Shown here one piece after another: positions 1 to 64,000 of a DNA stretch of 64,000 nucleotides. Both the position numbers and the translations under genes were made by a program. This DNA comes from Lentisphaerota bacterium (GTDB taxonomy: Bacteria; Verrucomicrobiota; Lentisphaeria; Victivallales; Victivallaceae), in assembly GCA_015061745.1 (NCBI GenBank), contig SUWB01000003.1, positions 1 to 64,000 of the forward strand, in the 5' to 3' direction. Each line of letters begins with the position of its first letter. Position 1 is the stretch's first letter. The notes beneath the pieces were generated by a model that was not told the origin of the DNA, searched no databases, and saw nothing but the letters and a program-made list of their open reading frames with translations.

Positions 1-176
1 TCAAGACCAAATCCAAATAGTCGAAAGAAAACTGTCAAATTCGCTGTTTGTCAGACTAAACGCACGATTTTCTCCCCTCAACGTGCGTTTACTATTACAA
101 ATGTGCGTTTACTTTGTCAATTCACCCTTTTTTTATGTTCTCCCAGCTTTTACCATACCCGTATTGAATTTTTCCG
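1..176. other. CRISPR trailer-side flank, no gene seen
   Basis: No convincing coding region is present. The stretch holds a perfect 9-bp inverted repeat (AAACGCACG at 58-66, CGTGCGTTT at 82-90) and an 11-bp direct repeat (GTGCGTTTACT at 83-93 and 103-113). It lies beyond the degenerate end of the array, so on the minus strand it would be the region where pre-crRNA transcription runs out. There is no clear T-run, so a terminator role is only a guess. Confidence 0.4.
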
Positions 177-1531
177 GTTTGAGACCCCTATAAAACTGCA
201 CTGCGCTCAAACACATCAGGCGTTACCTTATATACACTGCAAGTTTGAGACCCCTATAAAACTGCACTACTCTCAAACAGGGTACAATCCCATCTTTTTA
301 TAGTTTGAGTTTGAGACCCCTATAAAACTGCACTACTCTCAAACGCCTTCGCCTTGGCAATAGCCCTATCCATCGTTTGAGACCCCTATAAAACTGCACT
401 GCTCTCAAACTGAAGATGCCGGATTATCGTTAAAAGTGAGTTTGAGACCCCTATAAAACTGCACTGCTCTCAAACAGTGGCCTGTGGCTGCGATTTATCA
501 ATAGCGTTTGAGACCCCTATAAAACTGCACTGCTCTCAAACGCTGCCGGAGAGGGCATTGGTCGCCTCCTGGTTTGAGCCCCCTATAAAACTGCACTGCT
601 CTCAAACCCACGATGCGCCGTATAGGAGGCGTTCACCGTTTGAGACCCCTATAAAACTGCACTGCTCTCAAACTTTGAGCTCCGCATACTTAAGGGACAA
701 CGCGTTTGAGACCCCTATAAAACTGCACTGCTCTCAAACCGGAGACTCCTTTTTTTGTCCGGCACTGAAGTTTGAGACCCCTATAAAACTGCACTGCTCT
801 CAAACTGAAAGAACAAATTAAAAGATGAAAAAAAAGTTTGAGACCCCTATAAAACTGCACTGCTCTCAAACCCTTCGGAGTGATCGAAAAATCTTTGGCG
901 AGTTTGAGACCCCTATAAAACTGCACTGCTCTCAAACTTGATGGACAAAACAAATCCGCATCCTCATGTTTGAGACCCCTATAAAACTGCACTGCTCTCA
1001 AACTCACACACAAAATCTTCAGCATCTCCGCTGGTTTGAGACCCCTATAAAACTGCACTGCTCTCAAACCATCTGGTCTTCAAGAAGCGGGAAAGCACCG
1101 TTTGAGACCCCTATAAAACTGCACTGCTCTCAAACATTACAAGTATACGAAAGAACGTTTTGCTGGTTTGAGACCCCTATAAAACTGCACTGCTCTCAAA
1201 CCCAGCTTGTAACCTCAACTGTCAATGGTATGTTTGAGACCCCTATAAAACTGCACTGCTCTCAAACCTTGTATTCGTACACGGTGCCGGGGGCGGCGTT
1301 TGAGACCCCTATAAAACTGCACTGCTCTCAAACACAGCAAGCTGGCAAGCTCCGGCGATGACAGTTTGAGACCCCTATAAAACTGCACTGCTCTCAAACC
1401 TTCGCAGTGCCAGAAAAGTTGAAAAGCCTGTTTGAGACCCCTATAAAACTGCACTGCTCTCAAACGCAGGAGGAGGTGTAGGTGGTTGAGGATTTGTTTG
1501 AGACCCCTATAAAACTGCACTGCTCTCAAAC
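177..1531 (-). CRISPR. Type II-A CRISPR array, 21 repeats and 20 spacers
   Basis: Twenty-one 36-bp repeats are separated by 29-30-bp spacers; repeats start at 177, 243, 309, 375, 440, 506, 572, 638, 704, 770, 836, 902, 968, 1034, 1100, 1166, 1232, 1298, 1364, 1430 and 1496. On the plus strand the repeat begins GTTTGAGACCCC and ends GCTCTCAAAC. The functional sense is minus, because there it begins GTTTGAGAGC, like II-A crRNAs, and it complements the tracrRNA at 7634-7653. The three leftmost repeats carry substitutions (CTGCGC at 177; CTAC at 243 and 309), which marks the old, trailer end. The repeat at 572 has A to C at position 8. New spacers should therefore enter at the right, next to csn2. 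Spacer targets cannot be identified here. Confidence 0.98.
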
Positions 1532-1654
1532 CTCAAATTGACACTTGAGACCAGAACACAGCTTTATAAAGAAATTAAGAAGACAAAAAAATGCTTCTCA
1601 TATTGACCCCTGATAGAATATAGCCTGCCTTTGGTGAAAAATCAAATCATTTGA
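1532..1654 (-). promoter_or_regulatory. CRISPR leader with ATTTGAG anchor
   Basis: This A+T-rich spacer lies between csn2 and the first (newest) repeat. Read on the minus strand, its last seven bases before the repeat (1538-1532) are ATTTGAG, identical to the leader-anchoring sequence known to direct spacer acquisition in streptococcal and staphylococcal type II-A systems. A TATAAA lies in the leader, but no good -35 was found at normal spacing, so the crRNA promoter is not assigned. Readthrough from the cas operon is also possible. Confidence 0.75.
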
Positions 1655-2320
1655 TCAAAATTCACACAAATCACTATCAATAACCGTTCGCTTTTCAAGA
1701 GAAAGCTTATTATATTCACGATTGTCTATCAGCATAATATTATATTCGTGGGAACAACAGGTAGCCGTAAAATTTTCCATTGTTTCGTCATCAAGAAGCG
1801 AACGCAGATTGACAAAAACGAATACCGAAGCAAGGGCATTGGCTCTCATCAATTCCATATAGGTCAAAATTTTTTCTGCCAATGGCAAATCATCCTCTTT
1901 CAAATATATTCCGGCAGTTTTCAAAAGACTTGACATTGACAGTTTGGAAAATTCTAACTCAAAATCATCTTGAAACGCCAAATCAAGCAGTAAGTTCTCA
2001 ATATCCCCCAGCAGGTGCTGACTTCTTTCATAAAATTCAGCGGAAAGAGCTTGTTTCTCTAATCTTGAAGTAATTTTTGTTATAAGATTTTTGCGATTGA
2101 TCTCAAAAGGGAAAAAATTGGTGTGCAATTCAAGATTCCCGGATATAGAAACCGGATGATCATCAGATGATAGAACTGCATCGCCGCTTTCTCCATTATA
2201 TTGGCGGCAGAGGTCATCGGTAAAGCGATAAAAAAAGGTCGGATTTTCTATAACAAGAGCGGGAAAATGCCCGGTTTCAAATTGAAAAACCGTTTGTATT
2301 TCCGGATGAACAAGTTTCAT
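1655..2320 (-). CDS. csn2: CRISPR adaptation protein Csn2 (short form)
   Basis: This 221-residue protein is the type II-A signature gene. Csn2 forms a tetrameric ring that threads double-stranded DNA ends and works with Cas1, Cas2 and Cas9 during spacer capture. Its length matches the short streptococcal Csn2 (about 220 residues). The C-terminal half shows the family pattern: a helical stretch, then a strand ASVFVFVNLRSLLD, then NIMLIDNREYNKL near residues 190-205. It overlaps the end of cas2 by 4 bp, which indicates translational coupling, and it is followed by the leader and array. The N-terminal part is poorly conserved, as is usual for the family. The assignment rests on position, length and the C-terminal pattern. 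Confidence 0.85.
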   Translation of the reverse strand: MKLVHPEIQTVFQFETGHFPALVIENPTFFYRFTDDLCRQYNGESGDAVLSSDDHPVSISGNLELHTNFFPFEINRKNLITKITSRLEKQALSAEFYERSQHLLGDIENLLLDLAFQDDFELEFSKLSMSSLLKTAGIYLKEDDLPLAEKILTYMELMRANALASVFVFVNLRSLLDDETMENFTATCCSHEYNIMLIDNREYNKLSLEKRTVIDSDLCEF

Positions 2321-2643
2321 ATGATCACCAGACTTTTATCCGTTGTAATAACATCACTTTGAGACTCGCCGATAATAAAAGAGATATTGGCAAATTGCTT
2401 TTCAGTTACCGCCATTACACAAATCATTCCTGCTGGCGGTTTGAAACTTTCAATTCTTGCAACCACACTCCGGGCCATTGCTTCATTGATAACCATCCGG
2501 CAATAAACTGACTCCTGCAACATAAAAAAGCCGTTTAAAATCAAATTTTTACGAAACTTCCGATAATTACGCCGATTTTCAGAAGTAACTGTCGGCAGAT
2601 CAAAAAACACCATTAATCTCATAAAACGATAGTTTATTTTCAT
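2317..2643 (-). CDS. cas2: CRISPR-associated endonuclease Cas2
   Basis: This 108-residue Cas2 has the ferredoxin-like fold opening RLMVFFDLPT, with the conserved Asp of the first strand, followed by NRRNYRKFRKNLI and the typical QESVYCRM strand. Cas2 bridges two Cas1 dimers in the spacer integration complex. The start was placed at MKINYRFMR, because the longer frame upstream lies inside cas1 and is unlike Cas2, and because this ATG gives a 4-bp overlap with the cas1 stop. The C-terminus carries VTEKQFANI, common in II-A Cas2. It is co-transcribed with cas1 and csn2. Confidence 0.93.
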   Translation of the reverse strand: MKINYRFMRLMVFFDLPTVTSENRRNYRKFRKNLILNGFFMLQESVYCRMVINEAMARSVVARIESFKPPAGMICVMAVTEKQFANISFIIGESQSDVITTDKSLVII

Positions 2644-3515
2644 TTTATTTTGTAAAATTTTATAACAGATAAATCTTTGGTCATTATTGCTTTGAATATA
2701 CTGCGGACATAAAGCATAATACAATCGTCCAAACGGTAATTTTTGTTATCAATGACAAATGGCTGATTGAAAATTTCCAGAACTTTATGTTTTTCAGCAG
2801 AACCGAATTCACAGAATTGGCAGGAATCCACCCAACGGTCGACAAGCACCCTGAAAGGTTCCATCAAATCGCAGCTGAGATTGAATTGATTAAATGTATT
2901 GTGATGAGCAATGCCAAGCTGTGTTGAAAATCCGCAGGCAACTATTTCACGGTTGAACGCAGATAAAATCAGAGAATAACCGTAGTTCAAAGCTGAATCG
3001 ACAGCCATCCCATTTCCCCGTTTGAAGCCATTACCGAAAATTGCATTGAAATAAACTTTAGCCGCATGGCCTTCCCGGTTACTGGTATCCCCAGGTTGAA
3101 TATCAGGAATGTAGGAATGCAGTAAAGCAGCCTCTTTTGACTTTCCCTTTTGGGACAGAAAAAGAGCCTGATTATATATTTTTTCTGCAATGATCCTTGT
3201 CCATAAAAATTGACAATATTCCTTATCCCATTGGATTTGCTCCTGCAGTTTTCCGGAACATTCGCCGTGGCCGTAACAGGACATCAATTCCGCACACGGT
3301 GAATGTTTTTCATCGCAGAAAACAACTTTCACCTTTCGTTTGGTCAGTTCAACAAGCAAACTGCCGGTTAAGCAGCACGCCGGATTTTCCACGATCAGTG
3401 TGTTGATCTCATCAAGAAAAATCCGGAGGGTCTCGCTATCCTTACGGATAACGAGATACCCCATCCGCAAATCCAGTTTGCTGCGTTTTTCAACAACAAC
3501 GGTCCGGAAACTCAT
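2640..3515 (-). CDS. cas1: CRISPR-associated endonuclease Cas1
   Basis: Cas1 is the integrase that inserts new spacers at the leader end. The 291-residue protein has the normal length for type II. It opens with MSFRTVVVEKRSKLDL, as II-A Cas1 proteins do. The metal-binding residues are visible: Glu in SNREGHAAKVYFN, His in GIAHHNTFNQFNL and the acidic cluster CDLMEPFR. The gene starts 3 bp after the cas9 stop and overlaps cas2 by 4 bp, so the four cas genes form one tight operon. Confidence 0.96.
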   Translation of the reverse strand: MSFRTVVVEKRSKLDLRMGYLVIRKDSETLRIFLDEINTLIVENPACCLTGSLLVELTKRKVKVVFCDEKHSPCAELMSCYGHGECSGKLQEQIQWDKEYCQFLWTRIIAEKIYNQALFLSQKGKSKEAALLHSYIPDIQPGDTSNREGHAAKVYFNAIFGNGFKRGNGMAVDSALNYGYSLILSAFNREIVACGFSTQLGIAHHNTFNQFNLSCDLMEPFRVLVDRWVDSCQFCEFGSAEKHKVLEIFNQPFVIDNKNYRLDDCIMLYVRSIFKAIMTKDLSVIKFYKIK

Positions 3516-3518
3516 TTT

Positions 3519-6500
3519 TTACATCAACTCTAAAAGATTGATACTCTTTGTCTCGTGCAAACCGCTTGCATCTGAATACACGATATGTACTGCAGAAAAA
3601 ATCTTTTTCCAGTTGGAAAGATTGCTGCTAATCGTTGTTACAGCCGCATTAGCGACTCCTCCAAGCTGGCTTAAATCAACGCCGCTTCCACTGCCTCGAC
3701 CAAATGAATTGATGATACCAAGCAATATTTCCGCCTGTTTTTCCGGTGTCAGAGAAATAAATGTTTCTCTACCGGTTTTCAAACACTCCGCAGGATTGGC
3801 GGGACGTTTGCTAAACAAGCCTGATGAGAGCTTATTTAACAGGATATCATACAATTCAATATTCCCCAAAATAGAAAAACGGTCAAATTCTTCTGAATAA
3901 ATGTGCTTCGGATTTTTTTTCTTTTTCTCACAATATGACTCCAAATGTTTAATGTACGCTTCCCATTTATTATCAAGAAGCAATGATGAAGCCATTGCAA
4001 TCAACAATTTTCTCCCGCCACCACTTTTTCCGTTAAGCATAAATCTCAAGCCATTGTCCACCTCAAAAACCGTTTTGATCTTTATCGGCTTAAGCCCCAA
4101 CGGAAATTGGACAGTCAATTCTTTTTTTCCGGTTGGATCCGTGAATTTTTTGACATACTCCACAGCAACATTTTCATCCCGCAGGAACCGATCGGCAACC
4201 ATCAAATCAACGGGTACTAAAGTCAATTCTTTAACGGTCTTTTTTTTGCCCGGAATTTCTGTCAGGGCAAAAATAAAGAATGAAGCTGACGGCTTGCGAT
4301 ATCCCCCATAAATCCCGGTGGGCTTTCCTTTTTTCAAAGGAATCAAATCTTCCGCTGCCGACAGAGGATTTTGATCAAAAAGTCCACCGTGCTGGCAATA
4401 ACTGTAATTGCTCAAATGCAGGTAATTGCGTTGCATATTCTTTGCCACTGAAGCGATATCTTGTTCCCCGTTCCAAACAACGGAACCGGTTATGGTTTTT
4501 ACCGTTCCGGAAAAGAGCTTGCCGATTTTCAGACTATAATTACCGGTATGTCCGGCAAACCAGTTACGGGTGAAAAAACTGCTGTATACATTACCAACAA
4601 CAATATTCAGATAGGCATCTTTAGCGTGGTGCAAATCGTTTATTGTTCTTGATTTCGCAAAACCGAATTCGTGCCGGAAATCAGAAACAAGACCTGCTTT
4701 AACATAGACAACTTCGCTTTCGGGATAACGTTCCTTGAGCAATTCAGTGATCACCTTTGTTGACTGACGGGTTTCAACAAGCTGTCTGTTGATGAATCCC
4801 CATTGTTCATCGTCAGAAAATGGGGTACTGCGGGTCAGACGGTAAAACTTTTCATCAGAAATCAATTTCTTATCTCTCAAACTTTGCCAGAAAGGCAGCA
4901 TTTTATGCCGGATTTCTGCATCAATGGGGTAAGAGTCGCTTTTGGCACCATTGGCCTTACTGTTCACTAATACGATATTATCAAGAATACTGTCGTCTTT
5001 GACTTTTGACTGCGGGTAGATATGTTCCTTATCACACAATTTCAAATCTGTAATGGGGTCTCCGGTATACATATCTCTGCCCAATTGCATAAAGTAAAGA
5101 TACAACACATCTCTCTGTAAGGCGGATTCATCGTATCTTTCCAATTCTTGACTCAATCGCCGGGTATCATCATCGGCGATCTCCCGGTAAAGTTCCTGCA
5201 GTTGAGCCATACGGGACACAGTTCTTTGCTTTTTCTTTGTGCCATCCACATCGCGAGCCATTTCGACGAATATTTTTGCGGGCGGATATCCCATAGTCCG
5301 GGTGATTTCATCAAGAATCGTCAGCGTGCGGATGATCGGCCGTTTGACCGAATTGGAAATATACATTTCATCAAGCCGATCCGAAAGGCTTAACGGGCTA
5401 TTGGAGTAATATGCTTTCCGTTCTCTTTCCACATACTTGGCAAAGGGAAATTTATCACTCATAAGCTGCTGCAAATTGAAATTGTATTCCCACAGCATAT
5501 TGATGATAGACAATTGATTCCCCGTTACAGGATCAAAGTATAAAGGTTCTGTCAGGAATTTTTCAGAGAGGCGGCCGAAACCTTGAAAATTTTTTGAGGA
5601 AATTTTCTTTATATCGCCGGAATCAAGATTCGGAAATTTTTTCAAAAAGTTCTGGAATCTTGTCCGATCTTCTGTAAATGCTCTTTGGCTGATGATTTGT
5701 TCTACTTCGTTTTCAGTAAGTTTCTTTGACTCAAGAAACGGCATAAATATTTTCCAACTGCTCAATGCCGCAGTAACTGTATCGTCAATGCCGATAATAC
5801 TGTTCTCTGTGATATCGCTGTAAAAATTGTTGGATATCAGAAATGAAACGATCGTTTTCTTAGTCACTTTACTGTACTGTAAAAACAAACCATAAATTTT
5901 CTGTTTGCACTCAACTGATACCGGACTGCCATTGATATGGATCATATTGATCAAATTCAAGACCTTAAATCGCTGATACAAAAGAGAATGTTCAGGCAAC
6001 ACCAATTCATTGGGCAAATAGGTACAACGATTTATCATACGGTTGATAAATTCGTTTTCGCAGGCATCTAAATCCACTTTTTCCTTGAAATTCCATGGCA
6101 GAATCCGTCCTTCCGCTTTGCGACGGAGCCAGGAAAAGTCACTATGGGCATTGAGAGGTCCGACAAAATAAGGAATCCGGAATTCCATAATAGATAAGAC
6201 CTTGTCCATTACAGACAAGCCATCAGGGTCGCGTTCGATCAAAAAGGGCAAATAGACTGAAGCTTTGAGCAGCAGATTTCTTAATTCATTCCAATATAAC
6301 TGATAAGGCACAGTTCTGTTATCACTGACGACCTGCTTCGGCAAAAATTTTTCAATGGCGATATCCTGATTTATTTGATCAAGTACAGCTTTATCTGCGG
6401 CAGCTTCAGGAACATCTGTATCTTCGATTTTTATGTTTTTGAGTTTCCCTTTTATGAACGTATAAAAGTCTTCTCTTTTGATTTTTCTCAGTTTATCCCG

Positions 6501-7589
6501 TCCGCAGTATGCCGCATAATTATTTTTGTCTGCTGCACGAAAAATATCCCGGTAATCTTGAGGCGAAAGATATTTTTTGACAAGATATTTCAACGCTTTC
6601 AAATCAGATTTATGCTTTTCATAGATCCGTACTTTGGAACTGGAAAGATTTTTATCATCTCCGACAATATCTGCCAATACAGACCAGTCGAATATTTTTT
6701 TCATAATCAAAAGCAAGGAAGCATTATCTTCATCCAGCTGAGAGATCGCCTCTGTTATTTTTTCGTCATCAGCATCCAGGGATAACTTTATATCTTCAAG
6801 ATCTGTATTGGGGAACAGTTTTGAAAATTTGCCTTCAAGTCCGCACAACATCCGCAAAAATTCGCTGGCATCAAACCATTGTTCTTCATCGCTTTTTTTA
6901 TTTTTGACTTGCAGATATTCGGCAAGTGTTTTATATTTATCTGTTCTGGAATTTGAAGACTTCAAGATATGACCGATATGCTCGACAGCAATATCACAAT
7001 GTTTCCACGGCAGTACACTGTTATGTTCTTCTGTAAAACTTTCCAATTCACTGTAAATTGCCTGAAAATCGATGATTTCATCGACTTTCTCTTTTGCAAC
7101 GTCGCTGAAAAAATGACCTCTATGTGCCAACAGCCAGGCACACGCCACATAAATCAGCCGGATGTCGTGCGGTTCATTTGAATCGATCAATTCTGCAATA
7201 AGATGATGGATCGTCGGGTATTGTTTGTAAAAATTCCGGTCTGTATAATTACTGTCAGCAAAAATACCGTACGGTATCTCATCAGGTCCTTTTTTCAGAG
7301 AACTGCTGTTGATACGATGAAAAAATCCCGGATCGACAGCTCCTATTTCCGATGCAAAAAGTTCGCGTAAAAGTTGAATTCTTTGCTGTCTGCGGTCCAG
7401 ACGGCGGCGGGCGGCACGAAATGTTCTGCGTTCGTTGGCCAATTGAGCTTCTTCAAAAAGATGCACACCCCAAACAGGATGCTGGCGGTATTTTATCAGT
7501 TGATAGCTTTCATAAGCAGCGGCGTAGCCGACAGAGTTCGTTCCAATATCCAATCCCACAAAATAATCAGATTTTTTTGAATTTTTCAT
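3519..7589 (-). CDS. cas9: CRISPR effector nuclease Cas9 (type II-A)
   Basis: This 1356-residue Cas9 is close in length to the streptococcal II-A enzyme. It uses crRNA and tracrRNA to cut DNA. RuvC-I is YFVGLDIGTNSVG with Asp14, followed by the Arg-rich bridge helix RTFRAARRRLDRRQQRI. RuvC-II is IFVEMARD with Glu776; the HNH motif is KEHIYPQSKVKDDS with His856; RuvC-III is HHAKDAYLN with His988 and Asp991. All five positions match catalytic residues of SpCas9, so it should be active; the residue before the HNH His is Glu rather than Asp. Near the C-terminus it keeps DLSQLGG, but the segment after it is rich in Ala, Thr and Ser and lacks an RKR-type Arg pair. The start is fixed by the RuvC-I motif, and a tracrRNA begins divergently just upstream. 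Confidence 0.97.
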   Translation of the reverse strand: MKNSKKSDYFVGLDIGTNSVGYAAAYESYQLIKYRQHPVWGVHLFEEAQLANERRTFRAARRRLDRRQQRIQLLRELFASEIGAVDPGFFHRINSSSLKKGPDEIPYGIFADSNYTDRNFYKQYPTIHHLIAELIDSNEPHDIRLIYVACAWLLAHRGHFFSDVAKEKVDEIIDFQAIYSELESFTEEHNSVLPWKHCDIAVEHIGHILKSSNSRTDKYKTLAEYLQVKNKKSDEEQWFDASEFLRMLCGLEGKFSKLFPNTDLEDIKLSLDADDEKITEAISQLDEDNASLLLIMKKIFDWSVLADIVGDDKNLSSSKVRIYEKHKSDLKALKYLVKKYLSPQDYRDIFRAADKNNYAAYCGRDKLRKIKREDFYTFIKGKLKNIKIEDTDVPEAAADKAVLDQINQDIAIEKFLPKQVVSDNRTVPYQLYWNELRNLLLKASVYLPFLIERDPDGLSVMDKVLSIMEFRIPYFVGPLNAHSDFSWLRRKAEGRILPWNFKEKVDLDACENEFINRMINRCTYLPNELVLPEHSLLYQRFKVLNLINMIHINGSPVSVECKQKIYGLFLQYSKVTKKTIVSFLISNNFYSDITENSIIGIDDTVTAALSSWKIFMPFLESKKLTENEVEQIISQRAFTEDRTRFQNFLKKFPNLDSGDIKKISSKNFQGFGRLSEKFLTEPLYFDPVTGNQLSIINMLWEYNFNLQQLMSDKFPFAKYVERERKAYYSNSPLSLSDRLDEMYISNSVKRPIIRTLTILDEITRTMGYPPAKIFVEMARDVDGTKKKQRTVSRMAQLQELYREIADDDTRRLSQELERYDESALQRDVLYLYFMQLGRDMYTGDPITDLKLCDKEHIYPQSKVKDDSILDNIVLVNSKANGAKSDSYPIDAEIRHKMLPFWQSLRDKKLISDEKFYRLTRSTPFSDDEQWGFINRQLVETRQSTKVITELLKERYPESEVVYVKAGLVSDFRHEFGFAKSRTINDLHHAKDAYLNIVVGNVYSSFFTRNWFAGHTGNYSLKIGKLFSGTVKTITGSVVWNGEQDIASVAKNMQRNYLHLSNYSYCQHGGLFDQNPLSAAEDLIPLKKGKPTGIYGGYRKPSASFFIFALTEIPGKKKTVKELTLVPVDLMVADRFLRDENVAVEYVKKFTDPTGKKELTVQFPLGLKPIKIKTVFEVDNGLRFMLNGKSGGGRKLLIAMASSLLLDNKWEAYIKHLESYCEKKKKNPKHIYSEEFDRFSILGNIELYDILLNKLSSGLFSKRPANPAECLKTGRETFISLTPEKQAEILLGIINSFGRGSGSGVDLSQLGGVANAAVTTISSNLSNWKKIFSAVHIVYSDASGLHETKSINLLELM

Positions 7590-7617
7590 TTGCTTTTTCT
7601 TTCTCTGATGTTATATT
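7590..7617 (+). promoter_or_regulatory. Probable tracrRNA promoter
   Basis: TTGCTT (7590-7595) and TATATT (7612-7617) are 16 bp apart, and the -10 context TGTTATATTAT is the same as at the dksA-like and parE promoters here. The predicted start near 7625 is just before the anti-repeat. The -35 abuts the cas9 start codon on the other strand. A TATAAT also reads on the minus strand at 7620-7615, so the site may be bidirectional, but no matching -35 is seen for cas9. Confidence 0.55.
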
Positions 7618-7625
7618 ATACATTG

Positions 7626-7764
7626 TAGTCTGTGACCCCTATAAAACTGCACTACGAGTTCAAATAAAAATTTATTCACATCGTTGGTTCACAACCAAAT
7701 GCACGTTGGTGCAGCTTATTGATTTTTATTTGCCCCCTTCGTTTTCGCGGAGGGGATTTTTTTT
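7626..7764 (+). ncRNA. tracrRNA
   Basis: Twenty bases at 7634-7653 are identical to the plus-strand form of the CRISPR repeat, so this RNA would pair with minus-strand crRNA. The match then breaks into a bulge (ACGAGT) followed by TCAAAT, which pairs with the GTTTGA end of the crRNA. This is the lower-stem, bulge and upper-stem design of II-A tracrRNAs. Downstream come a 6-bp hairpin (TTGGTT at 7684-7689 with AACCAA at 7693-7698), a 5-bp hairpin (TGCAC at 7700-7704 with GTGCA at 7709-7713) and a terminator. The 5' end is estimated from the promoter. Confidence 0.88.
7733..7764 (+). terminator. Rho-independent terminator of tracrRNA
   Basis: A C-rich arm (7734-7741) pairs with the GGAGGGG-containing arm ending at 7755, giving about 8 bp with one G-U pair and a short T-rich loop. 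It is followed by eight T residues at 7757-7764. It ends the tracrRNA. Confidence 0.85.
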
Positions 7765-7897
7765 GGATTTGCCCCCGTCCTTATTCCTTTCTTCTTTTCT
7801 TTGCAGTATCGAAATATATTTCTTTACCACGGACACCTAATGTCCTTCACTCGGAATTTTATAAGATTTATGATCTTTTTTCAAATATATCACCATT

Positions 7898-7936
7898 ATA
7901 AAAAAAATCAACCGCTACTCTTTTTGAATAGCGGCT
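7898..7936 (-). terminator. Minus-strand terminator of the 8-12 kb gene run
   Basis: CCGCTA (7912-7917) pairs with TAGCGG (7929-7934), and the stem extends inward past one mismatch. On the minus strand the stem is followed by a T-rich stretch (complement of the A-run at 7899-7907). It lies downstream of the four-helix-bundle gene. The 7765-7897 stretch between it and the tracrRNA shows no gene. Confidence 0.7.
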
Positions 7937-7956
7937 GAGGATCGGCAAGGCGTAAA

Positions 7957-8005
7957 TCAGTATTTCCCGGCAGGGATGATTTCAAGCCAGTAACCGTCGG
8001 GCACA
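7957..8005 (-). pseudogene. Duplicated 3' end of the glyoxalase-like gene
   Basis: Read on the minus strand this encodes PDGYWLEIIPAGKY and a stop, the same C-terminus as the intact glyoxalase-like gene ending at 8647. At DNA level, 45 bp match 8647-8691 with four differences, then similarity stops abruptly. There is no start or body, so it is a gene-end fragment. It overlaps the neighbourhood of the four-helix-bundle stop in another frame. Confidence 0.75.
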
Positions 8006-8029
8006 GTGGTCAGAACGACTACGTACCCA

Positions 8030-8626
8030 TCAGTGATCTTGGCGTTTTTTATTCCGCTGCTGGTACATACGTTCTGCAAATCCGCCGTTTTCCAGAAACT
8101 CGGCCGCCTTACGCTGTATTTGCCGTTTTAAAAAGTAACTTGCAGTTTCGATAAGCAGCAATGTACTGTTGGCAACCAGTACGGATTTGTACGGAACTGT
8201 ACGGAGTGGTACGGAGGTGTGACTCTCTGCCCAAACAATAAACTCTCTGAACTCTTTTTTGCAGCTTATGCGGCGTTTGACAAACTCTGTGTAAAGAAAC
8301 TCCTCTTTACTCCAAAGCAACTCCCCTTGTTGACGCAAATAATCCTCATAGTCCAGTTTCAGTTCTTCAAGAGAGGCTCGGGCAACATTGTATAAATTAA
8401 GTTCCAATTTGGCAGATGTCGCCGCATCTACGGACCCCTCTGCAATATTTTGCACCCCGGAGCGTGCCGCCTGAACCATTTGGTCACAAGTTCGGCTTTC
8501 TTTGGGTATATACAGCTTTACAAAGTGTACGGTAATATCATAGATCAGCTGCGCCAGTTGAAAAGACTTCAACCGCCGGTATCCACCTGACGGCAGCAAT
8601 AAATCTCCGTTGTTATCCGTACCCAT
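8030..8626 (-). CDS. Four-helix-bundle protein with suffix domain
   Basis: This 198-residue protein of the S23/intervening-sequence four-helix-bundle family has the typical core GGYRRLKSFQLAQLIYDIT, then QMVQAARSGVQNIAEGS, then NVARASLEELKLDYEDYL. A second helical segment (about residues 135-198) corresponds to the extra C-terminal suffix domain found in Lentisphaerota copies. The biochemical role of this branch is not known; relatives are encoded inside 23S rRNA intervening sequences or serve as retroelement accessory proteins. The start MGTDNNGD is uncertain because the ribosome-binding site is weak. A 10-bp tandem repeat sits in its linker, and a duplicated glyoxalase gene end brackets it, so it may be a recent insertion. 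Confidence 0.8.
   Translation of the reverse strand: MGTDNNGDLLLPSGGYRRLKSFQLAQLIYDITVHFVKLYIPKESRTCDQMVQAARSGVQNIAEGSVDAATSAKLELNLYNVARASLEELKLDYEDYLRQQGELLWSKEEFLYTEFVKRRISCKKEFREFIVWAESHTSVPLRTVPYKSVLVANSTLLLIETASYFLKRQIQRKAAEFLENGGFAERMYQQRNKKRQDH
8179..8218 (-). repeat. 10-bp tandem repeat, four copies
   Basis: GTACGGA occurs at 8179, 8189, 8199 and 8209, exactly 10 bp apart, with variable 3-bp joints. It lies inside the four-helix-bundle gene between the core and suffix domains. Because 10 is not a multiple of 3, gain or loss of one copy would shift the frame. Two more copies in the opposite orientation (TCCGTAC) lie near the gene start, at about 8618 and 8638. Confidence 0.85.
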
Positions 8627-8646
8627 CCGGACTCATCCGTACCTGT

Positions 8647-9021
8647 TCAGTATTTTCCGGCGGGGATGATTTCCAACCAGTAACCGTCGGGGTCGGTGAC
8701 AAAATAAATGCCCATTTCAGGATTTTCGTAGCAGATACAGCCCATTTTTTCGTGCAGAGCGTGAGCGGATTCGTAATCATCAGTCTCAAAAGCAAGATGA
8801 AATTCGTTGTCACCCAAATTATAAGCTCCTTCCATCTCTTTTACCCAAGTGAGCTCCAAACGGTGACTGCTGCTGCCGTCTTCAAGGTAAACGATGATGA
8901 AGCTGCCGTCGGCAGGTGCTATGCGTTTGACTTCGTGCATATCAAAGGCTTCAGCGTAGAACTTCAGACTCTTTTCCAGATCAGCCACGTTGAAGTTATT
9001 ATGGACCATCTTGAATTTCAT
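8647..9021 (-). CDS. gloA: Glyoxalase I-like VOC-family protein
   Basis: This 124-residue protein of the vicinal-oxygen-chelate fold is probably a lactoylglutathione lyase-type glyoxalase that detoxifies methylglyoxal. Two beta-alpha-beta-beta-beta modules are visible. Candidate metal ligands are His in MVHNNFNV, Glu in HRLELTWV, His in NEFHLAFE and Glu in GYWLEIIP, the usual H-E-H-E pattern. The length matches short bacterial GloA. A GGGAG ribosome-binding site precedes the ATG. It is 31 bp downstream of the helicase gene and probably in the same transcript. Substrate specificity within the VOC family cannot be settled from motifs. Confidence 0.8.
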   Translation of the reverse strand: MKFKMVHNNFNVADLEKSLKFYAEAFDMHEVKRIAPADGSFIIVYLEDGSSSHRLELTWVKEMEGAYNLGDNEFHLAFETDDYESAHALHEKMGCICYENPEMGIYFVTDPDGYWLEIIPAGKY

Positions 9022-9052
9022 AAGATTTTTTCTCCCTTATTCTTCCAATTTT

Positions 9053-10582
9053 TTATCTGCGGTTACGAGACTTTCCGTAACTTCCCCCACGGCGGAAACC
9101 GCCGCCGCGGTGACTGCCTCCTTCTCGGCGGGGCCGCTCAGGCAGATCAGGATTCCGGACGGCTTCAGGCAAAGTCACCATTTCTTCAGTGGGAACCTCA
9201 CTGGGAAAAGTCGTTCCCAAAAGCTCCTCAATGTCAGGAAGATAGTAGCCGCCGTATTCACACAGAAAACTGATAGCAGTTCCCCTGTTTCCCGCACGCC
9301 CCGTCCGGCCGATACGGTGGATATAATCCTCTGAACGCTCAGGCAGATCGTAGTTGATTACCAGAGAAACATCGTCCACGTGGATACCACGGGCTGCCAC
9401 ATCAGTGGCAATCACGATCTTTTCCTCGGCAGTACGGAACTTTTCAAGAATCTGAATACGCTTCTGCTGAGGAATATCCCCCGACAGCAATGGCACATTG
9501 TAACCGTAGCGGGCAAGATCATACTGCAAACGGCAGTTCACATCTTTACGGTTGCCGAAAATAATGACCCGCTCATATTCACGGGTTTTGAGCAAATAAA
9601 GCAGCAGCCCCAGTTTTTCATCCCTGGAAACAGAATAAAAGGTCTGGTCAATGTTTTCACTGACCAGTTTTTCAGGCTCACTTTCAATCACAGCAGGCTC
9701 CGCCAGCCAGCCGGCACTGAGACGCAGGATACTTTCTTCCAGCGTGGCACTGAAAAGCATCGTCTGACGCACTCCCTTAGGAGGCAAATGATAAACAATA
9801 CGCTTAATATCGGGAATAAATCCCATATCCAGCATCCGGTCAGCTTCGTCGATCACAAGAATCTCCGTATCCTGAAGTTTCAAATCCCCTGAACGGCAGT
9901 AATCAATGACACGCCCGGGAGTTCCCACAAGCAGATCAATCGGTCCCAGCAGAGTACGCCGCTGCTTTTCGTGATCCATACCGCCGAAAACCACCACACT
10001 TTTCAAGCCGGTGAAAACACCCAGCTCAAGAGCATCTTTGTGGATCTGCATAGCCAATTCCCGGGTGGGAGCCAGCACCACCATCCGGGGAGTCCCCGGC
10101 TTGGCTCCCCCCTGGCGGGGCTTGTTGAGCATCATTGTGAAGCCGCCAAGCAGAAAAGCGGCGGTCTTACCGGTTCCGGTCTGAGCTTTCCCGGCGATAT
10201 CCCGTCCGGCAAGGACAGCTGGCAATGTCAAAGCCTGAATAGGAGTACAATATTCAAAACCGGCGTGCTGAACGCCGAACTGAACTTCTGTGTGCAAAGG
10301 GAGATCGAGAAAACGGGTCTTGCCTTCAACAGCAGGGATCTCTCGCAATGCTTCGGGATGTTCCACTTTCTTTTTGGGGCTTTCCGCAACAGCGTCTTCC
10401 CGGGGAACTTGCTTTTTCGGAGGATTCTCTTTTTGAGGAGGTGTTTTCCCTTTTTTCAGGGATTCATCTTTTTTGCGGTTCTTTTTGTTCCGGAGGGAGT
10501 GGGATTCATTTTTTTTCTTTCCGGTACTTTTTTCCTTAACTTCACTTTTGATACCGAAAAGTTTTTTCAGAAATTCAAACAT
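9053..10582 (-). CDS. DEAD-box ATP-dependent RNA helicase
   Basis: This 509-residue RhlE/RhlB-like helicase unwinds RNA. The first about 90 residues are a lysine-rich, low-complexity extension. The motifs then appear in order: AQTGTGKT (Walker A), PTRELA, GTPGR, DEAD in VIDEADRMLDMGF, SAT, VATDVAARGIHV and HRIGRTGRAG. The C-terminus is Arg/Gly-rich (REGGSHRGGGFRRGG), typical of RNA-binding tails. The start MFEFLKKLFG was chosen because its ATG overlaps the galU stop by 8 bp; the longer open frame lies inside galU. It probably acts in ribosome assembly or mRNA turnover. Confidence 0.93.
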   Translation of the reverse strand: MFEFLKKLFGIKSEVKEKSTGKKKNESHSLRNKKNRKKDESLKKGKTPPQKENPPKKQVPREDAVAESPKKKVEHPEALREIPAVEGKTRFLDLPLHTEVQFGVQHAGFEYCTPIQALTLPAVLAGRDIAGKAQTGTGKTAAFLLGGFTMMLNKPRQGGAKPGTPRMVVLAPTRELAMQIHKDALELGVFTGLKSVVVFGGMDHEKQRRTLLGPIDLLVGTPGRVIDYCRSGDLKLQDTEILVIDEADRMLDMGFIPDIKRIVYHLPPKGVRQTMLFSATLEESILRLSAGWLAEPAVIESEPEKLVSENIDQTFYSVSRDEKLGLLLYLLKTREYERVIIFGNRKDVNCRLQYDLARYGYNVPLLSGDIPQQKRIQILEKFRTAEEKIVIATDVAARGIHVDDVSLVINYDLPERSEDYIHRIGRTGRAGNRGTAISFLCEYGGYYLPDIEELLGTTFPSEVPTEEMVTLPEAVRNPDLPERPRREGGSHRGGGFRRGGSYGKSRNRR

Positions 10583-11474
10583 TTTTTCCTTCTTCTCTTC
10601 TGCGGACGTTTTCTGAGAGCCACGCTGAAAATTCAGCGGCAAATTCGGGCCGCCGCAACCCGAATTCCACTGTGGCCTTGAGAAAACTCATCTTGTCTCC
10701 GATATCATACCGGGTCCCGTCGAAAACCTTGCCGTAAACAGCTCCGCCGCGTTCCATAAAAATACGCGTGGCGTCAGGCAGCTGGATCTCCCCCCCCTTC
10801 CCCGGAGCGGTCACACGGAGACAATCAAAGATCTCAGGAGTATAAATATATCTTGCCGCCACTGCCAGGTTGCCGGGAGCCTCCCCCGGGGCGGGTTTTT
10901 CAACTATTGATTCGACCTTGAGCACGTCAGGAGCAAGCATCGTTCCCCCTGCCACACCGTAGCGGTGAAGTAATTCTTCCGGAACTTTTTCAAGAGCCAT
11001 CACAGTTGACTGGGTCTCCTCAAAAAGTTCAAGCAGCTGCCCCAGAACAGGCGTCTCCGTATTGGAACCCATTACCGTGTCGCCATTCAATATGGCAAAG
11101 GGGTCATCTGCGGCAAACTTTTCCGCACAGAAAATGGCTCCGCCTAAACCGTTGAGTTCTTCCTGATAAACGGAACTTATACGGACTTTTCCGGCAATTT
11201 CCATAACTTCTGCCAACTCAGACAGACGGTTTTTCTTTGCCAACTGAGCTTCCAGTTCCGGAGCAGGAGCAAAGACATTGAGCAAAGATTCTTTGCCTTT
11301 GGAAATAATGAGCAATATTTCCTCAATGCCGCAATCGGCAGCTTCTTTGACCACATATTGCAGCACAGGTTTATCCACAAGGGGGATCAATTCCTTGGGA
11401 ACGGACTTGGCAAAGGGCAGGAACCGGGTTCCGAAACCGGCAGCAGGAATAACAGCTTTGCGTAATTTTTTCAT
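10575..11474 (-). CDS. galU: UTP-sugar-1-phosphate uridylyltransferase (GalU-like)
   Basis: This 299-residue nucleotidyltransferase makes a UDP-sugar from UTP and a sugar 1-phosphate. The N-terminal signature AVIPAAGFGTRFLPFAKSVP, then KELIPLVDKPVLQY, FAILNGDTVM (metal-binding Asp) and VEKPAPGEAPGNLA are all present. Length and motifs fit GalU, which normally uses glucose 1-phosphate. Its start overlaps the glucuronokinase-like gene by 4 bp, which suggests the pair may produce a UDP-uronate or related nucleotide sugar; this is an inference. It also overlaps the helicase gene at its 3' end. Confidence 0.92.
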   Translation of the reverse strand: MKKLRKAVIPAAGFGTRFLPFAKSVPKELIPLVDKPVLQYVVKEAADCGIEEILLIISKGKESLLNVFAPAPELEAQLAKKNRLSELAEVMEIAGKVRISSVYQEELNGLGGAIFCAEKFAADDPFAILNGDTVMGSNTETPVLGQLLELFEETQSTVMALEKVPEELLHRYGVAGGTMLAPDVLKVESIVEKPAPGEAPGNLAVAARYIYTPEIFDCLRVTAPGKGGEIQLPDATRIFMERGGAVYGKVFDGTRYDIGDKMSFLKATVEFGLRRPEFAAEFSAWLSENVRRREEGKNV

Positions 11475-12490
11475 CCGATGTTCCCCTCAGTTACGATTTG
11501 AGGCTTGATTACTTCAATGCCGTGTTCCGTACAAACTTGGATCAGGCGTTTGAACATTGCCTCATCTTCGTAAGTTCCGATGATCGCACCGCCGGAACCG
11601 GTAAACTTGGCGGAAGCTCCCGCTGAACGGGCCAATTCGACCATTTGCCTGTTCTTTGCAGAAATAGCGGTACGGCACACTTCACAACGCAAATCAAAGT
11701 TTCTGTTCAGCAAAGCGGGCACTCTTGAAAAATCTCCGGACTCAAGAACTTTTTTAAGCTCATCAGTAAGCTCTGCCCACTCTTTCATCGCGTCGATCAC
11801 AGCGGGAACTCCTGACTCATAATCATCTCTCAACCGGCTGTGGAGTATTTCAGACCCTTCCGCCAAATCGGTACGGTAAGCCACATACAAATTAAGTTCT
11901 GCGGGAATGGTGATAGGCTGGTATAATCCCGTTCCGTGAAGATCCATATACGCTTTGTTGAAATCCATATAAACAGGCACATTGTAAGCCTGAGCCACCC
12001 GGTCCTGAAGTCCGGCAGGGATAGAAAGTTCATCCCGTTCCGTAAAAAGAACCAGATTTGCCAGGTGCTCCGGAGATATTTCAAGCTCATAAAACTTAAA
12101 AAGAGCCCGCATAGCAGCTGTAATAATAGCAGAAGAACCCGCCAATCCCAAACGGTTGGGGATCGTACTGCTGTAACGCATCGTAAAATTGCGGTTTGCC
12201 GGAACGATACCGTTCCTTCTGCAGTAATGATTGAAACTGTTGACCGCAGCTTTCAGCAGCCGGATCCCGCCGTAATATCCGTAAACACGCACATCATCCG
12301 AAAGAGCATCCATATTTTTGAATACGTGATAGTCTCTGCGGGCAGGCAGAAGTTCAAGTTCAGGCGTTTCATAAAGTGTCACATCTGCACTGTAATTGCG
12401 GAATACAAAGGCAATGGTCTTGCCGTGATAACCGTCAGAAGGATTGCCTATTAATGCCGCACGCGGGTAAGCTGACTCTTTGATAATCAT
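11471..12490 (-). CDS. GHMP-family sugar kinase, glucuronokinase-like
   Basis: This 339-residue GHMP kinase phosphorylates a sugar at C1 or an equivalent hydroxyl. It opens with [19 protein letters not shown], a form typical of the plant glucuronokinase branch, and has the ATP-binding motif [20 protein letters not shown] and a C-terminal [10 protein letters not shown] motif. It heads an operon with galU, matching the plant route glucuronate to glucuronate 1-phosphate to UDP-glucuronate. A heptose or mevalonate kinase role is less likely from the N-terminal motif. The start is supported by an AGGAG-like site and a clear promoter at 12530-12558. Confidence 0.78.
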
Positions 12491-12529
12491 AAATCCGGTA
12501 TCTCCTGATGAAATAAGTGTTATTTATAT

Positions 12530-12558
12530 AATATACAGCCGTAAGGGTTCATTTACAA
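12530..12558 (-). promoter_or_regulatory. Promoter of the kinase-galU-helicase operon
   Basis: On the minus strand, TTGTAA (12558-12553), 17 bp, then TATATT (12535-12530). The start would lie about 30 bp before the kinase gene. Confidence 0.75.
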
Positions 12559-12644
12559 GTTATCATCTTTCCGGGCAATGCCGCATTTTTTCAAATGAAT
12601 GGGATAAATTTTTCAGCTTTTTTCGACTTTCCTCATTTTTGCTC

Positions 12645-12673
12645 TTGACAAATTGCTTTTTTTGTGGTAGAAT
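12645..12673 (+). promoter_or_regulatory. Promoter of the prepilin gene
   Basis: TTGACA (12645-12650), 17 bp, TAGAAT (12668-12673), a near-consensus housekeeping promoter. The leader to the GTG start is about 85 bp. Confidence 0.8.
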
Positions 12674-12764
12674 TGTGACAAGAACATTTTTTCTTTCGTC
12701 TCTGATAGATCTAATAAATTCGACACGCTTTGCAAAAGTTTTAACAAATTTTGGAGTACGTACT

Positions 12765-13772
12765 GTGAGAATAAAGAGATTTACATTGATCGAACTTCCG
12801 GTAAGCAAAACTTGTCAAATATGCGGTTATGTTTTGCGAAAATTTGCCTCTTTCCTTAATATTTGCCATTGCAATTCTGCCAAATGCGGGATTGTCGGTT
12901 TTACAAATGCAAAAACGGCGATCCACCAAAAGTTTTTGACAAGGAAGGAGGGGGACCGGGGAAGGAAGGGAACCCTTTTTGAAAAAAGGTTCTCCCTTCC
13001 TTCCCCGGCTCCTTTCACCTTGATAGAACTTCTGGTGAAAAGATCACATCTCTGCTGTGATCGTGTTTATGGCAAAGAAGAAGGTCTTTCACCTGCCCAT
13101 AGGCAGGTGAAGCTGTACAGCTTCACCTTAATAGAGCTTCTTGTCGTTATTGCCATTATTGCCATTCTTGCGGCTATGCTGTTGCCGGCTTTGCAACAGG
13201 CCCGGGGACGGGCAAAAAGTACCCTATGCTTCAATAATCTGCGTGAACTCGGTCAGGCGTTCCACTTTTATGCAGATGACAACGATTCCTGGCTTCCGGC
13301 ATACAGAACTTATTGGAAACCTACGGAATATTTCTGGTATGCAGGCGGCAGCAATGGTCTGCTCTCTCCTTATATCGGTTCGTCCAGGATGGCTATCGGG
13401 TCTTATGGACACATCGACAACAACAAACTCAAAGCCGTAAGCCGCCACCGGCTCTCCTGTCCCGAACTCAACGGTTTTGCCCCTCTTGCTGCCGGAGCGG
13501 TTTATGTTTACGGTTACGGATGCAATATTGACATTTGCGATTCTACAAACCGCAAGATGACCCGTTATGTCAAGCCTGCCACGCTGGGATTAGTTGGAGA
13601 CATTCATTACACCAACCCCAAATGGTCCGCCGGCTCTGTTTCCTTTGCGTCCGGACGCGGACTCTTTTTGCGGCATAACAATATGGGAGCAGCTTTAATG
13701 TGTGCCGGAAATGTAGCTTTGTACAATCACGGTGATGCAGTCAAGAAAATCAGATATTATACCACAAAATAA
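12765..13772 (+). CDS. Type II secretion/type IV pilin-like prepilin with triplicated leader motif
   Basis: This 335-residue prepilin-type protein is of the large Lentisphaerota pseudopilin family. The GTG start at 12765 follows TTTGGAG by 8 bp; the open frame upstream has no pilin features. The cleavage/methylation motif FTLIELLV occurs three times in frame: 12780-12803 (FTLIELPV), 13014-13037 and 13122-13145. Only the last is followed by the hydrophobic helix [16 protein letters not shown] and a globular domain ([24 protein letters not shown]). The intervening 70 and 28 residues are encoded by palindrome-rich DNA. None of the copies has the usual Gly at -1. A matching prepilin peptidase is at 23816-24694. 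Function may be in cell-surface assembly or secretion; the substrate is unknown. Confidence 0.85.
12804..13013 (+). repeat. In-frame palindrome-rich insert 1 in the prepilin
   Basis: This 210-bp (70-codon) insert lies between the first and second FTLIELLV motifs. It contains CTTGTCAAA at 12811-12819 and its exact inverse TTTGACAAG at 12935-12943, then a near-perfect 53-bp palindrome at 12956-13008 with purine-rich arms (CCGGGGAAGGAAGGG and its complement). The encoded peptide is Cys- and Lys-rich and resembles no pilin domain. Confidence 0.75.
13038..13121 (+). repeat. In-frame palindrome-rich insert 2 in the prepilin
   Basis: This 84-bp (28-codon) insert lies between the second and third FTLIELLV motifs. 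It carries three stacked inverted repeats: GATCACA/TGTGATC (13042-13062), TTCACCTGCC/GGCAGGTGAA (13088-13111) and a perfect 22-bp palindrome at 13106-13127 that runs into the third motif. The motif DNA itself acts like a duplicated target site. Confidence 0.8.
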
Positions 13773-13860
13773 TATTTTTTGAATTATTGAGGTCATTTCA
13801 AAAGTCGTTCACAAGATGACAAAAATGCCATTCCAAAAGAATGATCTTCATTCTCCTGAA

Positions 13861-13908
13861 ATTTTCCGCACAAGCCGTTTTCAGGGCAAATGCGGAAAAT
13901 TTTTTTTA
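13861..13908 (+). terminator. Terminator after the prepilin gene
   Basis: ATTTTCCGCA (13861-13870) pairs with TGCGGAAAAT (13891-13900), followed by a T-run. It lies 88 bp past the prepilin stop, and an ATG inside it (13890) is therefore not a gene start. Confidence 0.8.
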
Positions 13909-13915
13909 TACGCAC

Positions 13916-13944
13916 TTGCATTTTCATCATTGCAGCAGTATGGT
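13916..13944 (+). promoter_or_regulatory. Possible promoter of the GH39-like gene
   Basis: TTGCAT (13916-13921), 17 bp, TATGGT (13939-13944). The -10 is weaker than in the other promoters here. Confidence 0.45.
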
Positions 13945-13988
13945 ATATCCAGAATGCTTTTACGCTAAAAAATAAGGAATTTCAAATT

Positions 13989-15350
13989 ATGGGCATCGTC
14001 AATATCAAATGGCAGACCAAAGAGGCCGCCGGCAAGATCCGCAAACTCAACGGCGGAAATCTTGCCCCCTGTATCGCCGGAGAAATGGCTGGACGCAATA
14101 TCCGCAAAAGTTTCAAAGAACTGAATCTGGCTTTCACCCGCCTCCACGATGCGCCTCTGGATAATGCAAACTGTCCTCTGGTGGATATCCACTGCATTTT
14201 CCCTCTTTTTCATCTTGACGCCAATGATCCCCGGAACTACTGTTTCAAACATACTGACGACTATCTGCACAACTGTATCGTAGATGCGGAAACGCCTGTT
14301 TTCTGGCGTCTGGGGGAATCCATTGACCATACAGTCAACAAATACTTTATCGAACCTCCCGCCGATGTGGACAAATGGATCGACATTGCCTCCAACATCA
14401 TCCGTCACTATACAGAGGGGCTGTGGGACGGATTTCACTATGACATCAAATACTGGGAAATCTGGAACGAACCTGAATGCGGCGGCAACACCCGCCTTGA
14501 TCCCAATGCCAAAAATCTGATGTGGCTGGGAACTGAAGATGAATTCTTTGCATTCTTTGCCAAAGTTGCCAAAGAGTTGAAAAAACGTTTCCCTCATTTG
14601 AAATTCGGAGGTCCCGCCCATTGCGGCTGGAGCGACTTCCGCAGTGAACCCTTCCTTGAAAAGTGCGCTGCTGAAAAAGTCCCCTTGGATTTCTATTCCT
14701 ATCACTGCTACTTCAACGATCCCTTCGGCTGGATCCTTGAAACTCCCGGTCTGGCACGGAAAAAACTGGATGAACTGGGTTACACCGAAACCGAGATCCA
14801 CCTTAACGAGTGGCACTATTTCCCCGGTGACTGGCACCGGCTGCGGAACGATGCGGTCTACAAGCAGAATATGTACAACAATGAAATGAAGGGACTCGAC
14901 TCTGCCGCCGCCCTCACCACCGTTATGGCACGCTGGCAGGACACCCCTCTGGACTACGGAGCCTACTACACCTGTACCACTTCGGCCTGGGGCTGTTATG
15001 TTACAGGCAGCAATAAACCGACGCCTTCATATTTCGGACTCAAAGCCTTTGGTGATATCGTCCGTTACCCTGAACGGACAAGTTGTACTGCCGACCACGA
15101 AAAAGTGACTGTCCTTGCCGGTAAAGATGCTGAGGGAAATATGGAAATGCTGGTTTCAGCGTTCAACACGGGAGACAACTCTTTTGTCATTACTCTTGAC
15201 AAAGAGATCGAGCCTGCAAAGTGTCAGGTGCTGCTGCTGGATGAAAACCACAATCTTTCTCCCTGTCTCGAAGCCGTCATTACGGCTGACACCATTACCT
15301 TTGCCAATGAATCCAATTCCGCGGTTGCTCTGATCAAGATCGCAAGATGA
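13989..15350 (+). CDS. GH39-like glycoside hydrolase
   Basis: This 453-residue TIM-barrel glycosidase resembles family 39 (beta-xylosidase or alpha-L-iduronidase type). The proposed acid/base is Glu in YWEIWNEPE and the proposed nucleophile is Glu in IHLNEWHYF, both placed as in retaining clan-A enzymes. A small C-terminal beta domain follows (VTVLAGKDAEGNMEMLVSAF). The start at ATG 13989 follows AAGGAA; a longer frame begins inside a terminator and was rejected. No signal peptide is seen from this start, so it may act on oligosaccharides in the cytoplasm. The next gene downstream is a sialidase-like protein. Confidence 0.78.
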   Translation: MGIVNIKWQTKEAAGKIRKLNGGNLAPCIAGEMAGRNIRKSFKELNLAFTRLHDAPLDNANCPLVDIHCIFPLFHLDANDPRNYCFKHTDDYLHNCIVDAETPVFWRLGESIDHTVNKYFIEPPADVDKWIDIASNIIRHYTEGLWDGFHYDIKYWEIWNEPECGGNTRLDPNAKNLMWLGTEDEFFAFFAKVAKELKKRFPHLKFGGPAHCGWSDFRSEPFLEKCAAEKVPLDFYSYHCYFNDPFGWILETPGLARKKLDELGYTETEIHLNEWHYFPGDWHRLRNDAVYKQNMYNNEMKGLDSAAALTTVMARWQDTPLDYGAYYTCTTSAWGCYVTGSNKPTPSYFGLKAFGDIVRYPERTSCTADHEKVTVLAGKDAEGNMEMLVSAFNTGDNSFVITLDKEIEPAKCQVLLLDENHNLSPCLEAVITADTITFANESNSAVALIKIAR

Positions 15351-15362
15351 CCCGATCCAAAG

Positions 15363-15400
15363 GAATCCGGTACAAAACAGTTGTTCCGGACTCTTTTTTT
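15363..15400 (+). terminator. Terminator after the GH39-like gene
   Basis: GAATCCGG (15363-15370) pairs with CCGGACTC (15386-15393) with one mismatch, then seven T residues. Confidence 0.7.
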
Positions 15401-15435
15401 GACTTCACTTTTCAACTTCAGGAAATTCAATACTT

Positions 15436-17181
15436 ATGCGCCCTCTTTCCCCGGAAAAAACAAGATTTCTCAAAGAAATTTCCGCTCCATTGACTGTTGC
15501 CGTTCCTCCTGATGATGCTATGCGGGATATGTGTCAGATGCCCGACGGAACGATCCTCTTTTTCGGCAGAGAAAGGCTCCCCGGCGGAGAGATTATGCGG
15601 TGCTGTATTATTTCTGAGGACTATGGACTTTCGTGGCAGAAAGAGTGGATCTCCGACCCTGAAACTTTGGGAGCAATGACCTTCAATCCCGACTCCCGGG
15701 AATTTGTGACCACCGCCGCCCACCACGAAAAACTTTCTCTCTACCCCTCTATGCAGGATCTTCCCGCCGGAACATACGCTGTTATTTCCCCTGAAGGTCC
15801 GGGAGGAACAAAAAAAGAGTATTTCAAGATTTCAGACAACCTTTATCTTTACGCCCGGCAGCCCCTGCTGTTGAAAAAACGTAAACGTATGGTCGTCACC
15901 TCTCAATACCAGACAGGTTACGGAATGGTTGCTCCGGCAGTTATGTTCAGCGACGACAACGGCAGAACCTGGCAGGAGTCATTCCCCGAAAATCTGGGTG
16001 TTTATCCTGTGGAACCGCCGCACCGGGGAATGCGCTGGCAGCAATATTCCTGTGAACCCACCGTTGCAGAACTTTCCACAGGCAGACTCCTGCTGATCTC
16101 ACGCACCACCTTTGGCAAACATTGCCTTTATACCTCTGACGATGGCGGAGAAAGCTGGAGCAAGCCTCAGTTGTCCGATTGTTTTTACTCCTGCAATACA
16201 ATGCCCCTTTTGAAACGGATGGACGACGGCAGGCTCCTTTTTTTCTGGTGCAACACCCAGCCCTTGCCGGAATTGGACCACGAAAAAGATCAGTGGGGCT
16301 TGACCGCTTCTGAAGCAGCCGGGCTCTGGGAAGATGTTTTCACAAACCGGGATGCCAATCACGCCGCACTCTCCTGCGACGACGGTCTCACCTGGCAGGG
16401 ATTCCGGGAAATCGCGCTCAACGCATCACGCAATGTATCTGATTTCCGTTCTTTTGCATCAGGATTGACGCTGGATAAAAGTGTCCACCAGTTTGAAGCT
16501 CTGGAACTTCCTTTCGGAAAGATCCTGCTGGCTTTCGGCCAAGCTCCTTCTTCCCGGCGGCTGGTGATTTTTGATCCCGACTGGCTTCTTGAAAAGCAGC
16601 GTTCAGAGGATTTTCATTCAGGACTTATCAACGTGTCCACCCAGGTCTTTGTCAACAGCATTTCCGGCTCTCACCGTCCGGCTCCCGGACATTGCAGCTG
16701 GAACAGAACTCACGGAGCGTTGCTGGTGCCCGACCCTGCCCGGGACTTTACAGAGGTGCTTCATATCGTCACCCCTGACGATCCGCGGCTCTTTAACCGT
16801 ACCCAGGGAGTTGTCTGGAACTTCCCGGCAATGAAAAAAGGGGAACTTGCTCTGAAACTCAAAGTTTCAGGGGAACCTTTGCGTATCTCTCTGACCGACC
16901 GCTGGTTCAACCCTTGTGACGAAACAGTTGAATTTTATGCTCAAATAAGTTTTACGCTTGATAAGGAAGCCGCTGCCGCAGATCCCTGGCAGGAAGTAAA
17001 GATCACTTTTGATTTGCTTGAAAAGCGTTGCGTCCTTTCTTTGGGCGATACTCCGGCATATTCTCTGAGCCTCAAAGGGGAGGCTCCGGCAGGCTTGAGT
17101 TACCTCATCTTGCAAAATACGTCACAAGATCCCGATTTTGAAGGAACTCTTGTCAAATCCTTTTCAGCTGAAGCACGCTGA
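15436..17181 (+). CDS. Sialidase/BNR-repeat protein
   Basis: This 581-residue protein has a six-bladed-propeller sialidase-like N-terminal domain. Four Asp-box motifs are visible: SEDYGLSW, SDDNGRTW, SDDGGESW and SCDDGLTW. A C-terminal jelly-roll-like region follows from about residue 430. There is no signal peptide. Family members cleave sialic acid or related terminal sugars, but many BNR proteins have other substrates, so the exact reaction is unassigned. Its position next to a GH39-like enzyme and an SGNH esterase suggests a glycan-utilisation cluster. CAGGAAA precedes the start. Confidence 0.75.
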   Translation: MRPLSPEKTRFLKEISAPLTVAVPPDDAMRDMCQMPDGTILFFGRERLPGGEIMRCCIISEDYGLSWQKEWISDPETLGAMTFNPDSREFVTTAAHHEKLSLYPSMQDLPAGTYAVISPEGPGGTKKEYFKISDNLYLYARQPLLLKKRKRMVVTSQYQTGYGMVAPAVMFSDDNGRTWQESFPENLGVYPVEPPHRGMRWQQYSCEPTVAELSTGRLLLISRTTFGKHCLYTSDDGGESWSKPQLSDCFYSCNTMPLLKRMDDGRLLFFWCNTQPLPELDHEKDQWGLTASEAAGLWEDVFTNRDANHAALSCDDGLTWQGFREIALNASRNVSDFRSFASGLTLDKSVHQFEALELPFGKILLAFGQAPSSRRLVIFDPDWLLEKQRSEDFHSGLINVSTQVFVNSISGSHRPAPGHCSWNRTHGALLVPDPARDFTEVLHIVTPDDPRLFNRTQGVVWNFPAMKKGELALKLKVSGEPLRISLTDRWFNPCDETVEFYAQISFTLDKEAAAADPWQEVKITFDLLEKRCVLSLGDTPAYSLSLKGEAPAGLSYLILQNTSQDPDFEGTLVKSFSAEAR

Positions 17182-17219
17182 AAAAGGCTTTTTTTCCCGA
17201 TAAAGGTTGATAATTGGAC

Positions 17220-17270
17220 TTGGGGAAGAGGGGAAAAACTTTTCAGGAAAGTTTTTCCCCTCTTCCCCAA
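17220..17270. repeat. Perfect 23-bp inverted repeat with 5-nt loop
   Basis: The left arm 17220-17242 and right arm 17248-17270 are exact reverse complements; the arms contain GGGGAAGAGGGGAAAAAC. Arm composition is like the palindrome inside the prepilin gene at 12956-13008. It lies in the convergent intergenic region and could act as a bidirectional terminator, but no long T-run follows. Confidence 0.9.
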
Positions 17271-17299
17271 ACCCCATCTCCCTTTTTCAAACCTTTTTT

Positions 17300-17336
17300 G
17301 GCACTTTTCTTTTTGTGATACAAAAAGTAAAGTGCC
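17300..17336. repeat. 17-bp inverted repeat
   Basis: The arms 17300-17316 and 17320-17336 (starting GGCACTTT and ending AAAGTGCC) match at 16 of 17 pairs with a 3-nt loop. It is the second hairpin in the same intergenic region and could be part of one compound element with 17220-17270. Confidence 0.85.
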
Positions 17337-17349
17337 CTTCAAGATTTAG

Positions 17350-17396
17350 AAAACACAAGAAAACGGGCTGCGGCAATTCAACCTGCCGCAGCCCGC
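17350..17396 (-). terminator. Terminator of the SGNH esterase gene
   Basis: A perfect 12-bp stem (CGGGCTGCGGCA at 17364-17375 with its complement at 17384-17395). On the minus strand it is followed by a T-rich stretch. Confidence 0.8.
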
Positions 17397-17413
17397 AATG
17401 TTTAAGGAAGCAA

Positions 17414-18241
17414 TTATTTCTTCTGCGCTTTGGCCGCCTTTTTCACAGGATACTGGAATTTGGGGTCTTTGGTATACTTTTTCAAATCGGAATTGCTCTT
17501 GCGCAATTCGGTAATGATGATCTTGGCAATCAGTTCAGCACCGGCCTTGTTGGTGTGAGAACCGTCCATCTTGCCGGTTGCCCGGATGCAATAGAGGGCT
17601 CCGGCAGCCTTTTCGCCCATAGCTTCATAGATCTTACGCTGATTTTCAGCAAGTTCCAGACAGGGCAGATTCAGTTCTTTAGCCACTTCGTGCATCGCCT
17701 GGCTGTAAGGAACGCGGCTCTTGACCCAGGGACCGTGAGGACGGAAGACCACAACGTTTTTCGCAGAACGGGTCAACGCCTGATTGATGGTGACAAAAAT
17801 CATTTTTGCACCGATGGCTTTGGCATCGGCGGCAAAGCGGCGGAGATTCTTTTTGTAAGTGGGAATATCAGTTGACTGCTTTTTCGGAGGAGTATCATTG
17901 GCTCCCAGAGTCATAAGGATGTAATCAGGTTTGGATTTCAGCAGTTTTGCCCAGTCGCCTCTTTCAAGGAAGGTTTTTGTACTTCTGCCGCTGATGGCGA
18001 AGTTCAGCACTTTCACATTGGAATTAAAATACTGACCGACGAATTCACCCCAGCCGTAAATAAATTCGTGTTCACGGCTCTTGTCGGCCTTGAGTTTCGC
18101 CATTTCTTTCGGACGCAGCCCGCCTTCATAGGACTGGCAGGCAGAGCTTCCGGCGAGGGCAACTTTGATCTGGGGTTCTGCACCGCAGAGCACAAATGCA
18201 CTCAACAATGCAGCGACGGTACAAATTCTGGAAATAAACAT
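17414..18241 (-). CDS. Secreted SGNH hydrolase, rhamnogalacturonan acetylesterase-like
   Basis: This 275-residue protein has an N-terminal signal peptide (MFISRICTVAALLSAFVLCGA). The SGNH blocks are AGSSACQSY (block I Ser; GDS altered to GSS), SGRSTKTF (block II Gly), LGANDT (block III Asn) and DGSHTNKAG (block V Asp-His). The block II form and the DGSHTN motif fit CE12-type rhamnogalacturonan acetylesterases, which remove acetyl groups from pectin. The C-terminus is Lys-rich. It is transcribed alone from a promoter at 18282-18310 and ends at a strong terminator. Confidence 0.83.
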   Translation of the reverse strand: MFISRICTVAALLSAFVLCGAEPQIKVALAGSSACQSYEGGLRPKEMAKLKADKSREHEFIYGWGEFVGQYFNSNVKVLNFAISGRSTKTFLERGDWAKLLKSKPDYILMTLGANDTPPKKQSTDIPTYKKNLRRFAADAKAIGAKMIFVTINQALTRSAKNVVVFRPHGPWVKSRVPYSQAMHEVAKELNLPCLELAENQRKIYEAMGEKAAGALYCIRATGKMDGSHTNKAGAELIAKIIITELRKSNSDLKKYTKDPKFQYPVKKAAKAQKK

Positions 18242-18281
18242 AAATCCGATTCCTTATTTTAGATTGTGGACGATTGGAGTA

Positions 18282-18310
18282 AATTTAGCACAACTTTGAA
18301 ATTTTTTCAA
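18282..18310 (-). promoter_or_regulatory. Promoter of the SGNH esterase gene
   Basis: Minus strand TTGAAA (18310-18305), 17 bp, TAAATT (18287-18282). Confidence 0.7.
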
Positions 18311-18350
18311 GTTTTACACAGAAGATTTTTCAAATAATTCAATGAAAAGC

Positions 18351-18379
18351 TTGCAAAAAAAGCCTTTCCCCATTATATT
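18351..18379 (+). promoter_or_regulatory. Promoter of the BPL_N-like lipoprotein gene
   Basis: TTGCAA (18351-18356), 17 bp, TATATT (18374-18379). It lies close to the divergent promoter at 18282-18310. Confidence 0.75.
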
Positions 18380-18437
18380 ACAGGGAAGTTGAATGCACCA
18401 AATTTCAAAAACTGAAAAAGTAAAGGAAAACAAAGAA

Positions 18438-19589
18438 ATGAAAAAACTTCTCCTTTTCGCAGCGGCAGCCATTTTTATTTGCACCGGCTGTGCAACAACA
18501 GCACAAAAAGCAGCTCCTGCCAAACCTTATACCGGCAAACAGCTCAGAGCGGGGTTCTATATAGACAAGGGCAGCCGGGGCGGCGGAGTGCTCAATCTGG
18601 CCCGTCTGCTGCACTATTCTCCCCAGATCAAAGAAGTGGTCTACCTCAAAGGAAAAGATCTGGTCAAAGGCAAACTCAAAGGCCTTGATATGATCGTTAT
18701 GCCCGGAGGCTCCAGTCAGCTGCAAATGACTTCAATGACGCCGGCAGGTGTCAAGGCACTTCAGGATTATGTAAGAAACGGCGGTATTTATGTGGGTATC
18801 TGCGCCGGATTCCACATCACTTTGAACCGTCCCGAAAGAGCACAGCTTATGCCCTATACCTATGTCAAAGAGGCTGTCGGCAACAGGGGCGATGCTCTTA
18901 TTGAGTTTACTCCTGAAGCCAAAAAACTTCTGGGTATTGATACAACGAAAATTTTTGTCCGTTATTCCAGAGGCCCTGTCGCCAAAGAAGCTCAATGGGC
19001 AAAAGGCAGCTGCAAAACCTATGCTGTTTACAAAAGCAGTGTTTCACCAGTCAACCGTATGGGCAAGAGCTTCTACGGAACTCCCGCTCTCATCGGCGGA
19101 ACTTACGGCAAGGGCAAAGTGATCGCCTCAAGTTTCCACCCCGAAGGCAAAACTGCGACCTATCACATCTTCAGCGGAATGGTCTATGCCGTCACCGGAG
19201 TCAAACTCACCCCTGTGATCCCCCAGCCTGTTTTCAGACCTGTCCGGACTCTGTTTCCCGCCGTCCAGGCAATGCAGAAAGGCACAAAGCCTGCCATAGA
19301 AGAACTCCTTGCACTGGAAAAAAACACTGCTCTGCAGCTCATCATCGGCTTGAACTCCGACAATCTTGCTCTTGCAGATGTGGTCGTTCTGCCCGCGACT
19401 CTGCCCGAAACAGCAAAAAAATTTGCCAAAGGAGAGTCGCCCAAGATCCTGAAAGAGTTTATGGACCGGGGCAGAAAAGTCGTTGCCGTCGGCCCGGAAT
19501 GGAAGGTCATTCCCGATCATAAAAATCTGACCCGTATTCCCGTTTCAGCCGAATTGGACAAAGCGGTTCTCAAGGCAGCATCCAAATAA
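18438..19589 (+). CDS. Probable lipoprotein with BPL_N/glutamine-amidotransferase-like domain
   Basis: This 383-residue protein begins MKKLLLFAAAAIFICTGC, a signal peptide ending in a lipobox-like Cys, so it is probably a lipid-anchored envelope protein. The next 240 residues resemble the class-I amidotransferase-like domain named after the biotin-protein-ligase N-terminus: LKGLDMIVMPGGSSQL, then GIYVGICAGFHI with the nucleophile-position Cys, and SSFHPEG near the end of the domain. A second domain (residues about 270-383) is unassigned. The start was moved to the ATG after AAGGAAA. Enzyme activity is unproven for this family. Confidence 0.7.
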   Translation: MKKLLLFAAAAIFICTGCATTAQKAAPAKPYTGKQLRAGFYIDKGSRGGGVLNLARLLHYSPQIKEVVYLKGKDLVKGKLKGLDMIVMPGGSSQLQMTSMTPAGVKALQDYVRNGGIYVGICAGFHITLNRPERAQLMPYTYVKEAVGNRGDALIEFTPEAKKLLGIDTTKIFVRYSRGPVAKEAQWAKGSCKTYAVYKSSVSPVNRMGKSFYGTPALIGGTYGKGKVIASSFHPEGKTATYHIFSGMVYAVTGVKLTPVIPQPVFRPVRTLFPAVQAMQKGTKPAIEELLALEKNTALQLIIGLNSDNLALADVVVLPATLPETAKKFAKGESPKILKEFMDRGRKVVAVGPEWKVIPDHKNLTRIPVSAELDKAVLKAASK

Positions 19590-19636
19590 AACAGCGTGTT
19601 TTATTAAGATTGCCCGGGAGTTTTACAAACAAAGCC

Positions 19637-19665
19637 TTGAAAAATCAAATTTGCAGTGCTATATT
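19637..19665 (+). promoter_or_regulatory. Promoter of the rpmH-rnpA-yidC operon
   Basis: TTGAAA (19637-19642), 17 bp, TATATT (19660-19665), about 90 bp upstream of rpmH. Confidence 0.75.
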
Positions 19666-19756
19666 ATGCAAATGTAATCTGTAAAAAGCAACAGATTCCG
19701 TATTGTTGAGCACAATGCGGTACACCATATAATCAGAAAAATAAGGAAAAACGAAG

Positions 19757-19891
19757 ATGAAAAGAACTTTTCAGCCCTCCAATCGGCGTCGTAAACGCCG
19801 GCTCGGTTTCTTTGCCCGTATGGCTACTCACGCCGGACGTCTGGTCATCAAACGCCGCCGCCAGAAAGGCCGCAAGAGACTGACTGCCTGA
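19757..19891 (+). CDS. rpmH: 50S ribosomal protein L34
   Basis: This 44-residue, very basic protein begins [18 protein letters not shown] and has the conserved [15 protein letters not shown] core, so it is unmistakably L34, a component of the large ribosomal subunit. An AAGGAA site precedes the ATG. The order rpmH-rnpA-yidD-yidC-khpB is the widely conserved arrangement near bacterial replication origins, though no dnaA or DnaA-box cluster is seen here. Confidence 0.97.
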
Positions 19892-19923
19892 TTCGGTTCA
19901 TTTCAAGATATTTCTGGGAATAG

Positions 19924-20325
19924 ATGTTGGCATCTGAACGCCTGCGTTTGCGTAAAAACTCCAAATTGCTCCGCAAGGTGGAGTTTGAACGCCTGAGAAG
20001 TGCCCCTTTCCGCCGCGCTGGTGCGCTTATGGCTGTTTCTGTGGCACAAGGCGAAGAAAAATTTGCCAAATGCGGGGTAATATGCAGCAGAAAATTCAGT
20101 CTGCTCGCCGTAGAAAGAAATCGTGCGCGCCGCCTGATATGGGAAAGTTTCCGCCTGCTGGGCAGGCGGATCCAGGCGTGCAGTATGGTCATAATTCCCC
20201 GCCGCCGGATCAAACAAGCCTCTCAAGAGATGGTGTTAAAGGAACTGTCAGAACATCTTGCCGCTGCGAGAGTTCTGACGACAGATCCTCAAAAGGCTCC
20301 TGCGGATTTGCCGCCGGAGCTTTGA
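19924..20325 (+). CDS. rnpA: Ribonuclease P protein component
   Basis: This 133-residue basic protein binds the RNase P RNA and helps cleave 5' leaders from pre-tRNA. The family motif appears as [15 protein letters not shown] near residues 66-80, preceded by the [13 protein letters not shown] strand. Its stop overlaps the yidD start by 4 bp. Confidence 0.93.
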
Positions 20326-20546
20326 TATTGCTTGTAAAGATATATCAGAGATGGATCTCCCCCCTCTTTCCGCCGTGCTGCCGGTTTTACCCCACTTGTT
20401 CCCATTATGCCGTAGAGGCACTCCGTACTTATGGAATCGTGCGCGGCTTGACACTGAGTTTGTGGCGTATTCTGCGCTGCAACCCCTGGTGTCGTGGCGG
20501 ATATGATCCGGTGCCGCCGCCTAATTCAGGAATGAAAAAACAATGA
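20322..20546 (+). CDS. yidD: Membrane protein insertion efficiency factor YidD
   Basis: This small protein of about 74 residues has the YidD pattern [21 protein letters not shown], then SHYAVEAL and [13 protein letters not shown]. It assists YidC in membrane insertion. The start is a TTG at 20322 overlapping the rnpA stop (TTGA), preceded by CCGGAG; a TTG at 20328 is an alternative. The longer open frame reaching back to 20070 lies inside rnpA and is not real. Its end overlaps yidC (ATGA). Confidence 0.9.
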
Positions 20547-22267
20547 AGTTTGATAAAGCACAGATTTTTGTGCTGGTTGTCGGCATCGCCATATTGCTTG
20601 GCTGGGACCCTGTATGCAAATATATGGGTTGGTTTCAGGTGCCCGTCAACGCACCGGCACAAGCCCCCGCCGCCGCCCCTGCAGCCCCTTCTTCCGGAGC
20701 AGCCGCACAGGCCCCCACTTCTTCAACAGCTCCGGTTGCAAAAAAATCCTCTCAGCCCGCCGCTGCCCCCAAATTTCGCAGTGTCGGCCCTATGGCCCCC
20801 ATCGAAATCGCCAATTCTCAGTTAAAGCTGATTATCGATCCTGTGGCAGGTTCAGTTCTTGACTTTGTCATTCCGGAGCACAAAAATGCTGACCGCAAAG
20901 AAACGATCCGCCTTTCACAGAAATTGCGCAGCTCTCTTGCTTTCACCCGCCTGGAATCAGACCCCTTCGGCAATCAGCCGGTGGTCGTTGATGTAAAGAG
21001 TGTGAAAAAAGAAAATGCTCTCAAGCTGGTTCGCAAACTCCAGTTCCCTGATGGCGGTATCATCCGTGTTGAAAATCAGTGGATCCTTGAAAAGCAAGGG
21101 GGGAATATTGACTGCAACGTCCTGATCGTCAATGAATCATCCTCTCCCCGGACTTTCAACGGCTACGGTTTTGCCGGAGCCTCTTTGAGCTCCTGGGCAA
21201 AGGTTTCCGGAGACAATGTGCGTACGCCTTCCCACCGTCTGGACTATATGACCGGCAAAGGCAAATTCAAAGATGTGGCTGCCGACGACGACGATGATGA
21301 TTTCAAAGCCGCTGACGGAACTCTGGTGGAATGGGCCGGTGTCAGCAACAAGTATTTCTGCATCCTGCTTTCCGCTCCCCAGCCTTTTACTTTGAAAACC
21401 AACCGTCTTTTCCTTACCAACGGCAAAGAAAGCGATCCCCTGCCGGGATATTCTGCTGCTGTTGCTCCCTTTGTACTCAATTCCAAAGAAAGCAAAGAAT
21501 TTTCTTTCAAAGCCTATGCCGGCCCCAAGATCATTTCAGAGCTTGACAAGTTCAATCCTACCGCCGGCCGGGTGATGCACCTTGCCTGGGGCCCCCTGGA
21601 TTACCTTGCCCGGCTGCTGCTGTGGGTTCTGGTCAAGATCCACAGCCTGGGACTTTCTTACGGCTGGAGTATCATTGTGCTGACCATTATCGTGCGTCTG
21701 CTTTTCTATCCTGCCACAGCCAAAGCAAACACATCTATGAAAAAGATGCAGCAGGTCCAGCCCAAACTCAAAGAAATCAAAGAACAGTACAAAGATAATC
21801 CCCAGCTTATGAATGCCAAGATGATGGAGCTCTACCGCACAGAAGGAGTCAATCCCTTCGGCGGCTGTCTGCCGCTGCTGCTCCAGCTGCCGGTTTTCAT
21901 TGCATTGTACACCACACTTGACGGAGCCGTTGAACTGCGGCAGGTTCCTTTCTGGTGGAGTCCCGACCTGGCAGGTCCTGATACCATTTTCACGATTCCT
22001 CTTTACTTTTTCTCCCTGCCCGTCAATCCTCTCGTCATCATTATGACTGTGCTTATGGTTTTCCAGCAGCACATCACTCCTATGAGCGGAGATCCCATTC
22101 AAAAGAAAATGATGATGTGGATGCCCGTGGTTATGCTGCTGCTTTTCTATGACCTGCCCTCAGGTTTGACCCTCTACTGGAGTGTCAGCAACATATTCAG
22201 CATTATTCAGCTTCTCATTCAGAAGAGAGGCTCAAAAGAGACTGCCGCAACTGTCGCAGCCAAATAA
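20543..22267 (+). CDS. yidC: Membrane protein insertase YidC
   Basis: This 574-residue insertase of the Gram-negative type has an N-terminal membrane helix ([16 protein letters not shown]), an Ala/Pro-rich linker, a large periplasmic beta domain, then the conserved insertase core with [18 protein letters not shown], the coiled cytoplasmic loop [20 protein letters not shown], and [20 protein letters not shown]. It inserts and folds inner-membrane proteins with or without SecYEG. A run of Asp residues (DDDDDD) sits in the periplasmic domain near residue 250. Confidence 0.96.
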
Positions 22268-22301
22268 ACACCAATCTTTTCAATACAGAAAGTATCAAAT
22301 C

Positions 22302-22907
22302 ATGTCCGAAGCCAACTTTGAAGAACAGAAAAAAAGGATTACTGACATCCTCAGCACAATGTTCACTTTCCTGGGGCTCAATGGTGAGTTCCGTCTTGAA
22401 AGCAAACCCAACAACCGTATCGGCGTCAAGATCAGTTCCGACGATGTGGGCCGTATTATCGGCCGCAGAGGACAGACTCTTGAAAGTTTGCAGCTGATCC
22501 TCAACCGTATCGTGGGCCGGGATGACAAGGAATTCCCCCTGGTGCTCCTCGATATCGACGGCTACGCCGAGGGTGAGCGCGCCCCCCGCAAAGAAGGCGA
22601 AGAAGGCGAAAGTCCCGAAAGCAACCGTCCCGCCCGGGGCGGATTCCGCCGCCGTGAACGGGGTGACCGCGATGACAGCAGCCAGGTGCGCCTTTCCTCA
22701 AAAGAACAGCTTGAACGTCAAGCTCTGGATGCCGCTAAAGAGGTCAAACGCTGGGGCGATCCCATCAAACTGCCCGAGATGAATGCCCACGACCGCCGTA
22801 TCATTCATCTGGCTCTCAAAGAAGATCCTGAAGTGATGACTGAATCCGAAGGCGAAGGCACTATGCGGCAGGTGGTCATCTCTCTGAAAAAACAGGAACA
22901 GGAATAA
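22302..22907 (+). CDS. khpB: RNA-binding protein KhpB/Jag
   Basis: This 201-residue protein has a KH domain (DVGRIIGRRGQTLESLQLILNR) and a C-terminal R3H domain (MNAHDRRIIHLAL then EGEGTMRQVVIS). The two are joined by a charged Arg/Glu-rich linker. The usual N-terminal Jag domain is absent. The start MSEANFEEQ lies 35 bp after the yidC stop; the longer frame is inside yidC. It is a single-strand RNA-binding regulator commonly paired with yidC. Confidence 0.9.
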   Translation: MSEANFEEQKKRITDILSTMFTFLGLNGEFRLESKPNNRIGVKISSDDVGRIIGRRGQTLESLQLILNRIVGRDDKEFPLVLLDIDGYAEGERAPRKEGEEGESPESNRPARGGFRRRERGDRDDSSQVRLSSKEQLERQALDAAKEVKRWGDPIKLPEMNAHDRRIIHLALKEDPEVMTESEGEGTMRQVVISLKKQEQE

Positions 22908-22918
22908 GTTATTTTTTC

Positions 22919-22944
22919 ACGCCGCAAAGTTTTTGCGGCGTTTA
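22919..22944 (+). terminator. Terminator after khpB
   Basis: ACGCCGCAAA (22919-22928) pairs perfectly with TTTGCGGCGT (22932-22941) around a 3-nt loop. The T-run after it is short, so it may be only partly efficient before aroE. Confidence 0.65.
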
Positions 22945-22951
22945 TCATCTT

Positions 22952-23803
22952 ATGACAGCTCACAGTAAAATTGACTATCTTGTGATCGGAGATCCCGTAG
23001 CTCACAGCCGTTCTCCCCAAATGCAAAATGCGGCCTTTGAGTACTACAATATGGGGCGTCCTTACGATAAGCTCAGAGTCGATCCGGCCCGCATAGGGGA
23101 ATTTGCCGCCTATGCCAGGGAACATCTCAAAGGAGTCAATCTTACTGTGCCTCACAAACAGATCATTATTCCTTTTGTGGATGAACTCTCTCCCCAGTCC
23201 GCCGCCTGCCAAAGTGTCAATACGTTAAAAATCGTTGACGGCAAACTTTATGGATATTCCACAGACGGTGCCGGTATTTCCGGAGCCATCCGTGAAAATT
23301 TCGGGGCTGCGCTGAAAGGTCTTCACGTTCTGATGCTGGGGGCCGGCGGAGCCGCCAATGCCGCTGCTTTTGAGCTGGTCTGGCAGCAGAGTGCTTCTCT
23401 CACCATTGCCAACCGTACTGTTGACAAGGCTGAAAATCTGGCCCGCAAGGTTTCCGGCTGTTCACAGGGAACTGCTGTGGAAGCCATTTCTCTTACCGAC
23501 ACCACTGCCCTCAAAAACGCCATCGCAAAAGCAGATCTGCTGCTGCAATTGACAAGTCTCGGACTTCACAAAGATGATCCGGCCCCCATTGATCTTACAC
23601 TCCTTGAGCTCAATGAAAATCTGAAAGTCTTTGATGCCATCTATCACCCGACTCCCCTTTTGCAGCGGGCGCAGCAATTGGGTCTTCCTGCCGCAGACGG
23701 CAGTGAAATGCTGATTTTCCAGGGAGCTGCTTCTTTTGAAATATGGACCGGGAAAAAAGCTCCCCTTGATGCGATGCGCCGGGGGTTCAAACAAGATCAA
23801 TAA
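22952..23803 (+). CDS. aroE: Shikimate dehydrogenase
   Basis: This 283-residue enzyme reduces 3-dehydroshikimate with NADPH in the chorismate pathway. The substrate-binding HSRSP motif, catalytic Lys in NLTVPHKQ, Asp in GYSTDGAGI and the nucleotide motif LGAGGAANAAAFE are in the expected order. The C-terminal FQGAASFEIWTGKKAP is also typical. It starts 10 bp after the khpB terminator hairpin, so leaky expression from the operon is possible. Confidence 0.94.
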   Translation: MTAHSKIDYLVIGDPVAHSRSPQMQNAAFEYYNMGRPYDKLRVDPARIGEFAAYAREHLKGVNLTVPHKQIIIPFVDELSPQSAACQSVNTLKIVDGKLYGYSTDGAGISGAIRENFGAALKGLHVLMLGAGGAANAAAFELVWQQSASLTIANRTVDKAENLARKVSGCSQGTAVEAISLTDTTALKNAIAKADLLLQLTSLGLHKDDPAPIDLTLLELNENLKVFDAIYHPTPLLQRAQQLGLPAADGSEMLIFQGAASFEIWTGKKAPLDAMRRGFKQDQ

Positions 23804-23815
23804 AGGAGTTGTTTT

Positions 23816-24694
23816 ATGCTGCACGAACTGCCTTTGGCAACATACGACTGGTGGCAACGGGTCGGCTTTGACTATCCCGTAGTCTGGGGCTCTGCTGTTT
23901 TTGCTGTTTTTGCTCTGGGGGCGTGTCTGGGCAGTTTCTTAAATGTCTGCATCTGGCGTATTCCCCGGGGAGAATCGGTGGTCACCGCCCCCAGTCATTG
24001 TACCGTCTGCGGAGCAGATATCCACTGGTATGACAATCTTCCCATCATCAGCTATCTGGTGCTTCGGGGCAGATGCCGTAATTGTCATACGCCCTACTCC
24101 TGCCGTTACCTTATCGTTGAAGCTCTGACAGGAACTCTTTTCACTGCGGTGCTTTTCAAAGTCGGACTTGCCCAACAGGTTCCGGCGGTGCTTCCTCTTT
24201 ACTGGTGGTGCATACTTCTCGCCGTCAGCAGTGCCTGGATTGATGCAAGATTCCGCATTATCCCTGACGCCTTGACCTATCCGGCGATCCTTGTGGGCCT
24301 TGTGCTTCACGGCGTGCTGCCCTCGGCCTGCGGTGCTTCAAACTGGTATGCAGGAATTCTTTATGCATTGCTTTCTGCGCTCATTCCGGCGGGATTTCTT
24401 TCAATTTTTTCCATTGTCGGCCGCAAGATGACGGGAAAAGATGTCCTGGGGTGGGGAGATGTGAAATTCATCGCCGCCTGCGGTGCTTTGTTAGGCTTTC
24501 CCGGAGCACTTTTTGTACTTTTGAGCGGCTCGCTTTCAGGAACCGTCTATGGAATCGTTCTTTCAAAAATCAGGAAGCGGTCTCTTTCCCGTTGTTCCAT
24601 TGCCTTTGGACCTTTTCTTGCGGCAGGCGCAGTCATCTGGACGCTGGCCGGGAACTGGATCTGGCACTGGTATATTGTTTTTTCAGGTAAATGA
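23816..24694 (+). CDS. pilD: Prepilin peptidase (type IV leader peptidase/methyltransferase)
   Basis: This 292-residue polytopic membrane aspartyl protease cleaves and N-methylates prepilins. The N-terminal domain has GSFLNVCIWRIPRGES and two Cys pairs (CTVCG and CRNCH) that bind zinc in the methyltransferase part. The catalytic Asp residues are in WIDARFRIIPDALTYP and GWGDVKFIAACG. It is the likely processing enzyme for the prepilin-like protein at 12765. The start has an AGGAG site 7 bp away, 12 bp after aroE. Confidence 0.94.
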   Translation: MLHELPLATYDWWQRVGFDYPVVWGSAVFAVFALGACLGSFLNVCIWRIPRGESVVTAPSHCTVCGADIHWYDNLPIISYLVLRGRCRNCHTPYSCRYLIVEALTGTLFTAVLFKVGLAQQVPAVLPLYWWCILLAVSSAWIDARFRIIPDALTYPAILVGLVLHGVLPSACGASNWYAGILYALLSALIPAGFLSIFSIVGRKMTGKDVLGWGDVKFIAACGALLGFPGALFVLLSGSLSGTVYGIVLSKIRKRSLSRCSIAFGPFLAAGAVIWTLAGNWIWHWYIVFSGK

Positions 24695-24723
24695 ATCTCC
24701 CTAAAATGCAAAGGAAATTTTTT

Positions 24724-25911
24724 ATGAAACTCTTGAACACCCTCGCCGTTGCCCTGCCTCTGGTTATGGGCTCCCTCGCCGCAGCCCCGGCTGTCGTTCC
24801 CGCCCCCAAGGCTCCTGTAACGACAAACAAGGTCAAATTGCAGCTGCCTCCTGCCATTTATGCCGTTCCCGGCATTGAAAGCAATATCTATTTTGACAAT
24901 GTTGTCAATGTCATCAATCCTGACAACTACGTCTTTGATGTGACCTGCGCCAAGGGCCGTAATGACCAGAAACGGTGGCGATACACGCCTGCCGCCGGTG
25001 ACAAAGGAGTTTTTCCCTTGAAACTGACTGTTTTGTCCGCTAACGGTGTTGAAGCCGAAGGCACCACCCAGCTGATCGTCACTCCCGCTGAATCCGGCAA
25101 GGGCAAAAACATCAGTGTGCTGGTCATCGGCGACAGCCTTACCGCCGCCAGTGTCTATCCTCAGCGGATGTATGATCTGCTCAAGGCCAACGGTCATCCC
25201 GGAGTAAAATTCATCGGCACCACCGGCCGCAAAAATTCACTTGCCAAACACGAAGGCTACGGCGGCTGGGCCTGGAACACATTTCTCACCAAAAAGAATC
25301 CCACCAAAGTCAAACCCGGCACTGCGGTTTCTCCCCGTCACCGGGCAAGCCCCTTCCTCTTTAACGGCAAATTTGATCTGACCCGCTATCTTAAAGAAAA
25401 CAACAACGGAAAAGCTCCGGACTTCATCACCATTCAGTTGGGAGTCAACGATGTATTCGGAGCCACTGACAAAAATCAGGCAGAAACCATTGCCAAGATT
25501 CTGCAGAATGCTGATAATCTTCTCGGAGCTTTGCGTAAAGAGGCTCCCAACGCCATTATCGGTGTGGGTTTGGTCACTCCCGGAGCCAAAACCCAGGATG
25601 CTTTCGGCAGCAACTATGCCAATGGCCAGACCAGATGGCAGTACAAGAAAAATCAGCACGCTCTCAATGCTGCTATGCTGAAAAAGTTTGCCAATTATCC
25701 TGACAAAAAAGTTTTCCTTGTTCCCAGCTGCGTCAATCTGGATTGTGAGAATAACTTTCCTGTGCGCAAAGAAGCGGTCAACGGTCCTGATTTCAAAGGC
25801 AACCGGCGGACGGTCATCCGTCAGTCCAATGGTGTCCACCCTGCTCCCACAGGTTACAATCAGATGGGCGACACCTTTTACTGCTGGATCAAATACCAGC
25901 TTTCCAAGTAA
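24724..25911 (+). CDS. Secreted SGNH/GDSL hydrolase with N-terminal beta domain
   Basis: This 395-residue protein has a signal peptide (LLNTLAVALPLVMGSLAAAPA) and an Ig-like N-terminal region to about residue 125. The SGNH domain has VLVIGDSLTAAS (block I), GYGGWAW (block II), LGVNDVFG (block III) and GVHPAPTGY (block V). It probably removes acyl groups from polysaccharides outside the cytoplasm. The start after AAAGGAAA was preferred to the upstream ATG at 24691, because it begins the signal peptide cleanly. The gene overlaps no neighbour and precedes the EamA transporter by 9 bp. Confidence 0.85.
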   Translation: MKLLNTLAVALPLVMGSLAAAPAVVPAPKAPVTTNKVKLQLPPAIYAVPGIESNIYFDNVVNVINPDNYVFDVTCAKGRNDQKRWRYTPAAGDKGVFPLKLTVLSANGVEAEGTTQLIVTPAESGKGKNISVLVIGDSLTAASVYPQRMYDLLKANGHPGVKFIGTTGRKNSLAKHEGYGGWAWNTFLTKKNPTKVKPGTAVSPRHRASPFLFNGKFDLTRYLKENNNGKAPDFITIQLGVNDVFGATDKNQAETIAKILQNADNLLGALRKEAPNAIIGVGLVTPGAKTQDAFGSNYANGQTRWQYKKNQHALNAAMLKKFANYPDKKVFLVPSCVNLDCENNFPVRKEAVNGPDFKGNRRTVIRQSNGVHPAPTGYNQMGDTFYCWIKYQLSK

Positions 25912-25920
25912 AGGATGATT

Positions 25921-26805
25921 ATGGCAGACTGGGGCCTTCCGATATTAGGTTCTGCACTGGTTCTCGGCATATATGACGTGTTCAAAAAGCACGCTGTCCG
26001 GGAAAACAGTGTTATGCCTGTTTTGTTTCTGGCGACTCTGTCGGGGACCCTTTTCTTCCTGCTGCTGACGGGGGTGAAAAGTTTTTTTGCCCCCCTGATC
26101 CTCAACTGTTCAAAAGAAGTCCTCTTTCTGGTCTTTTTGAAATCTTTTCTTGTTTCTGCGAGCTGGGCCTTTGTTTATTACGGCTTGCGGGAATTGCCGG
26201 TTTCCATAGCAGCCCCCTTGCGTGCCACGGCACCGTTGTGGAGTGTGATCGGAGCTATCATTCTTTTCGGAGAAATACCTTACGGCCTGCAGTATCTGGG
26301 AATGTTCCTTATTCTTTCAGGGTGTATTCTCTTTACTCTGATCGGCAAGAAGGAAAATTCCTCCTGGCGTTCCAAGGGATTTCTTTTCACAATGACAGGG
26401 ACGCTTCTGGGGGCGGCTTCTGCGCTTTATGATAAATTCCTGCTGGGTTCAAAGCATATTGATCCAGTCTCACTGCAATTCCACTTTTCCTGGATGCTGG
26501 TGGTGATATTGGGCATTGCGCTTCTCTGCCGGACGCTGTTTTTTGCCAAAGGTGAAAAACATTTTCAATGGCGTTGGAGTATCGTTGTCACCGGAATATT
26601 GCTGATTGCGGCCGATGCCCTTTACTTTTATGCCCTCAGTCTGCCTGACACCCGGATTTCCATACTTTCTCTGCTCCGCCGTTCAAGTGTCGTGGTTGCG
26701 TTTGCCATCGGCGGCGGATTTTTCAGAGAAAAGTTTATGCTGCCCAAAGCCGCTGTACTGGCTCTTATTCTGATTGGCGTTGCCATATTGACACTATGCA
26801 AATAA
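25921..26805 (+). CDS. EamA-family membrane transporter
   Basis: This 294-residue protein has about ten predicted membrane helices in two similar halves, the EamA/drug-metabolite transporter layout. The end of each half shows the family pattern: PLRATAPLWSVIGAIILFGE and LLRRSSVVVAFAIGGGFFRE. The substrate is unknown. The start at 25921 fits the AAAGGA spacing better than the ATG at 25915. The next gene overlaps its last 10 bp. Confidence 0.82.
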   Translation: MADWGLPILGSALVLGIYDVFKKHAVRENSVMPVLFLATLSGTLFFLLLTGVKSFFAPLILNCSKEVLFLVFLKSFLVSASWAFVYYGLRELPVSIAAPLRATAPLWSVIGAIILFGEIPYGLQYLGMFLILSGCILFTLIGKKENSSWRSKGFLFTMTGTLLGAASALYDKFLLGSKHIDPVSLQFHFSWMLVVILGIALLCRTLFFAKGEKHFQWRWSIVVTGILLIAADALYFYALSLPDTRISILSLLRRSSVVVAFAIGGGFFREKFMLPKAAVLALILIGVAILTLCK

Positions 26806-29012
26806 TTTTTCTGACACTGGCAATTTTTCTCTTTCCCGGAATCGTTTTCGGCAATTCCTTCAATCTGCTGCCGGAATGGGAAAATACTGTTGTCAAAAAG
26901 GAGTCTTCTTATCTTTCCCAATGGCGTTTTGCCGACTGGGGAGTCCGTAACGATCCCCTCCGTTCCATTCTCAGGCAGCATAAGGCCGAAATAAAAGACG
27001 GCAAACTTTTTGTCACTCTTGAAAGCACCGTTTCTCCCCGGTCTGCCAATATGCTGCTGCGGACGCTCTCCCTTAAAAACGACAGGGAACGTCTCTACCG
27101 TTTCAGCATCAAAGCACGCAATGCTCAAGCAGGAAAAGCTCTGCTGCGGCTGAAATTGAGTGCTTCAAAACCCCATTCGGCAAGCAGAGAATTCTGTTTT
27201 ACGGCAGATTCCCGGGAACAGACGTTTTCAGCAGAGCTGCAAGTACCTCCCCAAAGCAAAACACTTTCTGTTCAAATCTGTCTTTCCGGTCCCGGCAAGC
27301 TCATTCTTTCTCAGGCCTGTCTGACCGTCAGTGATCCGCCGGAAAACAAAACTGTTCTGCAGCTCAAAGTACCCTCTGAAACGTTTTTCCTCCCGGAACG
27401 CAGTCCGGTTCTGTTTCCGGTAAAACTGCCGGCAAACCGTCCTCAGACTGCAGATGCCTTTATCACAGTGACTCTGCCCTGGGGAGTCCGTCTTATCAAC
27501 ACTTCTCCTCAACTGACCGGTGAAAATATCCACCTCAAACGGGGGGAATATACAGAAATCAAACTGAAACTTCCTGCCAAACGTTCTCTCCCGGGCAATT
27601 GTGCCTATCTGCTTCTGGGCAGTGATCTCAGTGCAGGTGCTGCAGTTTCCACAGGTTCCGTCCGGTACGAAGATCCCAGAGGCAAAAGCGAAAAATTCTT
27701 TTTCCGCATTCAAACGGTGAAAGATCATTCTGTTCTGCCGCCCCGTTTTTTCAAGATCATACTGGACGGCTATGAAAGGCTCCCTTCTCTTGAAGCCGGA
27801 AACGATGCTGCCAACGCCTTGCTCCGCAGCGGAGCCAATATTCTGCAAGCCCCCCACCTTCCCCTTCTGCGACGTACGTTGAAGAATGCCCGGATCGGTC
27901 ACTGGAGTTATTTCTATATTCCGCAAGCCCCGGCACAGCAGCACTGTTATTATGCGATGCTCCGCAACGAAAGTTTCTGGGAAAAACACTTTATTCCCGC
28001 CTTGCACCGCCAGATTCTCCGTCGGCAAAGCTCTGCCATCGAAGCATTGATCTGCGACAACTTTCTCGGCCAGAAAAGAAGCATTGAATGTGTCTGTTCG
28101 CTCTGCCGGGCAGAGTTTGCGGATTTCGCTCCCAAACTGCCGCGTCAAGCTGTTATGAATTATTCTTCCGGCTTGCTGAATTCCCGTTTCAGTAAGGAGC
28201 TCCGCAACTTCCGTCACGCCCGGCTGCTGGCCCTGTTTGAAGCAGCCCGGATCCACCTGCCGGTCAACAGCAGCAGTTTTGTCCGGACGCCCCGCCTCAT
28301 TCCCTGCTACCCAAGCGGGCAGGTTCTGTCACAGAACATATCTTTTCTCCCGTCAACTGAAACGATTATTGACTTCCGCAACGGCCCGGAACTGCCGGAC
28401 GGAGTCCATTATAACGGAGCTGTCAATCTTGTTATTTATGAAAAAATCCGCCGCCAGATGAACCGCACGCTCCCCCGCCGCAAGATTATGGCAAAGTACA
28501 CTCCGCTCCCCGCCCGTATAGGAGCTGATGAGTTGAAATTTGAAATATTGAACATACTTTTCAGTGGTTTTTCCGGAGTTTGGATTCCCCTTCCCCCCGG
28601 AACGAGCTGCCGTTATAACGAGGCGATCGCAGAAACAGCGGCTTTGATCCGCGAATATGAAAACTTTTTCCGCCGCAGTCAAAAACAAAAGATCAAATGG
28701 AATCTGACTCACGGGAATGTCCCTCTTGAACTGCCGCCCCTGCCGGACGCAGGACTTTTCAGAATGGAGACCCCGGACCGGATTCCGGGAATGCAGCTGC
28801 GGAGTTGGAAATACGGCTCAAAAACTTTGGTCGGCATCGGAAACTTCACCCCGCAGCCACGCATTTGCACCTTGAGTGCTTCAACGCTCCCGGCAGACTA
28901 TCAAGTGGAAATCGATCAAAAAAAATACAGCGGAAAAGATCTTTCTGCCACAGGAGTGGAGCTGACTGTTCCGCCGTACAGCTGGAAATTCCTGGAATTT
29001 CCGGGATTATAA
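26796..29012 (+). CDS. Large secreted protein, possible TIM-barrel glycosidase
   Basis: Not firmly recognised. This 738-residue protein has a signal peptide (MQIIFLTLAIFLFPGIVFG), two beta-rich regions to about residue 300, and then an alpha/beta region. In that region ALICDNFLGQKRSIECVCSLCRAEF resembles the D-N...C-x-C-x2-C-x3-F segment seen in uncharacterised glycosidase-like proteins; the protein at 53404-55437 has the matching FFDIISQ followed by CCCPWC. A C-terminal beta domain ends the protein. The neighbours are a secreted esterase and a transporter, consistent with carbohydrate use. A catalytic assignment cannot be made. Confidence 0.6.
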   Translation: MQIIFLTLAIFLFPGIVFGNSFNLLPEWENTVVKKESSYLSQWRFADWGVRNDPLRSILRQHKAEIKDGKLFVTLESTVSPRSANMLLRTLSLKNDRERLYRFSIKARNAQAGKALLRLKLSASKPHSASREFCFTADSREQTFSAELQVPPQSKTLSVQICLSGPGKLILSQACLTVSDPPENKTVLQLKVPSETFFLPERSPVLFPVKLPANRPQTADAFITVTLPWGVRLINTSPQLTGENIHLKRGEYTEIKLKLPAKRSLPGNCAYLLLGSDLSAGAAVSTGSVRYEDPRGKSEKFFFRIQTVKDHSVLPPRFFKIILDGYERLPSLEAGNDAANALLRSGANILQAPHLPLLRRTLKNARIGHWSYFYIPQAPAQQHCYYAMLRNESFWEKHFIPALHRQILRRQSSAIEALICDNFLGQKRSIECVCSLCRAEFADFAPKLPRQAVMNYSSGLLNSRFSKELRNFRHARLLALFEAARIHLPVNSSSFVRTPRLIPCYPSGQVLSQNISFLPSTETIIDFRNGPELPDGVHYNGAVNLVIYEKIRRQMNRTLPRRKIMAKYTPLPARIGADELKFEILNILFSGFSGVWIPLPPGTSCRYNEAIAETAALIREYENFFRRSQKQKIKWNLTHGNVPLELPPLPDAGLFRMETPDRIPGMQLRSWKYGSKTLVGIGNFTPQPRICTLSASTLPADYQVEIDQKKYSGKDLSATGVELTVPPYSWKFLEFPGL

Positions 29013-29015
29013 AAT

Positions 29016-30182
29016 TCACTCCCCGTTACCGACAGGGATCTGTTTTCTCATAAATGTCGGGACATCCAGATTGACACCGTCGACGATGACAGGATTTGTT
29101 CCCTCCATAATCCCCAACTGGTTGCTTTGAGAAAAAAGATCCGGCTGAAATTCATCATCCGCGCCGGAACGTTTTTTCCGTCCTCTTTTGGGAGCAGTCA
29201 CATTGTCGCTGACAGGATCGGGTTGTTCGCTCTGTTCAAATTTGACTGTAATGACGACCAGCTGCATCTCTTTGCCCCAGGAACTGTCTGCTCCGGCACC
29301 TACCAGTATCTCACTTTCAGAAGCGGCATACTTCTGCAAATTTTCAAACACACTCCGGGCATCCACCAGTGCAAGATTTTCGCCGCCATTGAGAGCCATA
29401 AAGACGGCATCAGCCTGTTTCAAGCTGGAGCTTCCGCCCAGCATCGGACTGTCAAGAAGTTTCTCAATCAGTTTCCTGTCCCTTTCAGGCTCATCAGGAT
29501 CGATTGCCGCGTGACCGATGGTACAAACGGCATATTTGCGGCAGAGCAGAGCACTCAAGGTATCATAATCTGCCGCCAGCCGGTTTCCGGAGCATAAGGT
29601 TACAGCCAGAGCAATAGCAGATTGAGCCAGCACACGGTCTGCCATAGCGAATGCGTCTTCGTGAGAAACAGTAGCCTGCAAAGTACTGTTGAAAAGCAGA
29701 TCATTTGGAATTGTAACAACAGCTCCTGCCAATGGAGTCAAATCACCTTTGATCGTTTTTTCGGCCAGTCTGCATCGCGGTACGCCTTCAAAAATAAAAG
29801 GAGTTGTCACGAGAAAAACTGTTGGGATCTTCATTCTTGAAGTGACGCTCTGAACCACGGACATTGCCCCGGAACCGAATCCCCGGCCCAATCCGGAAAG
29901 AACGATCAGCAAACGCGTCCCTTCCAAAAGTCTGCTCAGGCTCTCTCTTTCTGCGGCTGCGGCAGTTTTTCCCTCATTGATCCTGCCGCCGCATCCGCGT
30001 CCCTGCCGCCACTTGACTCCGGCGAGGAGCAGATTTTCCTCAGGCAGACCGGAATTCCTGAGAGCTTCAGCATCACAGTCAAATCCCAGAAGCCGGAGAT
30101 TTTCCGCTCCCGGCATACTCTGGAGGATTCCGGTGATCCGGCATCCGGCCGATCCAACACCCAATACAGTCAAATTTTTCAT
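29016..30182 (-). CDS. ftsZ: Cell-division protein FtsZ, divergent
   Basis: This 388-residue tubulin-like protein should form the division ring. FtsZ identity rests on the N-terminal LGVGSAGCRI, the TIPNDLLF segment, the TTPFIFEG strand and the C-terminal peptide NLDVPTFMRKQIP, which matches the FtsA-binding consensus. Key GTPase parts are altered: the tubulin signature GGGTGTG reads GRGFGSG, and the T7 loop usually written NVDFADV reads AADYDTL, so the catalytic Asp position holds Thr with an Asp one step earlier. A linker rich in Pro and charged residues precedes the C-terminal peptide. The start was set at ATG 30182, 2 bp after ftsA; a TTG 6 bp upstream is possible. It is convergent with the secreted-protein gene. 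Confidence 0.85.
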   Translation of the reverse strand: MKNLTVLGVGSAGCRITGILQSMPGAENLRLLGFDCDAEALRNSGLPEENLLLAGVKWRQGRGCGGRINEGKTAAAAERESLSRLLEGTRLLIVLSGLGRGFGSGAMSVVQSVTSRMKIPTVFLVTTPFIFEGVPRCRLAEKTIKGDLTPLAGAVVTIPNDLLFNSTLQATVSHEDAFAMADRVLAQSAIALAVTLCSGNRLAADYDTLSALLCRKYAVCTIGHAAIDPDEPERDRKLIEKLLDSPMLGGSSSLKQADAVFMALNGGENLALVDARSVFENLQKYAASESEILVGAGADSSWGKEMQLVVITVKFEQSEQPDPVSDNVTAPKRGRKKRSGADDEFQPDLFSQSNQLGIMEGTNPVIVDGVNLDVPTFMRKQIPVGNGE

Positions 30183-30184
30183 TG

Positions 30185-31444
30185 TCAAAACTTAAATGCT
30201 TTCCACAATTTATCAATTAAACGCGGCAAATAAAGCCCGATATTGTTCATTCCTTCGATCATATTCTCAAACACGCCCGCCGGGCAGCTGCCGATAAAAG
30301 AGCGGTGGTAAGATGCTGCAACTTTCAGGGCTCCCCAAATTGCGCTGTATCTTGGCGAGTTCAAATTGGTCACACTTCCCGAAGCATCAGCCACCGTACC
30401 CACCCGGCAGGGGATACCAAACACCTTTGTAAACATTTCCAATGCGGGCGAATAGAGGGCACCGCCGCCGGTAAGGATACCATTGACTTGTCCGCCGGGG
30501 CTGGGCACTTTTTTACGGATCTCCTCAAAAATCTCTCTGAGACGGGCATCGACAATTGTTTCGATCTGACTCATCGGGATCTGGCGTGTTCCCATAGCCC
30601 CGGCAACATTCAGGACACTGAGATTCTGTTCGAGGGCACTTTTCAGAGTTCCGTTCTCAAAAAGTTTCCGGCAGGCGGCAAACGGAAGTCCCAAACCGAT
30701 GGCAAGGTCATTGGCCACGTGATCAAAACCGATTTGCAAAGTACCGGCTTCAAGGATGCCGCCGGCGTGGGCTGTCAGATAATCTGCACATCCGGCTCCC
30801 AGATCAATCAAAAGAGCACCATCGACCAACTCTCTTTCAGTGGCGACACCTTCTTTGGCGCAAATAGGGGAATACACGGGATAAAGTTTTGCATTTTCCA
30901 ACTCAGAACTTCTGACCAGATTAACAAAATTATCCAGCCGGGGGATATGGCCCTGAACGATCAAAGCCTCGACTTCCAGTTTCCGTCCCCGCTGATTGTA
31001 GGGATTACCCACCATACGCCCGTCCAGACGCCAGCAGATATCATCGGAATTGATGATCTTCCAGTCATTAAGGACTTCAACCACCTGAGCATTTTCTCTG
31101 GCTTCACGCATCTCATATTCGCCCACCACGCCGCCGGCATTGCGGATCGCCGCTGTTCCGATGCCCCTGGTACAGATAACACCGCCGCCAGAAACGAGCA
31201 AAGTCACGATCTGACTGCGCAGCAGCATATTACCGCAGGAATCATCGGCCTGGCTCAAGGCCTGATCCAAAGCCTTTCCGGCAGCTTCCATATTGCGGAT
31301 ATCGCCCTTGATCACGGCATCGGCGGCAGGAGCACTTCCTCTGCCGACAACACTGACAGAGTCATTGGTCACTGCGCCGACCAGAACATTGATCTGCGAA
31401 GTGCCGATTTCAATAGCTGTAACGATTACAGGTGCTTTTGCCAT
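30185..31444 (-). CDS. ftsA: Cell-division protein FtsA
   Basis: This 419-residue actin-like protein anchors FtsZ to the membrane. The nucleotide motifs are TAIEIGTSQINVLVG, LLIDLGAGCADYL and GILTGGGALYSPALEM. The C-terminus GLYLPRLIDKLWKAFKF is the amphipathic membrane-targeting helix. The start MAKAPVIV follows GGAGGA by 8 bp; the 52-residue longer frame has no family similarity. ftsA-ftsZ form a two-gene unit with its own promoter, separate from the murF-murE genes. Confidence 0.93.
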   Translation of the reverse strand: MAKAPVIVTAIEIGTSQINVLVGAVTNDSVSVVGRGSAPAADAVIKGDIRNMEAAGKALDQALSQADDSCGNMLLRSQIVTLLVSGGGVICTRGIGTAAIRNAGGVVGEYEMREARENAQVVEVLNDWKIINSDDICWRLDGRMVGNPYNQRGRKLEVEALIVQGHIPRLDNFVNLVRSSELENAKLYPVYSPICAKEGVATERELVDGALLIDLGAGCADYLTAHAGGILEAGTLQIGFDHVANDLAIGLGLPFAACRKLFENGTLKSALEQNLSVLNVAGAMGTRQIPMSQIETIVDARLREIFEEIRKKVPSPGGQVNGILTGGGALYSPALEMFTKVFGIPCRVGTVADASGSVTNLNSPRYSAIWGALKVAASYHRSFIGSCPAGVFENMIEGMNNIGLYLPRLIDKLWKAFKF

Positions 31445-31587
31445 AGATTTAGATCCTCCGAAAATTGGCGGCAACTTGAAAAAACAAGAAAACCGTACAG
31501 GGACAAAAAATTCCCTGTCACCGGAGTCATTGATTTTGAAGTTTCCCGGATTAGAGACGAAAAAGGACAGGATGCCATACATTGCAA

Positions 31588-31616
31588 AATATAATAGCAC
31601 TTCCGATAAAAGTCAA
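31588..31616 (-). promoter_or_regulatory. Promoter of ftsA-ftsZ
   Basis: Minus strand TTGACT (31616-31611), 17 bp, TATATT (31593-31588), giving a leader of about 135 bp to ftsA. The leader contains a 7-bp inverted repeat (ACAGGGA/TCCCTGT at 31497-31518). Confidence 0.75.
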
Positions 31617-31720
31617 CCGTTCAACCGGGATTTATTTTAAAGAATTTCCAGATTTTTTTTCAAAACTTTGAATTCCTCCTTTCCCGGTGTGAAATTAGGA
31701 TAAAAAACCGGCAAAGGACT

Positions 31721-31749
31721 TGACATTTTCCACAAAAAGGTGTAAAGTA
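31721..31749 (+). promoter_or_regulatory. Promoter of the sugar-phosphate isomerase gene
   Basis: TTGACA (31721-31726), 17 bp, TAAAGT (31744-31749). The 31617-31720 stretch between the two divergent promoters shows no gene. Confidence 0.75.
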
Positions 31750-31834
31750 AGTACCGGACAGGCCGGGCAGAAAAAAACCGTGCCTTTCTTCAGAAGTAAA
31801 AGTGAAACAAACCAAAAAAATCAGGAGGTTTATT

Positions 31835-32761
31835 ATGCGTGCACTTTCCAAGATTTCCCCCGATTGGTGGGATTACACCACTCTTGACCGCGAAATTCTC
31901 GATGCTGCGGCCAAGATCAACATCGACAACCTCAAATCTTTTGAGCGTCCCGGATTCAAGATCAACATTTTTGACACCTATCAGGAATTCTACTGCGCCG
32001 AAGCTCTTGAATATATTGATGCCTGGAAAAAATCCACTCCTGACAATCCCTGCGGTATCTGCGGTCCTATCGGTCCCACCGAACAGCTGCCCCTCGTTGC
32101 CCAGATCGTCAACGCTACCGGCCTGAGCCTCAAGAATGCCCACTTCTGGGGTATGGACGAATGGGCTCTCGGTGACAAAGCTGCCGATATCAACTTCCCT
32201 CTGGGTTTCGCCAAAGCTGATATGGAACTTTGCTTCAACCGCATCCGTCCCGAACTGCGTATGCCCAAAGAAAATATGCACTTCCCCAGCGAAAACGTGC
32301 AGGAATACATCGACACCTACAAACAGGCCAAATGCCTCATTATGCAGGGCGGTCAGGGAGAAACCAAACACTGGGCTTTCAACGACCCGGTGAAACGCGA
32401 AGGCAAATATAAAGACACCCCCCCCACCCCCGAAGAATATCGTCAGCTGGGAACCCGCCACGTGGAACTGCATCCCATCACTCTGATCCAGAATGCCCGT
32501 ACCTCCGGCGGCGGCACCGTTCAGAATGTTCCTTCCAGTGCCTTCACCGTCGGTCCTATGGAAACCTGGATGTGCGACCGCGTCTCCATCTGGCATCCCG
32601 GTCACCACGACAATCCTTTCGGTATGCGTCTGACCACCTTTATGATCTCTCAGAAGATCGCCGACAGTGCCGTTCCTATGTCCCTGCTGTCCCAGCACGA
32701 CGATGTGGTCTTTAACTTCTACCGTCCCGGATTCGGTGTCTGCGAAGTGGAGATGCATTGA
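31835..32761 (+). CDS. NagB-like glucosamine-6-phosphate isomerase/deaminase
   Basis: This 308-residue protein of the NagB/RpiA/SoxR fold shows [14 protein letters not shown] (phosphate loop region), [11 protein letters not shown] (catalytic acid region, NMDEY in NagB) and [14 protein letters not shown], which matches the GGVGNDGHIAFNEP active-site segment with its His. The reaction is probably isomerisation/deamination of an amino-sugar phosphate. It is longer at the N-terminus than E. coli NagB and divergent elsewhere, so the exact substrate may differ. AGGAGG precedes the start. The PIG-L deacetylase gene follows at once. Confidence 0.72.
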
Positions 32762-32763
32762 TT

Positions 32764-33525
32764 ATGGCTAAAGTTGCTTTTGCAATCGCCTGTCATCCCG
32801 ATGACATTGAGTTTATGATGGCAGGCACCCTGACCCGTCTCAAAGAGGATCTGGGTTATGAAATCCATTATATGAACATCGCCGACGGTTCTCTGGGCAG
32901 CGAAGTCTACAAAGCTGACGAACTGGCAAAGATCCGCCGGGAAGAAGCAATGAATTCCGCAAAGCTGATGGGTGCTGTCTTCCACGAGTCCATCACCCAC
33001 GACCTTGAGGTCTTTTACTGCTCAGAACAGCTTGCCAAAGTGGTTACAGAGATCCGCAAGGTAAAACCCCAGATCGTTCTGACTCACGGTCCTTACGATT
33101 ATATGGAAGACCACGTCAATGCGGGCCGTCTGGCTGTTTCCGCAGCTTTCTGCCGCGGTATGATGAACTTCCGCAATGTCACCGAACCGATGTTCAGTGA
33201 TGAGATTGCAGTTTATCATTCCCTGCCCCTGAGCTTGAAAGATCAGCTGAACAAGCCTGTGATCCCCGATGTGTTCGTCGACGTGACCGGTGTCATCGAA
33301 AAGAAACGTGCCTTCCTGAACTGCCACCGCTCCCAGAAAGAGTGGCTGGACGCTTCCCAGGGATTGGATGCTTATCTGGACGATATGCAGAAACGTTGCG
33401 AAGCAATGGGTAAACTTTCCGGATTCTGCGCTTTCGCCGAAGGCTGGATCCGTCACAACCCCTGCGGTTACTGTGCAGAGGAGTTTGATCCCCTGGCTGA
33501 AATCGCAAGACCGGCAGCAAGATAA
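32764..33525 (+). CDS. PIG-L/LmbE-family deacetylase
   Basis: This 253-residue zinc-dependent deacetylase has the signature IACHPDDIEF (His, Asp, Asp metal site) near the N-terminus, THGPYDYMEDHVNAG with the third ligand His, and the usual Rossmann-like order. Family members deacetylate N-acetylglucosaminyl compounds. The start ATG 32764 is 2 bp after the isomerase stop; a TTG at 32758 is an alternative. The pair suggests deacetylation then isomerisation/deamination of an amino sugar. Confidence 0.83.
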   Translation: MAKVAFAIACHPDDIEFMMAGTLTRLKEDLGYEIHYMNIADGSLGSEVYKADELAKIRREEAMNSAKLMGAVFHESITHDLEVFYCSEQLAKVVTEIRKVKPQIVLTHGPYDYMEDHVNAGRLAVSAAFCRGMMNFRNVTEPMFSDEIAVYHSLPLSLKDQLNKPVIPDVFVDVTGVIEKKRAFLNCHRSQKEWLDASQGLDAYLDDMQKRCEAMGKLSGFCAFAEGWIRHNPCGYCAEEFDPLAEIARPAAR

Positions 33526-33549
33526 CACTTGCATCTGCTTTGTTATCTC

Positions 33550-33591
33550 AAAAGAGAAAGCAGCTTTCAAAAGGCTGTTTTCTCTTTTTTC
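33550..33591 (+). terminator. Terminator after the PIG-L gene
   Basis: Arms 33550-33564 (AAAAGAGAAAGCAGC) and 33574-33588 pair over about 15 bp with one G-U, running into a T-rich end. Confidence 0.8.
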
Positions 33592-33643
33592 TGTTTATAT
33601 ACGACTTTTTTTGAAAAAAAACAGAACTTTTTAAAAAAACGCC

Positions 33644-33672
33644 TTGCATTTTTCGCCTTTTGAACTTATATT
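33644..33672 (+). promoter_or_regulatory. Promoter of the small secreted protein gene
   Basis: TTGCAT (33644-33649), 17 bp, TATATT (33667-33672). Confidence 0.72.
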
Positions 33673-33759
33673 TCATACTGGATATTTAATATTGAACAAT
33701 TATTGCGGAAGGCGTGCGGTAATTCCGGACATCCGCAAAAACAGCAGAGGAATATTTTT

Positions 33760-34215
33760 ATGAAATTCACCAAGATGTTGTTGGCAGCACTTATGCTGAT
33801 GGGTGTCTTTGCAGTCACTTCTCTTCAGGCTCAGCAGCTTTCTGCCTCGCCTGAAAATGAGAAAGGTGCCATTGTATTGAAGCCCCTTGAAAAACTGGGC
33901 CGCGGCATTGCCAATGTGGTCTTCAGCCCTGCCGAACTTTTCATCCAGATGTATGAAGTCAAAAACCGTGCAGGCGGTATTGCCGGAATCACCTACGGCC
34001 CCCTCCGCGGAGTTGCCTTTGTGCTGGCCCGTATCGGCGTGGGTGTCGTTGATATCGTCACCTTCCCCTTCCCCCTGCCCGACTGTCCGGAAACTCCTGA
34101 AGGTTTCGGCCCCGGTTACGGTCCCATTATGTATCCGGCGTGGGTCGTTGATGTGGAACACGACTGGAACAGTTTTGTTTTTGACCGGGATGCTATTCCT
34201 GCGCCAGTCCGCTGA
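33760..34215 (+). CDS. Small secreted protein, TIGR04073-like
   Basis: This 151-residue protein has a clear signal peptide (MKFTKMLLAALMLMGVFAVTSLQA). The mature part PLEKLGRGIANVVFSPAEL, then YGPLRGVAFVLARIGVGVVDIVTFPFP, matches the pattern recalled for the exosortase-system-associated TIGR04073 family of Verrucomicrobia/Lentisphaerae-type genomes. No enzyme motif is present; the Gly-rich hydrophobic middle may sit in or on a membrane. The start is 57 bp inside the longer open frame, at the signal peptide. ychF follows after 28 bp. Confidence 0.65.
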   Translation: MKFTKMLLAALMLMGVFAVTSLQAQQLSASPENEKGAIVLKPLEKLGRGIANVVFSPAELFIQMYEVKNRAGGIAGITYGPLRGVAFVLARIGVGVVDIVTFPFPLPDCPETPEGFGPGYGPIMYPAWVVDVEHDWNSFVFDRDAIPAPVR

Positions 34216-34243
34216 GCAGGTCAATTCTTAGAAAGTAAATATT

Positions 34244-35347
34244 ATGAGTTTTTCCTGCGGTTTCGTGGGTTTGCCCAATGTGGGTAAATCCACGCTTTTT
34301 AATGCTTTGTGCCGGGGCGGTGCTGAAGCCGCCAATTTCCCTTTTTGTACCATTGAGCCCAACACCGGAATCGTTCCTGTTCCCGATGAAAGACTTGAAG
34401 TCCTCGCCAAGATGGAAAACTCCGGCAGGATCGTTCCCTCAAGTTTGAAATTCATCGACATCGCCGGTCTTGTCCGGGGAGCCAGCGCAGGCCAGGGCTT
34501 GGGCAATCAGTTTTTGGGACATATCCGCAACGTGGATGCCATTGCTCACGTTGTTCGTATTTTCAAAGATCCTGATGTCGTCCACGTAGCCGGCGAATGT
34601 GATCCTGTTGCCGACCTTGAAACGATCCTCACCGAGCTTATGCTTGCTGACCTTGAAGTCCTTGAAAAACGCCGCGACCGGGCTTTTAAAACCGCCCGTT
34701 CCGGTGATGCGGATGCCAAATTTGAACTTGAACTTGTCCGTTCATTCATCGACCAGCTCAATGCCGGTCAGCGTCCCGATTATGACCGGGAATCCCCCAA
34801 AGCCGTTGAACTTGTCGAAAGTATGGGATTGCTTTGCACAAAACCTGCTTTTGTATGTGCCAATGTGGGCGATACCCAGGTGGGAGACGCTTTCCTCGAA
34901 GATCCCGATGCCAAACGGCTGATCGAATGTGCCGCCTCACATCAGATGGAGGTCATCCCTGTCTGTGCCAAGATCGAGGAGGAACTTTCTGAACTTTCCG
35001 CCGAAGAAGCAGCCGAATTTCTCAAAGAGATGGGTATTGCCGAATCCGGTCTTTCACGGGTCATCCGAACCGGATACCGTTTGCTCAACTACATTACCTT
35101 TTTCACTGCGGGCCCGATGGAATCCCGTGCCTGGACCGTTGTCAAAGGTGCGGCAGCTCCCCAGGCTGCCGGAAAGATCCACACCGATATGTGCCGCGGC
35201 TTCATCCGTATGGAAACGGTTTCATACGAAGATATGGTAGAATGCGGTTCCTGGAATAAAGCTCAGCTGGCAGGAAAATTGAGAATTGAAGGAAAAAGTT
35301 ACATCGTCCAGGACGGCGATGTGATCCACGTGCGTTTTTCAGTTTGA
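34244..35347 (+). CDS. ychF: Obg-family ATPase YchF
   Basis: This 367-residue protein has GFVGLPNVGKSTLFNAL (P-loop), FIDIAGLVRGASAGQGLGNQF (switch II region), a helical middle and a C-terminal TGS-like domain (YITFFTAGPMESRAWTV, ending YIVQDGDVIHVRF). YchF binds ribosomes and prefers ATP. It is universal in bacteria. The promoter for the next gene overlaps its stop codon. Confidence 0.96.
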   Translation: MSFSCGFVGLPNVGKSTLFNALCRGGAEAANFPFCTIEPNTGIVPVPDERLEVLAKMENSGRIVPSSLKFIDIAGLVRGASAGQGLGNQFLGHIRNVDAIAHVVRIFKDPDVVHVAGECDPVADLETILTELMLADLEVLEKRRDRAFKTARSGDADAKFELELVRSFIDQLNAGQRPDYDRESPKAVELVESMGLLCTKPAFVCANVGDTQVGDAFLEDPDAKRLIECAASHQMEVIPVCAKIEEELSELSAEEAAEFLKEMGIAESGLSRVIRTGYRLLNYITFFTAGPMESRAWTVVKGAAAPQAAGKIHTDMCRGFIRMETVSYEDMVECGSWNKAQLAGKLRIEGKSYIVQDGDVIHVRFSV

Positions 35348-35372
35348 CATATGTGTTTTTCTGTGTTATATT
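35344..35372 (+). promoter_or_regulatory. Promoter of the dksA-like/lspA/nnr genes
   Basis: TTGACA (35344-35349), 17 bp, TATATT (35367-35372); the -35 overlaps the ychF stop codon (35345-35347). Confidence 0.8.
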
Positions 35373-35423
35373 ATGTAAATGCATATTGAAATGCAACAAC
35401 TTAACAGAGGAGAACACAGTTTT

Positions 35424-35813
35424 ATGGCGAAAAAGAAAGGCCCCTTGAATTACACGGGCAAAGAGTTGGAATATTACAACGCTCTTATGGCAGCCTATGA
35501 CCAGGTCAGCAATAATATCCGTGTCCGTTCCGATGAAATTCTCGACCGCAGCGGGGCTTCCAAACGCGGTGTCACCACTCATATGGCAGACGTTTCCAGC
35601 GACAGTGCCAGCCACGAAATCGGCCTGCGGCAGCTGTCTGAAGACGGCAACGTACTCACTCTTATTGAAGATGCTCTCCACAGACTGGCTCACGGCGAAT
35701 ACGGCAAATGCCAGGATTGCGGGGAAATGATTTCTGAAGCACGTCTGAAAGTGCGTCCTTATGCTGTTTTCTGCATCAAATGCAAAACAAAACGAGAAGA
35801 AATGGAATCCTGA
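35424..35813 (+). CDS. DksA/TraR-type zinc-finger protein
   Basis: This 129-residue protein has an N-terminal coiled region and a C-terminal four-Cys zinc finger: KCQDCGEMI and FCIKCKTKRE. DksA-type proteins bind RNA polymerase through the secondary channel and tune transcription. The usual acidic tip is not obvious, so it may be a general TraR-like relative rather than a true DksA. The start MAKKKG follows AGAGGAG; an in-frame ATG 45 bp upstream lies close to the promoter. Confidence 0.85.
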   Translation: MAKKKGPLNYTGKELEYYNALMAAYDQVSNNIRVRSDEILDRSGASKRGVTTHMADVSSDSASHEIGLRQLSEDGNVLTLIEDALHRLAHGEYGKCQDCGEMISEARLKVRPYAVFCIKCKTKREEMES

Positions 35814-35817
35814 AAAA

Positions 35818-36339
35818 GTGTCCGGTCGTATCATTGCCCATTCAAAAGAAGAAAAACGCCTGCTGATTTTCTGTTCGGTGTTGGTATTTTTTTTCCTTTT
35901 ACTGGATCAGGGAAGCAAACTCACTGCCCGTGCCACTATGGAGCTGGGGCAGTCCATCACGCTGATCCCCGGGTGGTTCAATCTGACTTATGTCCACAAC
36001 CCGGGAGCCGCCTGGAGTCTGCTGGCGGGATTTCCCTGGCTGCTTCTGACCTTTGGTGTCATAGCAGGTATCTGTATTATTCTCTTTTTCCGCCGCTGGT
36101 GCGAAGGATACCCTGAACGTTACTGGGCATTGGCGTTCATTGAAAGCGGCATTCTGGGCAACAGCATTGACCGTCTCTGGTACGGTTCTGTCATCGACTT
36201 CTTGCACGTCCACTATTATGATGTATACCACTATCCTATTTTCAACATTGCGGATTGTGCCATCTGCGTGGGAGTGATTCTTTTTATCTGCTCCAATCTT
36301 TTCCGCAAAACGGAAAAATCAACCGCCGAAACAGAATGA
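35818..36339 (+). CDS. lspA: Lipoprotein signal peptidase
   Basis: LspA is the membrane aspartyl protease that cleaves lipoprotein signal peptides. About 173 residues with four hydrophobic helices are visible. LLLDQGSKL, VHNPGAAWSLL, GNSIDRLWYGSVIDF and FNIADCAICVG are present; the catalytic Asp residues are in the last two motifs. The start is uncertain: GTG 35818, just after the dksA-like stop, was chosen over an ATG at 35761 that would overlap that gene by 53 bp. Its stop overlaps nnr (ATGA). Confidence 0.9.
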   Translation: MSGRIIAHSKEEKRLLIFCSVLVFFFLLLDQGSKLTARATMELGQSITLIPGWFNLTYVHNPGAAWSLLAGFPWLLLTFGVIAGICIILFFRRWCEGYPERYWALAFIESGILGNSIDRLWYGSVIDFLHVHYYDVYHYPIFNIADCAICVGVILFICSNLFRKTEKSTAETE

Positions 36340-37817
36340 AGATCATCTCTGTTGCCGCTATGCGGGCCCTTGAAGCCAAAGCTGTCGGGCGTGGAATACC
36401 GGAATACCGGCTTATGTACCGTGCCGGAACCGGAGCGGCTGCTGTCATTGAAAAATTTGCTCTTTCCCGCTTCCGCCGGGTCGTTTTTTTCTGCGGCGGC
36501 GGAAACAATGCCGGTGATGCCATTGTCTGTGCGGGCACTCTGACTGCTCTCCCTCACGTTTTGCTTCCTTTCCGGGACCTTTCGCAGCTCAAAGGAGCGG
36601 CAGCAGAGGCTTACAGTAAATTTGCTTCCCGTCTCAACATCTGTTCAGTTGACGACTTTGACTTTGCTCCCGGCGATTTGATCGTTGATGCCCTGCTGGG
36701 AATCGGTTTCACAGGAACGGAGATCCGGGAACCTGTTGCCGGAGCCTTGCGGATGATGAAACGGTCAAATTGTCCAGTTGTTGCTTTTGATCTGCCAAGC
36801 GGCCTTGACGGCGACACCGGAAAGGCTGCATTTGAAACTGTCAAAGCTGACCTGACTGTTACTTTCGGACTCCCCAAACAGGGACTTTTCAGTGAAGAAG
36901 GCAAAAAGTATTGCGGCAAGATCACAGTTGTTCCTATCGGTGTTGAATCATATACCATTCAAAGTGCCCTGCCTTATGAATTTTTTTCTGCGGCAGATGC
37001 GGAAAAACTGCTCCCCCGCAGGCCCCTTGAAGCTCACAAAAACAGCAGCGGCAAAGTCCTTGTTCTCTGCGGCAGCACCCAGTACCCGGGGGCCGCAGTG
37101 CTGGCAGCTGAAGGAGCCCTTTATTTTTCCGGGTTGGTGCGGCTCATTACTGTAAAATCCCCTCTGCTGCCTTCACTTCCGGCAGCATTGATCTGCCGTC
37201 AGGTTTTATCCGACGTAACAGGAGCCCTGCCTCCTGAAAGCCTTGAAATCAATTCTGATGCCGTTTCAGGGAGCGACGTGCTTTGTGCCGGATGCGGCTG
37301 GAGCAGCGGAGTTTCCCCGGCTCTGCTGAAAAAGGTCCTCAATTTTCCGGGGCCGGTAATTCTTGATGCTGATGCGTTGAATCTGTTGGCCCGCAACCGC
37401 AACTTGTGGAACTACCGTTCCGATGCGGTACTGACGCCCCATCCGGGTGAAGCCGCAAGATTGGCCCAAGCCTTCGGGATCGCTCAGAATATGAGCCGTG
37501 AAGCCTTTACAGCAGAACTTGCCCGCCGTCTGGGGGCGACGGTTGTTCTCAAAGGATTCCACACCTGTGTCGGCTCTCCTGACGGCAAAGTGACCGTCAA
37601 CGGCTCAGGAGGCCCCGAACTTGCTATGGCGGGCTCAGGAGATGTGCTTGCGGGGATCATCGCCGGACTTACAGCCCGGATGCAGGATATTCCCAGTGCC
37701 GTCCGTTTGGGAGTATTTCTGCACGGAGCGGCAGGAGATACGGGACACGGAGCTGTTATCGCTGACGAACTGCCTGCTCTGGCAGCAAAAGCGGCAGCAA
37801 ATCAAACGTGGTGGTAA
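36336..37817 (+). CDS. nnr: Bifunctional NAD(P)H-hydrate epimerase/dehydratase
   Basis: This 493-residue fusion repairs hydrated NAD(P)H. The N-terminal YjeF_N epimerase half has FFCGGGNNAGDAIVCA and VVAFDLPSGLDGDTG. The C-terminal kinase-like dehydratase half has ILDADALNLLA, TPHPGEAARLA, VVLKG and NGSGGPELAMAGSGDVLAG. It is of the full-length E. coli Nnr type. The start overlaps the lspA stop. The last 16 bp overlap the convergent rlmH. Confidence 0.95.
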   Translation: MKIISVAAMRALEAKAVGRGIPEYRLMYRAGTGAAAVIEKFALSRFRRVVFFCGGGNNAGDAIVCAGTLTALPHVLLPFRDLSQLKGAAAEAYSKFASRLNICSVDDFDFAPGDLIVDALLGIGFTGTEIREPVAGALRMMKRSNCPVVAFDLPSGLDGDTGKAAFETVKADLTVTFGLPKQGLFSEEGKKYCGKITVVPIGVESYTIQSALPYEFFSAADAEKLLPRRPLEAHKNSSGKVLVLCGSTQYPGAAVLAAEGALYFSGLVRLITVKSPLLPSLPAALICRQVLSDVTGALPPESLEINSDAVSGSDVLCAGCGWSSGVSPALLKKVLNFPGPVILDADALNLLARNRNLWNYRSDAVLTPHPGEAARLAQAFGIAQNMSREAFTAELARRLGATVVLKGFHTCVGSPDGKVTVNGSGGPELAMAGSGDVLAGIIAGLTARMQDIPSAVRLGVFLHGAAGDTGHGAVIADELPALAAKAAANQTWW

Positions 37818-38233
37818 GAGCCGCCTGCGTTGAAATTCAAGGCCCGGTAAAGCTGTTCACACAAGAGGAAACGGGCCATTTCGTGAGTGAAGGTCAAGGG
37901 CGAAAGTGACCAGAGGATATCGGCCCGTTCCTTGACTTCAGAAGCAAGCCCGAAAGGACCGCCGATAACAAAAACCATTTTACGGTCGATAGAAGCGATT
38001 TTTCCGGCGAAGGCGGCAGTTGTAAAAAGTTTTCCTTCTTCAGAAAGAACAAAGACAAAGCTGTTTTTTTCCTTTTCCAACTCCCGCATCAGAGCCTTGC
38101 CTTCCTTTGCCACGTCGGAATCGGGCAGTTCCACACATCCCACCTTGCCGTAGGCCTGACAACGGCTTACAAATTCGGCAGACTTTGCTCCGAGAGTCTT
38201 ATCTTTAGGTTTTCCAACCACAATTATTTTCAT
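37802..38233 (-). CDS. rlmH: 23S rRNA pseudouridine-1915 N3-methyltransferase
   Basis: This 143-residue SPOUT methyltransferase has the SAM-binding knot FVIGGPFGLASEVKERAD and WSLSPLTFTHEMARFLLCEQLYRA, ending GGSYHHV, all family hallmarks. It methylates helix 69 of 23S rRNA. The start MKIIVVGK was chosen; an ATG 6 bp upstream is equally possible. It is the last gene of the long minus-strand run and overlaps nnr tail to tail. Confidence 0.94.
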   Translation of the reverse strand: MKIIVVGKPKDKTLGAKSAEFVSRCQAYGKVGCVELPDSDVAKEGKALMRELEKEKNSFVFVLSEEGKLFTTAAFAGKIASIDRKMVFVIGGPFGLASEVKERADILWSLSPLTFTHEMARFLLCEQLYRALNFNAGGSYHHV

Positions 38234-38268
38234 CAACATATTGCAGCAGTTCCGTAAATTTTCTGCAT

Positions 38269-39522
38269 TCAACGCCGGAATTTGTCACAGCACTTACGGG
38301 CGTCGGCGATGATTTCTTCTTCGCCGGGGACGCGGTGATCTTCCATAATCACTTTTCCGTTGCAGATCAGGGTATGCATTACGCTTGAATCCGCTGAATA
38401 AACCAGATTGGCACTCAGATTGTAATCCCCCACCATACGGCAGTGATCCAGTTCCACAAGCAGAATATCTGCGGCACACCCTTCAGAAAGTCCTGCATTG
38501 ACTCCGGCGGCGGAAGCTCCGTTCAAAGTGGCACACCGCAAGATATCTTCATCTTTTCCGGCGGTGGGATCGTTGCTTTTCAGCTTGGCTGCAAGGGCGG
38601 CAAATTTCATTTCTTCCACCATAGACAGATTGTTGTTGGAACTGGCTCCGTCAGTACCGATAGTAATGCGGCAATTGCTGTTCAACGCTGCCTGAAAATC
38701 GAAAGTACCGCTGCACAATTTCATATTGGAAACAGGACAATGGCAGATAACAGCCTTACGTTCAGCAATGATCTCACGGTCGTGCCCTGTCAGGTGGACA
38801 CAGTGAGCAAGGAATGTGCCTTCACTCAGCACGCCCATTGAATCAAGGTATTCCACCGGAGTCAAACCGTTATGTTCTCTGCGGCAATCTTCCACCTCAC
38901 GCAAAGTTTCGGAACAATGGATATGCAGAGGCATTTCCAGTTCTGCGGCCACCTGCACCACATCTCTGAGGGCACTTTCGCACACCGTATATATGGCGTG
39001 AGGAGCAAGGGCGATCCGGACACCGTCAGGGATATCATTGCGTAATTTCAAGGCATCTTCTCTGATCTGTTCCGCACTTCTGGCGGTGGAACTGCCGGGC
39101 AAAGCCAGATGCACAAGTCCGATATCCGCCCGGACGCCCATTTCTCCTGCGGCACGGATTCCTTCCTCCGGGAACCAGTACATTTCATTAAAGTAACAGC
39201 AGCCCGACTTAATCATTTCCAGAATACCCAAGCGGGTTCCGGCATAAATATCGTGAGCATCCATTTTAGCTTCTGCGGGCCAGATATGTTCATTGAGCCA
39301 GGTAAAAAGGGCCAGATCGTCAGCATATCCCCGGAGCAGACTCATTGCCGTGTGGGTATGGGTATTGTAAAAGGGGAGCACAGCGGCCAGATGACGGTCA
39401 CATTCAATGACTTTTGCCCCGGGAGCTTCAATATGGGGAGCAATACGGGAAATGGTCTTGTTTTCAACAAGGATATCCGTAATATTGTTATCGAGTACAG
39501 TATTTTTAATAAGGATGCTCAT
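38269..39522 (-). CDS. mtaD: Amidohydrolase, MtaD-like 5'-methylthioadenosine/SAH deaminase
   Basis: This 417-residue metal-dependent amidohydrolase deaminates methylthioadenosine or S-adenosylhomocysteine. PFYNTHTHTAMSLLRG (HxH metal site), MPLHIHCSET, GTFLAHCVHL and IGTDGASSNNNLSM are in order. The DLALFTWLNEHIWPAE segment is typical of the MtaD group. It could instead act on related adenosine or guanine-type substrates. It overlaps murE by 4 bp. Confidence 0.85.
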   Translation of the reverse strand: MSILIKNTVLDNNITDILVENKTISRIAPHIEAPGAKVIECDRHLAAVLPFYNTHTHTAMSLLRGYADDLALFTWLNEHIWPAEAKMDAHDIYAGTRLGILEMIKSGCCYFNEMYWFPEEGIRAAGEMGVRADIGLVHLALPGSSTARSAEQIREDALKLRNDIPDGVRIALAPHAIYTVCESALRDVVQVAAELEMPLHIHCSETLREVEDCRREHNGLTPVEYLDSMGVLSEGTFLAHCVHLTGHDREIIAERKAVICHCPVSNMKLCSGTFDFQAALNSNCRITIGTDGASSNNNLSMVEEMKFAALAAKLKSNDPTAGKDEDILRCATLNGASAAGVNAGLSEGCAADILLVELDHCRMVGDYNLSANLVYSADSSVMHTLICNGKVIMEDHRVPGEEEIIADARKCCDKFRR

Positions 39523-40982
39523 AGGATTTTTCCTCTGATAAAGGCTTTTATTTCTTCAATATCGCTGAAAGGGTACTTCACACCTTTGATTTCCTGATAA
39601 TTTTCGTGGCCCTTCCCGGCGATGACCAGGGCATCCCCCGGAAGGCATCCCGCCAGAGCCCGGGCGATAGCCTCATCACGGGCGGGGATCACTTCACAAG
39701 GAGTCCCGGCGGGAACACCTGAAAGAATTTCATCTATAATGGTCAGGGGATCTTCACTGCGGGGATTGTCTGATGTCACATAGAGAAAATCCCCATACTC
39801 AGCCGCCGCCTTGCCCATACGGGGACGTTTTGTTCTGTCCCGGTCTCCTCCGGCTCCGAAAAGGACACAGAGCTTCCCGGGTGTAATCTGCCGCACTGCC
39901 TGAAGCACATTGACAAGAGCATCATCGGTATGGGCATAATCCACATAAGCCGTCCCCCCCTGAGGGAGTGAAAAAGATTCAAGCCGTCCGGGAACCCGCA
40001 CAGGAACTTCCAGAGCCTTTTGGATCTCAGTCGGCTCAACTCTCAGAGCCAGAGCCGCCAGAACGGCTCCCGCAAGATTGCGGACATTGTAAGAGCCCGC
40101 AAGATTTGAAGAAATAACAATTTCACCGCCGGGATATTCAAGAGAAAATCTCACACCGGAACTTTGCAGTTCACACCCTTTGATACGGCAATTTCCTCTG
40201 TTTTCCATTGAAAAGGCAAAAATTCTGACCTTTCCGTCAAGTTCCCGGCAAAGCCTTTCCCCCCAGGAATCGTCACAATTGATGACCGCAGCACCTCCGG
40301 GAGCAAGATAAGAGGTAAAAAGCCTTTTTTTCGCCTGATAGTAATGTTCCATATCCCCGTGATAATCCAGGTGATCGCCGGTGAGATTGGTAAAAATCCC
40401 CACTTCAAGCTGTATACCTGCGGCACGGTTCTGCACGAGGGCGTGACTTGAAAGTTCCATAGCAGCAGCAGAAAGAGCATTTTCTTTCATCTCAGCAAAA
40501 AGCGAAAAGAGTGTCGCTGAATCAGGCGTCGTCCTGTCCCCCGGAATAATCTGTTTTCCTGTACGGTATTCCACAGTGGAAACAAGTCCGCATTTGATTT
40601 TTGCTTCATTGAGGATATGTTCCAGCAAAAAGGCTGTTGTGGTCTTGCCATTGGTTCCAGTGACTCCAAGCAATCTCAAAGAGCGATCCGGTTCTCCTGC
40701 GGCAAAACGCACAAGCAGTGCAAAGGCTGCGGCACACTCTTTCACCCGTAACACCGGAGTTCCTGCGGGCAGATCAAGCTCCTTTTCCATAACGATGAGT
40801 GAAGCTCCTTTTTCCAGCGCGGCGGGGATAAAATCGTGACCGTCAAAAGCTGTTCCCGGAATAGCGGCAAACCCGCATCCGGGAATGACCCGCCGTGAAT
40901 CAGCGGTAAAAGAACTGCACAATTGTGAGACGTTCCGTTCCTCAAGGAGCAATTCGCCCAGAATGTGACCGTAAATACTCAT
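39519..40982 (-). CDS. murE: UDP-MurNAc-tripeptide ligase MurE
   Basis: This 487-residue Mur ligase adds the third amino acid to the peptidoglycan stem peptide. ATP-binding VTGTNGKTTTAF, FTNLTGDHLDYHG and VDYAHTDDALVN are clear. The motif TSDNPRSEDP marks the form that adds meso-diaminopimelate, so the wall is predicted to be the DAP type. Its start overlaps murF by 4 bp. Confidence 0.96.
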   Translation of the reverse strand: MSIYGHILGELLLEERNVSQLCSSFTADSRRVIPGCGFAAIPGTAFDGHDFIPAALEKGASLIVMEKELDLPAGTPVLRVKECAAAFALLVRFAAGEPDRSLRLLGVTGTNGKTTTAFLLEHILNEAKIKCGLVSTVEYRTGKQIIPGDRTTPDSATLFSLFAEMKENALSAAAMELSSHALVQNRAAGIQLEVGIFTNLTGDHLDYHGDMEHYYQAKKRLFTSYLAPGGAAVINCDDSWGERLCRELDGKVRIFAFSMENRGNCRIKGCELQSSGVRFSLEYPGGEIVISSNLAGSYNVRNLAGAVLAALALRVEPTEIQKALEVPVRVPGRLESFSLPQGGTAYVDYAHTDDALVNVLQAVRQITPGKLCVLFGAGGDRDRTKRPRMGKAAAEYGDFLYVTSDNPRSEDPLTIIDEILSGVPAGTPCEVIPARDEAIARALAGCLPGDALVIAGKGHENYQEIKGVKYPFSDIEEIKAFIRGKIL

Positions 40983-42340
40983 AAAAGTTCATCCGCAACA
41001 GGAAGTGCTTTTTCCAGTCCGACTCCCCGGGAGCCTTTGGCAAAAAGCAGATCTCCCGCCTGAAGGATACGGGCAACTTTTTCTGCGGCAGCAGCGGCAT
41101 CCGGCAAAGCGTCATCGCCGTACAAAGAGCCCACATAAATCTTTCGTGTTCCGGGGAAAAGTTCATCTGCAAGGTGTTTGACCTCTTGATGCGCAGCAGG
41201 AGCTGCTTCGCCGAGTTCCCGCATTTCCCCCAGAAGCAGCACCAGTTTTTCCGGATCGGCAAACTCTTTCAAATTTCTCAAAGCGGCACATACTGCAACC
41301 GGATTTGCATTGTAGGTATCGTCAATACAAGTCACATTCCCTGAACGGAAAATCCGGTTGCGACCTCCGGGAAGAACGGTTTTTGCCAGACCGGCAGCAA
41401 TGGTTTCGGGAGGGATCCCCGCAGCAAAAGCGGCGGCGGCGGCAGCGGCGGCATTCATCGCCTGATGAGCTCCCGACAAGGGAAGTTCAAAAGTAAGTTC
41501 CTCCCCTCCCGGGAAAGAAAGTTTTACGGTACTTCCTTTGAGAGAACCGCCCAGATAGGTGCAGCGTATATCGCCGGATTCTTTTCCAAAAAGCATTACA
41601 CGTCCTGAAACATTGCGTTTCAGAATATCCAACTGGGGACATTCGGCAGGGAACACAGCAGTTCCAGAAGCAGAAAGAGCATCGCAGATATGACTTTTTT
41701 CCTCAGCAACCCCCTCCAGATCCCGCAGAAATTCCAGATGACAGGGAGCCACAGAATTTACAAGAGCCACATCGGGGGCAATGGTTCTGCCCAGAGGAGC
41801 GATCTCTCCGAAGTGATTGGTTCCCGCCTCAAGGACTGCATAACGGTGTTGGGAATTCAACCGGAAAAGATTGAGGGGGACACCTATTTGATTATTGGTA
41901 TTTTCCAGAGTCCAGAGCACCTTTTCGTCACTGCCGGCTGCGGCAATGCAAATGGCCCTGAGCATCTCTTTGACACTGGTTTTGCCTACGCTCCCGGTAA
42001 TGCCGAATACGGTCATCCCGGAAATCCGGCGGCGGTGGAACCCGGCAAGGAGCTGATAGGATCTGAGAGTATCATCAGAAAGCAGCAGAGGGATCCCCGG
42101 AGGGGCCAGATGAGCTTTGGCACGTTCCACGCACAAAGCGGCGGCCCCGGCAGCAACAGCCTTTTCCAAAAAATTGTGAGCATCAAAGCGTTCTCCTGCC
42201 AGAGCCACAAAAAGAGCTCCGGGCGAAGCGATCCGGGTATCGGTAAAGACTCCCGTCACATCAACGCCCTCATTCTGCCAGACTCCGGCACCCGAACGGA
42301 GCAGTTCCTCCGCGGTAAAATACAGCTCAGCGGGGTTCAT
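40979..42340 (-). CDS. murF: UDP-MurNAc-pentapeptide synthetase MurF
   Basis: This 453-residue Mur ligase adds D-Ala-D-Ala. It has the N-terminal MurF domain (GVFTDTRIASPGALFVALAG), ATP-binding FGITGSVGKTSVKEML, LEAGTNHFGEI and CIDDTYNANPVAV. The C-terminal KGSRGVGLEKAL is also typical. It overlaps murE and the upstream lipoprotein gene, in a run with mtaD and rlmH. Confidence 0.95.
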   Translation of the reverse strand: MNPAELYFTAEELLRSGAGVWQNEGVDVTGVFTDTRIASPGALFVALAGERFDAHNFLEKAVAAGAAALCVERAKAHLAPPGIPLLLSDDTLRSYQLLAGFHRRRISGMTVFGITGSVGKTSVKEMLRAICIAAAGSDEKVLWTLENTNNQIGVPLNLFRLNSQHRYAVLEAGTNHFGEIAPLGRTIAPDVALVNSVAPCHLEFLRDLEGVAEEKSHICDALSASGTAVFPAECPQLDILKRNVSGRVMLFGKESGDIRCTYLGGSLKGSTVKLSFPGGEELTFELPLSGAHQAMNAAAAAAAAFAAGIPPETIAAGLAKTVLPGGRNRIFRSGNVTCIDDTYNANPVAVCAALRNLKEFADPEKLVLLLGEMRELGEAAPAAHQEVKHLADELFPGTRKIYVGSLYGDDALPDAAAAAEKVARILQAGDLLFAKGSRGVGLEKALPVADELL

Positions 42341-42917
42341 TGAGATTCAGCACATTACGGACAATGCCGCCCCGCAGCACAACGCGGACAGTGTCGGTTT
42401 CATTGAGAAAATAGAACCAGCTTTCATTCCGCAGATCAGGAGTCCTGATGGCGGGAGGCAATCCGTAAGCCATCTTGACGTGTTCAGTATTCATACCGGG
42501 CACGACTTCCCCTCTGAGGATACGCAGCTGAACTTTTTTATCCACATTTTTCAAAAGTTCTTCACGGCTTTTAGTCGTAAATGTGTAACCGATATAATCT
42601 GCCATCGGGCAGAGACGGTAATCGCTGGAAAAACAAATGGTATACTTCTTTCCGGCTTTATCTTTGAAAATAATCTTGTCCCACGCCGTCGTCTCAACGG
42701 GAATGATCTCGGTTCCCACAGGGATAAAAGATCCCCGCTGAATGTTCCGGCAGTCAATAGCTTCGGGATCTTCGTACCAGATATTGTATGCAGTATAAAC
42801 TTTGTCACCCTTTTTCATCTGCAAAACCTCGGCAAAGACAACCGGCTCGACACACCCGGTAAGAAGTGTCAGCACAAAGACCGCTCCCATAAGGAGAAAG
42901 ATACAACTTTTCTTCAT
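42327..42917 (-). CDS. Lipoprotein with BamE/SmpA-like C-terminal segment
   Basis: This 196-residue protein has a signal peptide and lipobox ending LLTGC near residue 22, so it is probably lipid-anchored. The C-terminal segment RGEVVPGMNTEHVKMAYGLPPA, then ESWFYFLNETDTVRVVL, follows the G-M-x-V-x-x-x-G-x-P...W-x-Y pattern of SmpA/OmlA (BamE) domains. The middle is unassigned. It overlaps murF by 14 bp. A role in outer-membrane assembly is an inference from the domain only. Confidence 0.65.
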   Translation of the reverse strand: MKKSCIFLLMGAVFVLTLLTGCVEPVVFAEVLQMKKGDKVYTAYNIWYEDPEAIDCRNIQRGSFIPVGTEIIPVETTAWDKIIFKDKAGKKYTICFSSDYRLCPMADYIGYTFTTKSREELLKNVDKKVQLRILRGEVVPGMNTEHVKMAYGLPPAIRTPDLRNESWFYFLNETDTVRVVLRGGIVRNVLNLNEPR

Positions 42918-42947
42918 TTCAATTACTCCCCGCAGCTTTTGTTCCGC

Positions 42948-43487
42948 TCAGCGGATCAATCTGGTAAATTCGTTTCTGGTGGCAAGCTCACGGCGGAAAC
43001 TGCCGCGCATAGAGCTGGTGGTCATAACAGAATTCTGCTTTTCCACCCCCCGCATCTGCATACACAAATGGCGTGCTTCCATTACCACGCCAACACCTAC
43101 TGCGCCGAGGATCTCCTCGAGAGCAGAAGAAATTTCCCGGGTAAGCCGTTCCTGCACCTGCAGGCGGCGGGCAAACATATCCACTATACGTGCCACTTTG
43201 CTTACGCCGATGATCTTGCCATTGGGGATATATCCCACGTGACAGCGGCCGAAAAAGGGCAGCAGATGATGTTCGCACATACTGAAAAACTCAATATCTT
43301 TGACGATGACCATATCATCGGATTCCGCTTCAAAAAGAGCACCGTTGACAACAGTCTTGAGATCCTGGGTATACCCCCGGGTAAGGAAACGCAGACTGCG
43401 ATCCACCCGTTCCGGGGTTTTGATCAGTCCTTCCCGCTGGGGATCTTCACCGATCTTGACCAAAAGTTCACGGATCAACTCCTGCAT
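42948..43487 (-). CDS. folE: GTP cyclohydrolase I
   Basis: This 179-residue type IA enzyme makes dihydroneopterin triphosphate for folate or pterins. Zinc ligands Cys and His in [12 protein letters not shown], and Cys in [13 protein letters not shown], are intact. [19 protein letters not shown] is the usual catalytic core. The N-terminus is short, as in many bacterial enzymes. Confidence 0.95.
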
Positions 43488-43509
43488 AAGGCATAAACTC
43501 CTTCTTTTT

Positions 43510-44145
43510 TCAAATCAGGGAACCGGCATACTTGAGCCAGGCATCAGCGAGGACCTGATGTCCCATAACGCTGGGATGCACACCGTCACGCAGGATCAGT
43601 TCATACGCACCGGCTTTGGCAGCAGCATCATTGATGATCTGCTGACAGGGGATAAAAATGGCATTATACTTGGCGGCAAGTTCTCTGACCACTTCACCTC
43701 TTGCGGCGATTTCGGGCAGCCAGTCGGCACTGACAGCACCGGTTTCAAGGACAAAGGGCTCCATAAGTACCAGTTTGATTTCAGGGAGAGTTTTCACAGT
43801 CCAGTCAAGGAGCATATCATAAATCTGTTTGTAACGGTCAACTTCCACGCCGTTTCTGCGTTCGGATTTTTCGTGCCAGGTATCATTGACACCGATAAGG
43901 ATGCTCAAAACATCAGGGTTCAGATTGAGGCAATCCACCTTCCATCTGGCATAAAGATCCACCACGCGGTTGCCGGAAATTCCCCGGTTGATGATATTGT
44001 ATTCACTCCCCAGATGATCGGCCAGGACACGTCCGGCTACAAAAGAGGGATAGCCGGTGCCGTATCCGGCATTGGATTCGGGGAGAGTTTCACGGTTGCG
44101 GCCGGCATCAGTAATGGAATCGCCTTGAAAAAGTATGCGTTTCAT
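43510..44145 (-). CDS. SGNH/GDSL hydrolase, cytoplasmic
   Basis: This 211-residue protein lacks a signal peptide. Blocks: [14 protein letters not shown] (Ser), [12 protein letters not shown] (Gly), IGVNDTWH (Asn) and [11 protein letters not shown] (Asp, His). It is a compact lipase/acyl-esterase of the kind common in carbohydrate degraders. It lies 83 bp after rarA and 23 bp before folE, possibly in the same long transcript. The substrate is unknown. Confidence 0.88.
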
Positions 44146-44227
44146 AAGCCAATATTCTTCCTTAAGTTTAGGTTGGTTGACAAGAGAAATTTACTTCTCT
44201 ATAAAATACCATTGAAAGGTGATTTTT

Positions 44228-45547
44228 TCAAGTCCCGCTGGGGGGCTTATTCTTTTCATTGCGTAATTTTTCCCAGTAGGCAAGCCGTCGGGCGATCTCT
44301 CTTTCAAATCCCCGTTCCACAGGTTTGTAAAAAGAACGGCGGCCCATTTTTTCAGGAAAATAATTCTGCCCTGAAAATCCTTCCGGTGTATCGTGGTCAT
44401 ATTGATAGTTGGCCCCGTACCCGATCTCTTTCATCAGCTTGGTGGGCGCATTGAGAATATGGGCAGGCGGTGTCAGCGAACCCGATTCCCGGGCAGCTTT
44501 GAGCGCACTGTTCCACGCCTTGTAAACAGCGTTGGATTTGGGAGCCGTTCCCAGAAAAACGATCAATTCAGCAATGGCAAGTTCCCCCTCAGGAGAACCC
44601 AGTCTTTCATAGGTATCCCAGGCAGAAATCGCAAGCTGCAGAGCCATAGGATCGGCAAGTCCCACATCTTCGGCGGCAAAGCGGGTAAGGCGGCGGAGCA
44701 GATACAAAGGATCCTCCCCTCCCTGAATCATCCGGGCGGCCCAGTAAAGTGCCGCATCGGTATCAGAACCTCTGAGGGACTTGTGCAAGGCACTTATCAA
44801 ATTGTAATGTCCCTCACGGTCTTTGTCGTAAACAGGTGAACGGTGCTGAAGGGACTGAGCCACTTCATCGGGGCCCATAATTTCATTTTCTCCTGCCAGA
44901 GCGTAAATACTTTCAAGCAGATTGATAAGATATCTGCCGTCGCCGTCAGCATATTCCAGCAGCCGCTCCCGGCCCTCTGGTGTTACAGGCAGAGAGCGTC
45001 CCATCAGAACTTCCGACCGCTGAATGATCTGTTCGAGAGCGGCATTGCTGAGAGCTTTGAGGACAAAGACTTTGCATCGTGAAAGCAGAGCACTGTTCAA
45101 CTCAAAAGAAGGATTTTCAGTAGTCGCTCCCACAAGCACCACAGTTCCGTCCTCAACGTAGGGCAGAAAACCGTCCTGCTGGGCACGGTTGAAACGGTGG
45201 ATCTCATCCACAAAAAGCAGCGTTCCCTCCCCGTGTTCCCGGCGGCGGGCCGCTTCATCAAAGGCTTTACGCAAATCCGCCACGCCGGAAAAAACAGCCG
45301 AAAGTGCCACAAAGTGCAAACTGGACTGACTTGCAAGAATACGGGCCAAAGTGGTTTTTCCGCAGCCGGGAGGTCCCCACAGGATGAAACTGAACATTTT
45401 TCCTGAGTCCACCATCTTGCGTAAAGGCATCCCCGCTCCCAGCAAGTGCTCCTGTCCCGCCACCTCATCAAGAGATTCGGGCCGCATCCGGTCAGCCAGG
45501 GGGCGTTCCGGGGCCTCAGGTTCAAAAAGGAATCCGTCGTTACTCAT
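44228..45547 (-). CDS. rarA: Replication-associated recombination protein A
   Basis: This 439-residue AAA ATPase is related to clamp loaders. Walker A is WGPPGCGKTTLARI, Walker B is LFVDEIHRFNRAQQD, sensor I is ATTENPSFELN, and the C-terminal domain has DADAALYW-like GSDTDAALYWAARM and the YGANYQYDHD segment. RarA acts at stalled replication forks. The start MSNDGFLFEPE gives an 8-bp overlap with the upstream CYTH gene. Confidence 0.95.
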   Translation of the reverse strand: MSNDGFLFEPEAPERPLADRMRPESLDEVAGQEHLLGAGMPLRKMVDSGKMFSFILWGPPGCGKTTLARILASQSSLHFVALSAVFSGVADLRKAFDEAARRREHGEGTLLFVDEIHRFNRAQQDGFLPYVEDGTVVLVGATTENPSFELNSALLSRCKVFVLKALSNAALEQIIQRSEVLMGRSLPVTPEGRERLLEYADGDGRYLINLLESIYALAGENEIMGPDEVAQSLQHRSPVYDKDREGHYNLISALHKSLRGSDTDAALYWAARMIQGGEDPLYLLRRLTRFAAEDVGLADPMALQLAISAWDTYERLGSPEGELAIAELIVFLGTAPKSNAVYKAWNSALKAARESGSLTPPAHILNAPTKLMKEIGYGANYQYDHDTPEGFSGQNYFPEKMGRRSFYKPVERGFEREIARRLAYWEKLRNEKNKPPSGT

Positions 45548-46037
45548 CTTTGCCCCATTCTGAAAAAGGTGAAACACTTAAAGAGCCGTTTGAATAACGC
45601 TTGTCTCCGGAAACCTCCGCTCCCAGCCAATGGGGTTTGACAAAAGGAATATCTGCATCGGGCAACTCTATTTCAGCGGTAAAAAGCCCTGCATTAAGAT
45701 CGAGATATTCATCTATTTCCCACACAAAACCGTCAGGGCCTGCAACACAGAAGCGTAATTTTTTAACCACCCGTGTACCGCACAATTCTTCAAGCATAGC
45801 AGCGGCATCTCCGAGAGGGATCTGATACTCAAACTCGCTGCGGGTCAGATTTTCTGTTCCTTTGGAGCGTCCCTTGACGGTAAGAAATGCCCTGTCATCG
45901 GCAATACGCACCCGGACAGTGGGGCCGCCCTGAGCCCGCAAAAAATACCCTTGGGTCAATTTTTTGGGCAGACTGGTCACCTGTTCCCGCCAGGAGTGAT
46001 CTTTCAACAGGAATTTCCGTTCAGTTTCAACACCCAT
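45540..46037 (-). CDS. CYTH-domain triphosphatase-like protein
   Basis: This 165-residue protein opens MGVETERKFLLKD, the ExExK signature of the CYTH/triphosphate tunnel metalloenzyme family, followed by VRVRIADDRAFLTVKG, LTRSEFEYQI and a VWEIDEYLD strand. Family members hydrolyse triphosphates or bind nucleotides. It is the short single-domain type. The start was chosen at the signature; its end overlaps rarA and its start overlaps rnhC. Confidence 0.85.
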   Translation of the reverse strand: MGVETERKFLLKDHSWREQVTSLPKKLTQGYFLRAQGGPTVRVRIADDRAFLTVKGRSKGTENLTRSEFEYQIPLGDAAAMLEELCGTRVVKKLRFCVAGPDGFVWEIDEYLDLNAGLFTAEIELPDADIPFVKPHWLGAEVSGDKRYSNGSLSVSPFSEWGKDE

Positions 46038-46947
46038 TGAGTACCTCCTCAAAGGTTTTGAAATGATTTTTACAACATCTGCGTAAACCGTCAGCACCGG
46101 AATTTCTCACGATTTCAGCGGCCACAGCCTTAACATTGGCCCCGGCACCTTTGGGAAGTGTGCATCCGGTCTGTTCTTCAAGAGCAGCAATACACTGAAC
46201 AAAGCGGTCACGGGCAAGAATACTTGCAGCTGCCACAGCAATATCACTTTCAGCTTTGGTCCGCTGTTCCATAATGATCTGTCTGCCCCGTTCCATAAGG
46301 GCACGCTGGATCAGTGAGGGATCGGCGAACTGATCTGAAAGCATCCGTGGGACAGAAGGATTTTTTTCAAGGAGCTTTTCAATGACTGTGGCGTGTCCCC
46401 AGGCAAGCAGACGGTTCAAATTACCGAATTGCGTGTACAGACGGTTATAGGTTTCCATCTTGAAATAGACCACGGCAATATTTTCTTCCCCCACGCATTT
46501 TTTGATTTCCACAGCCAGCTGGGCAATTTTTTTATCAGAAGTGATTTTTTTGGAATCACAAACACCGAGAGCGCGGAGTTTCTCTCCTGTCTCAGCGGTC
46601 ACGCTGACTCCGGCAATAACCAGAGGACCGAAAAAGTCACCTTTTCCGCTTTCATCTATGCCGCCGTGAGGAGTAATAATTTCAGGTGTATTTTCACTTT
46701 CATCAGGAAATACCACAATATCGTGCAATATTTCCGGTTCAAGGATAAATTCGATAAATTCATCAGTTCCTTTGCCCTGAACAACAGTTTTGCCGCTTTC
46801 GTAGGCAGTAACATTGGTTTTCTCTTTTTTAGCCCGGAAAACAGCATAAGGAGCAACAGAAAGTTCCCATCCTCTTTCTTCAAGGAGTGTCTGCAAATGT
46901 TCAATCTGCTCAGAGTTCAGTTCAACAGTATAAGAGGTCTTTGGCAT
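46027..46947 (-). CDS. rnhC: Ribonuclease HIII
   Basis: This 306-residue RNase HIII removes RNA from RNA-DNA hybrids. It has an N-terminal TBP-like substrate-binding domain (to about residue 90), then the catalytic GIDESGKGDFFGPLVIAGV with its DE(S)G motif, VCDSKKITSDKKI and ESDIAVAAASILARDRF. The start was placed at ATG 46947; a TTG at 46953 is possible. Confidence 0.93.
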   Translation of the reverse strand: MPKTSYTVELNSEQIEHLQTLLEERGWELSVAPYAVFRAKKEKTNVTAYESGKTVVQGKGTDEFIEFILEPEILHDIVVFPDESENTPEIITPHGGIDESGKGDFFGPLVIAGVSVTAETGEKLRALGVCDSKKITSDKKIAQLAVEIKKCVGEENIAVVYFKMETYNRLYTQFGNLNRLLAWGHATVIEKLLEKNPSVPRMLSDQFADPSLIQRALMERGRQIIMEQRTKAESDIAVAAASILARDRFVQCIAALEEQTGCTLPKGAGANVKAVAAEIVRNSGADGLRRCCKNHFKTFEEVLNGC

Positions 46948-46949
46948 TG

Positions 46950-47567
46950 TCAATTTTTTTCACCAAGAAAGATTCTTCCGGCAAATGCGGCAGCAATGGT
47001 GGCACCGTCGGCATAAGACAGATTTGCTCCGGCAGGGAGTCCGGAAGCAGGACGTGAAATCCGGACGGCATAATTTTTGATCTGTTCTGCAAGATAAGCT
47101 GCCGTGGCACGGCCTTCAACATCGGAGCTTAAAGCTAAAATGACCTCCCGGACCTCTCCTTTCCGGAGTATCTGTTCCAGAAGATCAAAATTCAATCCTG
47201 AGCCGTCCTCACCGTCAAGAGGAGATATCCTGCCCCCCAGGACAAGATAACGCCCGCGGAAGTGACCGCCTGACTCCACAGCCAACATCTGGCTCACAGA
47301 TTCCACCACGCATAAGGTGGATTTGTCCCGGGAGTCATCCAGGCAAACGGGACAGAGTTGGTGATTTTCCGCCAATCCTGCACATTGGGGACAGCGGGTG
47401 ACCTTATCGGGCAGAGTGCCGATAAGGCCGCTCAAGTGGTGCAGTTCCTCCTGATCCCACTCCAAAAGAGCCAGAGCCAATCTCTCCGCTGCCCGGCGTC
47501 CGACACCGGGCAGCTGACGCAGAGAATTCATCAGATCTTCCAAAGTTTCAGGATAGGAACTGCTCAT
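46950..47567 (-). CDS. recR: Recombination protein RecR
   Basis: This 205-residue protein has helix-hairpin-helix LRQLPGVGRRAAERLA, a four-Cys zinc motif (RCPQCAG and LCPVCLD), and a TOPRIM domain (CVVESVSQMLAVE, LGGRISPLDG). It loads RecA in the RecFOR pathway. It follows the ybaB gene by 17 bp, the usual ybaB-recR pairing. Confidence 0.95.
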   Translation of the reverse strand: MSSSYPETLEDLMNSLRQLPGVGRRAAERLALALLEWDQEELHHLSGLIGTLPDKVTRCPQCAGLAENHQLCPVCLDDSRDKSTLCVVESVSQMLAVESGGHFRGRYLVLGGRISPLDGEDGSGLNFDLLEQILRKGEVREVILALSSDVEGRATAAYLAEQIKNYAVRISRPASGLPAGANLSYADGATIAAAFAGRIFLGEKN

Positions 47568-47584
47568 AGCAAAGTTTCAAAAGA

Positions 47585-47905
47585 TCACATCAAGCCGGGC
47601 AAATCGATTCCCAGACCGCCGGTGATCTCATTCATACGCTGCTGGATATTCTGCTTGGCAGAAAGCAGAGCCGTATTGGCTGCCCGCTGGATTTCCACAG
47701 CCAGCTCGGGAGCATTTCCAGCTCCCGGGGCGATGTCGATCTGTTTGACGGCAAAGTCGCCGGTAACGGTCACTTTAATGGCACCGTTCATACCGGTTGC
47801 AGAAAATTCAAGATTGGGCATTTCTTCCTTAAAACGCTTCATCTCGTTTTGAATTTCCTTGGCACGGCCCATAAGTTCGGCCATTTTACCGAGATTACCA
47901 AACAT
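47585..47905 (-). CDS. ybaB: Nucleoid-associated protein YbaB/EbfC
   Basis: This 106-residue DNA-binding protein has MAELMGRAKEIQNEMKRFKEEM, then GAIKVTVTGDFAVKQIDI, typical of the YbaB dimer. It sits between secDF and recR. Confidence 0.93.
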   Translation of the reverse strand: MFGNLGKMAELMGRAKEIQNEMKRFKEEMPNLEFSATGMNGAIKVTVTGDFAVKQIDIAPGAGNAPELAVEIQRAANTALLSAKQNIQQRMNEITGGLGIDLPGLM

Positions 47906-47906
47906 T

Positions 47907-50498
47907 TCAGGCCTCCTCGCTCTTGGCGGCTTTGGGGAGATTGTTGTTCAGCTCTTCCTTGTGCCACAGGCAGAGGAGAGGAGCTGCAACAAAGATTGAA
48001 GAAGCAGTACCCAGGATCACACCCAGCATCATAATGAGCACGAAGTCATTGATGGCAGCACCGCCGCCCACAAAGAGAACGAACACAGTGATAAAGGTGG
48101 TGATACTGGTCATCAAAGTACGGCTCAAGCACTGATTGATAGAGGTGTTCACCACAGTGCGGAAGCTCTTGGATATGCCCAAACCGAGGTTTTCACGGAT
48201 ACGGTCAAACACGACCACCTTGTCGTTGACAGAGTAACCGATCACGGTCAGCAAAGCTGCCACAACAGAAAGTGAAATCGTCCGGCCCATAGCCAGGAAA
48301 ACGGCCAATACCATAATCACGTCAACAAGGAGTGACAATGTTGCTGCCAGAGCAAATGTCCATTCATAACGCAAGGCGATATAGATACCGATACCGATCA
48401 TAGAGAGGATAATGGCAATTGCCGCAGCTTTCTTGAACTCGTTACCGATCAGACCGCCGATAGAGCTTTCAAGCCCGTCGGAAAATCTGGCTTTGGGGAA
48501 GCTCTTGTTGAGCAGAGTTTGAATACGATCCATAGGACTTGAATCGGAATTACCGGTGGTCTGATCGCCGCGGATAAGGATCTCAACCTTGCTGGCTGAA
48601 TCGCCCGCTCCGATGTTGAACTTGTAAGTCACACGGGTCTGAGAGTAACCGCTGCTCTTGAGAACTTTCTCGATCTCCTCCTGAGGGATCTGTTCAGCGT
48701 AGCTGAAAGTCACGACAGTACCGCCGGTAAAGTCAACACTCAAAGTTTCTTTGCCTTTGACTGCAACAACCGCCACCAAAAGGAGTGTCAGCAAAGCCAC
48801 AACAACAGCACTGATGCGCCACTTGCCGATAAAGTTGATGTCCAGTTTGTTCCACAAGGTCAGCATAGTAATCTTGGTAACTTTGGCATACTTGAAGAGG
48901 TAATCGTAAACCAGACGGGTCACAAAGAGAGCAGTAAAGAGACTGGTCAGGATACCGATACTCAACGTAATGGCAAAACCTTTGATTGCACCAGTACCCA
49001 CATTCATCAGGATGAGAGAGGTGATCAGAGTGGTCACGTTGGCGTCGAGCACAGCAGAAAAGGCTTTGGCATAGCCCCGGTCGACAGCGTTCTGCAATCC
49101 CTTGCCGGATGCGAGTTCTTCACGGATTCGTTCATAGACCAGCACATTGGCGTCCACAGCCATACCGATCGTCAGCACGATACCGGCGATACCGGGCAGA
49201 GTAAGGGTGCAGTTAAAGGCAGCCATAGCTCCCAGGATCAACACCATATTGAGCAGCAGAGCAAAGACAGCGATAAAACCTGCGCCGTGGTAATAGATGA
49301 CCATAAAGACGGAAACAAGCACCATACCGATGACACCTACCCAGATACCGTTTTTGACGTTGGATTTACCCAGCTGGGGGTCGGTATCAAAGACAGCATT
49401 GACCTTGATCTGGAAGGGGAAACCGCCTGATACAAGGGCATCAGCAATGCTTTTGGCTTCATCTTCGGTGAATGAACCTGAAATTTCAGCGTTGCCGCCG
49501 GTAATGGCTCCCTGGATCCGGGGAGCACAGTAGAGCTTGCCGTCAAGGACGATAGCAAGAGAACGGCCGATGTTGTTGGAGGTGATACGGCCGAACTGTT
49601 CAGCACCCTGCAGATTGAAACGCAGAGCGATCTTGCGCTGACCGAACTGGTCACGGGTGGCCATAGCCATTGTGATATTTTTACCGTCCATAGCAACGTG
49701 ACGGTCCACAAGGAAATACTGGATCAGGGGAGCTTCACCGGCACGGAATTCCTGAGTTTTCATCAGTTCATAGCCGCGGGGAATGCGGAAATTCTTGGGA
49801 TCTTCCTGATATTTCTGCACAAGGTTCTGATTGTCGGGATGAACAAAGCGGAAATTGAGTTTTGCACTCATCTTGATAAGTTCAAGAAGTTTCAGCTTTT
49901 CATCTTTGGCGACAACAGGAGCGCGCAGGGCCACATAATCGCCGCCTGAGGGAGCGATTTCGGCTTCGTGGATCTTCTGACCTTCCAGACGTTTACGCAG
50001 GATCTCGATCGCCACGTCACGGTAGCGGTCAAATTCGTTGCGCATACGGGCTTCGACCTCTTCACGGGTCTCGCCGCCTTTGGCATCGGATTTCAGACGT
50101 TTGAGAAATTCCTCATCAGGAACCAGCTGCAGGATAAACTCCACACCGCCGTTGAGGTCCAGTCCCAGACGAATGGAACTGGAAGCCTCTTTACGCACCA
50201 GACTCATCACATCGCGGTTGTCCTGCAAGTCACTGCCCTTGACCTTTTTGGTCAGGTCGATACCCTTGCTGTCGGCAGCCTGAAGCAAAGCCTGAGACTG
50301 ATAGAGCTGAGGATCTTTTTTCTGCAATGCTTTGGCTTCTTCAACAAGTTTGAGGGCCTGGGCATCTTTTTTGTCTTTCAGCACAGAGACGTAAGCATCA
50401 TAAAAGTCCGGGGGGACCAGGGGATACATCGCCGCACAGAAAACCAGCGTCACCACGATAACGATCGCAGTTCGTAACACGAGAGGTCTGTTATTCAT
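47907..50498 (-). CDS. secDF: Fused protein-export protein SecDF
   Basis: This 863-residue fusion of SecD and SecF drives the late steps of protein export using the proton gradient. The SecD part has an N-terminal helix, LGLDLNGGVEFILQLVPD, and a membrane core with VLTIGMAVDANVLVYERI. The SecF part starts near residue 590 with VDFTGGTVVTFSY and ends with SVNDKVVVFDRIRENL and a final helix. Both halves have six membrane segments. Fused SecDF is common in Bacteroidetes and Chlamydiae-related lineages. It overlaps yajC by 4 bp. Confidence 0.96.
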   Translation of the reverse strand: MNNRPLVLRTAIVIVVTLVFCAAMYPLVPPDFYDAYVSVLKDKKDAQALKLVEEAKALQKKDPQLYQSQALLQAADSKGIDLTKKVKGSDLQDNRDVMSLVRKEASSSIRLGLDLNGGVEFILQLVPDEEFLKRLKSDAKGGETREEVEARMRNEFDRYRDVAIEILRKRLEGQKIHEAEIAPSGGDYVALRAPVVAKDEKLKLLELIKMSAKLNFRFVHPDNQNLVQKYQEDPKNFRIPRGYELMKTQEFRAGEAPLIQYFLVDRHVAMDGKNITMAMATRDQFGQRKIALRFNLQGAEQFGRITSNNIGRSLAIVLDGKLYCAPRIQGAITGGNAEISGSFTEDEAKSIADALVSGGFPFQIKVNAVFDTDPQLGKSNVKNGIWVGVIGMVLVSVFMVIYYHGAGFIAVFALLLNMVLILGAMAAFNCTLTLPGIAGIVLTIGMAVDANVLVYERIREELASGKGLQNAVDRGYAKAFSAVLDANVTTLITSLILMNVGTGAIKGFAITLSIGILTSLFTALFVTRLVYDYLFKYAKVTKITMLTLWNKLDINFIGKWRISAVVVALLTLLLVAVVAVKGKETLSVDFTGGTVVTFSYAEQIPQEEIEKVLKSSGYSQTRVTYKFNIGAGDSASKVEILIRGDQTTGNSDSSPMDRIQTLLNKSFPKARFSDGLESSIGGLIGNEFKKAAAIAIILSMIGIGIYIALRYEWTFALAATLSLLVDVIMVLAVFLAMGRTISLSVVAALLTVIGYSVNDKVVVFDRIRENLGLGISKSFRTVVNTSINQCLSRTLMTSITTFITVFVLFVGGGAAINDFVLIMMLGVILGTASSIFVAAPLLCLWHKEELNNNLPKAAKSEEA

Positions 50499-50884
50499 TT
50501 GTCAGCTGTTTCCTCTTTCTTTTCAGCGGGAGCTTCAGCAGGTGCTTCGGGTTTGATCACATCGTGGATACCGGCCCGGTTGACCTTGACAAAGACCCGG
50601 TCGGCGATCTCAACGGTAAAGATCTTGTCCTGAACAGCACTCACTTTGCCGTAGATGCCGCTGGCAAGCATAACTTCGGTCCCCTTGACGATAGAGTCAA
50701 GAAGTTCCTCACGTTTCTGCTGCTGTTTTTTGTTGGAACGGCTCATCATCCAGAACATCAGGATGAAAGCACCGGTCATAAGAATCAGCATACCAAAGGG
50801 ATTGGTCTGAGTTGCCTGCCCGGCGGCATTCCCGGCAGCGGGAGCGGCAGCCTGAGCGGCGGTAGCGAGAATGGCATTGAACAT
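50495..50884 (-). CDS. yajC: Preprotein translocase subunit YajC
   Basis: This 129-residue protein has one membrane helix (FGMLILMTGAFILMFWMM), then the cytoplasmic SKKQQQKREELLDSIVKG-like segment and VMLASGIYGKVSAVQ. The N-terminus is unusually Ala-rich and the C-terminus has an acidic EAPAEAPAEKK tail. The start is either 50893 or 50884; the latter fits the AGGAG distance better. Confidence 0.92.
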   Translation of the reverse strand: MFNAILATAAQAAAPAAGNAAGQATQTNPFGMLILMTGAFILMFWMMSRSNKKQQQKREELLDSIVKGTEVMLASGIYGKVSAVQDKIFTVEIADRVFVKVNRAGIHDVIKPEAPAEAPAEKKEETADK

Positions 50885-50914
50885 AATTATCATTTCTCCT
50901 GTATTGAAGTAAAA

Positions 50915-52438
50915 TTACCGTTTGGGCACGCCCAGCAGAGAAAGGTGTTTGTCAAAGTGCTTTTCGAGGGCAGCTTCGTACTCTTTTTCCAGTTTGTGCA
51001 TCGCCTTGAAGAATTCGCCGCGGAGCTCGCCGGTCAGAATGGGACCGTAGGTGATATGGAGCAGCTGACGGGCTTCGGGCATATCCATAAGTTTCACCAG
51101 TTCAGCATCGGGGAGAGTGTCCACGTCAGCGATCTTGGTGATATCGGCAGTGATGTGATAGAGCTTGAGCATATCGTTGAAGTTGGCAAGAGCAGCTTTG
51201 TGCATCTTGCGGTAGAGAGCAGGATCGTGCTCAGCAATAACGGTCACAGCCACCAGCCAGCTGGTACCGGCGGTCTTGAGGTGCAGATAGCCGCCGGTTT
51301 CCCGTCCCACGGTGGGATAAACGGCGAACTTGTCGCTGCCGGAGTGGACAGAAACTTTGTAGTTGCCGTAGGCTTTGGCGATCTGGGCGTGGACCTTGAA
51401 CTGACGGTCAAATTCGGCAAGGTCGCCGATGTAGTCGATAGCCTTCTGGAACTCACCGATGAAGCGGGGAGCCAGTGAAGAAAATTCCACACCGCTGCGG
51501 CGGAGTTCGCGGACGATGTAGAGGTGATGTGAGGGGAGAGTGGGACTGGTGGTTTCGTCAATTGAAATTTCCAGATCGAACTCGTCGCCCCGTTTGGATT
51601 TCAGGTGATTGTAGACTTTGACAGCAAAATCGAGAGCTGCGGTATACATCACAGCACAGCGGCGGGCGGTGGCAGCATCGATCTTGACGGAACTTTCACC
51701 GATAACGAACTCTTTGTCAAAGTAATCTTCGGCAATGCGTTTCTGGAAATCGCCGCACATTTCAGCAAAAGCGGCATCGACTTTGGCTTCTTCCCAGTCA
51801 CCGGCGGCGGCGTTCATCACTTCGGAAAGGTCGAGAGTGATCATCGGCATACCGGCTTCCAGAGCCACGTCGATATCGGGAATGGTCTTCAAGTGGTCGC
51901 CGTCAGCCCCCCAGCCCAGCTGATAGTCGCTTTTGAAAACGCCGAAAACCGTATCATCCACGACGGAGCGGAAAGTACGGTTGGTCATAGAAAGTTCACG
52001 CATAGACTGCTGAGCAATCACAGGAGAAACCTGGAACTTCACAGCGGCAGCAACGTGTCCGGGAGTGGCAAGACCGAGACGATCGCCGCATCCGACGGTG
52101 GTTTTCACATTGCGCAGGCTCTTGGGAGCACACCAGGGGAAATGCTGACGCAGAGCGGCGGCATTGGTGCTGTCAAGTTTACCGACCAGAGCGGCACCGC
52201 CATCGGCGAGCTCAAGTTTTTCACCGGCGAAACCTGCGGGCATCGTCTTTTCGGAATAGGCCACAACGAGCAGGAAACGTTTTTCGCTGTCACGGCCCAT
52301 CATAACAGCGGCATCGCCGATCTTGTGAACGGAAGCAGGGTAGATCTCGATATCCCCTGATTTCATACACATAGCACTCTTGATACACTCCAGATTCTTG
52401 CCCACTGCGGCAAGTACGGACTCTGCAATTTTCTTCAT
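50915..52438 (-). CDS. uxaE: Tagaturonate/fructuronate epimerase UxaE
   Basis: This 507-residue member of the UxaE family interconverts tagaturonate and fructuronate in galacturonate breakdown. Recognised from the strong segments FDLEISIDETTSPTLPSHHL and KVSVHSGSDKFAVYPTVG, and from length. No signal peptide. It heads the long minus-strand gene run and has its own promoter at 52502-52530, with a candidate operator over the start site. Galacturonate use fits the nearby pectin-type esterase and the other sugar genes. Confidence 0.85.
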   Translation of the reverse strand: MKKIAESVLAAVGKNLECIKSAMCMKSGDIEIYPASVHKIGDAAVMMGRDSEKRFLLVVAYSEKTMPAGFAGEKLELADGGAALVGKLDSTNAAALRQHFPWCAPKSLRNVKTTVGCGDRLGLATPGHVAAAVKFQVSPVIAQQSMRELSMTNRTFRSVVDDTVFGVFKSDYQLGWGADGDHLKTIPDIDVALEAGMPMITLDLSEVMNAAAGDWEEAKVDAAFAEMCGDFQKRIAEDYFDKEFVIGESSVKIDAATARRCAVMYTAALDFAVKVYNHLKSKRGDEFDLEISIDETTSPTLPSHHLYIVRELRRSGVEFSSLAPRFIGEFQKAIDYIGDLAEFDRQFKVHAQIAKAYGNYKVSVHSGSDKFAVYPTVGRETGGYLHLKTAGTSWLVAVTVIAEHDPALYRKMHKAALANFNDMLKLYHITADITKIADVDTLPDAELVKLMDMPEARQLLHITYGPILTGELRGEFFKAMHKLEKEYEAALEKHFDKHLSLLGVPKR

Positions 52439-52477
52439 TTTCTTCGTTCCTTTATATAAATATGTTGAAATTCAGAC

Positions 52478-52498
52478 ACAATTCCACAATACAATTGT
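52478..52498. promoter_or_regulatory. Candidate operator upstream of uxaE
   Basis: ACAATT (52478-52483) and AATTGT (52493-52498) are inverted with 9 bp between them, covering the predicted transcription start near 52495. This is a position typical of repressor sites. Only one copy is seen. Confidence 0.35.
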
Positions 52499-52501
52499 TA
52501 T

Positions 52502-52530
52502 AATATAACTCACTCCCTTACGAAAGTCAA
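52502..52530 (-). promoter_or_regulatory. Promoter of uxaE and the genes downstream
   Basis: Minus strand TTGACT (52530-52525), 17 bp, TATATT (52507-52502). Confidence 0.8.
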
Positions 52531-52606
52531 TAAGGAATGAATGCATTTTTTTCTAATTTTTACAGCTCTTTTGAGTCAATATCTCTCTAAAGAGAAGTTT
52601 CTCTGC

Positions 52607-53386
52607 TCAAAAACTTATTTCTGCCAGAAGGGGAAAATGGTCCGATGCAGCCGTATCGGCAGCCGTAAAATTGTCAACCACTTCAAAACGTTCGACCCGG
52701 ATCTCATCAGAAACAAGAATGTAATCTATCCGGTCCGTATGCCTTCTTGCAGCCGGGTCTGAAACAAAGCCGTGGAAAGTAGCTCCGGAATGTGCCACCG
52801 GAACTTTGGAAAGAGCCCGGGCATCGTTGAGCTGCGACATTGCATAACGTGCCGCAGGAGCATCAGGATAAGCGTTGAAATCCCCAGTCAGGATAAGGGG
52901 GAGCTTTTCATAGCTTTTCAGCCGGGCAAAAAGATATTCCAACTGGGTCTGCTGCACCTCTTTCACCCGGTGTTCCAGATGAGTGTTGGCAAAGATAAAC
53001 TTCTTTCCCGTCACTTTGTCCCTGAAAACGCCTGCCGTACAGATCCGGGGATAGATCGCTCCGGGAACAACAGAGTGGCGTTCCGGAGTTTCCGAAAGCC
53101 AGAAGGTTTCATTTTCAAGAAGTTCAACTCTTGCCGTATCATAATAGACATTGCAGGATTCGCCATCACCATTTTCGCAGCGGCCGTGACCGAAAGCGGC
53201 AAAAGTGCTGTTGCTGCAAATGTAATCATTGTAAAAATCCATTGTCTCCTGAGCACCGAAAATGTGATATCCCATCCGCTCAACATCCGCCCTGACCCGG
53301 GGCATACGGCTTTCCCAGTCATTAGGGAAAGGATCTTTCCCCCCGGGAGTACGCAAATTATAGGAACCGACGATCAATTCATCCAT
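52607..53386 (-). CDS. Endonuclease/exonuclease/phosphatase-family protein
   Basis: This 259-residue protein of the DNase I-like metal-dependent fold has SYNLRTPGG, FGAQET (metal Glu), FANTHLEH, LILTGDFNAYPDAPA and DRIDYILVSD, ending ASDHFPLLAEI with the catalytic His. Family members hydrolyse phosphodiesters or phosphomonoesters; the substrate is unknown. It is 17 bp after the glycosidase-like gene and probably co-transcribed. Confidence 0.85.
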   Translation of the reverse strand: MDELIVGSYNLRTPGGKDPFPNDWESRMPRVRADVERMGYHIFGAQETMDFYNDYICSNSTFAAFGHGRCENGDGESCNVYYDTARVELLENETFWLSETPERHSVVPGAIYPRICTAGVFRDKVTGKKFIFANTHLEHRVKEVQQTQLEYLFARLKSYEKLPLILTGDFNAYPDAPAARYAMSQLNDARALSKVPVAHSGATFHGFVSDPAARRHTDRIDYILVSDEIRVERFEVVDNFTAADTAASDHFPLLAEISF

Positions 53387-53403
53387 TTCAACACCTTTTC
53401 AAA

Positions 53404-55437
53404 TCATTCGTAACTCAATTCAACCATCTGATGACAAAGAAGTTCTGCAAGAGTAAATTTCACCTTGCCGTCCTCCTGTACAAAGGGAAGATCCACATTT
53501 TCAGGAACCAGTCTGGCACCGGTGATTTTCCGGGGGACTTTGACCTCAAAACTCACATTGTACACAGGAGTCAGCTCCTCAATGATCTCAACCGGTGCAG
53601 TTGCTCTCATTCCGGGCATAAAAGGAGCTGAAGTCATTCCCCGCAAAACCGGCGTTGCATAAAGAGCGTGGAACACATATCTTTTGTTCTCTTTCTGTTC
53701 CAGCAGAGAAACACGTCCCTGAGTGGGAAGTGTGGTAACAATCTGCTTTTCTTTTCCCAGCAAGGCATTGATCCCCTTGAGGATAAACTGTTTCAGGATA
53801 ACAGTTCCGTAATTGGCATAAAGCGTGAAAACCGGATGGGCAAAGTAAAGGATATTTTCCGTCAGGACACCTGCGCTGAATCCGGAGCTTTCCATTTTAT
53901 TGGGCGTGTGCTGATGAGAACAGAAGTGTTCATAAGTCCGGGTAAAGTAGGGAGAATAGATATCCCCGAGGGATTTTCCTCCTGTCACTTTGATCTTGAG
54001 AGAAGGACGGTACATCACAAAAGGCGTATTGACGCCCTCAGGCGCAAATTCCGGAGCCGCACAAAGATAGTTGGGGATCTCCATATCCAGTTCCCCGGAA
54101 GTACTCAAAGGCAGATCAAAGGCAACTTCGCTGCACTCTTTCTTGAGAATGGAAGTGCCGGACAGGATCAACTTGCCTCCTTTGGCAGTAAATGCCCCAA
54201 GTTTTGCACGCAACGCCTCATCGACCCGCAAGTTGTCCGCCAGGATCAGGACTTTGTATTTGTCAAACTCCGCCCAGGTATCCAGACGGTCAAAGGGGAT
54301 ATGGGACTCCAGAAGCAGACGGGAAACGCCGATTTCAATGCGTTCTTCTTCTTTTTCATAAGCGTTGAAGCCGATATTGGAAAGGATCGCCACTTCTGCA
54401 CAGCTTGAGACACGGGAACACCAGGGTTCCTTTTTTTCCACCTCTGCATAAGCCTCACCGATCAGGCGGCAGGTGCTTTCATCCAGCATACCTGCGGGGT
54501 GGAGCTGATCGCCCACACTGCATTTGGAGCCCTGTGCCAGCATAGCACAACATTCATACCGCAGAGCATTGGGATGTTTGAATCCGCCGAATTCCCCCCA
54601 GGAAGTATGGAATTTTCCGGTCATTCCCAGATAATCCAACTCCTGACTCCGGCAATATGCCGCCATAAGAGGATAGTGGTCATATCCCCAGCCGCCGGTG
54701 GGCAGAGATTCCAGCTCCAGATGGGAAAAATATTGTGCCATATGGCGGAATCCGGGCCCCAGATAGTGTCCGGCATTGTGAAGCACGGGCATATCAGCTC
54801 TGACACTGCGGGCCGCTTCAAAGGAACGTTTCATATAGTTGGCAAGGACAATGTCTCCGAAGGCGATACGGTCAGCTTCACATTCAGGGTTGAAGCCCTG
54901 TTTTTTCATATCCCGCATACACCAGGGGCAGCAGCACTGATTCTGAGAGATGATGTCAAAAAACATACCGTCAGCATCGGGAAACAGTTTGGCTGCCTCC
55001 TCAATGAGACGGCAGAGATAGTCCATATAAGGAGAGTTGAAACAAAGCGTTATAAACCCGGGCTGTACCGGAGAAGCCCGCCAGCCGGCATAACGCCCCT
55101 GAAAATCCACTTCACGCCAGCCGGGATTTTTTTCAGCCACCATATTGTTGACTCCGGCAGTAATGTAAATGGGCACATTGACACCGATCTCGTGGCTGGC
55201 ATCAATCTGGGCACGCAGCAGATTAAAATCCAGGTGGGGGTGCATTTCGCCGACCTCCGTGGGATGATAACTGTACCCGTGGTGACAACAGGAAAAACAG
55301 GTAATGGAGTCGATATGTCCCATTTTCAGCCGTTCCTGCCACAATTTTTTATCAAAACTTTTTCCGATCCCCGGAATTAAAGGAGATGTATGAAAATCAA
55401 GATGTACCTGGCGGAATTTCAATTCGTGCTTGTTCAT
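53404..55437 (-). CDS. Glycosidase-like protein with trimerisation-type domain
   Basis: This 677-residue protein has an N-terminal TIM-barrel-like part: VHLDFHTSPLIPG, DADGMFFDIISQNQ, then the Cys-rich CCCPWCMRDM and LPVLHN-like DMPVLHNAGH. A middle alpha/beta part, VLILADNLRVDEALRAKLGAFTAKG then GGKLILSG, resembles the beta-galactosidase trimerisation/amidotransferase-like domain. A C-terminal beta domain follows. The catalytic residues are not certain; it probably belongs to an uncharacterised fucosidase/galactosidase-like group. There is no signal peptide. The start was chosen at MNKHELKF. Confidence 0.65.
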   Translation of the reverse strand: MNKHELKFRQVHLDFHTSPLIPGIGKSFDKKLWQERLKMGHIDSITCFSCCHHGYSYHPTEVGEMHPHLDFNLLRAQIDASHEIGVNVPIYITAGVNNMVAEKNPGWREVDFQGRYAGWRASPVQPGFITLCFNSPYMDYLCRLIEEAAKLFPDADGMFFDIISQNQCCCPWCMRDMKKQGFNPECEADRIAFGDIVLANYMKRSFEAARSVRADMPVLHNAGHYLGPGFRHMAQYFSHLELESLPTGGWGYDHYPLMAAYCRSQELDYLGMTGKFHTSWGEFGGFKHPNALRYECCAMLAQGSKCSVGDQLHPAGMLDESTCRLIGEAYAEVEKKEPWCSRVSSCAEVAILSNIGFNAYEKEEERIEIGVSRLLLESHIPFDRLDTWAEFDKYKVLILADNLRVDEALRAKLGAFTAKGGKLILSGTSILKKECSEVAFDLPLSTSGELDMEIPNYLCAAPEFAPEGVNTPFVMYRPSLKIKVTGGKSLGDIYSPYFTRTYEHFCSHQHTPNKMESSGFSAGVLTENILYFAHPVFTLYANYGTVILKQFILKGINALLGKEKQIVTTLPTQGRVSLLEQKENKRYVFHALYATPVLRGMTSAPFMPGMRATAPVEIIEELTPVYNVSFEVKVPRKITGARLVPENVDLPFVQEDGKVKFTLAELLCHQMVELSYE

Positions 55438-55482
55438 AATGTTTAATATCCTTGGCTTGAATTTGATTTTTTGCACCGGGAT

Positions 55483-55511
55483 AATTTACTGCCTTAAAAA
55501 AAGATTTTCAA
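55483..55511 (-). promoter_or_regulatory. Promoter of the glycosidase-like gene
   Basis: Minus strand TTGAAA (55511-55506), 17 bp, TAAATT (55488-55483). Confidence 0.7.
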
Positions 55512-55574
55512 GCCCGCGGTCAAAGAAAAAAACTTTTTTAAGCGTTATGCAGGGACGCCATTTGTTTCCGCCCC

Positions 55575-55603
55575 TTGAATTTTGCAGCTCTTTATGTTAT
55601 ATT
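55575..55603 (+). promoter_or_regulatory. Promoter of parE-parC
   Basis: TTGAAT (55575-55580), 17 bp, TATATT (55598-55603), followed by a leader of about 70 bp. Confidence 0.75.
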
Positions 55604-55681
55604 ATAGGGATTATATATTGATATTTCATCTTCTTTCTGCCGGGAAAGAATGCAATTTGTTTTTGAGGTGTTTTTACGACT

Positions 55682-57598
55682 ATGGCTGGAGAATACGACG
55701 CAAGTTCAATTCAGACCCTTTCAGGTCTCGAACATATCCGGAAACGTCCGGGTATGTATATCGGCCGTCTGGGTGACGGAAGTCATCCGGACGATGGCAT
55801 TTATGTCCTTTTGAAAGAGGTCATCGACAACAGTATCGACGAATTTATTATGGGAGCCGGCAAAAAGGTCGAGATCTCCATTGCCGATGACGGGACAGTT
55901 GCCGTCCGGGACTACGGCCGGGGCATTCCTCTTGAAAGTGTGGTCGCCTGTGTTTCCGTTATGAACACAGGGGGAAAATATGCCGAAGGAGCCTTTGCCC
56001 GTTCCATTGGTATGAACGGCGTGGGTACCAAAGCCGTCAACGCTCTTTCCACCTATTTTGAAGTCAAATCCGTCCGGGACGGCAAATTCAAATCCGCCCG
56101 CTTCGCCTATGGGGAACTCCAGAGTACCGATGAAGGTGAAACCGATGAACGCAACGGTACATTCACCTCTTTCCGTCCCGATCCGGAACAGTTCAAAAAC
56201 TACGCTTACCGCAATGAATATGTGGAAAAACGCCTCTGGATGTACGCTTATCTCAACAGCGGTCTTTCCCTGCTTTACAAAAATCAGCGTTATTACTCTG
56301 CCAAAGGACTTGAAGATCTCCTCAACGTTGAAACCGGAGATGACCGTCTGTATGATATCATCTACTACCGTTCCGACAGTGCTGAATTCGGTATTGAATT
56401 TGCGTTGACTCACAGCGACAACTACGGAGAAAACTGTTTCTCCTTTGTGAACGGTCAATACACCAATGACGGGGGAACCCATTTGTCTGCTTTCAAAGAG
56501 GGACTTCTTAAAGCAGTCAATGAATTTTCAGGCAAAAACTTCAAAGCTGATGCCGTCCGGGACGGTATGGTAGGAGCCATTTCCATCCGGATCACAGACC
56601 CTATTTTTGAAGCTCAGACCAAAAACAAACTGGGCAACACCGATGTCCGCGCCCCCATTGTGAACGCTGTCCGTGAAGCCATTGTGGACTTTCTCCATAA
56701 AAATCTGGAAATCGCTGATATTATTCTCGACAAAGTCCAGCGTAATGAATCCGTCCACCGCAAGATGCAGGAAGCCAAAAAACTTTCAAAAGAAAGTGCC
56801 GCAAAAAGCCGTCTGCGCATCCCCAAACTCAAAGATTGCAAATATCACGTGGGTGAAAAATGGCCCAGAGGGGAAGAACCCCGGGAAACAATGATCTTTC
56901 TCACAGAGGGCGACTCTGCCGCAGGTTCAATCGAACAATCCCGCCAAACGGAAAATCAGGCGATTTTCGCCCTCAGAGGAAAACCCCTCAATTGTTTCGG
57001 TGCCACCCGTGAAGAACTCTATAAGAATGAGGAGTTCTACTTCCTCACTCAGGCATTGGGCATTGAAGATGACATTGAAAATCTGCGTTACGACAAAGTC
57101 ATTATCGCAACCGACGCCGATGTGGATGGTATGCACATCCGCAATCTGCTTATCACCTTTTTCCTCACTTTCTTTGAACAGCTGGTGCTGACCGGACATC
57201 TTTACGTCCTTGAAACACCCCTTTTCCGGGTGCGTGACCCCAAAGCCGCCACCAAGGAAAAGAGCAAAAGCAGATCCCGCTCCCGCAAAAAAGAGGAAGA
57301 AGGAGCTGCTGACAAGCCCGCCGAAAAGCCTTCGCAGTACTATTGTTACTCTGAAGCTGAGCGGGACGCCGCAGCAGCAAAGCTCGGGGCAAAGGCTGAA
57401 ATCACCCGCTTCAAAGGACTGGGCGAAATTTCACCCAAAGAGTTCGCCCAATTCATCGGGGACGAAATCAAACTTCTGCCGGTGACATTGGACAGTATGC
57501 GCAATGTTCCGGAACTGCTGAAGTTCTATATGGGCCCCAATTCGCCCCAGCGCAAAGACTACATTATGACCAATCTGACGGTAAGCAAATATGAGTGA
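55682..57598 (+). CDS. parE: DNA topoisomerase IV subunit B
   Basis: This 638-residue GyrB/ParE-type ATPase has RKRPGMYIGRLGDGSHPDDG and IDNSIDEF (ATP-binding Asn), VRDYGRGIPLE, MNGVGTKAVNAL, and the TOPRIM motifs TEGDSAAGS and ATDADVDGMHI. The YIGRLGDG...GIYVLLKEV opening and the partner gene suit ParE better than GyrB. A Lys/Ser/Arg-rich insert (KSKSRSRSRKKEE) lies after the TOPRIM domain. Its last 8 bp overlap parC. Confidence 0.92.
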   Translation: MAGEYDASSIQTLSGLEHIRKRPGMYIGRLGDGSHPDDGIYVLLKEVIDNSIDEFIMGAGKKVEISIADDGTVAVRDYGRGIPLESVVACVSVMNTGGKYAEGAFARSIGMNGVGTKAVNALSTYFEVKSVRDGKFKSARFAYGELQSTDEGETDERNGTFTSFRPDPEQFKNYAYRNEYVEKRLWMYAYLNSGLSLLYKNQRYYSAKGLEDLLNVETGDDRLYDIIYYRSDSAEFGIEFALTHSDNYGENCFSFVNGQYTNDGGTHLSAFKEGLLKAVNEFSGKNFKADAVRDGMVGAISIRITDPIFEAQTKNKLGNTDVRAPIVNAVREAIVDFLHKNLEIADIILDKVQRNESVHRKMQEAKKLSKESAAKSRLRIPKLKDCKYHVGEKWPRGEEPRETMIFLTEGDSAAGSIEQSRQTENQAIFALRGKPLNCFGATREELYKNEEFYFLTQALGIEDDIENLRYDKVIIATDADVDGMHIRNLLITFFLTFFEQLVLTGHLYVLETPLFRVRDPKAATKEKSKSRSRSRKKEEEGAADKPAEKPSQYYCYSEAERDAAAAKLGAKAEITRFKGLGEISPKEFAQFIGDEIKLLPVTLDSMRNVPELLKFYMGPNSPQRKDYIMTNLTVSKYE

Positions 57599-60017
57599 CG
57601 ACAAGGAAAAAGAAATACCCTTCACCCCGGAATCCGACCTGCCGGACGGAGATGAGGCTGTCAACCAGCGGGGCAGCGATGCCTATCTGCGGGCTATGGT
57701 GGACAAAAACTTTCTGGAATATGCCTCTTATGTGATCAAAGACCGTGCCATTCCTGATGTGGATGACGGTTTGAAGCCCGTTCAACGCCGTATTCTCTGG
57801 GCTCTGAAAGAGATCGACGACGGCAGAACGCACAAAGCCGCCAACGTGATCGGAAATGTGATGCACTACCACCCTCACGGAGATGCCTCCATCGGTGACG
57901 CTCTGGTGGTGCTTGCCAATAAAGAATATTACATCATCAAACAGGGAAACTACGGCAACCCCATTACCGGCAGTCCCGCCGCCGCTTCACGTTACATTGA
58001 ATGCGGACTTTCAAAACTGGGCCGGGAGGTTCTTTTTAACGATGACCTCACAGAATTTGTAGACTCCTACGACGGCCGCAGCAAAGAGCCGGTGGTGCTT
58101 CCTGTAAAGATTCCCAGTCTGCTGATGCTGGGCAGCGACGGTATCGCAGTAGGTATGGCAACGACCATTCTGCCGCACAACTTCTGCGAGCTGCTTCAGG
58201 CGCAGATCAGTATTCTCAAAGGCGAGGAATTCGCTGTCTACCCGGACTTCCGTCAGGGGGGACTTATGGATGTTTCTGAATACGATGACGGTAACGGAAA
58301 AATCATACTCCGTGCAAAAATCGAACTGGATGAAAAACATAAAAAGCTCATTATCAGAGAGATCCCCGCTGTATGCACTTCAGAAAGTCTGATCGCTTCA
58401 ATCGAAAAGGCCGCAGATAAAAACAAGATCAAGATCTCAAGTGTCAAAGATTATTCCAGTGCCGAGGCTGAAATCGAAATCACCCCCACCCGGGGCTACG
58501 ACCTTGAAAAGACCCGGCAGGCCCTCTATATGTACACGGACTGCTCCAAGTCGGTTTCCGTCAATTTGACTGTGATCCGTGAAGGACGTCCCTGTGTTAT
58601 GAGTGTCAGTGAGGTGCTGCGCCGCAACACCGACAAGCTCCTCTACTATTTGAAACGGGAACTGGAGATCGCTCTGGAAAGACAATCTGAACTTTTCCAC
58701 GCTAAAACTCTTGCTCAGATTTTCTTTGAAAACCGCATCTACAAACGCATTGAGGAGTGCGAAACTCACGAACTTGCCATTGCAGAAGTCCACACGGGCG
58801 TGGCTCCTTTCAGAGAACAGCTCCGCCGTGATGTCACAGATGAGGATGTTGAAAAACTCCTGGCCCTGCCCGTCCGCCGGATCGCCCGGTTCGACATTGA
58901 GAAAAACCAGAAAGAACTGGCCGAGATCCTGGAAGAAATGAAGCAGCTGCGCAAGAAATTGGCTCACCTGACTGAGTATGCCATTGATTACCTGACTGCT
59001 CTGCTCGAAAAATACGGTCCGGATTTCCCCAGACATACCGAAATCGAACATCTGGAAAAAATCGACCGCAGTGCCGCCGCCCTCAACAACATCAAAGTGG
59101 GCTGGGACCGGAAAAACGGCTACATCGGCACCGCCGTCAAAAGCGACGATACCATCGTCTGCAATGAGTTTGACAGGCTGCTTTGCGTCCAGAAAGACGG
59201 TACCTACAAGGTCATCGCCCTGCCGGGAGACAAAGCCTTTATCGGTAAACTTTATGACTTGCGCCGTTACGATGCGGAAACTGTTTTCGGCATTGTCTAC
59301 CGGGAAAACAAAACCGGCAAGTACTACGGCAAAAGGACCTCTATCGGCGGCTACATTATGGACAAGGAGTACCAACTCTGTCCCGACGGGTGCAAACTTG
59401 AACTGATGACCCCCCGGGCAGATGCCGTTTATATCCTGACCGAATGTACCGTCAAAGGCAAAAACACCACCCGGGAAGTCAATTTAATGGAATTTCCCGT
59501 CCGTTCTGCCAAGGCACGCGGTGTGCTGGTCGGCTCTAAAACCTTTGTCAAGATCACCCATAGCCGTTATCTCACTGAGGAAGAATTGAAATTCTTTGTT
59601 TCAGGTGAGGGAGCCTCAGAACTTCCTGAGGACGAAGAAACTCCTCCCGTTCCCCCTGCGGGGAGTGCGGCGGCAGTTCCGTCTGAAGCGGACTCTCCGG
59701 AATCCGCCGATACAGCCGGTATTCCGGAAAAAGAGCCGGGTGAACTTCCTGGGGATCTTCCTGAAGTGCCGGAGCAGCAGCCTGCCGTACCGGAAGTAGT
59801 GGAAAAAGCTGTAAAATCCCCGGAAAAGGTCTCTGTTGCACCCGAAAAAGAAACGCCCGTTAAAGATACGGCCAACGATGACACCCCCCTTCTGGGAGAT
59901 GTTCCCGTTGATCCTGTGGGGACAAAAGCCCCCGCAAGAAGTCCTAAAAAAAGTGAAGAAAAAAATTCAGACAATGACGACGATCTGGGAATCATCCAGC
60001 CGGAGTTCGGATTCTGA
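57591..60017 (+). CDS. parC: DNA topoisomerase IV subunit A
   Basis: This 808-residue cleavage subunit has YASYVIKDRAIPDVDDGLKP, HYHPHGDASIGDAL and the catalytic Tyr in AAASRYIECGLS. The C-terminal DNA-wrapping domain is short, and the last 130 residues are a low-complexity Pro/Glu-rich tail ending NDDDDLGIIQPEFGF. Its start lies inside the end of parE, indicating coupled translation. It unlinks daughter chromosomes with ParE. Confidence 0.92.
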   Translation: MSDDKEKEIPFTPESDLPDGDEAVNQRGSDAYLRAMVDKNFLEYASYVIKDRAIPDVDDGLKPVQRRILWALKEIDDGRTHKAANVIGNVMHYHPHGDASIGDALVVLANKEYYIIKQGNYGNPITGSPAAASRYIECGLSKLGREVLFNDDLTEFVDSYDGRSKEPVVLPVKIPSLLMLGSDGIAVGMATTILPHNFCELLQAQISILKGEEFAVYPDFRQGGLMDVSEYDDGNGKIILRAKIELDEKHKKLIIREIPAVCTSESLIASIEKAADKNKIKISSVKDYSSAEAEIEITPTRGYDLEKTRQALYMYTDCSKSVSVNLTVIREGRPCVMSVSEVLRRNTDKLLYYLKRELEIALERQSELFHAKTLAQIFFENRIYKRIEECETHELAIAEVHTGVAPFREQLRRDVTDEDVEKLLALPVRRIARFDIEKNQKELAEILEEMKQLRKKLAHLTEYAIDYLTALLEKYGPDFPRHTEIEHLEKIDRSAAALNNIKVGWDRKNGYIGTAVKSDDTIVCNEFDRLLCVQKDGTYKVIALPGDKAFIGKLYDLRRYDAETVFGIVYRENKTGKYYGKRTSIGGYIMDKEYQLCPDGCKLELMTPRADAVYILTECTVKGKNTTREVNLMEFPVRSAKARGVLVGSKTFVKITHSRYLTEEELKFFVSGEGASELPEDEETPPVPPAGSAAAVPSEADSPESADTAGIPEKEPGELPGDLPEVPEQQPAVPEVVEKAVKSPEKVSVAPEKETPVKDTANDDTPLLGDVPVDPVGTKAPARSPKKSEEKNSDNDDDLGIIQPEFGF

Positions 60018-60046
60018 AATAAATTTATTCAAAAGGAGCAAAGAAT

Positions 60047-60814
60047 ATGGCTTTTATGGAATGTTTCATCCGCTCAAGCGTCTTGAGCAAGGCTTGCAAT
60101 ATCAATGTACTGATGCCTCAGAACTATGAAGCTGACGGCATCACTCCGGGGAAACGTCAGGAATACAAGGTCCTCTATCTGCTCCACGGGCTTTCAGATG
60201 ACTATTCCTCCTGGATGCGCCGCACCTCCATTGAACGGTATATGGGCAATCTCCCCGTTGTAGTGGTTATGCCTGATGTCGGCAGAAGTTTCTACACCGA
60301 TATGAAACACGGCCTCAAATACTGGACCTTTATCTCGGAGGAACTCCCCCTGCTCATACAGCAGATGTTCCCCGTCAGCACAAAACGTGAAGACACCTTT
60401 GTGGCAGGTTTTTCTATGGGGGGCTACGGAGCTTTGAAGCTGGCTCTCAATCATCCGGAACGCTTTGCCGCCGCAGGAGCGATGTCCTCAGTCACCGATA
60501 TCGCCGCCAAATTCGGCGATCCCCGGTACGCCGGGTGGCAGTTTGAAGATATTTTCGGCTCTCCTGAACTTCTTGCCGCCGACGGCAACGACCTTTTTGC
60601 GTCCCTTGACAAAACAGCAAAAGCACCTCAAAAGCCCCGGATCATACAGATCTGCGGTACTGAAGATTATCTCTGGCAGGACAATCTCAAACTTAAAGAT
60701 GCTTTTGAGAAAAACAACTATCCCGATTACGTTTTTGAAAGCCACCCCGGAGTCCACAGCTGGGACTTCTGGGATGTTTACATTCAAGATATCATCAAAT
60801 TTTTCTTTCAGTAA
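60047..60814 (+). CDS. Esterase D/FrmB-type alpha/beta hydrolase
   Basis: This 255-residue esterase of the alpha/beta-hydrolase fold has YLLHGLSDDYSSWM (oxyanion strand), VAGFSMGGYGALKLAL (nucleophile Ser), Asp in CGTEDYLW and His in GVHSWDFW. It is similar to tributyrin esterase, S-formylglutathione hydrolase and feruloyl or acetyl-xylan esterases; the substrate is not fixed by sequence. There is no signal peptide. AAGGAGC precedes the start, and the stop is next to the hflX start. Confidence 0.85.
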   Translation: MAFMECFIRSSVLSKACNINVLMPQNYEADGITPGKRQEYKVLYLLHGLSDDYSSWMRRTSIERYMGNLPVVVVMPDVGRSFYTDMKHGLKYWTFISEELPLLIQQMFPVSTKREDTFVAGFSMGGYGALKLALNHPERFAAAGAMSSVTDIAAKFGDPRYAGWQFEDIFGSPELLAADGNDLFASLDKTAKAPQKPRIIQICGTEDYLWQDNLKLKDAFEKNNYPDYVFESHPGVHSWDFWDVYIQDIIKFFFQ

Positions 60815-62104
60815 ATGATCGAAGTCGCAGCAGCCAACAATGAAGCCCGCCGGGCGTTCCTGATCGGCATCGCACAAAGTAACGAAAGCGATGCTGAAAT
60901 GATGGAACAGCTCGATGAACTGGCTGAATTGGTCAGAAATGTGGAACTGATCCCCCTTGAACCGGAAATCGTCCGACTCAGGACACCTCACGCCCAATAT
61001 ATGATGGGCAGCGGGAAAGCAGAGGAAATCGCCCACCTGATCCGGGAATGTGAAGCCGATTGTGTCGTCTTTGATACCGCATTGACACCTTCACAGCAGC
61101 GTAACTGGGAACGGCTCGTTCAACTGCCCGTGGCTGACCGCGAAGAGATCATTCTTGACATTTTTGCCCGCCGGGCCCATACTCACGAAGCGGTGCTTCA
61201 GGTGGCCCTTGCCCGGGCAGAATATTCCCTTCCCCGCCTGACCCGGGCGTGGAGCCACTTTTCCCGGCAGCGGGGCGGCGGCAACACCAACCGCGGTCAG
61301 GGCGAAGCTCAGATCGAAACCGACCGCCGTCTGCTGAAGCGGAAAATACAGCAGTTGACCGAAGAACTGGAATCTGTCCGCAAACAGCGTACCACCGGCC
61401 GCAAGGCCCGGCAGCGGCGGCCTGTGCCTCAGGGAGCCATTGTCGGATATACCAACGTGGGAAAATCCTCTCTGCTCCAAACCCTGACAGGGGCCGATAT
61501 TTTTGTCAAAGATCAGCTTTTTGCCACCCTTGACCCCACGGCCCGGAAAGTGGATCTGGGGAACCACACGGAACTTGTCCTCATCGACACAGTGGGATTT
61601 GTCCGTAAACTGCCTCACTCACTGGTGGAAGCCTTCAAGTCCACCCTTGAAGAAGCGGTCCTGGCAGACTTTCTGCTTCTGCTGCTTGATATTTCTTCTC
61701 CTCAGCTTGAAAGCGAATGGGAAACCACTCTCGATGTTCTCAAAGAGATCGGGGCCGATGAAAAAAAGATCCAGATCGTTTTCAACAAAAACGACCTGAT
61801 CGATCCCCGGGAAGATGCGCTGCTCCTTGCCCGGCTCAAGGGGTTGTTTCCCCAGGCTCTTTATATTTCGACCAAAACAGGCCAGGGCCTTGCTGAACTC
61901 AAAGAAAGACTTGCTGTACTTGCAGGAACTGAACAGCAGGTTCTGGAACTCAAGATCCCTGCACAGCGTGCCGACCTGGTCGCGCTGGCCCATTCGGCAG
62001 GGAAAGTCTATGAATGTATCTATCAGGATGACGGCAGTGCCGACATCATTTTTTCCATTGATTTGAAATTGCGTCACAGATTCAAGGAGTTTATTACAGA
62101 ATGA
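60815..62104 (+). CDS. hflX: Ribosome-splitting GTPase HflX
   Basis: This 429-residue protein has an N-terminal HflX domain with GSGKAEEIA and DTALTPSQQRNWE, a glycine-rich segment RQRGGGNTNRGQGEAQIETD, and then the G domain with GYTNVGKSSLLQTL, LIDTVGFVRKLPHSLVEAFKS and NKNDLID. HflX rescues stalled ribosomes under stress. The stop overlaps the next start (ATGA). Confidence 0.96.
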   Translation: MIEVAAANNEARRAFLIGIAQSNESDAEMMEQLDELAELVRNVELIPLEPEIVRLRTPHAQYMMGSGKAEEIAHLIRECEADCVVFDTALTPSQQRNWERLVQLPVADREEIILDIFARRAHTHEAVLQVALARAEYSLPRLTRAWSHFSRQRGGGNTNRGQGEAQIETDRRLLKRKIQQLTEELESVRKQRTTGRKARQRRPVPQGAIVGYTNVGKSSLLQTLTGADIFVKDQLFATLDPTARKVDLGNHTELVLIDTVGFVRKLPHSLVEAFKSTLEEAVLADFLLLLLDISSPQLESEWETTLDVLKEIGADEKKIQIVFNKNDLIDPREDALLLARLKGLFPQALYISTKTGQGLAELKERLAVLAGTEQQVLELKIPAQRADLVALAHSAGKVYECIYQDDGSADIIFSIDLKLRHRFKEFITE

Positions 62105-64000
62105 AAAGTAAGATCATTGCCGCACTGCTGCTGGCAACTGTCATAATCACAGCGGGTTCCGGGACGCCCCGGCTTTCCCCCTGGGATGCCTGGCGGATGG
62201 CGTATACCACTTTTGAAAACGGTGAGGAATTCCGGGACAAAGGAGATTATCTCAAAGCCCGTGATGCTTTCAACAAAGCTCTTGAATATTACCAGATGGT
62301 CCGTCAGGCACGTCCCGACTGGAACCAGAAGGTCATTTCTGAACGGATCGCCGACTGCGAAAAAGAAAGCAGCCGGATGAATGCCTTTCTCGGCCCCGCC
62401 GCCCGGGAAAAAGAAAAAAAAGCAGCAGAACAACAAGAACCTTCTCTGGGCAAAAATCAGGAAGTCCTGCAGCTGCGAAAAGCTCTGTCTCTTGCTCAGG
62501 CTGAACTGGAAGAACTCCGCCGGAAAAACGAAACCCGCAAAAATTATGAAAGTGAGATCAGCAATCTTTTGCGTGACCAGCGTATCCTGAATGAACGCTA
62601 TTCACTCCTGGAAAAACGCTACCGGGCACAGGAAGAAAAACTCGCCCTCCCCGATACAAAACTCCGTCAACTTGAAGATCAGCTGGTGGAAATGCGGCTC
62701 AAGCTGGATCTGGCACGCAAAGAAAGTGAAGCAGCCAAACAACGTCAGAATACCCAGCATACAGAAGCCCTTTTACTCAAAAAAGAAAAAGCCCAGTTTG
62801 AAAATCTCAAACGCACTCTGACCGGTGAGATCGCTTCTCTGCAAGATCAGCTGAAAGCCCGTACCGGTGAACTCGAAAGTGCCGCCCGGAATACAGCGAG
62901 TGCCCAAAGCCGCCTGAAAGAGCTTGGCAAACTCCTCTCCGAAAGCCGCCGCAATGCCGATGCACTCAACAAAGAATTAAATTCCCTCCGGGAAAAATAC
63001 CGGGAAAAACTTGCTTCTTCCACCGCTGGCGGTATCGCCAACCGGAAACTGTTGGAAGATAACAAAAAATTACAGGATTCCAACTCACAACTGCGCAAAA
63101 ATAATGAAGAATATGCCGCAAGAGCCATTCGTCTGGAACGGGAGATAGAAAAAATCCGCCAGCAGATTTCCGACGAACTGAAGAAAAATGCAGCTCTCCA
63201 GGCCCGTAATACCGCCCACAACACGGAATTGAAACGTCTGACCAAAGAGCTGGAACGTGAAAAAGCCAACAGCACTATCCTGAACCGGGAACTTGATTCC
63301 GTCCGCCAGCTTTCCGTCAACAGCTCCACCGAACTGAAAAAACTGACCGCTGAAAACAGCGAATTGAAAAAACGGCTGAAATTCCGGGACAGCGAGGACT
63401 TCAAAAATCTTACCGCCGCCCGGGCCGACAGAAAGAATATGAAAGAACAGCTCCTGAAACAGGAACAAAACATTGCTGAACTTCAAGCTCAGCTCAAGAT
63501 CAGCAATGAAAAATATGCCGCTCTTGAAAAATCCTCTCAGGAAACGGCCGTTGAAAACCGCAAACTCCACGCCCAGAGGATCAATTACGAAAATCAACTT
63601 AAAAATCTGACCGGTATTTCCAAAGATTCCCGGGAACTGGCCAAACGTTACAGCGAACTGCAAAAGAATTTTGCCGCTTTGCAGGCAGAAAACCGTCAGA
63701 ACAAACTGGCCGCAGATGCAGCAAAACCCCGGGAAGCAGAACTGGCACGAATCAAACTCCGGCTGGCAGAACTGGACGGCCTCAAACAGCAGCTCCGCAG
63801 AGAACAGAGTTTTAATGAACAACTCAACGCCGTCAAAAACAATCTGGAACGGGAAGTCCGCCGTCTGCGTCCTATGGGAGAAGAAAACAACTCCCTGAAA
63901 GCACGCCTCACCGACTACGATATGCTGAAAAAAGAGGTCGAACGGCTCCGCAAACTCAACTCTGAGCTGGCCGCTGCTCAAAACCTTTCCGTCCAGGTGG
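62101..64000 (+). CDS. Secreted or periplasmic coiled-coil protein, truncated by window end
   Basis: The open frame starts at ATG 62101, overlaps the hflX stop, and runs to the window end without a stop (633 codons seen). It opens with a signal-peptide-like MKSKIIAALLLATVIITAGS, then a helical TPR-like pair (EEFRDKGDYLKARDAFNKAL), then more than 500 residues of charged heptad-rich coiled coil (many ELRRK, LEKRYRAQEEKL and LKKLTAENSELKK segments). No enzyme motif is seen. It may be a cell-envelope structural or division-related protein; the family is unrecognised. The minus-strand frames here are shadows of this biased coding sequence. Confidence 0.8.
   Translation, partial: MKSKIIAALLLATVIITAGSGTPRLSPWDAWRMAYTTFENGEEFRDKGDYLKARDAFNKALEYYQMVRQARPDWNQKVISERIADCEKESSRMNAFLGPAAREKEKKAAEQQEPSLGKNQEVLQLRKALSLAQAELEELRRKNETRKNYESEISNLLRDQRILNERYSLLEKRYRAQEEKLALPDTKLRQLEDQLVEMRLKLDLARKESEAAKQRQNTQHTEALLLKKEKAQFENLKRTLTGEIASLQDQLKARTGELESAARNTASAQSRLKELGKLLSESRRNADALNKELNSLREKYREKLASSTAGGIANRKLLEDNKKLQDSNSQLRKNNEEYAARAIRLEREIEKIRQQISDELKKNAALQARNTAHNTELKRLTKELEREKANSTILNRELDSVRQLSVNSSTELKKLTAENSELKKRLKFRDSEDFKNLTAARADRKNMKEQLLKQEQNIAELQAQLKISNEKYAALEKSSQETAVENRKLHAQRINYENQLKNLTGISKDSRELAKRYSELQKNFAALQAENRQNKLAADAAKPREAELARIKLRLAELDGLKQQLRREQSFNEQLNAVKNNLEREVRRLRPMGEENNSLKARLTDYDMLKKEVERLRKLNSELAAAQNLSVQV

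Follow-up and report, generated by a model that had tools for sequence, protein, structure and literature searches.

In this group of gut bacteria, many pilin genes carry short palindromic inserts, always in frame and at the same precise position close to the gene start, and the locus described here raises the question of how such inserts arrive there and what becomes of them. The window, a 64,000-nucleotide stretch from a Lentisphaerota bacterium, contains a prepilin-like gene with an extended leader in which the prepilin motif is encoded three times. A first-pass annotation of this DNA interpreted the intervening sequences as elements that insert in frame into prepilin leaders and restore the motif through duplication of their target. 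The analysis below makes it likely that the inserts are small, non-autonomous mobile elements that are joined to the gene at the motif, bring a motif of their own, and are removed together with the leader.

The window gene and its two inserts

The features of the gene and of its two inserts, A and B, are as follows.
12765..13772, + strand: prepilin-like gene with an extended leader (open frame; PF07963 and TIGR02532 matches)
12780..12800, + strand: original motif of the host gene, now FTLIELP, separated from the hydrophobic segment
12803..13036, + strand: insert A, 234 bp, which follows the GT at 12801-12802 and closes with a GT of its own at 13035-13036 (boundaries from multiple copies)
12805..12837, + strand: 5'-proximal hairpin of A, GCAAAAC/GTTTTGC (single-stranded DNA fold)
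12956..13008, no strand: large near-perfect palindrome of A (25-nt arms, 84% complementary), inverted relative to other copies
13014..13036, + strand: A-borne motif, FTLIELL followed by GT (all but two positions nearly constant in 40 copies)
13037..13144, + strand: insert B, 108 bp, its own motif included (37 B-type copies aligned from this genome and its relatives)
13042..13062, no strand: 5' hairpin of B, GATCACA/TGTGATC
13088..13111, no strand: 3' hairpin of B, TTCACCTGCC/GGCAGGTGAA
13105..13128, no strand: 24-bp perfect palindrome of B (12-nt arms, 100% complementary), extending into the beginning of the terminal motif
13122..13144, + strand: terminal motif, borne by B, with predicted prepilin cleavage directly ahead of the F at 13122 (profile matches)

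The presumed GTG start codon at 12765 is preceded by GGAG at 12753-12756. In profile searches, PF07963 was matched at residues 120-140 with 23.5 bits (cut-off, 21.2) and TIGR02532 with 20.6 bits (cut-off, 16.3). An N-terminal cleavage/methylation motif with its hydrophobic segment was thereby recognized at the last motif, which is the sole copy matched by these profiles and the only one followed by VIAIIAIL. The motif copies start 234 and 108 bp apart. The first-pass annotation had described FTLIELLV three times in one frame (12780, 13014 and 13122) with intervals of 210 and 84 bp; the positions, frame and intervals are correct, while the first copy actually reads FTLIELPV. The stacked palindromes that it had reported, one in A and two in B, are all present as listed above, and a perfect palindrome that it gave as 22 bp (13106-13127) extends to 24 bp.

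As single-stranded DNA, positions 12801-13036 fold with a z-score of -6.28, and none of 200 shuffled sequences reached so low a value. The central palindrome of A in the window is inverted: when reversed, it agrees with each of the 39 comparable copies at 45-53 of 53 bases, against 37-42 of 53 as it stands. This inversion alters the encoded peptide as well.

No clear orthologue of the window prepilin was found, the best matches being 41% over residues 1-186 in the window's own genome (G000) and 60% over 82 residues in G013. The gene that adjoins the prepilin (window 13890-15350) has DNA matches of 81-82% in G012, G013 and G043. Overall, matches to this downstream gene range from 77 to 82% (G012, G013, G043 and G040) with no prepilin within the flanks examined, and a different prepilin lies near the match in G022. 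Since the neighboring gene is matched without an adjacent prepilin, the window prepilin would have been gained, lost or moved, and the window gene itself therefore offers no empty site.

Insert families, junctions and empty sites

A 381-bp stretch of the window was used as the query against its own genome (3.10 Mb in 75 contigs), which was found to hold 41 near-full copies of A, 40 of them complete and one (L046) truncated by a contig end. All 40 complete copies are exactly 234 bp long and free of stop codons. The copies are 82-92% identical to the one in the window and are spread over many different pilins, with tandem copies in L017. All 41 lie in prepilin leaders, L046 being placed from its left side only because of the contig end. 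On the right, A is followed directly by the V-x-I-A of a prepilin in 36 of the 40 complete copies and by a further insert in the other four, which are also in prepilin frames.

Insert B follows the same layout, with the right-hand motif carried at the end of the element. Three near-full copies (at least 91% identity) occur in the window's own genome, and many are found in G012, G013, G022, G003 and G019. Two of the 37 copies (L134 and L143) were dropped from the alignment for their different length; of the remaining 35 rows, 27 share one identical right motif, six have variants of it, and two (L137 and L140) show other sequence in its place. Further inserts, which include small-hairpin arrays and likewise terminate in a motif, were grouped together as C. 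Inserts of all three groups, A, B and C, occupy the coding strand of prepilin genes, always at the one codon junction FTLIELL|V.

The genome of the window has 95 prepilin-like matches and 155 occurrences of a degenerate motif pattern, relative to none for the reversed control. Neighboring motif pairs at its loci are spaced by a multiple of three in 54 of 55 cases. These 54 spacings take 12 different lengths, with 234 bp accounting for 30 of them, and the lone exception (137 bp) spans Ns. Relatives add spacings of 84, 108, 168, 171, 174, 180 and 300 bp, again multiples of three. Motif repetition and in-frame insertion are far beyond chance. When 88 prepilin N-termini of this genome were scored by simple peptide patterns, 60 had A, B or C (45 one, 11 two and four three) and 28 had none, a ratio that is not an unbiased fraction, since loci were picked partly for matching A or the motif.

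At an E-value of 0.001, a query of A plus B matched 15 of 23 other genomes of the same genus, several of them only partially, and none of 16 genomes from other genera of the order. Peptides like that of A were found at 11 named loci, two in a sheep-colon and nine in a roe-deer-colon Lentisphaeria MAG. Twenty partial matches in relatives yielded no larger autonomous relative of A; those that could be read are short in-frame inserts of other types, and the rest are contig ends or single motifs. Three exact patterns, a single one per insert group, had no match in viral_contigs. Rfam returned 43 matches at E-values up to 1, all under the gathering score and nearly all of them microRNA models hitting the palindrome, and these were taken as chance.

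Several side observations concern individual loci. In G012, the two contigs with A (L105 on C12 and L106 on C133) are short and both end inside A; the pilin of L105 is 96% identical to that of L030 in G000, even though another gene is 81% identical, suggesting either recent transfer or misbinned contigs. Orthologous C inserts (L241-2297 and L108+2572) differ in their hairpin arrays, and the small hairpin units of C may come or go independently. Finally, hairpin arrays with TGCTTCAT spacers, as in some C inserts, also occur outside prepilins (L176:550-1000 on the minus strand and L177:1640-1900), directly downstream of what by eye appear to be tRNA genes. The ORF after the L176 array appears to resemble S23/four-helix-bundle proteins.

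The breadth of these families bears on the proposal that the long leader is ancestral and has been repeatedly lost. Inserts are indeed widespread in the genus. However, the copies of A in many different pilins at 82-92% identity to that of the window, the tandem copies of A, the motif borne by the elements and the different inserts held by neighboring genes all run against an ancestral leader domain, which is unsupported given the multi-copy families and the pairs of empty and filled sites described below, and which we regard as extremely improbable.

The junctions of A are informative as to which motif belongs to the gene and which to the insert. In the aligned copies, similarity begins and stops at GT. 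Immediately upstream, the 12 bases ahead of the left motif are poorly conserved, the commonest base occurring in 33-62% of genes. At none of nine variable positions do the left motifs of 40 genes with A differ from the motifs of 25 insert-free genes (P = 0.38-0.80), nor is there a gradient as the insert is approached. In the same 40 genes the right motif hardly varies, and host variation resumes at the first base past the right GT. Together, the host-like left motif and the near-invariant right motif imply that the element owns the downstream motif and the host the upstream one. Both junctions have GT alone in common, such that at most GT would have been duplicated, and these data favor joining at a fixed point. 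The view that the repeated motif is a duplicated target was consequently rejected for A and B, leaving a duplication of GT as possible, while the other part of that first-pass reading, namely in-frame elements in prepilin leaders, has held up, with palindrome-rich sequences of several families present there in many genes and genomes.

Empty and filled forms of the same site were sought in G043 and G012, two close relatives, by comparing 27 prepilins of G043 with 176 from elsewhere, along with six more G043 loci. Mature proteins were at least 88% identical in 11 pairs from the comparison of 27 with 176. In four of these the G043 site is empty and that of G012 filled, three are insert-free in both members, and four have inserts of different type or number or are located where a contig ends. 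The additional loci supplied a fifth empty/filled pair. In all five syntenic pairs both flanks align, at 85-99% identity, around inserts of 108 bp (L117, L158 and L108) or 147 bp (L190 and L107). In L117 and L190 no base separates the left motif from the empty allele, and the right motif differs by five and four bases, respectively. In L107 it is the right motif that equals the empty allele, the left differing by four bases, and in L158 (four and six differences) and L108 (three and two) neither motif does. These five pairs show that inserts were gained or lost between close species, a change whose direction no outgroup polarizes; the multi-copy families and the host-like left motif make gain the inferred direction. 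Sites such as L107, L158 and L108 suggest that prepilin exchange or later change also shapes these loci.

The first-pass annotation had held that the notion of a family of inserts would fall if they were confined to this gene or if orthologues had only the extended leader. Neither is the case, since inserts occur in many genes and in genomes across the genus, and syntenic insert-free orthologues exist for other inserted genes.

Between species, the pilin bodies of L067/L192, L075/L195, L185/L117 and L078/L119 are 62-85% identical. These alignments begin at or near the motif and upstream homology is undetectable, as if bodies and leaders had been reshuffled. Such pairs between G000 and G012 or G013 showed no synteny upstream and were for that reason not counted as empty sites.

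The main rival to mobile elements is homologous recombination through the motif, in which such recombination or gene conversion among some 95 prepilin paralogues would spread the inserts, the motif and the VIAIIAIL region supplying the homology, and no dedicated enzyme would be needed. Some orthologue junctions fit this explanation, including the host motif on the right in L107 and the mixed motifs of L158 and L108, as do the large number of prepilin-like genes, the similar pilin bodies that bear different leaders, and the absence from G000 and G012 of intact Y1 transposase, serine recombinase and reverse transcriptase genes. Exchange within the motif, however, should give hybrid motifs, whereas the left motif in the 40 genes with A is host-like to its last codon and host variation is back directly after the right GT. 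On balance, recombination is considered a real but rather unlikely source of the inserts.

The leader and its fate

Under the preferred reading of the inserts as mobile elements, the element unit would comprise a unique 5' part, palindromic hairpins, and prepilin-motif DNA of its own at the 3' end. It would be joined in frame, on the coding strand, at the GT of the valine codon in FTLIELL|V, leaving the host motif upstream while the motif of the element takes over ahead of the hydrophobic VIAIIAIL. The old start codon would still be used and a longer leader translated through the insert. Prepilin peptidase would then cut at the last motif, so that the insert goes with the leader and the mature pilin sequence is kept.

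Sequence variation among the copies is consistent with such a fate. The left motif is altered or lost in 10 of 40 genes with A (e.g., FTLIELP, FTLIERL and FTQIELL) and in 9 of 36 with B, and in every one of the 40 the right motif of A translates to FTLIELL. As upstream motifs decay and the terminal motif stays intact, the last copy is probably the one that is cut, with the insert leaving in the leader, and the finished pilin is probably unchanged by the inserts.

The peptide encoded by A evolves almost neutrally, with length and frame kept. Diversity at the three codon positions is 0.069, 0.060 and 0.063, and pN/pS is 0.73 (window copy and L046 excluded). Thirty-nine copies contain 118 distinct changes, of which 87 are non-synonymous, 31 synonymous and none a stop, compared with expectations of 82.7, 32.1 and 3.1, respectively. 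The freedom from stops is weak support for translation, given the small number expected (P = 0.04). The simplest reading of these patterns is that the leader is translated and then discarded.

Alternatively, the insert might be left untranslated, with an internal start yielding an ordinary short leader. As read from the sequence, the GTG at 13107 in B could serve as such a start, and near-neutral substitution in A also fits this view. A purely internal start, though, requires neither the frame kept in all 54 gap-free spacings nor that kept in the 40 complete copies of A, and in 36 of 40 genes with A a start accompanied by a Shine-Dalgarno-like sequence precedes the insert, by a loose rule applied with no control. 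An internal start is judged very improbable.

A further proposal is that the inserts are kept for a function of their own, for example as mRNA hairpins that regulate pilin expression or as a leader domain that steers export. Over 32 distinct rows of B, where counts are small and rows related, the 3' hairpin is paired in 99.4% of cells and the 24-bp palindrome in 98.8%, each with two compensatory pairs, and the 5' hairpin in 91.5% with no compensatory change. The upkeep of the 3' palindromes through compensatory changes fits a function, as does the presence of inserts in most of the prepilins scored. Against this stand the prepilins that lack A, B and C, the variable content of orthologues and the near-neutral peptide of A; the hairpins, moreover, may serve mobility instead. 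Retention for function appears improbable.

Proposed mobilization and known systems

If the inserts are indeed mobile elements, site-specific joining would be carried out by an enzyme acting in trans. No intact Y1 transposase was found in G000, G012, G022, G003 or G019, which are incomplete MAGs (completeness 72-92%), and G000 has two Y1 fragments of approximately 35 positions each. Serine recombinases were absent from the same five genomes and from G002. Reverse transcriptases were absent from those five and from G013, and present in 8 of 30 genomes. With no intact gene in G000, G012, G022, G003 or G019, an IS200/IS605 enzyme, a serine recombinase and a reverse transcriptase were each set aside as the mobilizer. 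The B-rich genome G013 has one Y1-type match over the cut-off and one serine-recombinase match, so the negative result for these enzymes is not uniform.

Taken as a whole, the comparison supports mobile elements through the multi-copy families, the fixed site, orientation and frame, the element-borne motif of A and B, the empty and filled orthologues, and the decay of upstream motifs. A more specific picture is offered tentatively and with some doubt. Here, several unrelated families of tiny elements within a single bacterial genus may share the motif coding sequence as an attachment site, enter it in one orientation, rebuild the motif out of their 3' ends, stack, and escape selection as the host peptidase removes them from each protein, with an unrecognized recombinase doing the joining; they would then amount to mobile DNA of a new type.

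The closest likeness is to the Rickettsia palindromic elements (RPEs), which are described as short and palindromic, lying in frame in coding genes and entering unrelated genes (PMC10969869). The elements described here share with them a size of approximately 100-230 bp, palindromic structure, the existence of several families, and an in-frame position within protein-coding genes. Insertion into many unrelated genes was not seen, the 41 copies of A all being in prepilin leaders. Going by that description, the present elements also differ in that the full copies examined occupy one gene family, one codon and a cleaved leader, and in that they carry the motif they interrupt, with several families of the same design. 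The Rickettsia comparison drawn in the first-pass annotation is a good analogy, but the present inserts differ in having one target, a motif of their own and a location within a cleaved leader.

In-frame fusions have likewise been reported for some MITEs (PMC10969869). The inserts resemble MITEs in being small, non-autonomous, dispersed and hairpin-forming. In the fold predicted for A, the 5' and 3' hairpins are separate and the two ends do not pair, and any target duplication is no longer than GT at A, L117 and L190. REP elements and the non-autonomous copies of IS200/IS605-type elements have hairpins near their ends and take one orientation relative to their target. The present inserts differ from them in that full copies lie inside genes and intact Y1 is missing from the five genomes named above. 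Integron gene cassettes combine directional insertion at one attachment site, stacking, and hairpin-forming sequence; here, by comparison, the attachment site is a coding sequence repeated in some 95 genes. No report of comparable inserts in pilin leaders was found in open-license PMC papers.

For members of this group, prepilin start-site and leader calls may be wrong, and the empty and filled sites make the hunt for the mobilizing enzyme concrete. The inserts also provide a natural series of leader lengths for testing how long and how arbitrary the leaders of type IV prepilins may be. Finally, the findings suggest that a genomic parasite can occupy dozens of genes while leaving their products unaltered, by targeting a signal in the part of the protein that is discarded and restoring that signal upon insertion.
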